This document shows, one piece after another, positions 1-64,000 of a DNA stretch of 64,000 bases. The notes beneath the pieces were generated by a model, which made no database searches, was not told the DNA's origin, and saw only the letters and a list, made by a program, of their open reading frames with translations. This DNA is from Lathyrus oleraceus (Eukaryota; Streptophyta; Magnoliopsida; Fabales; Fabaceae). The first letter of the stretch is position 1. Every line of letters starts with the position of its first letter. Location: NCBI RefSeq assembly GCF_024323335.1, contig NC_066583.1, positions 18,150,665 to 18,214,664 on the forward strand. The letters run 5' to 3'. The translations under genes were made by a program, and so were the position numbers.

Positions 1-277
1 CTCTGCTAATTCCTTTTCCATGGCTGGGTAGATAGATTAATGAGCTAAGGAATTCTAGTGTGAGTCTCCGGTAGGTGGTGAAATGTCTCAGGATAGGGGA
101 TGTCTCCCATCCTATCTGATTCAGCAAATACAGGACACTCTGTCTCAGTCCAAGGGCAGTCATAGCCCAATCATCAGCATATAAACTAGGTAGCATCTCT
201 CTAGTGGCTAGTTCTTCAAACTTTTGTTTCTGAGCCATTCCTCTGAATTTGATACTCATACGATCAAAATGTCCCAT
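1..277 (-). CDS. Athila env-like ORF, 5' part, runs off window
   Basis: A stop-free frame on the minus strand begins with ATG codons at 277, 259 and 238 and continues past base 1. The peptide includes MAQKQKFEELATREMLPS and is of the type encoded downstream of pol in Athila elements, where an env-like protein is thought to be made from a spliced RNA. A good 3' splice site (pyrimidine run ending TTTTCTCTAG, AG at 293-292) lies 15 bases upstream of the first ATG, which fits that idea. No transmembrane segment is visible in the part seen. Family placement is from memory of Athila layout; function is unknown. Confidence 0.5.
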   Translation of the reverse strand, partial: MGHFDRMSIKFRGMAQKQKFEELATREMLPSLYADDWAMTALGLRQSVLYLLNQIGWETSPILRHFTTYRRLTLEFLSSLIYLPSHGKGISR

Positions 278-556
278 TTGGTTAGTGTTAGCTAGAGAAA
301 AGAAAACATGAGTTTTAGTCAGGATTTGGCCAAATGCCGAAAGAAGAAAAAATTATTATTATATATATATATATATATTTTTTTTTTTCTTTTGAATTAA
401 AATAAATCAGGAATTAATACTAACCAGAAATTAAAAGAATAATTAAGAAAGAAATAGGGGAATGATAATAATAGAATAAGAAAATAACAAACTAATTTGT
501 GGGTTGTCTCCCACTAAGCGCTTTGTTTAAATGTCGCAAGCTCGACAAAGAAACTG

Positions 557-3500
557 TTAAATATAATCTATAGGTCCTGGGGGCATTTTGTCTAAGTGTA
601 GGATTTGCGAATCTCCATTGGTTTCCGCATAATGATAGTGTTTTAGACGTTGCCCGTTTACGGTAAACGGTTCTGTGGATTTGCCTTTAATTTCTATTGC
701 TCCACTGGGGAAGATGTTAGTGATATGAAAAGGTCCTGACCATCTGGATCGTAGTTTTCCCGGGAATAACTTTAGTCTAGAGTTAAATAAAAGTACTGCG
801 TCGCCTTGCTTGAAGATTTTCCTTGATATACGCTTGTCATGCCATTGTTTTGTTCTTTCTTTATAGATTCTGGCGTTTTCATAGGCGTCTCTTCTGAGTT
901 CCTCTAATTCGTTTATGTCAAGGATTCTCTTTTCACCGGCGGCCTTATAGTTCAAATTTAGATTTCTAATAGCCCAATAGGCTTTATGTTCTAACTCTAC
1001 CGGGAGGTGACAGGATTTTCCATAAATGAGCTTAAATGGGGTCGTCCCTATGGGGGTTTTATAAGCAGTTCGGTATGCCCACAAAGCTTCTGGTAATTTC
1101 GATGACCAATCTTTCCTTGAAGTGGCGACCGTTTTTTCTAGTATTTGCTTGATTTCTCTGTTAGATACTTCCACTTGTCCACTGGTTTGAGGGTGGTAAG
1201 GTGTTGCTATCCTATGTCTCACTCCATATTTAAATAATAATTTTTCGAGTACCTTGGATATAAAGTGTGATCCACCATCACTGACTACTATTCTTGGGAT
1301 GCCAAATCTCGGAAATATTATATTCTTAAAGAGTCTAGTTACTACTCGGGTGTCGTTTGTTGGGGAGGCTACAACTTCGATCCATTTTGATACGTAGTCA
1401 ACTGCCACGAGTATGTATTTGTTACCGAAAGAGGATGGAAAAGGTCCCATGAAGTCTATTCCCCACACGTCGAAGATCTCTACTTCCAAAATACCTTTTT
1501 GTGGCATCTCGTCACGTCTAGATATGTTTCCCGTGCGTTGACATCTGTCACATTCCTTAATAGCTGTATGTACGTCCTTCCATATAGTTGGCCAATAAAA
1601 GCCGGCTTGTAGGATTTTAGAGCAGGTCTTGGATGTACTTGTGTGTCCACCATAAGGAGCGGAGTGGCAGTGTTGGATTATATTTTCTACCTCTTCTTCG
1701 GGTATACATCGACGGAAAATACCATCGGGGCCTCTTTTGAAAAGTAAGGGATCATCCCAGTAATAGTGTTTTATATCGTGGAAGAATCGTTTCTTCTGCT
1801 GGTAAGATAAAGTAGGTGGGACTATTCCGGCAGCTAAATAATTGACTAGATCAGCGTACCACGGTGTGACGGATATAGCTAAGGTGGTTTCTACTCGTTT
1901 GTCGGAGTTGCTCTCTTCCAAAGTAGCTATAAGTTTGTCGTACGAGAAATCATCATTAATTGATGTTCTTTCCGGTTCAAGGTTCTCAAGTCTAGAGAGG
2001 TGGTCTGCTACTACGTTTTCAGTTCCTTTCTTGTCCTTGATTTCTAAGTCGAATTCTTGTAGCAACAAGATCCATCTTAGGAGTCTAGGTTTAGCATCCT
2101 TTTTTGTTAAAAGGTACCTGATAGCAGCGTGATCAGTGTAGACTATTATTTTGGCTCCTACCAAGTAAGAACGAAATTTATCTAGCGCAAATACCACTGC
2201 TAGGAGTTCTTTCTCGGTAGTGGCGTAATTCATTTGCGCTTCATCCAGGGTTCTGCTTGCGTAATATATAACGTGAAGCTTTTTATCCTTTCGTTGTCCT
2301 AACACAGCACCTACAGCATAATCGCTGGCATCGCACATTATTTCGAATGGTTCATTCCAGTCTGGTGTCTGCATTATGGGTGCGGAGATCAATGCTTGTT
2401 TAAGAGTTTGAAATGCTTTTAAACAGTTATCGTCGAATATGAATTCAGCATCTTTCATCAACAGTCCGGTTAAAGGTTTAGTTATCTTAGAGAAGTCTTT
2501 GATGAATCGTCGGTAAAAACCGGCGTGTCCTAAAAAACTTCGTACTTCTCTCACGGTTCTTGGGGGTTGAAGATTTTCGATTACCTCTATTTTGGCTTTG
2601 TCTACTTCAATTCCTCTGTTCGAGATGATGTGTCCTAAAACAATTCCTTCTTGTACCATAAAGTGACACTTTTCCCAATTAAGTACTAAGTTTACTTTTA
2701 CACATCGCTCAAGAACTCTTTCCAGGTTTTCAAGGCATTCTTCGAAACTTTGTCCGTATACAGAAAAGTCATCCATAAATACTTCCATGATGTTTTCGAG
2801 AAAGTCGGCGAAAATTGCCATCATGCATCTTTGAAAGGTCGCAGGGGCATTACACAGACCAAACGGCATTCGTCTATAAGCGAAGGTACCAAAAGGGCAT
2901 GTGAACGTTGTCCTTTCTTGGTCATCAGGGTGAATTGGTATTTGAAAGAAGCCTGAATAACCGTCTAGATAACAGAAATGTGAGTGTTTTGCTAATCGTT
3001 CTAACATTTGGTCAATGAATGGTAAAGGGAAATGATCTTTTCGGGTTGCTTTGTTTAGTTTCCTATAGTCAATGCACATTCTCCATCCCGATTCGATTCG
3101 TTTAGTTATAGTTTCTCCTTTTTCGTTTTCAATAACGGTTATGCCTCCTTTCTTTGGTACAACGTGTACAGGACTAACCCATTTGCTATCAGATATAGGA
3201 TATATAATACCTGCTTCCAATAACTTGGTTATTTCCTTTTTTACTACCTCACTTAGGATCGGATTTAGTCTTCTCTGGTGTTCCCTAGAGGTTTTACAGT
3301 CTTCTTCTAACATGATGCGGTGCATACAAATAGAAGGGCTTATTCCTTTAAGATCGGTGATGTGGTATCCTAGTGCGGTGGGATACTTCCTTAAGATATG
3401 TAGGAGTTTTTCTGTTTCGAGTCTTCCTAGGTCTGCATTAACTATCACAGGTCGTTCAAGTTCTAAGTCTAGGAATTCATATCTCAGATTTTTGGGAAGT

Positions 3501-5956
3501 GTTTTCAGGTCAGGGGTTGGTTTGTTAAGATATTGCGTAGGATCCGGTGTTATTGCTAAACATTGGTTAGATCTGTCTTCTACAAGGCAGTCAGGTGATT
3601 TGTCTTCTCCTAACTCTGCTTCTTTTATGCATTCATCGATGATATCCATGAAGTAACATGTATCTTCTATTGCAGGTGCTTTCAAGAATTTGGAAAGAAT
3701 GAACTCAATTTTCTCTTCACCTACTTCGAAGGTGAGTCGTCCTCGTTTTACGTCTATGATTGCACCTGCAGTTGCTAAGAATGGTCTTCCCAGTATAATG
3801 GGTGTAATATCATCTTCTCTAATGTCCATAATTGTAAAATCAGTGGGAATGTAGAATTGGCCTATGCGTACGGGAACGTTTTCAAGGATTCCTACAGGAT
3901 ATTTAATGGAACGATCTGCTAGTTGCACGGACATTTTGGTTGGTCTTAATTCTCCCATTTCCAGTTTCTTACATATGGATAAAGGCATAACGCTAATTCC
4001 GGCTCCTAAATCGCATAAAGCTTTGTGGATGACAAATTTTCCTATGTGACAGGGTATAGAGAAACTACCCGGATCCTTGAGTTTAGGAGGCATGTTTTGG
4101 ATTATAGCGCTACATTCGGCAGGGAGTGTAACGGTTTCGCTATCCTCAAGTTTCCTCTTATTAGAAAGAATTTCTTTTAAGAATTTAGCATATGAGGGCA
4201 TCTGCGTAATAGCTTCGGTGAACGGAATTGTAACGTTTAATTGTTTAAGGAGATCAACAAATTTTCTGAATTGGCCCGCATCTTTGGTTTTAACAAGCCT
4301 TTGAGGGTAAGGTATAGGTGGTTTGTAAGGTGGTGGAGGTACATAAGGTTCCTTCTTTTCTAGGGTTTCCTTATTACTCTCTTCCTTTTCCTTAGGTTCA
4401 CTTTCCTCAGTTGATTTCTTAGGGTTTTGGTTTTCTATCCTTGGATCAGACGGTCTTTCCACTTCCGTTCCACTTCTTAATATAATTGCATGAGCTTGGC
4501 TTCTCGGATTAGGTTGGGGCTGTCCAGGGAATGTACCAGTTGGGGCAGCAGTAGGTGCTTGTTGTTGGGCTACTTGTGATATTTGTGTTTCCAGCATTTT
4601 GTTATGGGTAGCCAAGGCATCTACTTTGCTTGCTAGTTGTTTAAGTTGTTCGCCAGTGTGTATGTTCTGGTTTAAGAAATCTTTATTGGTTTGTTGTTGG
4701 GAAGCTATAAAGTTTTCCATCATGATTTCCAAGTTGGATTTCCTAGGGGTGTTATTGTTAGGCATGGATGGATTCGGTTTCTGATATCCCGGAGGTATAG
4801 ATGGGGCTTGATTTGGAGACTGTCCAGGTGCGTACAAAGCATTATTGCTCTTATATGAAAAGTTTGGATGGTTCTTCCAATTTGAGTTATAGGTGTTCGA
4901 ATAGGGGCTTCCTTGAGCATAGTTCACTTGCTCTGCTTGGATTCCAGTCAAGAGTTGACATTCCGCAGGAGTGTGACCTTGGATTCCACAGACCTCGCAA
5001 TTCTGAGTTATAGCAACCACGGCGGCTGGGGGTGATACGTTTAAACTTTCAATTTTCTGGACCAAAGCATCCACTTTTGCATTAACGTGATCAAGGTTAC
5101 TTATCTCGTACATGCCAGTTTTTGTTTGAGGTTTTTCCACCGTTGTTCGTTCGGTTCCCCACTGATAGTGGTTTTGGGCCATGCTCTCGATAAGCTGGTA
5201 GGCATCAGCATAAGGTTTGTTCATTAGTGCACCACCTGCAGCGGCGTCTATTGTTAACCTTGTGTTGTATAAGAGACCATTATAAAATGTATGAATTACT
5301 AACCAGTCTTCCAAACCATGGTGTGGGCAAAGTCTCATCATGTCTTTGTATCTTTCCCATGCTTCGAAAAGAGACTCGTTGTTTTTCTGTTTAAATCCGT
5401 TTATCTGGGCTCTTAACATAGCTGTTTTGCTTGGCGGAAAATATCGGGCAAGAAAAACTTTCTTCAACTCGTTCCAGGTGGTGACTGAGTTGGAGGGGAG
5501 AGATTGAAGCCATCTTCTAGCGCTATCTCTTAATGAGAAAGGAAAAAGACGAAGTCGAATTGCCTCTGAAGTGACACCATTAGCTTTAACAATATCAGCG
5601 TATTGGACAAATACGGATAAATGTAGGTTTGGATCCTCGGTAGGATTTCCAGAGAATTGGTTCTGTTGCACAGCCTGCAACAGCGAAGGTTTAAGTTCGA
5701 AGTTGTTTGCTTCGATTGCGGGCGGAGCAATACTTGAATGCGGCTCATCTTGCGATGGAGCGGCGTAATCTCTAAGAGCACGAGCTGGTTCTGCCATCTC
5801 GGGTGAAAGAAGAAGATCTTTGAGATCAGGAAATTCCATAGGAGGGAGATTGTTTTCAGCACGGTATTCCCGAATTCGTCGTAAGACTCGGAGATACAGT
5901 TCGATATCGTTGATTCGTAAATAGAGCGGTTCGCCTTGTGAGCGAGTGCGTGGCAT
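557..5956 (-). CDS. Athila gag-pol polyprotein, intact
   Basis: A single frame of about 1,800 residues encodes capsid, protease, reverse transcriptase, RNase H and integrase. Visible parts in order: a retrotransposon gag domain (about residues 110-270), one CCHC zinc knuckle ([14 protein letters not shown], near 320), a serine/proline-rich linker, a protease with [13 protein letters not shown], reverse transcriptase with FMDD at 1060-1063, RNase H with the [10 protein letters not shown] motif, and integrase with an HHCC finger and all three acidic residues (GIDF, SDGGSH, and E exactly 35 residues later). The open frame extends three codons further up to a TTG at 5965; the first ATG is at 5956 and I use that. 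No stop or frameshift is seen, so the protein could be functional. It ends at 557, before the env-like frame. Confidence 0.9.
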
Positions 5957-6044
5957 ACAAATCAACGAAAGAAAGAATAGAAGAAAAAGAAACCTTAGTC
6001 TCTACAGCGTAACGGAAGAGTTACGATATCGATTAAATAAAAGT

Positions 6045-6061
6045 CACCGGCAACGGCGCCA
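6045..6061 (-). other. Athila primer-binding site (tRNA-Asp)
   Basis: The plus strand reads CACCGGCAACGGCGCCA, ending in CCA like the 3' end of plant tRNA-Asp. It lies six bases inside the LTR edge at 6068. Athila elements use this primer. A cleaner match sits in the related element at 29937-29954. Confidence 0.8.
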
Positions 6062-7361
6062 AAAACTTGATCGCTCGACTGTGTGAGTCGAGAATGGGAT
6101 ACAAACTGCAAGTGCACAGTTCTATCGCGTAGTTTTAAAAGATATCGATCCCACAGGGGCTTATGAATCGATATACCGTTATCTAAGGTTACTACGTAAA
6201 GCTAAGGTGAAAAATGTTTGATTGTTTGGGGAAAAAATAAAGGCTAAACTAAGATCTAGCTTAAATATTAATAAAACGGATATCGGTATGTAGTTCGTCA
6301 AAACTAGGGAATCAAGTCTTTGTCGGTTTCTTGGTTTTAAAATAAATCGTTTCGGTTAACTTTATTGGTTAAAGGTTTTATCTCAAACTCTCGCTCTGTT
6401 GAATAAACCATGATTTTATATTAATGTAGCTGTCACTTATAATTAAGTCAAAAACCACTTTTTGAAAGCAATAAAGTTGCAGAAACTCTTCTTAAGAAAA
6501 CACTGACCGTTTTAAACACCCTTATCTCAAACTCTCGCTCTGTTGACTTAGGTTATATGATTAAATCCAAATGCTTAACTCTCGTCCTCACATTCAATCT
6601 TTAAAAATACTTTTTGGAAAAGGTCAAAATTTAATTAACTCTAAAACTTGCTCTCGCCCTGATCTAGAATTAATGCCTAACTTACACTGTCCAGTTAAAA
6701 CCTCAAACTCTCGCTCTATTGATTTTAACTTCTTTATGTCCTTTACTTTTGTAAAAAATCTTGTTATTAAACCTGTAAGTTGAGACCGTAAAAAGATTGA
6801 TTTTAATTTTAAGTTTAAATAGACCGACTCAGTCTTGATCCCTTATTCTGCTTACTTTACATACCGATATCTAGGCGAATTAGCTAGACATGCTAAACGA
6901 ACCAGAATACATATCATGCATAAACAGACTCATTCCATGCAGATAATATAAATAAATAATAAAACAAAACATTAAATAATGATTAAAGAACCTGAATGCG
7001 TAATACAATAGTCTTGAACACTCCACCACAAGCCGGTAGGATTTGTTCTTGGATTCTTCAATTAAACAATAAACTAAACCAAGGAAATAAAACTAGAATC
7101 TAACGTAAGGTTAGATCCGATAAAAAGTTACACAATAGTTTCCGGTGTAGAAACTATTATGCGAAAAATATCTAAATGCTAAAAAGGGAAAGGTAAATTG
7201 CAAGGGAAAAAACGTAGAACTTGCAAAAGAAATAAATAAATAAACAATGTTAAGTTGCTGGAAAAGAAAATTGCAGAAGCGAAAAAAGAAAGAAAATTGG
7301 AAAAGCTTCGGCAGTGTGAGCGTGGAAAAACCGAGGAACCCTTTTAGGTTTTTGAAGTAGC

Positions 7362-7369
7362 TATTTATA
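7362..7369 (-). promoter_or_regulatory. TATA box of Athila LTR
   Basis: The minus strand reads ATATAAATAG here, about 455 bases into the LTR, which gives a U3 of normal size. The palindromic TGACG array lies 140-230 bases upstream. Confidence 0.65.
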
Positions 7370-7507
7370 TTGGTGTTGGTAACTGCTTTTCGTTTCCCAA
7401 GGGTCTTCAACGTGGCTAAATGCATGGCGTGGATATAGGACACAAACTCCTCAACGTCTCTTCAAGTCTTCTGAGGGCGTTACTTGCGCCAAAAAGATAG
7501 TGGAATG

Positions 7508-7593
7508 GTGTGACGCTCGTCACACCGTGTGTGACGCCCGTCACAAGGCTGCTTTGCGTGACGCTCGTCACGCACCTTGTGACGTCCGTCACA
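7508..7593 (-). promoter_or_regulatory. Four inverted TGACG pairs (as-1-like) in Athila U3
   Basis: Four units of GTGACGnnCGTCAC lie at 7508-7525, 7528-7545, 7557-7572 and 7578-7593. Each is an inverted pair of TGACG cores, eight cores in 86 bases. TGACG is the core bound by plant TGA-class bZIP factors at as-1/ocs-type elements. The position just upstream of the TATA box suggests an enhancer. Binding is inference. Confidence 0.55.
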
Positions 7594-7824
7594 GGTAGTG
7601 CCTTTATGTTTTGCGCTTTGGGCTGGGCTTTGGCATTTGGTTCTTTTTCTCTCCTTTTTGCACCTCCTTTTCTTCCATTTTCACTTGTTCTTCAAAATAG
7701 ACTACCTGAGACAAATAGGAAGAAAATACCACGTAATATCTCATAAAATGCAGTAAACCGAAATAAATAGTCATAGAATTTAATGGAATTAAGTCCTAAA
7801 ATATGATATAATTTCGTGTTATCA

Positions 7825-9229
7825 TGATCCTAATCGATAGTACGTAGATTTGACCAATGCAGTGATTGGAAGGTTTCAGGTTTCTTTTAGCACCGAGTTC
7901 ATTGCTTCTGCTAGGTTAGTTGTCATGTGACCCCAGCGTTGCCCCCGTCAAATGCCCTTGCCCACTTCTCCCGAGGGATGTTGTCTATCCATGGTAAAGC
8001 GTCGTTGTCTGTTAACGCATAACCCATGCTAACAACTATTTTGCGCAGATCCTTGTCTTTAATCTCACGCATGAAGTTTTGTGCGATGTGTCTAATGCAA
8101 TAGACGTGTGATGATGGAGGATACTGCCATCCATTTTCTGAATTGTTATATGCACTCTTTATAGATTCATGCATGTCTGATATTAGACACAAATTTGCTT
8201 GGGGAGTAACGTGTATTCTTAAATTCTTAAGAAAGAAACTCCAAGCTTCCTTTGTCTCACTTTCAACCAATGCGAACGCTATTAGAAAAATGTTCCCGTT
8301 CCCATCCTGTGCCACAGCCATCAACAGAGTCCCTCTGTACTTGCCATACAACCATGTTCCATCAACCTGTACAATAGGTTTACAATACGCGAAACCACGT
8401 ATACATGGTCGAAACGCCCAAAACAGACGATGAAATATCCTTTGGTCACCCAAGTGTGTACCATCATTTGAAATCACAGGTAAGGATTGCAATTCTATAA
8501 TGGTACCTGGTAGATATATTTTCATTACCAGTATCCACTACGGCAGATCATTGTAAGATGTCTCCCAATTTCCATACAGTGACTCAATTGCCTTACACTT
8601 TGCAATCCATGCCTTTTTGTAGGATATGATATACCTGTATTTCTCAACAACATGAGCGATGATAACCTTCACCTTAAGAGAAGCGTTCCGATTTACAAGC
8701 TCCATTATGCTCTTACTAATCATTTCTGAACTGAGTTTTGTATGGTCTTGTGACATGGAAGTGGTTGTGCACGTATGAGGCCCACCAGAGTTACCAACTC
8801 TCCACCTTGAGTTGCCCTTACGCAAAGAGACCCTGCATTTGAACTTGCATGTTGAATTTCTACATTTGATGACATAACATACATTGTCAGATTTAACCAC
8901 AGAAAAATCTAGACTACATTTTATATGCCATTGTTGCAACGTCAGAACACACTCTTCCTTATTTTCATACTCGATGCCCTCCTCTATTTCGTCAGCATTG
9001 GTATGAAACTTCCGAAAACGGAGATTGGTTCAGCATCATCCAAACTTATGTTTTGCATGTGCACATGTGGGTTGTACAAACTAATTGGTTGTGCTCTTAG
9101 TGCAACGGTCGGTGTGTCGAAGATGTCTTCATTGCCATCGTCATCGCTAACCCCAAATAGATCTTCAAATCGAACCTCCTCAAGATCATCCTCATTATTC
9201 TCGCCTACCTCTTCATTTGGTATGAAAGG
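7825..9229 (-). pseudogene. MULE (Mutator-like) transposase, central part, decayed
   Basis: On the minus strand from 9229 down: an acidic N-terminal stretch (PFIPNEEVGENNEDDLEEV), the MuDR-type DNA-binding domain (about 8538-8950, with a C/H pattern ending HTC), and the MULE transposase catalytic domain (about 7923-8525, with VQVDGTWLYGKYRG and LISDMHESI carrying the first two acidic residues). Damage: a one-base frameshift near 8997, an in-frame TAG at 8538-8540 between the two domains, another frameshift near 7945, and a TGA shortly before the end. Athila insertion at 7824 removes the rest, and the copia element at 9230 cuts off the N-terminus, which resumes at 25142. The protein would bind element ends and cut DNA; this copy cannot. 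Confidence 0.85.
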
Positions 9230-10603
9230 TGTTGGAGAATAGCCATCCAAGGCGCAGCGGAATTTAAAAATTTCTCCATTTAGTGATCCTTACGAATGGG
9301 CATGATTAGTGATAGAATCGTTACCTCTTGTGGCGATTCAAACCTTTGGTGCAGATCTCTGATAATGATCAAAACCTTTGTTACAGATCCACGGGGCGAT
9401 CACAAACGTTGAATGATGACAACGTCTCTACTCAGTCCACACGAACGGATTCCTTCAATCGCAGTGCTAGCTGTTATGAATGAAGGCTTTGAGTGAGAGA
9501 AAGAGGGAAACAAAATTCCAAGTCTCTACTTGAATTTCTGTCTGAGTGAATTAGAGTGACAATGCTTCTACCCAAGGGGTTCTATTTATAGAACCACTTG
9601 TGTGGGCTTCAAGCCAAAAAGCCCACTTAAGTGCATTTTGGACCATATCTCATAATATGCCAAAATCACTTAAGTATTTGGTACCTTACCATATTTCGTC
9701 TCCCACTTAAGTGCACCGTACCTTACGGTGTTCCTTAATTATTCTATCTCTCATCAATCCGTCCTTTGTGTGTGACCCTATAGGTTTTCGCGGCGTTGGC
9801 AATTATATTAAATCACGCATTTAACATAATAAACAGTGAGCGGTATCTAGCAACACATCACTGCTACCCAAGTCACAAAAATGTCATGTGATCTGACAAA
9901 ACCTCCTGTGATAATAATTATGTGTATAATTACCCCTTTGCCCTTATGTCTATATTGAACACAAGGTATAGACCGTGTCACCCTTGTCCAGTTCAATATT
10001 GGGCCCATAGACATTTATCCTGTTACGCAGGATTGGAAAATTCCATCTAGGACACTCATGTCCCTCAGCATGCTTCGTGGAGTACCCATCAACTGTCTTT
10101 ATGGTTGTCCAGTTACGGATAACGTTGGATCAGCAATAAAGCACTCGACTCTACATCTAGGATCCATAGTGGTTTCAGGTCGAAGAGTTGTATACACTAT
10201 TATCACCATGAGAATAACTTATGACACTTTGCATAACTTTCTATATAGTATTCTCATAGCGGGTCAATCCGGTATAAATATTACTCCTAATATTCATACC
10301 TATGTTTAAGACTTGATAACTCTTTATCCATGATCCATGAGATGTGATCATCAGTCTACAAACATAATAGTCTTAATGCTTTAATGTTATCCCACTTCAC
10401 ATTAAAGCTCGACTACGGATACTTTAAGAATAGTGTCCTTATGTTTAATGTGTTCTCATGATTAAGTCACACTTAATACATTAAACAGACTATCTATTCC
10501 AGGGACTTTATTAATCAACCATAATAAAGAAAATGCCTTTTATTATTAATAAATAATTCGATACAAGTACCAAAAGTATTGGCCTCTAGGGCTTACACCA
10601 ACA
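9230..10603 (-). repeat. Copia 3' LTR (left copy, 1,374 bp)
   Basis: Starts TGTTGGAGAATAGCC and ends CTTACACCAACA on the plus strand. A TATAAATA box on the minus strand sits at 9583-9590 inside a short palindrome (GGTTCTATTTATAGAACC), with the matching box at 15540-15547 in the other LTR. The small frame at 10058-10309 recurs in the other LTR and is not a gene. Confidence 0.92.
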
Positions 10604-10619
10604 ATCTCCCACTAGCACT
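10604..10619 (-). other. Copia polypurine tract
   Basis: Read on the minus strand, AGTGCTAGTGGGAGAT abuts the LTR start TGTTGG. This purine-rich run at the inner edge of the 3' LTR primes plus-strand DNA synthesis. Confidence 0.75.
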
Positions 10620-10992
10620 AGAGCCAATCAGGCATACCCCGTATGCCCATTGATCTAGTATGGCCATCATGCTTCTGCTGCGCAATAGGCTTTCTCAGTG
10701 GGTTAGCAACATTGTCAAGTGTAGGTACTTTACATATTTTCGCACAACGCCTAAGTATGTGTTTGGATCGTTGGTGAGATCTAGGCTCCTTAGCTTGTGC
10801 GATAACACCATTGTTATCATAATAGAGACCAATGGGATCCACAATGCTAGGGACTATGCCAAGTTTATTGATCCAAACAACTTCCTTTGCTGCACTTAAG
10901 GCAGCAATATACTCAGCCTCAGTTGTAGAATCAGCAACTGCATCTTGCGTTGAACTTTTCAAGCTCACAGTGCCACCATTTAAGCAAAACAC
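10618..10992 (-). pseudogene. Copia RNase H remnant
   Basis: The minus-strand frame carries the copia RNase H pattern: FCLNGGTVSLKSSTQD, then ADSTTEAEYIAA, then a YYDNNGVIAQAKEPRSHQRS segment close to the C-terminus. It ends a few bases before the polypurine tract, as expected for the end of pol. The part joining it to the reverse transcriptase is deleted: sequence passes from an RRFNMND-type segment straight into the RNase H start with frame changes around 10990-11080. Confidence 0.75.
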
Positions 10993-11079
10993 ATAACCAG
11001 ATTGGAATCATTCATATTAAAGCGTCTCAACACTTTGTCTATGCACTCTGACTTAGGCCAAGCATTTCATGATCTATCT

Positions 11080-11340
11080 CTATAGATCCTGATAGGCTGC
11101 TTCACCCAGGTCCTTCATAGAAAAGCATTTCCCCAACCAAGACTTTACTTGTTGCAGGGTAGGGATATCGATTCCAATGAGTAATATGTCATCTACATAT
11201 AATACCAGGAATACGATCATGCTCCCACTAACCTTCTTGTAGACACAAGGCTCATCTTCGTTCTTGATGAATCCATACAGTTTTACTGTTTCATCAAGGC
11301 GAAGATTCCATGAGTAGGTCACAGGCTCATCTTGATCCAT
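11080..11340 (-). pseudogene. Copia reverse transcriptase fragment
   Basis: About 86 residues of the polymerase core remain, including SWNLRLDETVKLYGF and the catalytic LYVDDILLIG. The N-terminal third of the domain is missing; the frame starts near the fingers/palm junction and stops after KDLGEAAYQDL. Flanking pieces are in other frames. It cannot give a working enzyme. Confidence 0.8.
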
Positions 11341-12054
11341 GAGTAATACATCACCTTGATCAGATATCCATATATCTCAGGTAGGTGACGTATCCTGCCT
11401 GACCTACGCTGGTCTTGTTCTACTTGAGCAGGTTGCTCTTACACAACTACTTGTGTTTCCTGCTCTAATTCCTCCATAGGTGTATCGATGCTTTGTGATT
11501 CTTGAATTTCTTCAAGCTCTACTTTCCTCCCACTGGTTCCTTTGGAATTAAAATCCTTTTATAGGAAAACTCCAGTTCGAGCGACAAACACTTTGCCCTC
11601 TGAAGGATTGTAGAAGTAATATCCTCTTGTTTCTTTAGGATACCCCCACAAATAAGCATTGGTCAGATTTGGGATTAAGCTTAGTTGAAATTTGTCGTTT
11701 CACATAAACTTCGCAACCCCAAGTCTTCATGTAAGACATATGTGGTCTCTTACCACTCCATATCTCATATGGTGTCTTTTCAACCTTTTGGATGGAACAC
11801 GGTTAAGTGTGTAAGCTAATGTCAATGGTGTATGTCCTCAAAAGGAGTTTGGAAGATTGGTGTGACTCATCATGGATCGGACCATGTCCAACAAGGTTCG
11901 ATTTCTTCTCTCAGGTACACCCTTCCATTGGGATGTTCCAGGAGGAGTAAGTTGGGATAGGATCCCACACTCTTTCAGATGGTCATCAAACTCTAGGATT
12001 AAATACTCATCACTTCGATCTGATCGAAGAGTTTTAATATTCTTACCTAGTTGT
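11341..12054 (-). pseudogene. Copia integrase C-terminal half and linker remnant
   Basis: The frame at 11838-12054 encodes KTLRSDRSDEYL, ECGILSQLTPPGT and ERRNRTLLDMVRS, the second acidic residue and the glutamate region of a copia integrase. The HHCC finger and first catalytic Asp are gone, because the gag-protease frame joins directly to this part near 12050. Bases 11341-11837 hold the linker toward reverse transcriptase in broken frames, recognisable by the GYPKETRGYYFYNPS and VARTG segments. Confidence 0.7.
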
Positions 12055-13308
12055 ATTAATGTTATTAATAGGCATTTCAAGATCAAGGACATATAGTCCA
12101 TTGTTCATTTGTGCAGTAGCATAGAATATATCATTCAAATAAATTGAGCAACAATTGTTCTTTATTATAAATGAAAAACCAAACTTGTCCAAACAAGCAA
12201 TGGAAATAATATTCCTGCTAATTGCAGGTACATAATAACAGTTCTCTAACTGAATTATTAAACCACTAGGTAAAGTCAATACAAATATTCCTACGGCTAA
12301 AGCAGCAACCTTTGCTCCATAGCCAACTCGTAGGTCGACTTCACCTTTTGCCAAATCTCTACTTCTTTTCAGCCCCTGCACATTTGTATAAATGTGAGAA
12401 CCGCATCCAGTATCTAATACCCATGATGCAGAAATAGATAAATTAATAACAAAAATACCTGAAGTTGAAGTCTCTACTCCATTCTTCTTATCTTCCAGGT
12501 ACTTTAGGCAGTTCCTCTTCCAGTGTCCGGTCTTACCGCAATGGAAGCAGGTGCCTTCTTTTGCTATACCTCCACTAGGCTTCAAAGCAGCAGTGGGTCT
12601 GGGATTGGCAACTTCCTTGCCCTTCCCCTTATCACTCTGCTTAGTGGGCCTTTTGTTCTGTCTCTTTCCATTTCTGATCATCAGAATGGACTTCCCTTTT
12701 GACTTCAGATTCTGCTCGGCAGTTCTTAACATGGCGAGCAGTTCAGGAAGAGATTTGTCCATATCAATCATATTGAAATTTAGGACAAATTGACTGAAAC
12801 TATCTGGCAACGATTGCAAGATCAAATCAGTTGCAAGTTCCTTTTTGAGGGGAAAACCCAATCTCTCAAGGTTTTCTACATACCCAATCATCTTGAGTAC
12901 ATGGGGACCTACAGGGGCTCCCTCAGCTAACTTGCTTTGAAAAAGGACTTTTGAAACTTCAAACCTCTCATGCCTTGCTTGCTCTTGATAGAGCAACTTC
13001 AGGTGTTCGATCATATCGAACGCTGACATGTTCTCATGTTGCTTTTGCAATTCTGAGTTCATGGTAGCCAGCATGAGACACGCAGTTTCATTGGCATCAT
13101 CGACATGCTTCTTATAAGCATCTCTTTCTGCCTTAGGTGCAGAACTAGGAGGTTCCTCTTCAGGAATAGGTGTCTCCAAGACATACAGCTTTTTATCATG
13201 TTTGAGGACAATCCTCAGGTTTCGGTGCCAATCCAGAAAATTTGTCCCAGACAATTTTTCCTTATCAAGGATTGATCGCAGGATGTTGTTAGAGGTGTTT
13301 GCTGTCAT
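12043..13308 (-). CDS. Copia gag-protease ORF (421 aa)
   Basis: The frame starts with ATG at 13308 and encodes a copia gag (SILDKEKLSGTNFLDWHRNL near the start, then a helical capsid region), one CCHC zinc knuckle (CFHCGKTGHWKRNC, about residues 252-265) and an aspartic protease (WVLDTGCGSHI, near 298). It stops soon after the protease, where sequence leading into integrase has been deleted. Gag and protease are complete in outline. Gag forms the particle and the knuckle binds genomic RNA, so the copy may still make particles or interfere with relatives; that is inference. Confidence 0.85.
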   Translation of the reverse strand: MTANTSNNILRSILDKEKLSGTNFLDWHRNLRIVLKHDKKLYVLETPIPEEEPPSSAPKAERDAYKKHVDDANETACLMLATMNSELQKQHENMSAFDMIEHLKLLYQEQARHERFEVSKVLFQSKLAEGAPVGPHVLKMIGYVENLERLGFPLKKELATDLILQSLPDSFSQFVLNFNMIDMDKSLPELLAMLRTAEQNLKSKGKSILMIRNGKRQNKRPTKQSDKGKGKEVANPRPTAALKPSGGIAKEGTCFHCGKTGHWKRNCLKYLEDKKNGVETSTSGIFVINLSISASWVLDTGCGSHIYTNVQGLKRSRDLAKGEVDLRVGYGAKVAALAVGIFVLTLPSGLIIQLENCYYVPAISRNIISIACLDKFGFSFIIKNNCCSIYLNDIFYATAQMNNGLYVLDLEMPINNINTTR

Positions 13309-15173
13309 GGTAATCTACATAAGGATTAATGAAAATATAAGTATCATTGACATATTTAATTAGGCCTTTAATTAAACATGCTCCCACTATTTTACTCAAA
13401 ACAAATGACCCTCATCATCTGATTCGGAAAATCTCGTTGGAAGATTTTCTAGTGGGTCGAGATCCATATTTCACTTCGTTCTAAGTCCGCGTAGGCGGAT
13501 TACACAAAACTAGGTTATTTTAGGTAGGAACTCCTTCCAATTGTATCTCATACAACTCTCGAAAATTCAGTTGGGTGAATAACTCCTTATTCTAATCCAT
13601 CATATGGATTATTCCCAACTCTTGCTTCTAAACATATATATAATCTTATTATAATTTGTTTAGTTAAGTTTGACCCATTGTTTTAACAGTTGGATATTAC
13701 AATTATCCCATCGCACCTTACTAATATATAGATCATGCACCTCGCGTAGGCGAAACCTACATTATCCATTACTAGTCTTGATGAGTGTTAAAACTTGGAA
13801 AGCATAAACTTAATATTTAATTTTGAGGGAATTGCAATTTTCTGATCTCACCGGCTTGTTTATCATATAAACCGTCTCTCACATGCATCAACATACATTC
13901 ACATGCATCAACATACATACAAACAAAATGAAACAGTTATGGCCCCTAACGCAATTGTTCTCCCAAGCCAATGAGAGAACCTAAGCTAACCTACGACGAT
14001 CTAAGCTTCTCTAAGCAAGATCTTCAAGGTTGTCCTCCTTTGGCACTGACTTCTTTGCTTTCTTCATATCATAACATTACATGAAAGAAACTCGTTTTAC
14101 ATACGAGGGAGTGAGATGAGAAAAGAAGTTACATTTTGGAGATTAAGAGAGAGGCACGACACGCAGGTCGTATTTTAAAACCCAAAATCAAACAAAGGAA
14201 AACTAAGGCCATAACCGATCACCACAAGGCAATAATAAACACTTTATTATTATTATAATTAATTCCTTTAATTAATTAAAATCAAATTAAATTTCGACGA
14301 CCGATCACACTACGCAGAGTTAGCCCTGCTCGAAAATTTTAATGAACAATTCATTTAAAATTGACGTCGTTTTTCGTATCAACACTTGATACTTCAAAGC
14401 ACTTTTTCTAGCCGAACGTGTGAATTTTTCCTTGCGTTAACCGGTTAACCATATGCGTTAACCGGTTAACACTGTTTGAAAACTTTTAAAATATTCTTTT
14501 CTGCCTTGCGTTAACCGGTTAACCAAATGCGTTAACCGGTTAACACTGTTTGAAAATGCCTTGGAAAACTGTTTTCCGCCTTGCGTTAACCGGTTAACCA
14601 AATGCGTTAACCGGTTAACACTGTTTGAAAATTTCAAAATTTTTATTTCGCATTCCGTTAACCGGTTAACCGTATGCGTTAACCGGTTAACACTGTTCCA
14701 AAATTAAAAAAAAAATATTTCGTATTGCGTTAACCGGTTAACCATACGCGTTAACCGATTAACACTGTTCGGAAAAGTGTTTAGAACGCACAACTCTTGT
14801 GCAGTCAAGCCCCAATCGCATAACTCTCTGACAACACAACCCTTGTGTCATCACTAACCCTGATGCACCAATTTCAGACCGTCAAACACATCTCGATTGT
14901 TAATTCAGTATGATTGATCAACACGTCATTGCTTCACCATACTAATGTCGGATCAAGAAGCAAACGACCATTGATCGCTCAAAGGAAAACAATCATCGAG
15001 GGTTTGAATGAACGAAACGAGAACACTATATCATATATAATGTATTTTGCATCAGGATCACATATATCACATATATGTAACTTGATCGATCTCAATTTAA
15101 CCTTTGATTCATTCTGTTTTAATCATATTATTACAGAACAAAAACAGATATCAGATTCATGGTTTCGTAAGTG
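13309..15173 (-). other. Copia 5' leader, non-coding
   Basis: This lies between the primer-binding site and gag on the minus strand. It is long for a copia leader (about 1.86 kb), AT-rich and without a convincing gene. Its main structure is the palindrome array at 14436-14763. The frame at 14914-15180 overlaps the primer site and is not supported. Confidence 0.6.
14436..14763 (-). repeat. Ten copies of palindrome GTTAACCGGTTAAC in copia leader
   Basis: Five units of about 73-75 bp each hold two copies of the perfect 14-base palindrome GTTAACCGGTTAAC, 21 bases apart (starts near 14436, 14457, 14510, 14531, 14584, 14605, 14657, 14678, 14729 and 14750). Nine are exact; the last reads CCGATT instead of CCGGTT. 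Each unit ends ACTGTTTGAAAA or a close variant. The array lies in the transcribed leader, 410-750 bases downstream of the primer site. Possible roles are RNA dimerisation or packaging, or binding of dimeric factors to DNA. Confidence 0.9.
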
Positions 15174-15185
15174 GCTCTGATACCA
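15174..15185 (-). other. Copia primer-binding site (initiator tRNA-Met)
   Basis: The minus strand reads TGGTATCAGAGC, complementary to the 3' end of plant initiator tRNA-Met, one base from the LTR edge at 15187. Confidence 0.9.
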
Positions 15186-15186
15186 A

Positions 15187-16348
15187 TGTTGGAGAATAGC
15201 CATCCAAGGCGCAGCGGAATTTAAAAATTTCTCCATTTAGTGATCCTTACGAATGGGCATGATCAGTGATAGAATCGTTACCTCTTGTGGCGATTCAAAC
15301 CTTTGGTGCAGATCTCTGATAATGATCAAAACCTTTGATACAGATCCACGGGGCGATCACGAACGTTGAACGATGACAACGTCTCTACTCAGTCCACACG
15401 AACGGATTCCTTCAATCGCAGTGCTAGCTGTTATGAATGAAGGCTTTGAGTGAGAGAAAGAGGGAAACAAAATTCCAAGTCTCTACTTGAATTTCTGTCT
15501 GAGTGAATTAGAGTGACAATGCTTCTACCCAAGGGGTTCTATTTATAGAACCACTTGTGTGGGCTTCAAGCCAAAAAGCCCACTTAAGTGCATTTTGGAC
15601 CATATCTCATAATATGCCAAAATCACTTAAGTATTTGGTACCTTACCATATTTCGTCTCCCACTTAAGTGCACCGTACCTTACGGTGTTCCTTAATTATT
15701 CTATCTCTCATCAATCCGTCCTTTGTGTGTGACCCTATAGGTTTTCGCGGCGTTGGCAATTATATTAAATCACGCATTTAACATAATAAACAGTGAGCGG
15801 TATCTAGCAACACATCACTGCTACCCAAGTCACAAAAATGTCATGTGATCTGACAAAACCTCCTGTGATAATAATTATGTGTATAATTACCCCTTTGCCC
15901 TTATGTCTATATTGAACACAAGGTATAGACCGTGTCACCCTTGTCCAGTTCAATATTGGGCCCATAGACATTTATCCTGTTACGCAGGATTGGCAAATTC
16001 CATCTAGGACACTCATGTCCCTCAGCATGCTTCATGGAGTACCCATCAACTGTCTTTATGGTTGTCCAGTTACGGATAACGTTGGATCAACAATAAAGCA
16101 CTCGACTCTACATCTAGGATCCATAGTGGTTTCAGGTCGAAGAGTTGTATACACTATTATCACCATGAGAATAACTTATGACACTTTGCATAACTTTCTA
16201 TATAGTATTCTCATAGCGGGTCAATCCGGTATAAATATTACTCCTAATATTCATACCTATGTTTAAGACTTGATAACTCTTTATCCATGATCCATGAGAT
16301 GTGATCATCAGTCTACAAACATAATAGTCTTAATGCTTTAATGTTATC
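15187..16348 (-). repeat. Copia 5' LTR, first segment
   Basis: Matches 9230-10391 of the left LTR with a few substitutions. It is interrupted after TTATC at 16344-16348 by the nested Tekay element and resumes at 24925. Confidence 0.92.
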
Positions 16349-18365
16349 TGTAACACCCTTCTAAAATACCCCAATTATTTAAATTAAAATAGCAGTATAT
16401 CATCAGAGTAATTATGCCATTTAAGGGTGTCACACAATAATCCACACCGTTCAACAATATAACGGTCATGCTCTTTTATTAATTTAAAACTTAAACATTT
16501 GCATAAAACACAGCGGATATAATTTCATCAATCATGTAAAACATTACATGTAAAATGGTTCTCAACCAACAGTGAAACGTTTAAAACAAGTTAAACAACC
16601 CATCCCGATGTTACATCTATCAGAGCACGACCCACTAAGGAGACTACACTAGACTCCAAGCGTTAACTTCTACTCAACTCATTGCTCGTTACCTGAAAAA
16701 TAGTTGTAAGGGTGAGTTCCTCAATCAATATAATAAGCATTATAAAACATTATGTAATGCTAAGTAATTTTAACACATTTCATCACCCTAATCCAAACAT
16801 ATATTCAGCAACAGCACATCAACTCAACATAATACTCAACACCAACACAAACACACGTATAATATTGGAATACATCCATTCATATTATACGCCATACATA
16901 TATTATGCAATGAGACTCCATGCATGCGGTACCGACTATTCATGAACATATAGTTCAACTTCACCGACCAAATCCAGGTACGGCTACCAAGCTCACTAGT
17001 CCCACTCATTTGAGACCTAGTGACTCACATCACTAATTCCTCACCATGGGAATTAGCTACCACCCCAAATGGGCCATGCTATGCACGCTAATCATCTAGC
17101 ATGCAAATATCAACAACAGTCCAAATTGACTAACATCACTAATTCCTCACCATGGGAATTAGCTACCACCATAAAGGCCACAATATGCATGCTAATCACC
17201 TAGCAATGCAACAACAACAACAACTCAAGAATAGACATATGCTCATACTCTAAGTCATAAAACAGTCTATTCACAAATGCATACATAACTGATACATTCA
17301 CAGCATCATGCATACCATCACACATCAACACATTTTATCACAAAACATATCATATCATGCCGCATAATCAAACACAGTATTAGCACACTCTACTAATACC
17401 TATACTACTCAAAACAACGGGAAATGATCCCTACTACGTCATACATCAGCTAAGTTACATCACTCAGCCTAAACAACCAAAAACTACACAACAACAGTTC
17501 AGGAAAACCACAAGTCTGCCCATACGCGTATTGCCTATGCCCATACGCGTATGGCGCGTTTCCTCGCCCAACCCATACGCGTATCATCTGTCCCATACGC
17601 GTATGCTACGCGTACCACTCTCCCATACGCGTACCAACAGAGACAATTTCACGTTCAAAACATCATCTTTCTCACCCATACGCGTAAGGCCTCATCCATA
17701 CGCGTACCAGCCATATCATACGCGTATTGCCTAGTGCCATACGCGTATGACCAGAAACCAGAATTTCCAGATCTGCAATGGCTTTTCCTGCTACGAGATC
17801 TATTCAATTCAACCTTCCACAGTCCAAATTTTACACACAATTCATTCATCTCATCTAACACGAATCATACACTTTCGATTTCACAAATTGCTAACCTTTC
17901 TACCTCTAATTCCTACGAATTTCTTCAATTTTAATCCCAATTTCGTTCATCCCCAAAAGTTCACAAATTCGTCATACATCATTCAAATCAGAGGCAAATC
18001 AATGGTTCCTCACTACCCATCACATATTATCCCATAATACCCATTAATCAATGATAAACCCCCCTTACCTGAGTTAATCCGGCAGCTTTGAGCTTCAAGC
18101 TTTTCCTTCCTTCAACCTTCGTTCTCTGGCTCTTTGCCCTTTTTTCCCTTTCTGTCTCTTTTCCCTTTTCACGTGAAAAATAACTTTTTACCAAAAATGG
18201 GATTTTTCTAAATTCCAACTTATATATTTTCCAATAATTATTATCCCAATAATAATAATAATAATTCCAAAATAATAATAATAATAATCCAATTATCTAA
18301 TTAAATTAATAAATATATTATTAACTTAATTTAAGTAATTATCATATTATTATCGGGGTGTTACA
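16349..18365 (-). repeat. Tekay 3' LTR (left copy, 2,017 bp)
   Basis: A likely TATA sequence (TATATAAG, minus strand) lies near 18218-18228, about 140 bases into the LTR. Short trinucleotide AAT runs lie at 18250-18290. Frames such as 16712-16945 and 17551-17934 recur in both LTRs and are by-products of repeat sequence. Confidence 0.93.
17521..17749. repeat. Ten ACGCGT palindromes in Tekay LTR
   Basis: Ten copies of ACGCGT, most within CATACGCGTAT or CATACGCGTAC, in 229 bases; the full 12-mer CATACGCGTATG is a perfect palindrome. The same cluster lies at 24075-24303 in the other LTR, where one copy has become ACGTGT. ACGCGT fits the CGCG box bound by calmodulin-linked CAMTA factors. The cluster lies about 470-700 bases downstream of the likely TATA box, so it is probably in transcribed sequence; a promoter role is uncertain. 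Confidence 0.9.
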
Positions 18366-18380
18366 ACTCTCCCCCACTAA
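18366..18380 (-). other. Tekay polypurine tract
   Basis: The minus strand reads TAGTGGGGGAGAGT directly before the 3' LTR start TGTAACACCC. Confidence 0.8.
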
Positions 18381-18407
18381 AAGAGTTTTCGTCCTCGAAA
18401 ACATACC

Positions 18408-21400
18408 TCAAGCGAACAACTCTGGGTAAGACTCCTTCATCTTACTCTCAAGTTCCCAAGTCACATTGCCACCTGCTGGTCCTCCCCAAGCTACCTTCAC
18501 CAAGGCAATTTCTTTACCCCGCAACTGCTTCAACTCTCGATCCTCGATCCTCATAGGTGATGTTTCAACAGTCAGGTTATCTCTCACCTGTACATCATCT
18601 ACTTGGACTACATGCGACGGATCATGAATGTACCTCCTCAACTGAGACACATGAAAAATCTCATGCAAATTCGCAAGCGACAGCGGTAAAGCGATACGAT
18701 AGGCTACCTCCCCTATCCTCTCCAAAATCTGATAAGGACCAATAAAACGAGGTGTCAACTTCTTCGACTTCAAAGCTCGACCAACCCCAGTTATCGGAGT
18801 AACACGAAGAAACACATGATCTCCCTCTTGGAACTCAAGTGACTTCCTCCTCTTGTCATGATAACTCTTCTGACGACTCTGAGCAATTCTCATCTTCTCC
18901 TGGATCACCTTAATCTTTTCCGTAGTTTGTTGAACAATCTCCGGTCCAACCACAGCACTCTCACCGGACTCATACCAACATAACGGTGTCCGACATCTCC
19001 TACCATACAAAGCTTCAAACGGTGCCATACCAATGCTCGAATGGAAACTATTGTTGTAGGTAAACTCAATCAAAGGTAAATGACAATCCCAAGCACCTCC
19101 CTTTTCCAAAACACAAGCTCTCAAAAGATCCTCTAATGACTGAATCGTCCTCTCAGTCTGACCATCAGTCTGCGGATGATACGCAGAACTCAATCTCAGC
19201 TTAGTTCCCAAAGCCTTCTGCAAACCTTCCCAAAACTTCGATGTAAATCTAGGATCTCTGTTCGAAACAATGCTCGACGGAATACCATGCAAACTTACAA
19301 TCTTCTCAATATACAACTCAGCTAATCTCTCTAACGGATAATCCATTCTGATCGGAATGAAATGAGCCGACTTCGTCAATCTATCCACAATCACCCAAAT
19401 AGCTTCAAAATTCCTACTTGTCCTCGGTAAACCCGAAACAAAATCCATACTGATACTATCCCACTTCCACTCTGGAATAGCCAACGGTTGCATTAGCCCA
19501 GACGGCTTCTGATGCTCAATCTTCGACTTCTGACAAGTCAAACAGGAATAAACAAAACTCGCAATTTCTCTTTTCATTCCTGGCCACCAAAATAACTTTT
19601 TCAAATCATGATACATCTTCGTAGCTCCAGGATGAATACTCAAGCCACTACGATGTCCTTCCTCCAGAATACTCTTCTTAAGTTCGATAACATCCGGAAT
19701 ACACACCCGATTACCAAATTTCAAAACACCATTCTCATCAACTCTGAATTCACCACCTTGACCTTGATTCACTAAAGTCAACTTATCAACCAAAAGCATA
19801 TCGGATTTCTGACCTTCTCTAATCTCATCCAGAATACCACTCGTTAACTTCAACATTCCCAATTTAACACTATTGTGAGTACTCTCACACACCAAACTCA
19901 AATCTCTAAACTGCTCAATTAACTCCAATTCTTTAACCATTAACATAGACATATGCAATGATTTCCGACTCAATGCATCAGCCACTACGTTTGCTTTACC
20001 CGGATGGTAATTCAAACCAAAGTCATAATCCTTCAGAAATTCTAACCATCTCCTCTGTCTCATATTCAGCTCTTTCTGATCAAACAAATACTTTAAACTT
20101 TTATGGTCACTGAAAACCTCAAATCTTGACCCATACAAGTAATGCCTCCATAATTTCAGAACAAATACCACAGCTGCCAACTCTAAATCATGTGTCGGAT
20201 AGTTCCTTTCATGAACCCTCAGCTGTCTCGAAGCATAAGCTATAACCTGCTTATTCTGCATCAACACACCACCCAAACCCAACAATGAAGCGTCACAGTA
20301 AACCTCAAATGATTCCGACGAACTCGGTAATATCAGAATAGGAGCAGTAGTCAACCTTCTCTTCAACTCTTGGAAACCTTCTTCACATTTTGAATCCCAA
20401 ACAAACGCTTGCCCCTTTCTAGTCAACATCGTCAACGGTAACGCCAACTTAGAAAATCCCTCAATGAACTTCCTATAATAACCAGCCAAACCAAGAAAAC
20501 TTCGAATCTCCGCAACAGACTTCGGAGCTTCCCACTTAGACACCGCTTCTATCTTAGAAGGATCAACAGCAACACCACCTCTTGAAATCACATGACCAAG
20601 AAAACTCACCTCTTCTAACCAAAATTCACACTTGGATAGTTTAGCAAATAACTTCTTTTCTCGTAGAACTTCTAAAACCACTCTCAAATGCTCAGCATGC
20701 TCTTCTTCAGATTTCGAATACACCAAAATGTCATCAATAAACACCACAACAAACTGGTCTAGGTACGGATGGAAAATCCTATTCATATACTCCATGAATA
20801 CTCCAGGCGCATTAGTCACACCAAAAGGCATTACAGAATACTCATAATGTCCATACCTTGTTCTGAAAGCAGTCTTCTGAATATCCTCAGTTTTCACACG
20901 TATCTGATGATACCCAGATCTCAAATCTATCTTGCTGAACACACTCGCACCAACCAATTGATCCATCAAATCATCAATCCTCGGCAAAGGATACCGATTC
21001 TTGATCGTCACTTTATTCAGTTGCCTGTAGTCCACACACAACCTCATAGTACCTTCTTTCTTCTTAACCAATAACACTGGTGCACCCCACGGTGACACAC
21101 TCGGACGAATAAATTTCTTATCCAACAGATCTTCCAACTGACTCTTCAATTCAGCTAACTCAACAGCAGACATACGGTACGGAGCCATCGATATCGTTCT
21201 AGTACCAGGTACTAAATCAATCGAGAACTCAACTTCACGCTCTGGTGGCAATTCATTCACCTCTTCCGGAAACACATCAGGAAAATCACACACCACAGCT
21301 AGATCACCAATCACCAGTTTATCTTTAGCCTCCATAGTCGCTAACAGCATAAACAACTTTGCCCCATCTACTACTGCCTCATTCACCTGCCTTGCAGATA

Positions 21401-22778
21401 GAAACAAATTCTTTCCTTCCTCAATCTCAGGAAAAATCACAGCCTTATCAAAACAATTGATATAGACTCGGTTAAACACCAACCAGTTCATACCCAGGAT
21501 AACATCAACCTGTACTAGTGGAAGACACACAAGGTCTATTCCAAAGTCTCTACCAAAAATACTCAAAGGACAATTCAAACAAACTGAAGTAGTAGTCACT
21601 GAACCCTTCGCAGGAGTATCAATCACCATACTACCAAGCATCCCAGATATCTCTAACTTAAGTTTCACAGCACAATCCAAAGATATAAAGGAATGAGTAG
21701 CACCGGTGTCAATAATAGCTATAAGAGGAAAGCCATTAATATAACACGTACCTCGGATCAAACGATCATCTGCAGAAGTCTCAGAACCCGATAAAGCAAA
21801 GACCTTGCCTCCCGATTGGTTCTCCTTCTTCGGCTTAGGACACTGTGGGCTAATATGACCCAACTCTCCACAGTTGAAACAAGTCACAGTCTTCGACCGG
21901 CACTCTGCAGCCAAATGACCACCTTTTCCACACTTGAAACACTTCTTCTCAGTACTGGCACACTCATGGAAACGATGTCCAGCCTGACCACATCTGTAAC
22001 ACTTAGCAGGGGCGCTAGAGTCTCCCCCACTAGGCCTCTTCATCCCACTCTGCTTCTGAAAACCTTTGCCAGCTGCATACGGTTTTCCACGATCATTCTG
22101 ACTCTTGCCTCTCCTATCAACCCTTTGCTGATAGCTCTCTGCTCTGGCTTTGGAATCCTGTTCAAAAATCCTGCAACAGTCAACCAAGTCAGAAAATACT
22201 CTGATCCGCTGATACCCAATAGCCTGCTTGATCTCGGGACGTAACCCATTCTCAAACTTCACACACTTTGAAAATTCTCCAGTAGCCTCGTTATAGGGAG
22301 TATAATACTTTGACAGCTCTGTGAACTTAGCAGCATACTCAGTAACAGACCGGTTACCCTGCTTCAATTCCAAGAACTCTATCTCTTTCTTTCCTCTGAC
22401 ATCCTCTGGAAAATACTTCCTCAGGAATCTCTCTCTGAACACCGCCCAAGTGATCTCAGCATTCCCAGCAGATTCCAACTCAGTGCGGGTAGCAACCCAC
22501 CAATCATCTGCTTCTTCTGACAGCATATGCGTACCGAACCTGATCTTCTGGTTATCGGCACACTCAGTCACTCGGAAGATTCTCTCGATCTCCTTCAACC
22601 ACTTCTGAGCACCATCTGGATCGTATGCTCCCTTGAACATTGGAGGATTGTTCTTCTGGAATTCACTCAGTTGACGAGCAGCTCCCATTCCCATAACATT
22701 CTGATTTCCTCCAAGTACTCCAGCTAGCATACCCAGAGCCTCAGCAATCGCAGCATCGTCTCTACCTCTTCCAGCCAT
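18408..22778 (-). CDS. Tekay gag-pol-chromodomain polyprotein, integrase Asp replaced
   Basis: One 1,456-residue frame from ATG at 22778. In order: gag (about 40-220), three CCHC zinc knuckles ([42 protein letters not shown], about 260-315), protease ([10 protein letters not shown], near 357), reverse transcriptase with FIDD at 680-683, RNase H ([23 protein letters not shown]), integrase with HHCC finger, and a C-terminal chromodomain-like segment ([18 protein letters not shown]) that in chromoviruses steers insertion to particular chromatin. No stop or frameshift is present. The integrase motif reads SNRDPRF: Asn-1173 sits exactly 35 residues before the catalytic Glu, where Asp is required. 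The codon is AAC (19262-19260), one G-to-A change from GAC. Reverse transcription may work but integration should fail. Confidence 0.92.
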
Positions 22779-22886
22779 CTCTATTCTGAAAACCCAAACA
22801 AACCAAACAATAAGTACTGATAGGGTTACACAACACCTATCCCGTACAGGGGAACAGAATAATTACGACTCGACTCGACCGACTAT

Positions 22887-22898
22887 GCTCTGATACCA
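22887..22898 (-). other. Tekay primer-binding site (initiator tRNA-Met)
   Basis: The minus strand reads TGGTATCAGAGC, four bases from the LTR edge at 22903. Confidence 0.88.
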
Positions 22899-22902
22899 CT
22901 AA

Positions 22903-24919
22903 TGTAACACCCTTCTAAAATACCCCAATTATTTAAATTAAAATAGCAGTATATCATCAGAGTAATTATGCCATTTAAGGGTGTCACACAATAATCCACA
23001 CCGTTCAACAATATAACGGTCATGCTCTTTTATTAATTTAAAACTTAAACATTTGCATAAAACACAGCGGATATAATTTCATCAATCATGTAAAACATTA
23101 CATGTAAAATGGTTCTCAACCAACAGTGAAACGTTTAAAACAAGTTAAACAACCCATCCCGATGTTACATCTATCAGAGCACGACCCACTAAGGAGACTA
23201 CACTAGACTCCAAGCGTTAACTTCTACTCAACTCATTGCTCGTTACCTGAAAAATAGTTGTAAGGGTGAGTTCCTCAATCAATATAATAAGCATTATAAA
23301 ACATTATGTAATGCTAAGTAATTTTAACACATTTCATCACCCTAATCCAAACATATATTCAGCAACAGCACATCAACTCAACATAATACTCAACACCAAC
23401 ACAAACACACGTATAATATTGGAATACATCCATTCATATTATACGCCATACATATATTATGCAATGAGACTCCATGCATGCGGTACCGACTATTCATGAA
23501 CATATAGTTCAACTTCACCGACCAAATCCAGGTACGGCTACCAAGCTCACTAGTCCCACTCATTTGAGACCTAGTGACTCACATCACTAATTCCTCACCA
23601 TGGGAATTAGCTACCACCCCAAATGGGCCATGCTATGCACGCTAATCATCTAGCATGCAAATATCAACAACAGTCCAAATTGACTAACATCACTAATTCC
23701 TCACCATGGGAATTAGCTACCACCATAAAGGCCACAATATGCATGCTAATCACCTAGCAATGCAACAACAATAACAACTCAAGAATAGACATATGCTCAT
23801 ACTCTAAGTCATAAAACAGTCTATTCACAAATGCATACATAACTGATACATTCACAGCATCATGCATACCATCACACATCAACACATTTTATCACAAAAC
23901 ATATCATATCATGCCGCATAATCAAACACAGTATTAGCACACTCTACTAATACCTATACTACTCAAAACAACGGGAAATGATCCCTACTACGTCATACAT
24001 CAGCTAAGTTACATCACTCAGCCTAAACAACCAAAAACTACACAACAACAGTTCAGGAAAACCACAAGTCTGCCCATACGCGTATTGCCTATGCCCATAC
24101 GCGTATGGCGCGTTTCCTCGCCCAACCCATACGCGTATCATCTGTCCCATACGCGTATGCTACGCGTACCACTCTCCCATACGCGTACCAACAGAGACAA
24201 TTTCACGTTCAAAACATCATCTTTCTCACCCATACGCGTAAGGCCTCATCCATACGTGTACCAGCCATATCATACGCGTATTGCCTAGTGCCATACGCGT
24301 ATGACCAGAAACCAGAATTTCCAGATCTGCAATGGCTTTTCCTGCTACGAGATCTATCCAATTCAACCTTCCACAGTCCAAATTTTACACACAATTCATT
24401 CATCTCATCTAACACGAATCATACACTTTCGATTTCACAAATTGCTAACCTTTCTACCTCTAATTCCTACGAATTTCTTCAATTTTAATCCCAATTTCGT
24501 TCATCCCCAAAAGTTCACAAATTCGTCATACATCATTCAAATCAGAGGCAAATCAATGGTTCCTCACTACCCATCACATATTATCCCATAATACCCATTA
24601 ATCGATGATAAACCCCCCTTACCTGAGTTAATCCGGCAGCTTTGAGCTTCAAGCTTTTCCTTCCTTCAACCTTCGTTCTCTGGCTCTTTGCCCTTTTTTC
24701 CCTTTCTGTCTCTTTTCCCTTTTCACGTGAAAAATAACTTTTTACCAAAAATGGGATTTTTCTAAATTCCAACTTATATATTTTCCAATAATTATTATCC
24801 CAATAATAATAATAATAATTCCAAAATAATAATAATAATAATCCAATTATCTAATTAAATTAATAAATATATTATTAACTTAATTTAAGTAATTATCATA
24901 TTATTATCGGGGTGTTACA
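22903..24919 (-). repeat. Tekay 5' LTR (right copy, 2,017 bp)
   Basis: Same length as the left LTR. Differences seen by eye include a CAA/TAA change near 23769, ACGCGT to ACGTGT near 24255, a T/C change near 24358, and A/G near 24604. Confidence 0.93.
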
Positions 24920-24924
24920 TTATC

Positions 24925-25136
24925 CCACTTCACATTAAAGCTCGACTACAGATACTTTAAGAATAGTGTCCTTATGTTTAATGTGTTCTCATGATTAAGT
25001 CACACTTAATACATTAAACAGACTATCTATTCCAGGGACTTTATTAATCAACCATAATAAAGAAAATGCCTTTTATTATTAATAAATAATTCGATACAAG
25101 TACCAAAAGTATTGGCCTCTAGGGCTTACACCAACA
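24925..25136 (-). repeat. Copia 5' LTR, second segment
   Basis: Continues the interrupted copia LTR after the second TTATC copy (24920-24924), matching 10392-10603. It ends CCAACA and is followed by target duplication AAAGG and then by MULE coding sequence. Confidence 0.92.
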
Positions 25137-25141
25137 AAAGG

Positions 25142-25621
25142 TTCATTATTTTGAGTCGGTTCTTAGTCAATGGCTTGACTTATTCCGTACTCGTGTGACT
25201 GTATAGATTGCGTTGGATAACTGAGATTTTTATTGTGAGTCGGTTGTTCTTCAAGATTTTCATTGTGACTCGGTTGCTCTTCAAGATTTTCGACTAGACG
25301 AACACATATCTCAATGGTGGGTAATTGAGATAATGTTATATGACATTGAAACATCAACTTGACATCTTTGTCAGTCTCAATGGGTGTCATTATGTAAAAG
25401 ACAGTATTATCATCTCCATTAATTAATGGATGGCGATAAATGATGTCTTCAACATAACTTTGTAACTTTTTTTCAATACGGTCTTTTAAATGATGGAAGT
25501 CGGAGTTGATGTGGATTTTGAACATATGCAAATTCGTATTGCAAAATGAGAATCCCTCATTTGCATCTGTGAAAAGGGACCCTTCAGAATGGATAGACAC
25601 AATTAAATTTCTTTGAGCCAT
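25142..25621 (-). pseudogene. MULE transposase N-terminal region
   Basis: The frame starts at ATG 25621 (MAQRNLIVSIHSEGS) and runs to an in-frame TAA at 25163; the same frame then continues to the copia junction. Without the copia element and one AAAGG copy it meets the acidic stretch ending at 9229 in the same frame. It carries a region (IMTPIETDKDVKLMFQCH) typical of the N-termini of legume MULE transposases, plus a short duplicated ENLEEQPSHN/ENLEEQPTHN segment. Family placement rests on continuity with the DNA-binding and catalytic domains at 7825-9229. Confidence 0.75.
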
Positions 25622-25890
25622 GAATGTGGGATATTTGGTTTGATGAAGGAGATATGAATGTAGGATATTTGGTTTGATGAAGGAGATATGATTGTAGAAT
25701 ATTTGATTTTATGAAAATAAATAAAGATATAAATGTAGTAGATTTGGATTGATGAGAATGAATGAAGATATGAATAATATTTGGTTTGATGAAAGAGATA
25801 TGAATGTAGAATATTTGGTTTGATGAAAATTAGTAAAGATATAAATGTAGTAGATTTGGTTTGATGAGAATGAATGAATATATTAATGCA
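25622..25890. repeat. Degenerate 30-41-bp minisatellite upstream of MULE
   Basis: About seven units of the form GAATGTAGGATATTTGGTTTGATGAAGGAGATAT, two with an extra GAATGAATGAA-type insert. They lie just upstream of the MULE transposase start, between it and the divergent reading frame at 26422. The frame at 25603-25902 is made of these repeats. Confidence 0.75.
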
Positions 25891-25919
25891 ATTTATAGTC
25901 AATAAAACATAATCCTAGT

Positions 25920-26310
25920 AAATCAAACCCTGAAGAAATATTACATGCATCTCGTCCTTCAATTGGAAGAGAGATAAAACGTGAAAACTCTAGATGAATA
26001 AGCTCGCCCATTCATTGGACGAGTCATAACCCTATAAGAACAAGCCCTCCCATTCATTGGACGGGGCAACACGTCACATGGCTAAGCTCGTCATTCCATT
26101 GGATGAGGCAACACAATACAAGGGTTAACTCGGCCATCAAAGGGACGAGTCTGCGCGCATGCTTTTTTACAATGTAATTTCCAATCAGCATGGGAATCGT
26201 TCTTCAGGATTCCTTGTAAATTTTTTTTTGCATGCATTCCCTTACTAGTCCAACCAACCTATACAATTCTCACCTATATATTTAATATTTTTTACCACTA
26301 TAAATAGACC
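25920..26310 (+). promoter_or_regulatory. Hairpin repeats and TATA box of divergent transcript
   Basis: Four or five imperfect units of about 45 bp contain CTCG...GGACGAG inverted pairs around CCATTCATTGGACGAG (about 25950-26150). They are followed by CTATAAATAGACC at 26298-26310, a good plus-strand TATA box 112 bases before the ATG at 26422. The region separates the leftward MULE transposase from a rightward frame and may drive either. Confidence 0.4.
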
Positions 26311-26421
26311 TTTCCTCTACAATTCTTTCTCATCATCTTCCTTCAATTTCTATTTCACAAATATTTAGTCTATTTCACAAATATTTACTCTCTTCAAATA
26401 TTCACTATCTTCTATTCCAAA

Positions 26422-26461
26422 ATGTCTTTGTTGTGGATGGGCGAATCACACCGTGGGACGG
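26422..26461 (+). pseudogene. Truncated reading frame, possibly plant mobile domain protein
   Basis: After a TATA box and a TC-rich leader, an ATG opens MSLLWMGESHRGTV, which is cut at 26462 by the LTR of the next element. The WMG-x-x-HRGT start recalls legume plant-mobile-domain (MAIN-like) proteins, a family also carried by MULEs, but 13 codons are too few to be sure. Nothing that continues it is seen right of 31024. Confidence 0.3.
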
Positions 26462-27479
26462 TGATCCGCTGTCGTGCGCGGATCAAAAACGAGTATTTTT
26501 GACAAAACGCAGTTAGCGACAAATTGACTCGGATTATCGTTCTCACAAGGATTCTTGAATGAATTAACCAATTATAGTAACGATTAATGGGGTTTTTGTT
26601 GGTTTAAGATTCAATTAAAAAAATAGATTAAAATAAGTGATTATTGAAATAAGCTGTGGCAACAATTTACTGATTCGGTCTTTGCCTATCATCAACTATC
26701 GTAATTCCAACCGCAGATTAACTATTCCTATTCGATTATAATATCAATTGACAAGCCCAATTGATAGTATAAGTTGTATGTTCCTATTATCCGAATTAAG
26801 CAAACGGGATTAAGTTTCATGAATTAAGCAAACATGAATTAAACGGACTCGATAACGAATTAAGCAAACGAAATCGTGACTATAGTTAGGATCACACAAT
26901 CAATCGGATTAAATCAATATAGCATATGTAAATCAGATTAAGCAAACAAAATACATATATTAACATTGAAAGGAATAAAAAACCTGAATAAGAATTACTA
27001 AAATCTCAAGGTATCGGAACCCGAATACAGCAAATTGTTTGGATCGATTAGTTCTTCATGAGAATTCTTGCCAAAGCTTTCAAGTATTTCGTGAATAGTG
27101 ATTTTCCCGTGTTATGCGGCTGCTAGGTATATGGAAAATAAGGAATTTGGTTTACAACCCAACTGGATCGAAAACATAACCCAAGCCCAAAACTAATGAC
27201 CCAAAACTTAAATAAAACTAATGCTGCAACTTCAACGACTTTTCTGGCCCTGCTACAGTCTGATTCAACTCTCAACCTCTGAATAAAAGTTGTATATCTT
27301 TTTCTTAGCTTTCCATCGACTGGTAGCATATCTCAATCCGAAAATTAAATACGAAAATTAAATAAGTGCAAAAATAACATAAATTATAAAAACACATTAA
27401 AAGTGAAAAATAACCAAACTAAAACATGGAAATGCATAAGTATAAGTATAGAAGAATGTGCATCAAAATGCACTGATCA
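26462..27479 (-). repeat. Athila-like 3' LTR (1,018 bp)
   Basis: Pairs with 29958-31024 but lacks a 49-base segment present there near 30838-30886. It carries repeated GAATTAAGCAAACG motifs. Confidence 0.88.
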
Positions 27480-28474
27480 AATTCCCCCACACTTGAACTT
27501 TTGCACTCCGAGCAAAATTTAAAATAAAATAAAGAAAACACAAATACATCATTAGTTACTCATCCTAGGCTACAAGTCTTCTTCGGTTAAGTTTGCATCA
27601 ATAGGTACTAATCTTGCACACTAAGGATATCGTAGGAACACTAATCCATAATTGTGCAGTCATAAACCTCCTGAATACACAAATCAACTTGAATCATGTT
27701 ATTATGTTAAAGCCTAACTTACTCATCCTTCTTTTTGCTCTTTTTCATTCAGGCGCAATCACATTAAGCCCGTTATCTCCACACACCCATAGCAAGGCGA
27801 CCGGTTAGTGACTCTGATCCTTTTTGCACGGGATTCTAGTACTTACGTGGCCTAACCCTTTGCTTACTCAGTTGTAGTTGCGTGGGATCAGACCCTAATC
27901 TGCCCTACCAAGTTCAGTACCATAAACCGCTGAACCAACTGACAGCTAGTCTTATTTTCAAAAAAAATTTTGAAGGTTCCACAACTGTTGGGTTAAGTGA
28001 CCGGGTGAGGGTCACCAAACTTAGAAGGTGCATTCCCTTTTCTTTCTCTTTTTTTTTCTTTTTCGGAACACTCACTTATATTCATCGGCTTCCCTGCGTA
28101 GAGTGTGTGTGAGATTGTGCTGACTACTGAAATAAACTACTCAAGAGCTGTCAGAGGATGAGAATTTAAGGCTAAAACATAATAAGAATTCGAATCAATT
28201 TCCATATGCAGGAGACTTATGGTGTTAAAACAATACCGATCTTGTGAATTTTTCCCAAGTCTCCGCAAACTCGACTCAAAGTAACCTATAGCCTAAAACT
28301 TTCAACAAAAATGAATTTTTTTTAGAAAGAAAACAAAAACAAAACAAAACAAAGAACAAAAACAAAGAAAATAAAATATTCCCTCTCCCACACTTAAAAT
28401 ATGCATTGTCCTCAATGAAAGAAACAAACATAAAATAAGAGAGAGAAGAGAGAGAAAAGAACACACCCGAGTAG
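27480..28474 (-). other. 3' untranslated region and polypurine tract of Athila-like element
   Basis: The minus strand ends GTGTGGGGGAATT at 27480-27492, the polypurine tract next to the LTR. The rest is AT-rich and non-coding; the small frames at 27614, 27882 and 28276 match no family I know. Confidence 0.55.
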
Positions 28475-29137
28475 TCAAGGAGGATAGGTGATCACATAAG
28501 CAGCCTTTCCCAAAGAGATATATTCTACATTTTCTTCTTCCAAAGTGGGGCTGTCATGGAATAGCTTTGGGTAATGTCCATTGAACTTGAAATTTTTATT
28601 AGTATCTTCGCCTCTTATTCCAGGATCAAAGAATCTTTTAAAAGTAAAAGTGTCAAATGGACACGTGAAGGTGATCTGATCTGGAATGTCAGCCAATGTC
28701 CAACCAAATACCTTTTTATGCTTCCTTAAAACCTACAAAAGCTTATTTTCTTGATCGAAATCAAGGTTAGAAGAAATTATAGCCGATAGTTTTTCATTCA
28801 TCTCCAAATAAGCATATTTCATATTTTCAGGAAGTTGCTTCAGCTCGAGGAAAGGTGGCTGCTTAATAGAAGGAGTGTTTGGGGCAGCCAGGATATCAAG
28901 AGCTTTATCTACATGAACAAATTTATTTGCAACCTCATCTGCAGTAAGAATATCAACTTGCAAGGCAGCCTCAATTTCAGCACAAACAGAGCAAATTTTA
29001 GTTTCAGTACAAATATCACAAGAATAAACATCATCAAAATCAGACAATGATGGAAAATCAGATGCAAACAAATCACTACAAGTATCATCAACAATTTTAG
29101 AAATCAAATCTATTTGAAAAACAGAATGTTCTTCCAA
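28475..29137 (-). pseudogene. Athila-like pol remnant
   Basis: One frame (28733-29137) has the segment before Athila reverse transcriptase, seen as PPFLELKQLPENMKYAYLE and DQENKLL. A second (28475-28696) starts at MADIPDQITFTCPFDTFTFKR, a fragment of the reverse transcriptase palm region. Most of protease, reverse transcriptase, RNase H and integrase is deleted. Confidence 0.7.
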
Positions 29138-29251
29138 GGGTTGTGGTTTGATCCTTGAGCTTGCTGCATGGCATTCACCAAAGTGACAAGCTGTCCAATC
29201 TGTGTTTGCAAAGTCTTTAAAGTAGAATCTACTTGTTGTTGAAACTGGAGC

Positions 29252-29497
29252 TTATTTTGCAGCCATTTGTTTGACAATATCTTCTAGTGAAGGTCCAGAA
29301 GGTGCAAAGCACACAACCTCAAATTCCTTCAGATGCTCATGCGGATCCTCACCTGCAAGACCACTAAACCTTGGAAACAAGTGTATTAAACCAGATTTCA
29401 ATTCAAAAGGAACCGAAACATCAGAATATTCAATACAAAAGTCATTATAATTAACATCAGGAGCAGCAAACTGCCTTAATGTTCTTTGATCATCCAT
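29252..29497 (-). pseudogene. Athila-like gag N-terminal remnant
   Basis: Starts at ATG 29497 with MDDQRTLRQFAAPDVNY and continues through FELKSGLIHLFPRFSG and EDPHEHLKEFEVVC, the start of an Athila gag. It then jumps to unrelated gag-end sequence (Gln-rich, about 29130-29250), so the capsid core is missing. Confidence 0.7.
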
Positions 29498-29936
29498 GTA
29501 AAAAAAAACACAGAAATACCAATTATGTCCGAAATAGACAAAAACAAACACAATGAAGGAAAACGATTAAAATAAATTTAGAAAAATAAACTAACACCGA
29601 AATTAATCTAATGACGTCAATTACAATTTTTGAGAATTGTTTCGGAATTTTCTAAAACTATCAAAACAGAAAAAAAAAATCATAAAAAATAGAAAAATAA
29701 GGAATTTCGGGTTTTTAGGATGACTCCCACTATTTAGTCCCTAAATAGAGGCTTTTGATCCTTGATTTTTTCTTAGCTAATCGACAAATAATCGGAATAA
29801 TTTGAAACAATTTTCTTTAAAAAAAACAGAGTTTTTTTATCCTAAAACGCGAGTTGGAAGAAATTGCGAGGAAACTAGGACCTATACGCTTAGACACTAA
29901 ACCTATGACTCTAAAAACGATTAAAAGAAACAAGAA

Positions 29937-29954
29937 TCCCCGGCAACGGCGCCA
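29937..29954 (-). other. Primer-binding site, tRNA-Asp
   Basis: The plus strand reads TCCCCGGCAACGGCGCCA, the 3' end of tRNA-Asp, three bases from the LTR edge at 29958. Confidence 0.85.
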
Positions 29955-29957
29955 ATT

Positions 29958-31024
29958 TGATCCGCTGTCGCGTGCGGATCAAAAACGAGTAGTTTTTCAA
30001 AAACGTAGTTAGCGACAAATTGACTCGGATTATCGTTCTCACAAGGATTCTTGAATGAATTAACCAATGATAGTAACGATTAATGGGGTTTTGGTTGGTT
30101 TAGGATTCAATTAAAAAAATAGATTAAAATAAGTGATTATTGAAATAAGCTATAGCAAAAATTTACTGATTTGGTCTTTGCCTATCATCGACTATCGTAA
30201 TTCCAACTGCAGATTAACTATTCCTATTCGATGATAATATCAACTAACAAGCGCAATTAATAGTATAAGTTGTATGTTCCTATTATCCGAATTAAGCAAA
30301 CGAGATTAAGTTTCATGAGTTAAGCAAACATGAATTAAACGGACTCGATAACGAATTAAGCAAACGAAATCGTGACTATAGTTAGGATCACACAATCAAT
30401 CGGATTAAATCAATATAGCATATGTAAATCAGATTAAGCAAACAAAATACATATATTAATATTGAAAGGAATAAAAAACCTGAATAAGAATTACTAAAAT
30501 CTCAAGGTATCGGAATCCGAATACAACAAATTGTTTGGATCGATTAGTTCTTCATGAGAATTCTTGCCAAAGCTTTCAAGTATTTCGTGAATAGTGATTT
30601 TCCCGTGTTATGCGGCTGCTAGGTATATGGAAAACAAGGAATTTGGTTTACAACCCAACTGGATCGAAAACATAACCCAAGCCCAAAACTAATGATCCAA
30701 AACTTAAATAAAACTAATGTTGCAACTTCAACGACTTTTCTGGCCCTGCTACAGTCTGATTCAGATCTCAACTTCTGAATAAAAGTTGTAGATCTTTTTC
30801 TTAGCTTTCCATCGACTGGTAGCATATCTCAATCCGATACTCCTAGCTTGAGATATGATTTTTCTCGCGAAAGCTGCTAATGCTGAAAACTAAATACAAA
30901 AATTAAATAAGTGCAAAAATAACATAAATTATAAAAACACATTAAAAGTGAAAAATAATCAAACTAAAACATGGAAATGCATAAGTATAAATATAGAAGA
31001 ATGTGCATCAAAATGCACTGATCA
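29958..31024 (-). repeat. Athila-like 5' LTR (1,067 bp)
   Basis: Starts TGATCCGCTGTCGCG and ends GCACTGATCA. The frame at 30619-30825 recurs in the other LTR (27123-27329) and is not a gene. Confidence 0.88.
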
Positions 31025-32142
31025 TAAGGACCAAATAAAATCAAGATACAAGGCCTCTAATAGATGGCATATGAGATGAACAAGGGAGGATCAAAAGATC
31101 TCTTCAATTTTCCTAAGCAATCCCTAAGTCAAACATCAATCATAGAAAAGTCAACATAAAAGTCAAGTCAACTTAAAAAATGTGAAATAAATAGAAAATT
31201 AATCAAGAAAATTATGAAAAATTAGACTAAGTAAGGTGGGGTCAGGACATCATCATCCCCAAAAAGATTTTAAAATAATGAAAATTAGTACATAAGTTAA
31301 TTGAAATAAAATAGAGGTCAAAACAAAAGTCAACCAACCAAACTAGGTCAAAAATAAATCCAAAATAAATTGAAAATGGGAAATAAAATTCCAAGAATAG
31401 GTCAGGTTGACCATGGGACGTTGATCAACCTTCATCCCAAAAATCAAAAGCTAAAAATAATTTTAAGTCATGAAAATAAAATCAAGAAAAAAATGTGTGT
31501 TAAAGTGGACCATTTAGAATAAATAATTAAAATAAAATATTAACATTAAATAAGTACAAAAATAAAAATTAAATAAAATTAAATAAGACATTAAGAAAAG
31601 TGAAAAATATTTTTGGGTAGTTTTATGGACAAAGAAAATATTTTAAATAATTAAAATCAAAACAGAAAAATAGATGTGAATTAAAAAAAGAAAATAAAAA
31701 TGGACATGTATTGGTATTGATGGGCCAGGCGTGGGGTGTTGAAAGCAGAATAGCCAAGGCCCAGTCCAAACAAATATTAAAGTTCAGCGTGACACCTTAT
31801 TAAATAACATTTTAATTAAGAAAACATGTGGACTTTTATCAATTGGTCACATATGTATAAGTGACTAGAAGACAAATACTGATGGATGGCCACGATTAGA
31901 ACACAAGCTAAGGATCCAACGGCTCATGCAACGCCACATCATCGTCTTCCTCATGAAGACAAACCCTAACACCATGCATGCACGAAAATGCAGCTCATGC
32001 AATGATTTTTTCCAAACTTCCACTCAAGAATGCAAGCGCTATAGTGCACCAAATGCCACGAAATAAAAACCAAAGTTCAAGTACAAAATGTGTAGATCAT
32101 CATGGTATCCTTGTTTGAGTAAAATGATGGCTGAAATTCTGG
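31025..32142. other. AT-rich gene-free stretch, probable LTR fragment
   Basis: No frame of note. The plus strand is A-rich with repeated GTCAA and AAATAAA runs, then a less biased part near 31880-32050 that looks like the U3 of an Ogre-type LTR. It might be the left part of the LTR whose right part lies at 55761-58176; that is a guess from composition. Confidence 0.35.
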
Positions 32143-33323
32143 TGTAGTCAGAGTTCAGATGTTCTACTCCAAGTCATGACATCTGATCCAACATTGTTAC
32201 TAATACAACAAGACATTTATACAAATTAAAATCCAGTACTGATATGCACACATTCACAGATGTCACGACATCTGCTACTATATCATCATAGTATGGAAGA
32301 ACACCCAGTTCTGTCCATCTGGTACAAAGACACAGCAGAGATCAACCATAGCCCTTACTTCTGTTGAGCCTGCACAGTTATCAGCATGATGTCTCAACAT
32401 TGATTTGAACATCACCTGTTACAGCATTACAGGTTTACCTTATTTTATAACAGACAAAATTATAACATGCAGAAGGTAAAAACACAAGTAATTGTTAACC
32501 CAATTCGGTGCAACATCACCTACTCTGGGGGCATACCAAGCCAGGAAGAAGATCCACTATCAGCAGTATTAATTCAAAGTTAAACTCCCCCATTTACAAC
32601 TCTTCACTTAATCCCTACCCAATGCAATCTATACCTAGGAACTCCTAGATAGAAACCTCCAGTTTCCATTCCTATCACTACAAATACACTGTAATGCTAA
32701 ACAACTTGAACTTGCTTCACAGCTTCGTTTAAGATCATAACAAACTCTCACCTACAGGCTTTGAGTTACAAATAATCTCACGCCTTCAAGCACTGAGAAA
32801 CACACGGTAACCATCCCACAGGTTGGGAGGTTTACCTCACACATACCCCTAATTTTTACATTATTTGAGGCTTACAAAACCTAGGTTACAATCTGCTATT
32901 TATAACCTAAACACCTAACTGGATTTGGGCCTTCAGAAATCGCAGCAAACTTCTCCTTTGCTGTTACAAAGCTAGCAGAAAACTTTTGCTACAATCAAGG
33001 GCTTCAATCTTTTAGTTCCTAAAATATCCTAACATATCTCCATATTTAGAAACTGTATATTCACCAAATATTCTGATTGAGTCTTCAAGATCTCCACATA
33101 GAAGTTAGGATATTCACCAAATATCCTAACTAATCCCAGAATATTAAATTAGTTAGCACATGCCAGATTTATACACATGCGCGATGTCACAGTCACGATG
33201 TCGTGACATCGTACATGACATGTTGGTCCAGATGTTGAACTTCTTCAACCCAACATATTAAAACAACAGAGGTGATTACATTATTTGTTTTATAAAATTA
33301 ATGCCAATCCTAAGGTACTAACA
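32143..33323 (-). repeat. SIRE-like copia 3' LTR
   Basis: On the minus strand the LTR starts TGTTAGTACC directly after a polypurine tract. The left border at 32143 (TGTAGTCAGAGTTC) is a best guess. It contains several near-palindromes of the form GATGTC(A/G)(C/T)GACATC. The lineage call is from the polypurine tract style and LTR look, not from coding sequence. Confidence 0.55.
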
Positions 33324-33345
33324 ATCTCCCCCTTTGGCAAATTTT
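33324..33345 (-). other. SIRE-like polypurine tract
   Basis: The minus strand reads TTTGCCAAAGGGGGAGAT before the LTR start. A near copy of this segment lies at about 34332-34360, 1 kb further inside. Confidence 0.6.
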
Positions 33346-33853
33346 AGCTAAAACAAGTAAACATTACACTAGACACCATATCCCAATATGGGCCTGCACT
33401 TCCTCTTTGTCATTGTCAGCCCCATTACCAACACCACTTATGGTGTACATGAGGAAGAAGTTGTACACGGATCAGCTGTATCACAACCCTTCCCCTCAAC
33501 AGTAGAGCTTCCTGAAGAATATGTAATGCTGAGTACATCGATAATGTAACTCAGATCACAAGACACAACTGTCCTCTTAACTCAGATCACAAGTCACAAT
33601 TGATATACCCAGTTAGTGACTTTTGTGCCTGAACCCAACTTCTCCTTGCTACCACATTCTGCTTGCTTCTGGTACATTCTCAGGACAATGTTTCTCTCCC
33701 CCTTTTTAGCTAAACATTTATAACTGAAACCTTCACAAAACCAGATCCAGGCGCAGTATGCCCAAATCTTAACAAACCCCATGGTTTAGAGGGAATGGAA
33801 TGTCGCTCTTGTGAGAAGAGGAGTGCTAATACATCCTTTAAATAGGCCAGACC

Positions 33854-33957
33854 ATGCTTAAGAATTAACGGTAACAGTAAATACTTGGTCAAGATCCATA
33901 AATATATGCTTAGGAATTAACGGTAGGAGTAAATACTTGGTCAAGATCCATAAATAT
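33854..33957. repeat. 52-bp tandem duplication
   Basis: ATGCTTA(A/G)GAATTAACGGTA... is repeated once with a 52-base period and a few differences (ACAG against GGAG). Confidence 0.85.
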
Positions 33958-35300
33958 TTGCTGAGAATCAGTCAGAGAATCACCACCAATATCCCAGACT
34001 ATCTTTAAATACCTTTTCTAGCTCTTGACTGTTTCTTTCCAGAAACGACAGTTCCAAGACTATTCCATAAATGCTGTCAGACACGTTGCAACCTATGTCT
34101 TAACATTTGACACTGCTTTTGTCTGCATTCCTCATATATTCTCCTTATCACCATTTCCTAAAACCACTTTCTCACCTCCAGTGGCAGCTTGACATCTAGC
34201 ACCACACATCCATATTTCCTTATATAACTTCCAGCAGGAACATAGGATATCTTATGTTAAGACATCACACATGACATCTTGTGAACACTCTTTGTTATAC
34301 CAAAATTGCTGCCAACTCTTAGAATAAAAAATAACTCCCCCTTTGGCAAATTTTGGCTAAAACATATATCTGCCCTTTTTGTTCACAAGGTAAACTATCA
34401 GTAGTTAAACAACATAACAGAAGTTTAATCAGCAGCAGAAGCAAAAAAATTACTAGCTATGGCTATTAGTAATACACACATGCACAAGGGTACTTCTCCT
34501 CCCCCTAAATCTGTACAACAAACAGAATTACTAGTTATGGATGCAACTAGTAAGATGCACAAATTGTCCAAGGCAGTGTCATGACATCCGGTCAGACATT
34601 CTTCTGCTCACTCAGCCTTGACACACACCATATCATCCCACTAATTAACAAGGTGCCATACCTTGTGATCTGAGACCACAAGCTTGATGATTACTTGCAG
34701 TGCAAATACAGAACTCCCCCTGTCATGAACAACCAACTCTCCTCTTGAAACTTGGAGATCACCCATGAATATATCCAACACCCCTAAGTTGGACCTTCAC
34801 ATACTTCCTGATTCAAAGAGAACCCAGACCACTTGATGAAAGGAAAACATAAGACGTATCTTCATGTCTTCAAGAGCACACCCTCTGTTCAACCCACTTG
34901 GCTGAACACATCCACACTCTGTGTCAATCTCTCTTTTAACCAGAACAGAAAACCATTTCACAAAATGTTCTAACATAAGTTAGGACATCCTTCACACCAT
35001 AACAAAAAAACACCATCTGATAATCTTTAGATATCACTGAGTCACTAGCTTGATCCAAAAGAAACCAGACACAAATTTGGACATATACATTCTCATCCCA
35101 TTACTAGAGACAATCTTTCATAGATAGCTCAGAACTCCTACCACAAGCTCCAAGAGATGAATAAAAAGCACCTCCTTTTGTCTTCAACTTACAACTTGTC
35201 TTCTCAAAAGTAATTTGTCTTAGGCTTTCCTCAAGAATAATCAGCTGCCATGTGTTGATTATCTTGATTCTTCGAACTCACTTCTGAGATAGACCAAATG

Positions 35301-35400
35301 CCACTGGTTGATTACCTCCTTCATGAATCCTTATATGAAAAAGTCAAATGCCACTGGTTGATTACCTCCTTCATGAATCCTTATATGAAAAAGTCAAATG
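35301..35400. repeat. 50-bp exact tandem duplication
   Basis: Two identical 50-base units, CCACTGGTTGATTACC...AAGTCAAATG, side by side, and a third start (CCACTTTTTG) follows. Identity in otherwise decayed sequence suggests a recent event or an assembly artefact. Confidence 0.92.
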
Positions 35401-37370
35401 CCACTTTTTGACCTCTCCATGTTTATCAGACTTCTCCCAAAGATATTCTGACCTTCCAAGTGAGACTTGAACTTCAAGCTACATGTTAAATAAAACTTAG
35501 ATTCTCTAAGACATGAACATGTAACATCCTCTCCATCCAGCAACTCCAAAGAACTGCAATGAGAACGATCTTTTTGAAGTACCCAATCTACACCTCTGTA
35601 GACCCTTCTATCTTAAGTTCATGTGCCACTTCACCAACTAAGATTCTGATGCTGAACCAAATGTCACAACATTGTGTTTTAACATCTAGTTGTTGAATTC
35701 AGCTCCTTCTTCTGCCACTTGAAAGAACTTCCTCCCTTCACAGAACAAGAGTTCAACTTTCTCATAGACTTGATTATGGAACCAAGTTTGAGTAAACAAC
35801 CTCCATCCTGCAGGTTTGCAGTTAAGTCATCCAAGCTCACACCTTGATGAATCCCTGCTTCTTCTCCAAAGATATCATACACTCTGATGCATGAGTCTTC
35901 AGAAGGACCAGTTAGAAACTAACCTTTCAGCTATACCAATGATTCCACTTCCTAAAGCAAGGCTGTTTCCATGATGTCAAGAATGCTGCCACTCATTCTT
36001 AACTCCACAGTGTGCATTAGCCAATGCACTTCCTTACCTAGATCAGAAGTAACTGATCCAAGTAACCACCATCAGGACTATGATGTTTTCTTCTTCTTGT
36101 ACATACCAGGGCTGAACATGTTTCTTGCCAGGAATCCTTTTCAGAGATCATATGCTTTTGCTGCCACCAAAGTGATAGATCATAAACCAATATACTATCC
36201 TTCCTGTGATTCTGTACAGGGTCTTGAAGACGAGATGTTTCAACATCTTTAAAAACATCAAATATCTTGAGCTCCAAGGATAATCAATTAAATACTTGTA
36301 CTTGGCACAAGTAGACATTGATCTTAAATCCTTTCCCACTTTTCCTTTCAGATACTTCCACCATAAGAATACTTTGAAAATACTCTTCTTGTGTCAACAT
36401 CTTCTGCTTGCAAGCACCTTAACAGTTTTGAGAATCTTTCCAGATTAGATTCACCCTTAGGAAAGAGAGAGATGAATCCTTGCAAATGTGACACACAACC
36501 ACCAGAACCCATGTGACACAGGTCAACAGCCAACCAGACCCTAGGCTGACCAAACATGAGGAGGTTAACAAACAAAAACTCCCCCTCAAATTAACAATCA
36601 TGGAAACTCCATACCAATATCCATGCATTGTACACAAATGTCTCAACATGACATACAACATCCCTACCGGTGGCAACTAACTCTATGAGTTAAACCTATA
36701 CATACTCCAATCACACCAATCAGACTCCAGCTGACCATAAGTACAAAAAAAACACCAGTCAATAGTAGATATACATTGCCAGAGCATACTACCTCAACCA
36801 ACCTCTGAATCTTCATATTCTCACTCCTTGAAAGAACTGCCACTTCTGAGCGTGGTGTTTGAATAACAAGATTCATGGTCCCAATCCTCTTAAATGAAAT
36901 AGCAATCAGGTTACCCCATTATTGACTTCTAACATCCATGGGACTTGTCTTTTAACACAACATAGTACTTTAGGGAACAACTATCCAACCCTGATCAATC
37001 TACATGAATAAGACAAACAACAGGAAATTGCACAATGTCACATCTCAACCAGCTCCACTTCTAGAGATCAGACTTCTAAAAGTGACCTTCTTGAGCACAC
37101 ACACAGTTGACCTTACCCTTGTCAACTTAGCACCCACAGATGTCTCCTCTTCCAGTCTTTTTTTTACATCGTTTATCTATTGAGAGACTGGAATCAAGGG
37201 GGTAGAATACCTTTGGAATTGATAAACATGTCATTGCATTTACATATTCATTAGCATGTCTTGCATAACAGGTACCGCCACAGTGTTCTCAGTTTGTTTG
37301 GTGTTCAATCAACAGGATAGCCGACCCAGGCATTCACCGGTACGGTACCCGCAGAAACCAACAGAGAGTA

Positions 37371-38990
37371 ATGGAAAGCCTATAGGCAGAGTTCGCCGAG
37401 ATGAAAATCCGCATGAATCAATTCATGGATGCGGTTCAAGGGGTGGCTCAGGGACAGTAAGAGCTCAGGCAGATGATACAGAGGAGTCCCCCTGCTCAAC
37501 TAGAGACGGTGACTGATCCTCTAGCTGGAGAGGCTAATGGACCCAATGGACCGGGGCCTATCCCAATCCTACATGTCACCTCCGGTCAACAGCCCGTTCA
37601 TGATGATCAGGACGATCAGTTCCCCCTGCTACAGGAAGACTTTGGTATGGGTCATGGTGTGGACCCCATGTTTATAAGATTGGAAGAGAGGTTGAAGGCA
37701 GTGGAAGGACAGAATCCTCTGGGAGTAGATGTTGCTGACTTGGGGCTGGTCCCAGGTGTGAGAGTGCCACCGAAATTCAAGGTCCCGATATTTGACAAAT
37801 ACAATGGAAACTCTTGCCTGAAGACCCATGTGCAAGCCTATTTCCGTAAAATGGTTGCATACTCCGATGACGAAAAGTTGCTTATGTACTTTTTCCAGGA
37901 CAGCCTAGCTGGGGCATCCCTGGAATGGTATATGAGGCTGGACAGAGCCCACATCCGTTGCTGGAGGGATTTGGCTGAGGCTTTCGTGAAGCAGTATCAG
38001 TATAATACAGACATGGCTCCGGACAGAACTCAACTTCAAATTCTGTCTCTTAAAAACAATGAGTGCTTCAGAGAATACGCTCAACGCTGAAGAGAAACAG
38101 CCTCCCGTGTTCAACCTCCTATGTTGGAGAAGGAAATGGCTAACATGTTCATGAACACTCTGCCAGGACCTTATTTGGAGCGCCTGGTGGGTTGCAATGC
38201 CTCCAATTTTGCTGATGTAGTCTCTACCGGAGAGAGGGTGGAGAATTACCTGAGGACATACAAGACCCAGAGTGAAGGTGGATCCTCATCAGGGGTGAAA
38301 AAGCCGTTCATTCAGGGACAGAAGAGGAGAGAAGGGGATGCAAGTGCCATATCTTCTTATCAGAACAGGGATAACCGGAGGAATAACTTTCAGAGCTATC
38401 ATCAACAACCATACGTTGCGGTCGTGACCATTCCAGCTGCAACACCACTACAACATAAACAACCACAACGTCAACCAGCTCAGTACCAACCACAACAACC
38501 GGGTAACAGACCCGCCTATCAACCGAGGCCAAGGACGATGGACCGGCGTTTCGACACTCTTCCAATGTCGTACGCTCAGTTGCTTTCTAGTCTTCAACAA
38601 CTACAACTTGTGCAGTTGCGCACTCTGGCTCCTCCCGTTGGTAGGCTTCCGGTGGGTTATGACGCCAACGCTAGGTGTAGCTTCCACTCTGGGGCACCTG
38701 GCCACAATATTGAGAACTGCAAAGCTTTTAAGCACATAGTTCAGGACCTCATTGATTCGAAGGCCGTTAACTTTGCACCAGCTCCTAATGTCGTCAACAA
38801 CCCCATGCCCCAGCATGGTGGAGCCAACGTTAACATGGTTGAAGGAGAAGTCAAATTAGTCTCTACGGTCAACAATGAAGATGAGGATAGTGATTGCGAC
38901 ATCGATAACTGGGTGCGTCCGAGGATCCCGGGTGAAGTTCTCAACAATTGGTCTTCTGAGGAGATTGTCCAAGCCACTTGCCTGGAGGAG
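37371..38990 (+). pseudogene. Ogre/Tat gag, three in-frame stops
   Basis: The frame opens at ATG 37371 and runs through TAG at 37383, TAA at about 37458 and TGA at 38088, all explained by single C-to-T or G-to-A changes. Visible parts: a coiled N-terminus (AEFAEMKIRMNQFMD), a gag core (WYMRLDRAHIRCWRDLAEAF, about 37800-38240), a Gln/Pro-rich linker, and a CHHC-type knuckle (CSFHSGAPGHNIENC, near 38680). The end (DSDCDIDNWV...LEE) meets a splice donor. I see no D-T/S-G aspartic protease motif between the knuckle and the end. Confidence 0.8.
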
Positions 38991-39233
38991 TAATTTTCTT
39001 TGTTTATTCATGCATATCCAAGTCTTACGTTCCGCCAGGGCGTAATGACTCATTGTAGGGCTCATCTATGTGACACTTGCATTTTTTATCATAAATAAAG
39101 GACGTCTTTTTGCATTCAAATATTTCGTTCCCTGTCTTTCTATTTTTGCAGTTTTTCAAAAAAAATGGCAATGTTTTGTTTAGTTTCCACTTTTCTTTTT
39201 CATACTCATAAGCACATACCATCACTCATGCAG
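38990..39233 (+). other. Probable intron between gag and pol
   Basis: Donor GTAATT at 38990 and acceptor CATGCAG ending at 39233 enclose 244 AT-rich bases full of stops. Joining GA before the donor to A after the acceptor keeps the gag frame and leads without a stop into the pol frame (..SPDPIDNGSAMARF). Ogre elements are known for an intron upstream of reverse transcriptase, so this is probably its equivalent. Not tested by RNA. Confidence 0.55.
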
Positions 39234-42200
39234 ATGCACATCACCGGATCCTATTGATAACGGTTCTGCTATGGCTCGCTTCGACTTTGAAAATCCAATC
39301 TTTCAAGCTGAAGAAGAGGGTGATGAAGACTGTGAACTCCCTGAAGAACTTACCAGGTTATTAAAACAAGAGGAAAGGGCCATTCAACCGCATCAAGAGT
39401 CTGTTGAAGTGATTAATCTCGGCACCGAGGACGCCAAGAGAGAAATCAAGATAGGGGCTGCTTTGGAAGACAATGTGAAAAAGGGGTTGATTGAATTGCT
39501 GCAAGAGTATGTTGACATCTTCGCTTGGTCTTATCAGGATATGCCAGGGCTTGACACAGACATCGTGGTGCATCGCTTTCCGCTCAAAGAAGGTTGTCCT
39601 CTGGTCAAGCAGAAGCTCAGAAGAACAAAACCAGAGATGGCTGTCAAGATAAAGGTAGAAGTACAAAAACAGTTGGATGCAGGGTTTTTAGCAGTTACAA
39701 ATTATCCGCCATGGGTTGCAAATATCGTTCCGGTACCTAAGAAGGATTGAAAGGTACGGATGTGTGTTGACTACCGGGATCTGAACAGGGCTAGTCCTAA
39801 AGATGATTTCCCCTTACCTCACATTGACGTTTTGGTGGATAACACGGCTCAGTTCTCGGTATTCTCCTTCATGGATGGCTTTTCTGGCTATAATCAAATT
39901 AAGATGGCACCAGAAGACATGCAGAAGACAACATTCATAACCCCATGGGACAACATATCAACGAGCGATGGTGACTCTGTTCCATGATATGATTCATCAT
40001 GAAATGGAGGTTTATGTTGATGATATGATTGCCAAATCTCAGACAGAAGAAGAACATTTGGTGAATTTGCAGAAACTGTTTGAGCGTTTGAGGAAATTCA
40101 AGCTGAGGCTTAATTCGAACAAGTGTACTTTTGGGGTGAGATCTGGAAAACTACTGGGTTTTGTTGTTAGCAAAAAAGGGATTGAGGTGGATCCGGCCAA
40201 AGTGAAAGCGATACAGGAAATGCCTGAGCCAAGAACAGAGAAACAAGTCCGTGGTTTCTTAGGGAGGTTGAACTACATTGCAAGGTTCATCTCTCACCTA
40301 ACAGACACGTGTGAGCCAATATTCAAATTGTTGAGAAAAGATCAGGCTATCAGGTGGAATGATGATTGTCAAAGGGCGTTCGAGAAGATAAAAGAGTATG
40401 TGCAGAATCCTCCTATCCTTGTGCCTCCGGTCCCAGGGAGACCGCTGATTATGTATTTGACAGTATTGGACAATTCCATGGGTTGTGTTCTCGGTCAACA
40501 CGACGAGACAGGTAGGAAAGATCATGCCATCTACTACCTGAGTAAGAAATTCACAGATTGCGAGTCGAGATACTCAATGCTTGAAAAAACATGTTGTGCA
40601 CTTGCATGGGCTGCTAAGCGATTGAGACAATACATGCTGTCTCACACAACCTTACTGATCTCCAAAATGGATCCAGTTAAGTATATATTTGAGAAGCCAA
40701 CTCTCACCGGAAGAGTTGCTCGTTGGCAAATGGTACTGACAGAGTACGACATCCAGTATACTTCCCAGAAAGCCATCAAGGGGAGTATTCTGTCAGACTA
40801 TCTTGCTCAACAGCCGGTTGAAGATCATGAGTCGATGAAGTTTGATTTTCCAGATGAAGACATCATGTTCCTCAAGATGAAAGACTGTGAAGAGCCAGTT
40901 GTTGAAGAGGGACCTGATCCAGACGAAAAGTGGACTTTAATGTTTGATGGGGCCGTCAACGCCAGAGGAAGTGGAATTGGTGCTGTCATTACAACTCCGA
41001 AAGGTGCCCACATGCCTTTCACCGCTCGTCTGACTTTCGAGTGCACCAATAATGAAGCTGAGTATGAAGCCTGTATCTTGGGTATTGAGCAAGCCATTGA
41101 TTTGAGAATCAAGACTTTGGACATCTTCGGAGTTCAGCTCTGGTGATCAATCAAGTGAATGGTGATTGGAACACTCTCCAGCCTACTCTGGTCCCCTATA
41201 GAGATTACACAAGAAGATTGTTGACTTTCTTCACAACAGTAAAGTTGTACCATATACCTCGTGATGAGAACCAGATGGAAGATGCTCTTGCTACTCTATC
41301 CTCCATGATCAACGTGATTCGGTGGAACCATGCTCCCAAGATTGACGTGATGCGCCTTGATAGGGCCGCGTATGTGTTTGCTGCTGAACTGGTAGTTGAT
41401 GACAAGCCTTGGTATCACGACATCAAGTGCTTTCTGAAGAGTCAAGAGTACCCTGCAGGGGCATCCAACAATGATAGAAAGACTTTGAGAAGATTGGCAG
41501 GCAGTTTCTTCTTGAACAAAGACGATGTTCTGTATAAGAGGAACTTCGACATGGTTTTGCTCAGATGCGTGGATAGACACGAAGCAGACATGTTATTGCA
41601 GGAAGTTCATGAAGGCTCCTTCGGTACTCATGCCGGCGGACATGCAATGGCTAAGAAATTATCGAGGGCAGGTTATTACTGGATGACCATGGAATCTGAT
41701 TGTTTCAAATATGCTCGGAAGTGTCATAAATGCCAAATTTATGTTGATAAGGTGCATGTGCCGCCAAATCCTTTGAATGTGATGTCTTCGCCGTGGCCTT
41801 TTGCTATGTGGGGCATTGATATGATTGGAAAGATTGAGCCGACTGCTTCCAATGGGCACCGCTTCATCCTTGTTGCCATCGACTATTTCACCAAGTGGGT
41901 CGAAGCAGCATCGTTCGCGAATGTCACCAGACATGTGGTTGCCCGATTCATCAAGAAAGAAATCATTTGTCGCTATGGGATTCCCGAAAGAATCATTACT
42001 GATAATGGTTCTAATCTCAACAACAAAATGATGAAGGAGTTGTGCCAGAACTTCAATATTCAGCATCACAATTCTTCCCCTTACCGCCCTAAGATGAACG
42101 GTGTTGTTGAAGCGGCAAATAAGAATATAAAGAAGATTGTGCAGAAGATGGTCGTTACGTACAGAGATTGGCATGAGATGCTACCCTTCGCCTTGCATGG

Positions 42201-42660
42201 GTATCGTACTTCACTACGTACATCGACCGGGGCAACCCCTTACTCCCTTGTGTATGGTATGGAAGCAGTCCTACCTGTTGAAGTGGAGATTCCTTCTCTA
42301 AGAGTCCTGTTGGATGTCAAGTTAGACGAAGCTGAATGGATTCGGACAAGGTTCAATGAGTTGAGTCTTATCGAAGAAAAGCAAATGGCAGCCGTTTGTC
42401 ATGGGCAGTTGTATCAGAGTTGGATGAAGAGAGCCTTTAATCGGAGAGTGCGTCCTCGATGTTTCCAAGTCGGAGATTTAGTGTTGAAAAGGATCCTTCC
42501 TCCTCAGACAGATCACAGGGGCAAGTGGACTTCTAACTATGATGGACCGTATATTGTCACCAAGGTTTTTGATGGTGGGGCCTTAATGCTTGCAACTATG
42601 GATTGTGAAAACTTCACTTCCCCGGTGAACTCAGACGCAGTTAAAAAATACTTCGCATGA
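39234..42660 (+). pseudogene. Ogre/Tat pol: RT, RNase H, archaeal RNase H, integrase; broken
   Basis: In order: a linker (ENPIFQAEEEGDEDCELPEE), reverse transcriptase (PPWVANIVPVPKKD, MCVDYRDLNRASPKDDFPLP, VYVDDMIAKS), RNase H (LGQHDETGRKDHAIYYLSKK), a second RNase H of archaeal type (WTLMFDGAVNARGSGIGAV, NNEAEYEACI), then integrase (HAGGH/CHKC finger, WGIDMIGK, TDNGSN, NGVVEAANK). Breaks: TGA at 39748-39750 where Trp is expected, a deletion of roughly 50 bases at about 39948 that removes part of the palm before VYVDD and shifts frame, and a single-base deletion near 41131. Integrase (41143-42660) is otherwise complete and keeps its catalytic residues. Confidence 0.85.
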
Positions 42661-42856
42661 AATAGACCCGCTGGACAATAAAAAGAGTAGTCCAGGCAAA
42701 AATGGGCATCCCGGCTGTCATACCCCAAAATTTGCCCATTAATCTTGCAAAACATTTCTCGAAGCACTCCAACTTGTTCTGCAAGACACTGACCTTAAAG
42801 GAACAAAAGCCCAGCTCACAACAGGCCCAATCCAGAAAATGGCCCAAACTGGCCTG

Positions 42857-42932
42857 CTCGCTACACGCACGCCTGGCGAACCTTCGCTACACGCTCGCCT
42901 AGCGAACCTTCGCTACACGCTCGCCTAGCGAA
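42857..42932 (+). promoter_or_regulatory. Three 26-bp inverted-pair repeats upstream of TATA
   Basis: Three units (about 42857-42880, 42883-42906, 42909-42932) each read TTCGCTACACGCTCGCCTAG followed by CGAA, so TTCGCTA at one end pairs with TAGCGAA at the other. They end about 60 bases before the TATA box at 42991. Related motifs (CGCTAAGCGAG, TTCGCTAGGCGAA) recur at 43418-43490, downstream of the start site. The same arrangement is in the other LTR from about 50177. Confidence 0.65.
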
Positions 42933-42990
42933 GCTTGCGAACATCAGAATTTTTGGGCTTCATTCTGAGCCCATTAGGTCACCACGATCA

Positions 42991-43000
42991 CTATAAATAC
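42991..43000 (+). promoter_or_regulatory. TATA box of nested Tat LTR
   Basis: CTATAAATAC, 275 bases into the LTR; the twin box is at 50311-50320. Confidence 0.65.
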
Positions 43001-44713
43001 TGGCACTTCAGCCACGAAAAAGACAGACAAGGACAGATGGAAACCCTGGCACAGAAACCCTGGAGGCTACCTTAGAGAGTTCCGAATAAAGAAACCCTGA
43101 AGGCCGCTCCTCCGCTCCTCCGCTCCGAAGCTACCGCCGCCCAACTCCATCCGATACCAAAAGTGATCAGTCTCTCCAACATAGCAGCTTAGTGGCAAAC
43201 AGGTTTGCGCATCACTATTGTTTTATGCTTTTAATCGGTAATCTCTATATACATAAAGCATCATGATTGAAGTTTCGAATATGTAATTTGATTTCACATG
43301 CGAATTTAAATATGCTTGAATATCATGAATGTTTGTCCATGTTATTCCTGTAATCAAATGCCATAAAAGTTCAGGTTTTTGGAGGTCATGCTGCTGTCAA
43401 ACTCCAAACCCGTGGCCGCTCGCTAGCACATCGCTAAGCGAGCCTGTAGCGAGCATTCGCTGAGCCTTCGCTAGGCGAAGCAGAGGCGAACGGGACAGTG
43501 GCTGCTTTGTTTCTTTTCTATTCTGCCTTATGTCTATCTAACCAAGACTTATTATAATTCTGCATCATTTGGCCTGAGATTATGACTGTTGTGTTGTAGT
43601 GCAATTTTCAATTATACTTTACTTTGATGCTCTAACCCGTGTGCTGAATTGTGTAAAGGTTTACATATTCCCGAGGAAATGGCCGGCTAGGTATTCCACT
43701 TTATGTGTGGGATACCCTTATGGAGATTCACCCTGAATTACTCAATTGATTTTAATGTATTAATTTCATGGTGAAGATCCACCCTAATGGCTTAATTGAT
43801 CTTAATGTACTGATTTTAATATGGACCTAATTACTTAATCGACTACGGCTATCTAATTAATTGTAAAACTTTTCCTTTTAATATGCGATCTTGGACCTCT
43901 CTTTTGTTACCCTACGATTACGGTATTATGGTCATGTCCCGCGAATATGGGGATACACTTAGCAAAGACCCTTCGGTTAAATCATCATAGTCCCTCGAAT
44001 GTTGCCTTTGTCCCTCGATGACCCTTCGGTGTAGCCTACGGTTAAATGATGATCGTCCCTTCGAATGCTAAGGTATCCTCACAACTGTTGCCTTCAATGA
44101 CCAATCGATGACCAATCGATGACCCTTCGATGACCCTTCTACATCCAAAGGATAAAAATGCTTACTTCTCAATAGTAAGGATAGTTTTACCCTCATAAGG
44201 ATAGGAAATGCCCGGAAAGACCTCGGATAGGTATAACTCTTAATTGCTTATTCACAATTTAAAACTACTTTTCACACCTTACACCTTTCAAAACCTCCAT
44301 TAGAAAATCACCACTTGGCATACATTCGCACTAGAATCATTGCCGAGTTATATTTTTCTAAACTATTTTCAAAACTAAACGAGATAACCACTTTGTATAC
44401 ATTCATTCAAGAATCATTACAAAGTTAAATTCTCCTTTTCAAAACATTTCCTACACATTTCTCAACCACTTTTTCAAACTAGAAAAACATAAATGATTGA
44501 GCAATTAAGAGCCCATGGATAACCATGGATACAAAGGGTGCTAACACCTTCCCTTTGTATAATGTACCTCCCGAACCTAAGAATCTAAATTAAGGTCTTT
44601 CCTGTTCTTTTCCACCTTTCCTTATTGGATAAAAGAAAAGTCGGTGGCGACTCTTGCTAACCGCGACATTGCGATTAAAAAACACAAAAAGTCAGTTCAC
44701 CGTATGACAGAAC

Positions 44714-44732
44714 TGGCGACTCTGCTGGGGAC
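44714..44732 (+). other. Primer-binding site of nested Tat element
   Basis: TGGCGACTCTGCTGGGGAC lies four bases after the LTR end. Ogre elements are reported to use tRNA-Arg with a site of this form; the tRNA identity is from memory. Confidence 0.7.
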
Positions 44733-45553
44733 TTACTAAGAGAGGTCACCTTAAAAATCATCTATGTTTTAAACTATTCCTTCTTTTGAGGGTATTTTAT
44801 GCTTGAGTGAAAGATCCTACACCCGGATCTAGTGTACCTTAGGTAAGTAGCAATAGATCATCGCGACTATCCGGCGTATACTGGAATGGTTAAAATGATG
44901 GCTACGGTTAATGTGACACTTTGGATGTCCTGATGTTCCTCATGTTTACTTGAGGAAAAATTTGGCATTCGCGTGGTGTCATCAAAGCATTAACCAGACC
45001 TTTAGAACCCTAATTGACTCATCCTAGCCATTAGAAAGTAGTGAGATAACTGACTTCGGTTCCGACTGGGGTTGGTTGAGACTCGATACTACACTCTTTG
45101 AGATTGGACTTTAGGGAAGCTTTGGTCAACCACTTGGCGTTGCACTGAAGTGGACTTAAAGAAAGGTCGATGATCTGAGATCCTTCTAGAACCCGGTTAC
45201 TATTCTAGGACAGGTTGAACCAACCAAACTTCAGTGGGGAGGGTACTTACCTATGGAACTCATGCAAGCCTTAAAACTTAGGAATGATGGTTGTGTGACT
45301 TGCTTGTGCTTGTTATTTACTTAACATCATAACATCATCATAACATCATGGCATTGAACTAACCATTTCGAGGACTTAGGGATTTAACTTTGCTCTATTT
45401 TGTAAAAAAAAAAAAAGTTTCCTTTTTTGGTAGTTTATGCAAAGTTAAATTCCAAAAGTCCTTGAAAACATTTCATACATTGCATAGCATAACATTGCAT
45501 AACAGGTGTTCTAAAGGGATCAATGTTCTCACGGTTTTCCTCCAAACAGAAAA

Positions 45554-46123
45554 ATGGACCTCGAGCAAACTGTCAAAGATCTCCATGCTTAGAATGCTCA
45601 ACTCCAGGAGATGATCTTGAACTTATCCAAGGGGCAGGAAGAACTGAAGGCTCTCTTGCTCGAGAAGAAAAAGGACCAGAAATCTGTGGGTCACATTAAC
45701 CCGGGAAGAAGGCAGTTTACGAAGATCAATATGACTTTAGCACAAGCACTGCAGGGTATGCTAAAAGCAAATTTAATTACCCTCAGAGATCCTCCTGCAA
45801 AACCCAACACTACTTCTCCTAGTTATAATCCCAACGCCAGGTGTGCATATCACTCCGATAGCCCCGGGCACGATACAAACGATTGTTGGTTGTTGAAGAA
45901 CAAGATTCAGGATATGATCGACGCTGGGGAATTTGAATTTGATCCTCCGGAGACTCCTAATGTCATCACTGCTCCTCTGTCTAATCATGACAAAACTCTT
46001 AATGCTATAGAGGATGCTGACAGCGATTGCGACCTGGATAGCTGGGTCTACCCGACAATTGGTGACGGGCTCAATAATTGGAAAGCTGAAGACACTATCC
46101 CGATTTCCTTTAGCCAGGAGTAA
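45554..46123 (+). pseudogene. Nested Tat gag remnant with zinc knuckle
   Basis: ATG at 45554 (MDLEQTVKDLHA), TAG at 45590, then open to 46123. The capsid core found in the host element is missing. The CHHC knuckle (CAYHSDSPGHDTNDC) and the DSDCDLDSWVYP end remain. As in the host element, a GTAATT donor-like site overlaps the stop (46120), but the matching acceptor CATGCAG has changed to CGTAACA near 46314. Confidence 0.7.
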
Positions 46124-46980
46124 TTGTTATTGCTATTTCTGTGTTTCAAAGCATTGTGTCTATACCCGGGGCATAATAGCTAATTTTAAGGGTTTGTCAT
46201 TTTCATAAGCATATTTACATTCAATAAATCAATGGACTTTTTGCATTCAAATATTGTGCTCTTTATCTTTCTTGTCATCTTCCAAGCAAGCTATGTTTTC
46301 TTGCACACACTCACGTAACAAATTGTGTATCCATATCCACTCTGGATCCTGTTGATAATAGTTCCACTACTGTTCACTATGACTTTGGAAATCCGATCTA
46401 CCAAGCCGAGGATGGAAGTGAGGAAGATTGTGAAGTCCCTGGAGAACTTGCCAGACTGGTACTACAAGAAGAAAAGACCATACAGCCGCATGAGGAATCA
46501 ATTGAAATTGTAAATCTGGGTACTGAAATAGACAAGAAAGAGGTCAGAGGTTTCTTGGGACACTTGAATTACATTGCCCGATTCATTCCACATTTGACTG
46601 CTACCTGCAAACCCATCTTCAAATTACTAAAAAAGAAAAATCAAGAGATGGTATGGAATGATGAATGACAAAATCAAGAAGTATCTCCAAGAACCTCCAA
46701 TTCTGATACCACCAGTTGAAGAAAGACCTCTCATCATGTATTTGACCGTGTTAGAAAATTCAATGAGGTGTGTGTTGGGGCAACATGACGAGTCTGGTCG
46801 AAAAGAGCATGCCATATACTGCCTTAGCAAAAGGTACCGACTGTGAAACAAGATACTCACAGCTCGAGAAAGCTTGCTGTGCTTTGGCTTGGGCTGCTCG
46901 TCGACTAAGACAGTATATGTTGAATCATACCACTTTATTGACTTCTAAGATGGATTCTATCAAATATCTATTTGAGAAAC
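46124..46980 (+). pseudogene. Nested Tat pol remnants: linker, RT end, RNase H
   Basis: Bases 46350-46540 encode the pre-RT linker (IYQAEDGSEEDCEVPGE). At about 46535 it jumps straight to the C-terminal end of reverse transcriptase (VRGFLGHLNYIARFIPHL), losing the catalytic core. RNase H pieces follow (PPILIPPVEERPLIMYLTV, VLGQHDESGRKEHAIY) in shifting frames, ending at SIKYLFEKPA near 46980, where a second deletion joins to integrase. Confidence 0.75.
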
Positions 46981-47662
46981 CTGCTGTCTCCTGAAAGAGT
47001 TATCACTGACAATGGTACTAATTTGAACAACAAGATGATTACTGAACTCTGCACGCAGTTCAAAATAAAACACCATAACTCTTCTCCGTACCGGCCAAAG
47101 ATGAACGGCGCCGTGGAGGTTGCTAATAAGAATATCAAGAGGATCATACAAAAGATGACAGTAACGTACAAAGACTGGCATGAGATGTTACCATTCGCTC
47201 TCCACGGTTATCGCACTTCAGTGCGCACTTCGACAGGGGCAACTCCGTTCTCTTTAGTCTATGGAATGGAAGCCATCTTACCAGTGGAAGTTCAGATTCC
47301 CTCTCTAAGAATCATGAAAGAGGCGGGCTTAGATGAAGATGAACGGATTCAGACTCGACTCGATCAGATAAATTTGATTGAAGAGACTCGCGGCTGTTTG
47401 TCATAGGCAGATATATCAGAAGCGCATGATCCAGGCATTTAACAAAAAGGTCAAGAGACAGGTATATCAAATTGGCGACTTGGTGATCAAGCGTATCATT
47501 CTACCGCAAGGTGATCCCAGAGGTAAATGGACTCCCACATACGAAGGGCCATTTATGGTTAAGAAGATATTCTCTGGTGGAGCCATGATACTTGCTACAA
47601 TGGACGGCGAAGATTTCCCGCATCCCGTGAACGCGGACATAGTTAAAAAATACTACGCATAA
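46981..47662 (+). pseudogene. Nested Tat integrase, C-terminal two thirds
   Basis: Starts at ERVITDNGTNLNNK, so the HHCC finger and first catalytic Asp are gone, and continues through NGAVEVANKNIKR and the C-terminal domain. A frameshift near 47390 splits it into frames 46972-47406 and 47378-47662. It ends KKYYA, aligned with KKYFA in the host element. Confidence 0.8.
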
Positions 47663-50035
47663 AAGAGACCCGCTAGGTCGACGTATCTAGGTAAAAGTAA
47701 GGGCATCCCGGCGAACCAAAAGGGTTCGGGCAAAAATTAGGGATAAACATATAAAAACGTACACCCGGCAAGTCGAAAACCTGAAAAGGCGGCTTGGGCA
47801 AAAAAGGGTATCCTGGTGGACTGAAAACCTGAAAAGGCGGTCCAGGCAAAAATTAGGGATTAAAGCGTAAGACTATGTCCCGTTCTCAGTCAGCTTCAAC
47901 CAAGTCCCAAGGACTGAACAAGCCAATCACTTCTATCCGACAACAGGAGATGAGACGCTTGAAGACATAATGACAGTAGCGGAATTAAAATCAATAGGAC
48001 CTTTTCTGCATAGCTTTCTCTTTGTTTTCTTGACGATTTCCTCTTACTAGGATTTCTGTATCCTTGTACACAAATTGCCTGTTTACAGGCCCTCTTTCAA
48101 AATCAATACAATTTCATTTCCAAAAAGATGCTTTTGTTTTACCTTTTCTGTTTTGTTTGCGTATACGTCCATTGATTTACTTTGAATTGATTTATGCATT
48201 TGAATATGATCAATGTTTACCAAAAATGCATGCCTAGAATAGTAATAGCAATTACTACACGACTTCAGGCTCGAGGAGAAGGTCTAATCACGCTTCCCAA
48301 TGAATCCGTTGCTAATTCGATTCCCCGGCAACGCCAGTTATTCCCCAGAAGAAATTGGCATCACTAGACTGGTCATCTCTTCTACCCCCAGCCAGGCTCT
48401 GTTGAATATCTCTGCCATCAGATAAAAGTCAAATACCCCTAGCTAAGGAAGGGTCATCAATACAAATATCTCCGACCAGAAGACTGAGATTTATTTCCCC
48501 AGTAGAGTCCCCTGGAAGAACGTTTCAGACACATAGTGCATTCATTACATCATTTCACATCACATACCTACATACAATTTTCATTCCGCATCATATACAT
48601 TACATCATTTCATAACATATACATGTATAAAATGCTCTCATTTATTCCAGACGCATAATTCACTCATTACATCATTTCACAGCACACGCATGCATACAAC
48701 ATTTGCATCTCATACATCATGACATGGCATGAAGCTAACTTTATTTTTCAGGTTAATTATCCTCTTGATACAATCAAAACAAAGGTCCATTCAGACGGAC
48801 AGCTTTATCAATTACATTCAGGAATCAACTACATCTTTCAGATATACTCCATGTCAACATTCATTCTGACATCCTCCTAACGATGGCATCTATAAGCTCA
48901 TCCCAGACATTTATCGCAAATACAGCATACACAAATACTATCAGATTCAGCCTAACGTATGGTTCGTTCTGATTCAGCCTAACATATGACTCCTTCAACT
49001 CAGATACGATCTAGCGTACGATCCATTCTGACCTTCAATAACTCAGATACGGTTTAATGTACGACCCAGTTAGACCTTCATATCCTCAGATGCTACCTAG
49101 TGTACGGTACATTTCTGAAGTGTAGTCTAGCATATGACTACCCCCTTTTATAATCAGATTCAGCCTAATGGACGGCTCATTCTGCTCAGATACGGTTTAA
49201 TGTACGACCCAGTTAGACCTTCATCCACTCAGATGCTACCTAGTGTACGGTACATTTCTGAAGTGTAGTCTAGCATACGACTACCCCTTTCATCGTCAGA
49301 TTCAGCCTAATGGACGGCTCATTCTGCTCAGATACGGTTTAATGTACGATCCAGTTAGACCTTCATCTCCTCAGATGCTACCTAGTGTACGGTACATTTC
49401 TGAAGTGTAGTCTAGCGTACGACTACCCCCTTTCATCATCAGACACAGCCTAACGGACGACTCATCCTGCAACTCCAATACGGTCTAGCATAAGACCCAT
49501 TTGGATCTTCAACTCATATACGATCTAGCATACGATCCAGTCTGATTTTCTATCCCCAGTGAAATCACCCGCTTAATGGAGGTTTCGTTCTGCAACTCAG
49601 AGACAATCTAGCGTACGATCCATTCTGATTTTTCATCCTCAGCGAAGTCATCCGCCCAATAAACAACTCACTCTGGTATTCAGATGCGGTCTAGCGTATG
49701 ATCCATTCTGATCCCTTATCCCCAGCAGCGTATAACACACTCTGACTCCCCAACGAAGTCGACAGCATAATGGATAACTCACTATACGGGCTAGCGTATG
49801 ACCCGGTACGACATCCATGTCTTCAGATATCGTCTAATGTACGACGCACTCTGAAGCTCTCATCATCAAATTCCCTGGATGGCATCTTTAAGCCCATCTC
49901 CGTCAAGACTAGCTCCTGATTGACAAGCGCAAATTTTTGGGCATTCTAGTGTTCAATAATCTTCCACCTCCAAACCACGAATGGCATACATGCCATCCTA
50001 ACTCTCTCGGTTCAAGAATATTGAACAAGGGCAGC
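47663..50035 (+). other. Nested Tat 3' untranslated region
   Basis: No gene. It opens with repeated blocks containing CTGAAAAGGCGG and GGCAAAAATTAGGGAT (47680-47870), also seen at 52040-52190 in the host element. A CATACATTACATCATTTCA-type repeat follows (48540-48720), then the 143-bp tandem array and its degenerate flanks (48930-49850) with many copies of TCTAGCGTACGA. It ends in the purine run AACAAGGGCAGC before the LTR. Confidence 0.65.
49040..49475. repeat. 143-bp tandem repeat, three copies
   Basis: Units start at GATACGGTTTAATGTACGA at about 49045, 49189 and 49331 (steps 144 and 142), each with GCTACCTAGTGTACGGTAC, GTGTAGTCTAGCATACGACT and CAGCCTAATGGACGGCTC. Shorter, diverged copies surround it. 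Tandem repeats in this position are known in Tat/Ogre 3' untranslated regions. Confidence 0.85.
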
Positions 50036-52021
50036 TGTCATACCCCAAAATTTGCCCATTAATCTTGCAAAACATTTCTCGAAGCACTCCAACTTGTTCT
50101 GCAAGACACTGACCTTAAAGGAACAAAAGCCCAGCTCACAACAGGCCCAATCCAGAAAATGGCCCAAACTGGCCTGCTCGCTACACGCACGCCTGGCGAA
50201 CCTTCGCTACACGCTCGCGTAGCGAACCTTCGCTACACGCTCTCCTAGCGAAGCTTGCGAACATCAGAATTTTTGGGCTTCATTCTGAGCCCATTAGGTC
50301 ACCACGATCACTATAAATACTGGCACTTCAGCCACGAAAAAGACAGACAAGGACAGATGGAAACCCTGGCACAGAAACCCTGGAGGCTACCTTAGAGAGT
50401 TCCGAATAAAGAAACCCTGAAGGCCGCTCTTCCGCTCCGAAGCTACCGCCGCCCAACTCCATCCGATACCAAAAGTGATCAGTCTCTCCAACATAGCAGT
50501 TTAGTGGCAAACAGGTTTGCGCATCACTATTGTTTTATGCTTTTAATCGGTAATCTCTATATACATAAAGCATCATGATTGAAGTTTCGAATATGTAATT
50601 TGATTTCACATGCGAATTTAAATATGCTTGAATATCATGAATGTTTGTCCATGCTATTCCTGTAATCAAATGCCATAAAAGTTCAGGTTTTCGGAGGTCA
50701 TGCTGCTGTCAAACTCCAAACCCGTGGCCGCTCGCTAGCACATCGCTAAGCGAGCCTGTAGCGAGCCTTCGCTGAGCCTTCGTTAGGCGAAGCAGAGGCG
50801 AACGGGACAGTGGCTGCTTTGTTTCTTTTCTATTCTGCCTTATGTCTATCTAACCAAGACTTATTATAATTCTGCATCATTTGGCCTGAGATTATGACTG
50901 TTGTGTTGTAGTGCAATTTTCAATTATACTTTACTTTGATGCTCTAACCCGTGTGCTGAATTGTGTAAAGGTTTACATATTCCCGAGGAAATGGCCGGCT
51001 AGGTATTCCACTTTATGTGTGGGATACCCTTATGGAGATTCACCCTGAATTACTCAATTGATTTTAATGTATTAATTTCATGGTGAAGATCCACCCTAAT
51101 GGCTTAATTGATCTTAATGTACTGATTTTAATATGGACCTAATTACTTAATCGACTACGGCTATCTAATTAATTGTAAAACTTTGCCTTTTAATATGCGA
51201 TCTTGGACCTCTCTTTTGTTACCCTACGATTACGGTATTATGGTCATGTCCCGCGAATATGGGGATACACTTAGCAAAGACCCTTCGGTTAAATCATTAT
51301 AGTCCCTCGAATGTTGCCTTTGTCCCTCGATGACCCTTCGGTGTAGCCTACGGTTAAATGATGATCGTCCCTTCGAATGCTAAGGTATCCTCACAACTGT
51401 TGCCTTCAATGACCAATCGATGACCAATCGATGACCCTTCGATGACCCTTCTACATCCAAAGGATAAAACTGCTTACTTCTCAATAGTAAGGATAGTTTT
51501 ACCCTCATAAGGATAGGAAATGCCCGGAAAGACCTCGGATAGGTATAACTCTTAATTGCTTATTCACAATTTAAAACTACTTTTCACACCTTACACCTTT
51601 CAAAACCTCCATTAGAAAATCACCACTTGGCATACATTCGCACTAGAATCATTGCCGAGTTATATTTTTCTAAACTATTTTCAAAACTAAACGAGATAAC
51701 CACTTTGTATACATTCATTCAAGAATCATTACAAAGTTAAATTCTCCTTTTCAAAACATTTCCTACACATTTCTCAACCACTTTTTCAAACTAGAAAAAC
51801 ATAAATGATTGAGCAATTAAGAGCCCATGGATAACCATGGATACAAAGGGTGCTAACACCTTCCCTTTGTATAATGTACCTCCCGAACCTAAGAATCTAA
51901 ATTAAGGTCTTTCCTGTTCTTTTCCACCTTTCCTTATTGGATAAAAGAAAAGTCGGTGGCGACTCTTGCTAACCGCGACATTGCGATTAAAAAACACAAA
52001 AAGTCAGTTCACCGTATGACA
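50036..52021 (+). repeat. Nested Tat 3' LTR (1,986 bp)
   Basis: Same as 42716-44709 with about eleven substitutions and a shorter CTCCGCTCCTCCG run. The first frame listed within it, 50328-50510, is an accidental minus-strand frame. Confidence 0.92.
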
Positions 52022-53520
52022 CCGGCGAACCAAGAAAATGAAAAAGGTTCGGGCAAAAATTAGGGATTAAAAGTGAAAAGATTGTACACCCGGTAAGTTG
52101 AAAACTTGAAAAGGCAACTTAGGCAAAAATGGGTATCCCGGTGGATTGAAAACCTGAAAAGGGCGATCCAGGCAAAAGTTAGGGATTAAGCGAATGATTG
52201 CGTTCTGAGTAGTTCTGAATCTCATCTCGTGTCAATGACTGGAAACTTTTGAAGGATAGGAAACAGTCCAATCACTCTTTCAGAAAGCTGATCATCTGGA
52301 GGATCTTGAAGACGAGCAAGTCATAGCAGAATTGGAACCCAATAGAAATCCATTTCACATTGCCATTAAATTAATGTCTGTTTTTATCTTTTGTGCGATT
52401 ACCTCTTTTCAGGGATTGCTTCCTGATGTAAATGCCTATTCAGAGGCCGTTCAATCAATAAAATCATGTTATTCAGTTTTCATTTTAATTTTCCAGTTTT
52501 GTTTGCAAAAATGACGTCCGAATTTTTTTATAAGCATTGCATCATGACACATAAGAGCTTTACAGGTACATGCTTAATAAACATTTAAAATTGCTGTAAA
52601 TTTTAAGTGCTTTGGATCGTCTATTCAGAACAGGTACCCTCGGGGCATTTCCTTAAAATCCCCTGTAGATGATCGTGAATGTTTTTTCGCCAACAGACGA
52701 ATTCGGTATCTTATCCCTGCAGAGCTGATCAGAGCGTTGGATTCTTCAATCCCCATCAGGTTCTCACCACTGTACCTCCCCCTAAGCGGTGGTTTCAGAT
52801 TATACACTCCCTAGTAGAGTTGACAGTGTCAGACTATATACCCCTAGAGGAGTTGACAGTGCCAGACTGTATCTTCCCAACAGAAGCGGCTGCTCCTCAG
52901 AGTTCGAGGCCAGATCGATGATCTCGACGCCAGATTCCGTGGTTTCTTTTCTTGAAGCAGAATCTCGGTACCGTATCGGTGTTTGCTTCCCCTGCTGAGT
53001 CATCTTTCGCAGATCGTGGTTGCCAGAACCACTATCGCTTTCCCCAACAACAGGTTTTCAGTGTCGTTCTCTCCCCAGTCAGAATCTCGGTATTTCGTCA
53101 TTGCTAGAACACTGTGTGGTGGGTCATTTCCCCACAGAATTCTTTACGCTGTGCATCTCTAGAAGCCTTGCTAGGGTCCAAAAGATGGTGATCATTTCCC
53201 CAACAGATCCCCTTGCCTCAGCTTGGCATTCTACCCAGCATTTCGCATCCCTGCATGTAGAATCATATTGCATTGCATCCTCCCAAATCGCGTAGCATTT
53301 CCATTTTCATGGAGCATTACGCCATTGAAAAATTCAAACATACGCATGTAAGCATAAAACATTCTCGGTATCCCAAGTGATAAGCCAGAAGTTGTTTCCA
53401 GTACTCAGACTGAAGATTGTTCATGACTTACCTTTGTTATCCCCAGCAAGTGTCATTGGCCCATGTGTCGCCTCTATTATCGTTCCCTATTTCTGCCGAT
53501 GCTGACAGGCATGAAGTTTC
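52022..53520 (+). other. Ogre/Tat host element 3' untranslated region, first part
   Basis: Continues the host element after the nested insertion. It holds GGCAAAAATTAGGGATTAA blocks, then mixed sequence with short repeats such as GAGTTGACAGTG(C/T)CAGACT (52810-52870). No convincing gene. Confidence 0.6.
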
Positions 53521-53529
53521 CGGTATTCA

Positions 53530-53970
53530 AACCGAAGTGGCGTTCAGGCCAGTTTTCCGATGTTCAGATCGAAGAAGTTTCTGACATTCAGGTCGATGCA
53601 ACTTGTGGCATTCAGGCCAATTTTCCGATGTTCAGATCGAAGAAGTTTCCGACGTTCAGGTCGATGCAACTTGTGGCATTCAGGCCAGTTTTCCGATGTT
53701 CAGATCGAAGAAGTTTCCGACGTTCAGGTCGATGCAACTTGTGGCATTCAGGCCAGTTTTCCGATGTTCAGATCGAAGGAGTTTCCGACGTTCAGGTCGA
53801 TGCAACTTGTGGCGTTCAGGCCAGTTTTCCGATGTTCAGATCAAAGAAGTTTCCGACATTCAGATCGATGCAACTTGTGGCATTCAGGCCAATTTTCCGA
53901 TGTTCAGATCGAAGAAGTTTCCGACGTTCAGGTCGACGCAACTTGTGGCATTCAGGCCAGCCTCTCGGTG
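53530..53970. repeat. 68-bp tandem repeat, about 6.5 copies
   Basis: Units of TTTTCCGATGTTCAGATCGA... begin near 53557, 53625, 53693, 53761, 53829 and 53897, a constant 68-base step, with a diverged end near 53965. Because 68 is not a multiple of three, the same peptides appear in all frames (53463-54125, 53560-54180, 53603-53986), so these frames are not genes. Confidence 0.93.
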
Positions 53971-54313
53971 TTCAAACCGATATTAATAATCTCATATCTC
54001 CCGATGTTCAGATCGAAGTCATTTCCAGTATTCAGACTGATGAGCGGCATTCAGGCCATGGTTATTTCTGTGTTACCATTTATTTTGGTATCCAGGTTAA
54101 CATTCTTTTTCGGTATTCAGACTGACTCTCACCGTACCAGACGGATTCTTCTTTCAAGACCACCTCTTTGCCGATTCTGACAGGCATTGTTACTTCACTT
54201 CACTTCAGTGCAAAATTTTGGGCTTTTATTGTATTCAATCCCTTGATACCTCGAAAGCACGAAAGTCGCTGCTATCTTCTTTCCAGGTCTCCAGTTGATT
54301 GAATAGGGGCAGC

Positions 54314-54371
54314 TGTAATACCCCAAAATTTACCCTTCATTTTACCTGGAAGCATACGCTTTACACCTCAA

Positions 54372-54432
<61 letters not shown>

Positions 54433-55760
54433 TAATAATAATAATAATAATTAAATAAATAAATTAAATAAATAAATAAATAAAAGAAAATTTTGGACTT
54501 GGGCCTCTCTCATCTGAGCCCACAGGTCCACAAAAATCAGGTTATAAATTCAGAGTTTCAGTGAAAGGAAATTTCATTCTATTCCTATTACCCTGGCTGG
54601 AGGAAAAAGATAGTGAGAGAAGAGGTAACAGAGAACTCAGAGCAGCCTCCAAACCCTGAAGGGAACTCAACTGCACAGAATCACCTCTGCCTCACATAAA
54701 TCCTAGAGATTGTTTTGTAAACCTCACGGGTGCAATTCAATTTCAATCAAGCTTTCCAATCAGGTTTGCCCTTATTCCCATTACCTTTATGCTCTTAATT
54801 TGGATCATTTGAATGTATGAGGTATGATGGATGAATTTCATTAGGTTTTTGCCCACGGGTTCATAATTATGTATGAATGTATAAATAATGCCTTGAATGC
54901 TTAACCCTTATTGTGTTTCACTAACCCTTTTGTTGAGTTTTTGTGAAGGCTCACATGACTTTTGCAGGGATAGCTCGCTGGATATTCCACTTTACTCGTG
55001 GGATACCATTTGGGAGATTTATTCTGATTGCCTTGTTGGCTCATTTACTTTATACATGTTTGTTTTGTATGTGTTCATATCCCCGCAGGTAGCGCAGTTC
55101 CTTCGTCAAGGACTGCCTTTTTGCATGAGCATCCCAAACCCTAACCCTTCATTGATTTTTCTTCTCCTAAACACATGTTTACTCCTTCTACTACAGGTGA
55201 GTAAGTCTCCAAAGGTCGAGCATCCGGTAGATTGCGTAGTAACGTCGTTCGTCCAAAACCCAATCCATAACCCCGTAGTTAGCCAAACTACGGCTTGCTC
55301 TGATTCTCATTCCAGATGAGATACGTAGGCATAAGACGCGATGTCTTACCGAGCACACATCCCCCCAACCCATAGGTCAGCCGAGCTACGAAGACTCTGA
55401 TTCTCATATTCATATGAGATACGTATGTAGTGGATGCGACATCCGCGCGAGTCATTTTCATTTAACCCATTTTTTAGTAAACAACACAAGATAAACTCAC
55501 ACCCTTTAGACAAGAACTACAAAAGTGGATCCCGTAGAGTACTATGGATGCGTAGAGGTGCTAATACCTTCCCTTCGCATAACCGACTCCCGAACCCAAT
55601 ATTTGGTCGCGAGACCTTGTCTTTCCCTTTCCTTTTTTCAGGTTTACTTCGAGCGTTTCCTTTCCCTCCTTTGGGATAAATAACGCACGGTGGCGACTCT
55701 TCTGTCATTTTCTTTCGCCGGTTGTGTTTTTCGCACACTGTATTTTTTCAGGTTGCGACA
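54314..55760 (+). repeat. Ogre/Tat host 3' LTR (about 1.45 kb)
   Basis: Starts TGTAATACCCC after the purine run GAATAGGGGCAGC and ends GGTTGCGACA. It contains an (AAT)n microsatellite at 54369-54450, a TATA-like GTTATAAATTC near 54541, and the GGTGGCGACTCTTCTG segment typical of these LTR ends. The right border is by the ACA end only, since the left LTR is missing. Confidence 0.65.
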
Positions 55761-58176
55761 CCATCAAATCAATTCAATATGATCAAAATGATCCCCAAAC
55801 ACACTGCATATGGTAGTGTGGTGTAATTGGAAGCCAACTTGGTAGCCAAAACATCTCAAATTGCAAAACCCGATCACAAGTGCAAATTCTGATTTTGCCT
55901 AAAATGGCAAAAAGAAAAATCCATAGCAGGCCAAACCAAGTCCTTTGTCTGTTCCAAATCGATGCTAAGGACCAAGGAAAAGTGATCTAAGGTGCAAGAA
56001 AGGTCAGAGAACAACCAAAAATTTCCCCCAAAGTCCAACCTTGAGCATGTTTCGAGCTCCATGCCATTCTGAAGCAAACCTCCACAATCTTCCCTCCAAT
56101 CCATCCCAACATCTTCCCTATAAATAGGGGAAGGTGTTCCAACCATTTGACAAGCTTGAAAAGTCATAAAATCCTTGTTTCACATTTGTGCCAAAGCAAC
56201 CAAACCAGTGTTTGCATTTTTGAGTTTCAAAGTATTTCAACTCCAAACAACCACCCAGAACCATCCAAAAGGCTAATGAAATCTACACTTGTCATGACAT
56301 TGATTTGATTAGGGTTTGTTTGAACCTTTCGTACTTCAAACCTACTAATGAATTATCAAGCGATCATTCATGGTACTTTGAAGCATGGATATGTTACCCC
56401 TACATCAATCAACTTGGGTCATTTGACATGTAGATAAAGCTTTGCTTACATACGCTAACTTGTGATTTCATCTAATACATTGTCATTTCTTTTGGTTTAT
56501 ACTAACCCACTAACATCTTATACTCACCTGCCTATATTATAGTGTTCCTATTTTACCTTGATCTTATACCTTGTTCAACATAATCAACTTAATCAAACAT
56601 TAACTTTCAACCTTGAGTTGTGGTATAGTCTTCCTTTTGTCAATCTATTGATATATGGACTTGGGTTGTACAAATTTCATTGGTCCAAATCTTTTGTAAG
56701 TTGATCCTTTGATCATCTTCAATACTTTGCATCAATGATAAGTCATCCCCTGGTGCTCCATATTTTGAATCTATTGACCTAAGTATAGATGATCCTCAAG
56801 TGTTGGTCCATTGTCCATAATGCCAACTTAACCTAACTTTACTAACTTTGATCACCATTGTTATTGTTATTGTTATTGTTATCTTATTATTTACTTTGAT
56901 GTTATTTACTTTGTAATTTACATTTAAGTACTCATCATCATCCTCATTGTACAAACTCATCATGCATTTTGATTATTGTCATTTATCTTTATTGTTATCA
57001 TACATTAAAAACAACAAAAATAGGATAAAATGATAAGACCAAAAAAATTTAATTCCACTTAATCAACTAGGACTTATTGGATCTTATCTTAGGAATTTTG
57101 CTTGGAGGCCTTTTCCATTACTTTGTGATACTCCGTTAACTTTGGGTTTCATCTGTACTTACATTCCAGTTGTAAGAATGACATCATGGCACCACCTTAG
57201 GGGACATGTCTATAAGACCATTATCCTTTGTTTAGCTTAGGTCACTTTTGCACCCACAAAGCTTTCTCTTGGGCTACCTTACAGTGAGTCCCTTTATTTT
57301 CTTGTTGGTTACTTTGCATGCATGTTGCATTAACCAATTTCATAATCGAACAAGCAAACCCTTGATTCAACGTCAAGTGGTTTTTTTCTTAATCAAATTC
57401 AAAACACAATAAAACTACGATTAGTATTGTATGCCACGAGCCTTAAGTGGTAGAGAATGAGTAAGAATGGAGCATTCATACCCTTACTCGGATTATTTTG
57501 GATGGAGACGCTTGACTTGTTGTCTAGAATATTCACCTCCGGCCATAAACTTTAGTACAATCTAATCACAAACTCTTTTCATAAACCCTTATTCGAGGTA
57601 AAATCAACACAATCTGTCAAACCTTATTTTTTGTGCCTTAGGGAACCACCTCGAAAACCATTTTCTCAGGTAAAATCAACCAACACACAAACACTTTCTA
57701 CTCTGAACTACGGAGCTCCAATTTATCATCCCCGATGAGTGATACGTAGGCACAACGGTCACAATCCTTGGCAAGCACAATAATAAAAACACCCAGAGTC
57801 CCATCACTCTTTTTACACACTTTGTATACACTTTCAAAAATAAAAACATTAAACGAGATAAATACCCGCATACGTAAACAACCCAAATGGTTCTCATGGA
57901 GTACCATGGACGTGAGGGGTGTTAATACCTTCCCCTTACATAACCGACTTCCGAACCCAAGTCTCGGTTGTGAGACCGATTCCTTATTCTCTTTTTGTGG
58001 TTCCTATGCGCATCTCTTTTCGAGGGTTTTATCGACTATTTCCCCTCTCATGTCCAATAGAGGTAAACCAAATAAAATTTGGTGGCGACTCTTCTGATTC
58101 CGCCCAATTCATTTTTGGGTGATTTTTTTGTTCAGTCCCAGTTTCCGTTCGCATTCCTGAAACCCCGGTAGCGACA
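55761..58176 (+). repeat. Partial Ogre-type LTR
   Basis: A TATA box (CCTATAAATAGGGG) at 56118-56130, a long AT-rich transcribed part with a TTGTTA microsatellite near 56860, and an end much like that of the preceding LTR: TTCCGAACCCAAGTCTCGG, GGTGGCGACTCTTCTG, and GGTAGCGACA at 58176. The start is not seen, so it is probably the right part of a larger LTR. No gene. Confidence 0.5.
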
Positions 58177-58304
58177 GCGCCTACGTATCATCATAGTGTA
58201 ATAAGGAAGTCAGTGCTTCATAGTTTAGAGGACTAAAACTGAAAGAAAGATATGATCGGGGGTGGTGTTTGATTTGGAAAATGCTATAAACTGACTGAAG
58301 CGAT

Positions 58305-58630
58305 GTTTAAACTAAAGGAAAATGATTGGGTGTTTAAACTAGAGGTTAAGAAAAAGGGGTGGTGTTTAAACCAAAGGTCAGTGTTTAAACCAGAAAAGAA
58401 GCAGTAATGGTGCTTAAACCAAAGATTAAGAAAAAAGGGTGGTGTTTAAACCAAAGGTCGATGTTTAAACCAGAAAAGAAGAAAAGTGGTGTTTAAACCA
58501 AAAGAGTGGCGTTAAAACTGGAAAAGAAGCAAAATATGGTGTTTAAACCAAATGTCGGTGTTTAAACCAGAAAAGAAGAAAAAGTGGTGTTTATACAAAG
58601 TAACTTAAGATGGTGTTTAAACCACAAGTA
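58305..58630. repeat. GTTTAAAC palindrome minisatellite
   Basis: Thirteen motifs in about 325 bases, ten with exact GTTTAAAC, usually as GGTGTTTAAACCA. They alternate between ...ACCAAAGGTC and ...ACCAGAAAAGAAG contexts, giving a compound unit of about 50-55 bases. It lies outside any element I can delimit. Confidence 0.9.
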
Positions 58631-58639
58631 ACTTGAAAG

Positions 58640-60040
58640 GAGAGCCACTGTGATAGTTGCAGACTTAATAGTGAATTGAGTTGAATTGCACTAAAGTCTA
58701 TGAATAGAAGTGAATAGTCTGAGCAACTGGGTCATTCGTCTCGTACCCAAAATATTCAGAATGAGGATATGAATGCTCCCTCTCACCTCTTCTTTATTTC
58801 TTAAGGCTCGTGACATGCAATCCTTGTTAATGTCTAACAAATTATTGAAACTGGTTCACAAGTATGCTCTGTGGGGAAGAGGTAGATGGTTGATGCCTTC
58901 ATTTGAGCTTGAGGTCTTGTACTTGTTGGGAAGCTTGATCTCTAAGGTAACAGAGACAACTCCCATTAAGTGACCAAGATACTTATGGTCACTTGACAAA
59001 GACAAAAGGGAATGTGTGTAAAGTCAAAGGATCAAGTTGATCAAATGAGATTTGACCAAGCTAAGTCAAAGGGAAGGAGATGGATAAAACACAGAATACA
59101 TGATCATGCAAGGAAAGTGCATCCCCAAATAAAATTACAACAACTATTACCGCTCTTGAAAGCTTTAAGTAAAAGTGGGAATTATTTAGAGTAGCATGTG
59201 ATCAAGCCGAGGAGTATCTAGAGTCTGTGAAGTAAAGGATTGGATCGGAGTGTTTAGTAGATGAGGCTATGGGGCATGTGGCAAGAAGGCTGGACAAGCT
59301 ACCATGACTAGTCTTCCACATATCAGTGTGGTTCACTTGGAATAGATTAGTAAGGAGGTTTGTTGGCTTTTGATTGAATTGCAGCATGGCTCTAGAGTCG
59401 GTTCTTCTTGTTCAACTCTTTCGCATTCCTTAACCCCTTTTGATACCAGGTTTTCTAAAGATGTTGCTTAGTTGCATTTTTTTAACTTAATTTTTTTAAT
59501 ATGTCTTACATTTATATTTCTCAATTCCAAAATGGCACTACGGACTTTTCCAATTTAGTTATTTTCTACGCAGTAAGTAGCTGTATTTTAAAGTATGCAA
59601 CTTATGTGCAATGTGCATGACACAACACACAGTTTTCAGTTAGTGATGTTTGGTGTTTTATTGTTATGTAGTCCATAAAATGACTATACCAGAGTTCTAA
59701 TTAATATAACTGAAGATGGATTTGTATAGACACACCCTTTTGTTAATACATATGAGCCATTATTCTAAGGTTGACCCATTCCCCTTTGATCCTTTTTGGT
59801 GTTTTTGTTCCACGTAAGATGCGAGCATAATAAGGTGAATAAGGATTCGTAGAATTTTGAATTATGTTTCTTGTAGGTTCACCATGGAGGAAAATGAGAC
59901 ATAGTATTCATATTAGTGAGAATCATCTTAGTTGTGTGATAGTTGGGCATGCTTCTTTTTAGTGTACTAAAGTTCGTTTAGGTGGATGCTTCCCTAAAGT
60001 ACCATTGCTTAGTACTCTTTTTTCATATATGTTTCTTTCA
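58640..60040. other. Gene-free stretch left of the BURP locus
   Basis: Low-complexity and unassigned sequence. Frames of 60-66 residues (58773, 59012, 59202) match nothing I know. No tRNA, promoter or element border recognised. Confidence 0.4.
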
Positions 60041-60049
60041 ATCTAACAA

Positions 60050-61369
60050 AAAACCATTCTTTCTCTTCCATTTCTCAATATATTCTGATTGGAATATAAT
60101 GCACCAACACCGCATGTTATCTTCATATTTGGTTAAATTTTGCTAATTTATTGGTTTGTTTGTTTTTTTTAATTGTTTGAGTGTGATTCTCATTCAACCT
60201 ACCAAGTATAAAGTCCTTGAAACTCTTCACAATAGAACTTCATTGATATATTTGAACATTTGGACTCTCATTTTAGTCACACATTGTGACAGAAAAAATA
60301 CAATATGTAACTAGATTGATTATTCAAATAAATATATTAATTAAGTTTGCTTCAATTTAACCAAATAGAATACGATATATACTTAGTAGTCTCTCCATAA
60401 TCTTTGTTTATATTGAACCTATTATAATACTCACATTTTCATGATTGAAAAGTGATAGATATTGGTTCTTTACATAATAGAATTAAGACAATTTATCATA
60501 TTCATTAATACAAACAAAACTACAATACGGGGGATAACACACATAATAACACTAGGATAATTGTTCTAAACTCCTTACAAAGAGGTCTACAAAACTACCT
60601 AAGTTTGAAAGACTAAACTGACGCCAACTCAATTTTTAACATATTAAATTAAGATTTATTTTAAAACACAATTACCTAGTTCCTAGAAACAAGACCTTAA
60701 TATATTATGATTGGACTATCAAAAAATCATTATTTCTTTTCCATTTCTCAATATATTATGATTGGACTATAATGCACCAGCATTGCATGCTATCTTTAGA
60801 TTTGGTTAAATTTTGCTAATTTATTGGTTTGGTTTTTTTCTGAATTGTTTGAGTGTGATTCTCATTCAACCTACTAAGTATAAAGGCCTTGAAACTCTTC
60901 ACAATAGAGCTTCATTGATATATTTGAACATTTGGACTCTCATTTTAGTCACACATTGTGACAGAAAAAACCACAATATGTAATTAGATTGATTATTCAA
61001 ATGAATATATCAATTAAGCTGGTTTCAATTTAACCTAATAGAATATAATATATACTTAGTCTTTCCATAGTCTTTGTTTATATTGAACCTATTATTTGAC
61101 TCGCATTTTCATGATTGAAAAATGATAGATATTGGTTATTTACATAATAGAATTAAGGAAATTTCTCATATTCATTAATACAAACAAAATTACAATACGG
61201 AGGATAACACACATAATAACACTAGGATAATTGTTCTAAACTCCTTACTAAGAGGTCTAACAAACTACCTAAGTTTGAAAGACTAAACTGACGCCAACTC
61301 AATCTTTAACATATTAAATTGAGATTTATTTTAAAACACAATTACCTAGTTCCTAGAAACAAGACCTTA
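60050..61369. repeat. 0.65-kb direct tandem duplication downstream of BURP gene
   Basis: Two copies, about 60050-60699 and 60720-61369 (offset 670-673), run from CCATTTCTCAATATATT to TTCCTAGAAACAAGACCTTA. They differ at several tens of sites, so the duplication is not very recent. The second copy ends about 117 bases from the BURP stop codon. No coding potential. Confidence 0.85.
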
Positions 61370-61480
61370 CTTAGGGCACAAACAAGACCTTACAGTACAC
61401 AAAAATTACAGAAATTAAAAGCACAGAAACAACATGAAAAGTTTTGGGACAGACACCTAGCTAATATGAACTAGTTTCCT

Positions 61481-61486
61481 TTTATT
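61481..61486 (-). terminator. AATAAA next to BURP stop codon
   Basis: AATAAA starts at the last base of the TGA stop (61488-61486). It is a possible polyadenylation signal, though unusually close to the stop; other AT-rich signals could serve. Confidence 0.3.
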
Positions 61487-63771
61487 CATTTGGTGGCATG
61501 TGGGGGGCTTGGCACCCATAAGACATGCTTAACAGGGAAGAAATGGCACAATGGACCTTCCCCAGGCTTCATTCCAAGTAGGTCAAATATAAAATGGTTA
61601 GGATTCATGGCAGATGTGTCTAGGTGGCAAATTCCCAAAGCATCCATTATGTCTCCATATTCACCCTTTAGAAGAACTTTGAAGATCTTACTTCCTATGT
61701 CTAGGTAATGGCAATAGTAAAGAGCGTATGGGTAAGGCCTGGGGTGACATGCTACCCATTTAGGAGCATATATATCCTTTGAGATATCCAAAACAGTGTA
61801 GTTCTGCAAAGGTGCACCTGATGTTGTGGGATAGCTAGTCGAGTGAATGTTATAATTAGTCTCGGCACCAATAACACCATGAACAAATTCAAGCATGGAC
61901 TCTAAAGAAGTAGGACAAGCCTTGGTCTCCCCTTTATTGGGTTCAGACTCACATTGATTCATTACATCTATCATGTCTTCACCTTGAGGAGAATCTTTTG
62001 TGAGTGAGAATAGTTGAAGAAGGCTTGGACTTTGTGATTTGGAGACAGGAATTTCGTCAGCTAGTTTTCTTGGCAAGAACGGGGCATATTCTCTAATAGG
62101 AAATTGCAAGGTCATTACATTTCCCACATAAAGATCATCTAGGCTGAAAAAAGCTACCTTGAATGCTTCTGTATGGTCAACTTTTGAAGATAGTTTTCCG
62201 TTCGATTCTTCCAAGTGTTGTCCATTTTTCACGTTGTTCTCTGCATGCGAGTCTTTCAACCAACCATCAAGGTAAGCTTGCTTGGAATTCGGGATGGATT
62301 TTGCAATCTCAACATGACTATCTTTCAACCATCCGTCAAGGTAAACTCGGTTAGAGTTAGGGGAGGAACTATCTTTCTCTGCTCGTGTATCTTTCAACCA
62401 TCCATCAAGGTAAACTTGGTTGGAGTCAAGGGTCGGTTTTGGATTCAATGTCTGAGTATCTTTCAACCATCCATCAAGGTAGACTTGGTTGGAGTTAGGG
62501 TTAGAATTTAATTTTTCGACTCGGGTATCTTTCAACCATCCATCAAGGTAAACTTCGTTGGAGTCAAGGCTGGCTTTTGCTTTCTCAGCTCGGCTATCTT
62601 TCAACCATCCATCAAGGTAAACTTGGTTAGAGTCAGAGTTCAATTTTGTTTTCTCAGCTCGGGTATCTTTCAACCATCCATCAACGTAAACTTGGTTGGA
62701 GTCAGGGGTGGATTTTGCTTTCTCATCTCGAATATCTTTCAGCCATCCATCAAGATAAACTTGCTTAGAGTTAGGGGCAGATTTCTCCTTTTCAACTTGG
62801 GTATCTTTCAACCACCCATCAAGGTAAACTTGTTTAGAGTCAGGGGAGGATTTCTCCTTTTCAACTCTGGTGTCTTTCAACCATCCATCAAGGTAAACTT
62901 GGTTGGAGTCAGGATTGGATTTTGCTTTCTCAGCTCGGGTGTCTTTCAGCCATCCATCAAGATAAACTTGGTCAGAGTCAAGGTTGAATTTTCCTTTCTC
63001 AGATCGAGTATCTTTTAACCACCCATCAAGGTAAACTTGGTTTGAATCAGGGTTGGCTTTGGCTTTCTCAGCTCTGGTATCTTTCAACCACCCATCAAGG
63101 TAAACTTGCTTAGATTCAGGGGAGGGTTTCTCCTTTTCAACTCGGGTATCTTTCAACCATCCATCAAGGTAAACTTGGTTAGAGTCAGGATTGGATTTTT
63201 CTTTCGCAACTCTGGTATCTTTCAACCATCCATCAAGGTAAACTTGGTTTGAATTAGGGTTGGTTTTGGCTTTCTCAGCTCTGGTATCTTTCAACCATCC
63301 ATCAAGGTAAACTTGGTTAGAGTCAGGATTGGATTTTTCTTTCTCGGTTCGGGTATCCTTTAGCCATCCGTCAAGGTAAACTTGGTTGGATTCAGGGTTG
63401 GATTTTTCATTCTCACCTCGAGTATCTTTCAACCATCCATCAAGGTAAACTTGGTTGGAGTCAGGGTTGGCTTTTTCTTTCTCGGCCCGGGTATCTTTCA
63501 ACCATCCATCAAGATAAACTTGATTTGAGTCAGGGTTTACTTTTGCTTTCCCGGTTCGGGTATCTTTCAACCATCCATCAAGGTAAACTTGGTTGGAGTC
63601 AGGGTTGGTTTTTGCTTTCTCACCTCGAGTATCTTTCAACCATCCATCAAGGTAAACTTGGTCGGAGTTAGGGGAGGGTTTTTGGTTCTTCAATGAAGTG
63701 TTTTTGAGCCACCCATCAAGATAAGGCTGATCAATTTGGTTCATTTCTCTTGCAAAGCTTCCATGGTCATT
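61486..63771 (-). CDS. BURP-domain protein with 22 core-like repeats, candidate burpitide precursor/cyclase; main exon
   Basis: This exon encodes 761 residues. It begins at 63771 after a splice acceptor (TTGTATTGTAG), giving NDHGSFARE before the internal Met at 63744, so the true start and signal peptide should lie in an upstream exon outside the window; BURP genes usually have such a short first exon. Counting from that Met: repeats at 6-511, each 23 residues with QVYLDGWLKDT; a short linker; a BURP domain at about 527-752. The domain has FFSLDDLYVGNVM, the paired Cys (598, 610, CPTSLESM) and four CH motifs at 666, 678, 706 and 733, spaced 10, 26 and 25, then W at 743. In burpitide cyclases this domain binds copper and links Trp or Tyr side chains within core peptides of the same chain. 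Secretory-pathway location is expected. A structural cell-wall role, as in other BURP groups, is the alternative. Confidence 0.88.
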   Translation of the reverse strand, partial: NDHGSFAREMNQIDQPYLDGWLKNTSLKNQKPSPNSDQVYLDGWLKDTRGEKAKTNPDSNQVYLDGWLKDTRTGKAKVNPDSNQVYLDGWLKDTRAEKEKANPDSNQVYLDGWLKDTRGENEKSNPESNQVYLDGWLKDTRTEKEKSNPDSNQVYLDGWLKDTRAEKAKTNPNSNQVYLDGWLKDTRVAKEKSNPDSNQVYLDGWLKDTRVEKEKPSPESKQVYLDGWLKDTRAEKAKANPDSNQVYLDGWLKDTRSEKGKFNLDSDQVYLDGWLKDTRAEKAKSNPDSNQVYLDGWLKDTRVEKEKSSPDSKQVYLDGWLKDTQVEKEKSAPNSKQVYLDGWLKDIRDEKAKSTPDSNQVYVDGWLKDTRAEKTKLNSDSNQVYLDGWLKDSRAEKAKASLDSNEVYLDGWLKDTRVEKLNSNPNSNQVYLDGWLKDTQTLNPKPTLDSNQVYLDGWLKDTRAEKDSSSPNSNRVYLDGWLKDSHVEIAKSIPNSKQAYLDGWLKDSHAENNVKNGQHLEESNGKLSSKVDHTEAFKVAFFSLDDLYVGNVMTLQFPIREYAPFLPRKLADEIPVSKSQSPSLLQLFSLTKDSPQGEDMIDVMNQCESEPNKGETKACPTSLESMLEFVHGVIGAETNYNIHSTSYPTTSGAPLQNYTVLDISKDIYAPKWVACHPRPYPYALYYCHYLDIGSKIFKVLLKGEYGDIMDALGICHLDTSAMNPNHFIFDLLGMKPGEGPLCHFFPVKHVLWVPSPPHATK
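62212..63729 (-). repeat. 22 x 69-bp coding repeat (23-aa units) in BURP gene
   Basis: The period is exactly 69 bases with no indel from the first unit (Gln codon at 63729) to the 22nd (Gln codon at 62280). The last unit lacks the usual spacer. Within the motif, Tyr, Asp, Gly, Trp, Leu and Lys of YxDGWLK are invariant in all 22; Gln is kept in 20, Val in 20, and Leu before Asp in 21 (Val once). Exceptions: QPYLDGW in unit 1, EVYLDGW in 18, RVYLDGW in 21, QAYLDGW in 22, YVDGW in 16. The spacer is charged and variable (TRAEKxKxNPDSN). Minus-strand repeats also create open frames on the plus strand at 62215-63018. Confidence 0.96.
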
Positions 63772-64000
63772 CTACAATACAATTGAATAAAGGGATATTA
63801 ATGAGTGACAAACTAATTACATGTTTTGGATGGTATATATGACTAAAAAAACACAAGTGTGTTATGAGACACATTTTGTTATATAGGGAAGAAATCTTCA
63901 TTATGTGTGTACAGGAGATAGATACATAATTTGAAACATAAAAAATAGGAAGTAGAATATTTTTAATTGCAAACAGCAAAAAAGATCATAATATAGTTAA
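63772..64000 (-). other. Intron upstream of BURP main exon
   Basis: AT-rich sequence ending, on the minus strand, in a T-rich tract and TTGTAG directly before the exon. A frame here (63767-63979) opens only with TTG and is out of frame with the BURP exon, so I do not take it as exon 1. Exon 1 is probably right of 64000. Confidence 0.5.

What the first reader, a model, noticed from the sequence alone, without database searches (positions are those of the whole stretch)
61486..63771. Candidate precursor and self-cyclase for an undescribed burpitide with 22 core copies
Seen: 22 regular 23-residue units with a conserved heptapeptide QVYLDGW, followed by a complete BURP domain in the same chain. 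Known: autocatalytic burpitide precursors (lyciumin and moroidin types) place repeated cores beginning with Gln and ending with or containing Trp/Tyr before a BURP domain that forms side-chain macrocycles in a copper-dependent way; the new N-terminal Gln becomes pyroglutamate. Inference: this gene makes many copies of a cyclic peptide based on QVYLDGW. I do not recognise the core as that of a described peptide.
Basis: partly seen in the sequence, partly recalled or inferred. Interest (0 to 1): 0.93.

Follow-up and report, generated by a model that had tools for sequence, protein, structure and literature searches.

The report
Pea self-cyclising peptide precursor, 22 cores
A pea gene carries 22 near-identical short peptide units joined to a copper-binding type of domain (BURP), the layout of known plant genes that make small cross-linked peptides, but the peptide itself has not yet been seen and the unit sequence is not in the papers searched.

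The parts
61486..63771 (-). Exon 2 of the pea BURP gene: 761 codons plus stop; starts NDHGSFAREMNQIDQPYLDGW. Exon 1 lies outside the window (about 64474-64421 in window numbering; ATG at G000:C5:18215138).
   Evidence: the deposited pea protein P0001 continues from leader to NDHGSFAR in the same way.
62212..63729 (-). 22 tandem units of 23 codons; fixed block Y(L/V)DGWLK(D/N), variable spacer of the type TRAEKxKxNPDSN
63661..63729 (-). Unit 1, variant core QPYLDGWLKN; its uncross-linked pyroGlu form is isobaric with cross-linked QVYLDGW
62212..62280 (-). Unit 22, last core QAYLDGWLKD; not placed with confidence in the model (pLDDT under 50)
61510..62151 (-). BURP domain (PF03181, residues 541-754), CH motifs spaced 10, 26, 25; Met after the third CH where most of the compared BURP domains have Trp

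Best explanation
The gene encodes a secreted fused burpitide precursor: signal peptide, 22 substrate cores and its own copper-dependent BURP cyclase in one chain. In the secretory pathway the BURP domain oxidatively cross-links each core, most likely the beta carbon of Leu4 to the indole of Trp7 (removing 2 H). Proteases then cut the unstructured spacers and release many copies of a small cyclic peptide built on (Q/x)xYLDGW, perhaps first as the QVYLDGWLKD decapeptide, since Asn or Asp precedes it in 18 of 22 units and ends it in 22 of 22, as an Asn/Asp-specific vacuolar protease would need (protease specificity recalled). Shown: the anatomy, the selection on the block, the gene family, the predicted fold. 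Inferred: the cross-link, its position, the cutting, the free product.
Against: No product, expression or enzyme data. Gln at position 1 is missing in most Trifolium repens units, so the ends of a released peptide are unclear. The conserved block runs on to LKD after Trp, whereas most known cores end at the aromatic residue. The model does not place the last core in the active site (pLDDT under 50), and the low-confidence repeat model puts Gly6-Trp7 at the tip of its turn, which neither supports nor excludes an L4-W7 contact. The sister Tyr proteins keep L/I/V at minus 3 in only 360 of 468 units. No glutamine cyclotransferase (family PF05096) was found near the cluster: two partial matches, both on C1.
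Confidence: 0.55

Rival explanations
1. The BURP domain modifies the repeats (cross-link or dehydro-residue) but they stay joined: the product is a modified wall or vacuole protein, like the PG1beta repeat domain, not a free cyclic peptide.
For: [quoted passage not shown] FxxY has the same i/i+3 spacing as L4-W7. The conserved tail LKD and, in pea, a fixed 23-residue period fit a structural repeat as well.
Against: This clade is far from the four pea PG1beta-type genes in the tree and its repeat has no FxxY. The repeats are predicted disordered (8-row alignment, so weak) and T. repens relatives keep the block while unit length varies, unlike a fixed structural repeat.
Confidence: 0.25
2. It is a burpitide precursor, but with another bond: Tyr3 phenol to another residue, Trp7 indole-N to a backbone or side-chain carbon (lyciumin-like), or two rings. 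(Overlaps with the best explanation except for the bond.)
For: In this gene Tyr3 is as fixed as Trp7 (22/22); legumenin shows that one core can carry two bonds, including one through Tyr. The Met after the third CH is shared with AhyBURP, a Trp-N cyclase, and with 14 of 14 pea USP-type genes fetched.
Against: Gly four before Trp, the lyciumin site, is Tyr here; the i/i+3 pattern favours L4.
Confidence: 0.3
3. The repeats are not a BURP substrate: a repetitive stress or wall protein in which the block binds something (for example pectin or copper) unmodified.
For: BURP genes are often described only as stress, wall or seed proteins (passages); no modification has been shown for this clade.
Against: The repeat type goes with the BURP clade: YLDGW with one clade, PY(I/L)xGY with its neighbours, as a substrate and its enzyme would; the four CH motifs are kept in 8 of 8 pea genes examined.
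Confidence: 0.12

Closest known systems
Stephanotic acid-[LV] and moroidin precursors (CcaBURP2, KjaBURP)
   Same: Fused multi-core BURP precursors; Leu three residues before a Trp that becomes cross-linked (QLLVW, L2-W5).
   Different: Here two residues lie between Gln and Leu, the pair between Leu and Trp is D-G, no His follows for a second ring, and the core is followed by a conserved LKD. Their sequences were not compared.
AhyBURP / Sali3-2 (legumenin, lyciumin I; 8SY2/8SY3)
   Different: One core at the N-terminal end of the BURP domain, Gly4-Trp8 bond; 24-30 percent identity in structure alignments; pea USP-type genes lie on a distant branch.
Arabipeptin A (ArbA2/ArbB2, core FLWGY)
   Same: Leu-x-Gly-aromatic with a bond from L to the aromatic at i+3.
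   Different: Split system: cyclase and precursor are separate genes; the aromatic is Tyr.
PG1beta (beta subunit of polygalacturonase)
   Same: Repeats with an aromatic at i+3 ahead of a BURP domain; NCBI even names the pea relative P0001 'polygalacturonase 1 beta-like protein 3'.
   Different: Different BURP branch; FxxY repeat of 14 residues; isolated as an uncut repeat domain.
Legume PY(I/L)xGY repeat BURP proteins (soybean P0016, peanut P0047, Trifolium P0049)
   Same: Closest relatives found; the same frame with Tyr in place of Trp.
   Different: Tyr core; Trp rather than Met after the third CH; products unknown to me.

Membership tests
Fused burpitide precursor-cyclase | BURP domain with four CH motifs, CHX10CHX25-27CHX25-26CH | tested here: met
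   Spacings 10, 26, 25 in 8 of 8 pea genes examined; PF03181 216 bits; consensus.
Fused burpitide precursor-cyclase | Repeated cores ending in Trp or Tyr in the same chain | tested here: met
   22 of 22 units hold Y(L/V)DGW ahead of the BURP domain.
Fused burpitide precursor-cyclase | Secretory signal peptide | tested here: met
   Exon 1 frame MTHRVVMFLLPFLLLLLI, homologous to P0001's start; judged by eye, no signal-peptide program was run.
Fused burpitide precursor-cyclase | Side-chain macrocyclic bond made by the BURP domain (class-defining) | not testable with these tools
   Needs protein and MS/NMR.
Fused burpitide precursor-cyclase | N-terminal Gln giving pyroglutamate (common, not defining) | tested here: inconclusive
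   20 of 22 units here, 117 of 184 in 19 clade proteins.
Lyciumin type (classical core) | QPxGxxxW, Gly four before Trp | tested here: not met
   Tyr at minus 4, Gly at minus 1.
Moroidin | L-x-x-W-x-x-H | tested here: not met
   Trp is followed by LKD (21) or LKN (1) in all 22 units.
Stephanotic-acid type | Leu three before Trp | tested here: met
   L 21/22 and V 1/22 here; L/I/V in 179 of 182 clade units.
Stephanotic-acid type | Trp indole carbon to side-chain carbon bond | not testable with these tools
   No product.
PG1beta | Groups with PG1beta BURP domains and has FxxY 14-mers | tested here: not met
   Four pea PG1beta-type genes (FxxY repeats) form a separate 100/100 branch; the repeat here is a 23-mer without FxxY.

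The most novel reading that the evidence does not exclude
Pea chr5 (and its relatives across legumes) makes an undescribed class of Trp-bridged cyclic peptide in which a tight turn at L4-D5-G6-W7 brings Leu4 to Trp7; the same i/i+3 oxidation underlies stephanotic acid, arabipeptin, elaeagnin and the minus-2-Da Phe of PG1beta repeats, so BURP domains share one rule (an aromatic radical at i+3 attacks residue i) and differ in whether the result is a bond or a double bond. A Trp-to-Met change after the third CH, in at least two separate lineages, helps admit Trp cores.
Probability: 0.2. Interest if true: 0.78.

Novelty: new member of a known kind. Interest (0 to 1): 0.55.

Why it matters
If true, a major food crop encodes an undescribed cyclic peptide in at least eight genes with 14-23 copies each, conserved across legumes from Prosopis to pea. 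That gives a concrete, cheap mass-spectrometry target, a natural series of paralogs and relatives for learning how BURP cyclases choose their residues, and a test of whether such repeats are released or stay in the wall.

Tried and rejected
Rejected: classical lyciumin or moroidin core (residue pattern not met); PG1beta membership despite the NCBI name (tree); a co-localised glutamine cyclotransferase, as the review reports for beet: PF05096 gave two partial matches, both on C1, none on C5 (this one family only); a folded repeat domain (mean pLDDT 34 with an 8-row alignment, so weak). Ten Pfam families that match inside the repeats, some above cut-off (Myosin_N 96 bits, Methyltransf_30 49 bits), were taken as repeat-driven artefacts; this was not tested further.

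Led nowhere: placing the last core in the modelled active site (pLDDT under 50). The shared LKD letters with split precursors were not pursued: the essential Phe(-7) of ArbA2 has no obvious counterpart here. Expression: passages on pea and Lathyrus BURP genes do not show which gene is meant. Chigumba 2022 and Mydy 2024, the papers most likely to list such cores, are not held, so 'not in print' rests only on two sequence-term searches of open papers (4 terms, 6 terms; 0 papers each) and on the listings.

Papers, what I saw: PMC11253845 passages and sections 42 and 49; PMC12186524 outline with abstract, section 6 part 1 of 3, sections 12 and 14; PMC11250218 outline with abstract; PMC8672867, PMC10349150, PMC5313189, PMC6102523, PMC4829796, PMC12621101, PMC11921622, PMC9268910, PMC12515232 passages only. 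All other papers: search listings only.

Rows dropped and limits of the counts: L003 fell out of the Met/Trp count (138 of 139 rows counted); those rows include five pairs of the same locus fetched twice (L004/L028, L005/L020, L006/L019, L007/L026, L008/L027), and all proteins came from searches seeded with this clade. Proteins with fewer than 4 motif hits were left out of the minus-3 count. The motifs used require part of the block, so badly decayed units are missed (by eye L016 has two more, YHDGW and a last YLDGL) and the invariance of Y, G and W is partly built in; the free positions are 4, 5, 8 and beyond. 'USP-type' for L029-L042 is my label from resemblance to AhyBURP. The Met/Trp correlation was found after the fact and has exceptions: L027 and P0065 have Trp-containing repeats but keep Trp at the site. 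The proteins came from capped candidate lists (one search scored only the 7,991 candidates sharing most words; one search listed 120 of 160).

Full report
What is there. The window lies in pea: G000 contig C5 is 652,929,960 bases, the same length as the contig behind proteins P0001 and P0004, both named Lathyrus oleraceus (= Pisum sativum, recalled). Exon 2 of a BURP gene runs 63771-61486 on the minus strand, 761 codons plus stop. A first exon encoding a hydrophobic leader starts 474 bases beyond the window, so the whole precursor would be about 779 residues. The exon holds 22 units of 23 residues and then a complete BURP domain. Within the 64 kb it is the only BURP gene found by tblastn with its own domain and by the genome search. 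The rest of the window shows long direct repeats and long ORFs that look like retrotransposons; no family search was run on them.

What is conserved. Y3, D5, G6, W7, L8 and K9 are 22/22, position 10 is D (21) or N (1), position 4 is L (21) or V (1); Q1 is 20/22 and V2 20/22; exact QVYLDGW 17/22. Comparing units within the gene (21 full units), Y3-D10 has pN 0.014 and pS 0.411 (ratio 0.033), the spacer pN 0.248 and pS 0.464 (0.534); core at or above spacer in 0 of 200 bootstraps; the same direction in each of 8 genes. Positions 1-2 show no such constraint (0.598 here; 1.83 over 140 unique units of the 8 genes, from few synonymous sites). Units are not independent (unequal exchange), so the ratios are descriptive. 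A paralog with in-frame stops (L013) shows what happens without selection: of 16 units found, 5 are damaged in YLDGW, three of them by a stop in place of Trp, and the third and fourth CH have lost their Cys.

Family. The genome search gave 76 BURP matches, a lower bound. Seven further genes with the same block and an open second exon lie at C5 15.9-18.2 Mb, with 14-23 units each by motif (L010, L011, L012, L015, L016, L017, L018); exon 1 was found by my search in five of these seven and in the window gene. L013 is broken; L014 shows only BURP-domain pieces. Of the 120 proteins returned by two searches, 19 carry at least three YxDGW: pea, Lathyrus sativus, Vicia villosa, V. faba, Trifolium pratense and T. 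repens, Sesbania, Prosopis, and unnamed sources. In a tree of 139 BURP domains the 26 with this block form one group, 100/100, beside legume proteins with PY(I/L)xGY repeats. Over 184 units of the 19 proteins Q1 is present in 117, N/D before position 1 in 131, N/D at position 10 in 181. In the four proteins named T. repens Q1 is present in 7 of 44 units (2 of 13, 1 of 12, 2 of 10, 2 of 9). The Gln-first reading is therefore not general.

Which bond. Characterised BURP bonds in the texts read are L2-W5 in QLLVW, L2-Y5 in FLWGY, P2-Y5 in LPIIY (all i/i+3), G4-W8 (i+4) and Q1-Y6 (i+5) in legumenin, and Tyr-Leu bonds of 14-membered rings. In the clade, three before Trp is L/I/V in 179 of 182 units; the sister Tyr proteins have L/I/V there in 360 of 468. 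L4-W7 is my best guess; Tyr3 bonds or Trp-N bonds are not excluded. A side observation: after the third CH, 109 of 112 other BURP domains in the set have Trp and 3 Phe, but 26 of 26 of this clade have Met; AhyBURP has Met (alignments), as do 14 of 14 pea USP-type genes fetched, 9 of which carry lyciumin-like cores of the form (Q/L)P(F/L)(G/E)xxxW. A 45-row tree forces at least two separate changes. Two proteins with Trp-containing repeats, L027 and P0065, keep Trp, so this is a lead only.

Release or not. Known fused burpitides are cut out, but PG1beta, also a BURP protein, is isolated from the wall as its middle repeat domain with 2 Da missing on each identified FxxY Phe (passages of PMC5313189). 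Asn/Asp on both sides of the decapeptide (18 of 22 before, 22 of 22 at its end) suits an Asn/Asp-specific protease (specificity recalled), but many T. repens units lack the upstream Asn.

Novelty. Two searches with sequence terms (4 and 6 terms, the second including related cores) found 0 papers; the key subscription papers were not readable, so earlier listing in their supplements cannot be excluded. As a kind, fused multi-core burpitide genes are known; this is a new core and a large clade of genes. Verdict: real, well supported as a precursor-cyclase candidate, product unproven.

Noticed in passing
L029-L031, L033-L036, L041, L042 (G000 C4, 383.99-388.13 Mb): Pea USP-type BURP genes carry lyciumin-like cores, e.g. 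QPFGTFVW, QPFGISVW, QPFGFWGW, QPLGTWIW; the first two were searched in papers with 0 hits.
   Followed up: partly
L026 (G000 C7:293.44 Mb): A 1,119-residue open frame with many QPSYIYKTADEA-type repeats before a BURP domain.
   Followed up: no
L027 (G000 C7:294.48 Mb): BURP protein with NPWLPWGSRE repeats: Trp-rich units but Trp at the site where the two other Trp-core groups have Met.
   Followed up: partly
P0001, P0002, P0004 against L018, L012, L011: Deposited pea gene models have fewer units than the genome loci they resemble (14 against 20, 13 against 22, 9 against 19): splicing inside the repeats, a prediction artefact, or, for P0002, which comes from another assembly and has two units in swapped order, an allele. 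One unit of P0004 is a hybrid of two genomic units.
   Followed up: partly
window 60043-60699 and 60716-61369: A 92 percent identical tandem duplication just 3' of the gene.
   Followed up: no
window 16349-18365/22903-24919, 42714-44709/50034-52021, 9230-10391/15187-16348: Pairs of 99 percent identical direct repeats kilobases apart, some around long ORFs, as recent LTR retrotransposons would leave; not checked by a family search.
   Followed up: no
L013, L014 (G000 C5:17.22-17.23 Mb): Two broken members of the family; in L013 cores and CH motifs decay together, L014 shows only BURP-domain pieces.
   Followed up: partly
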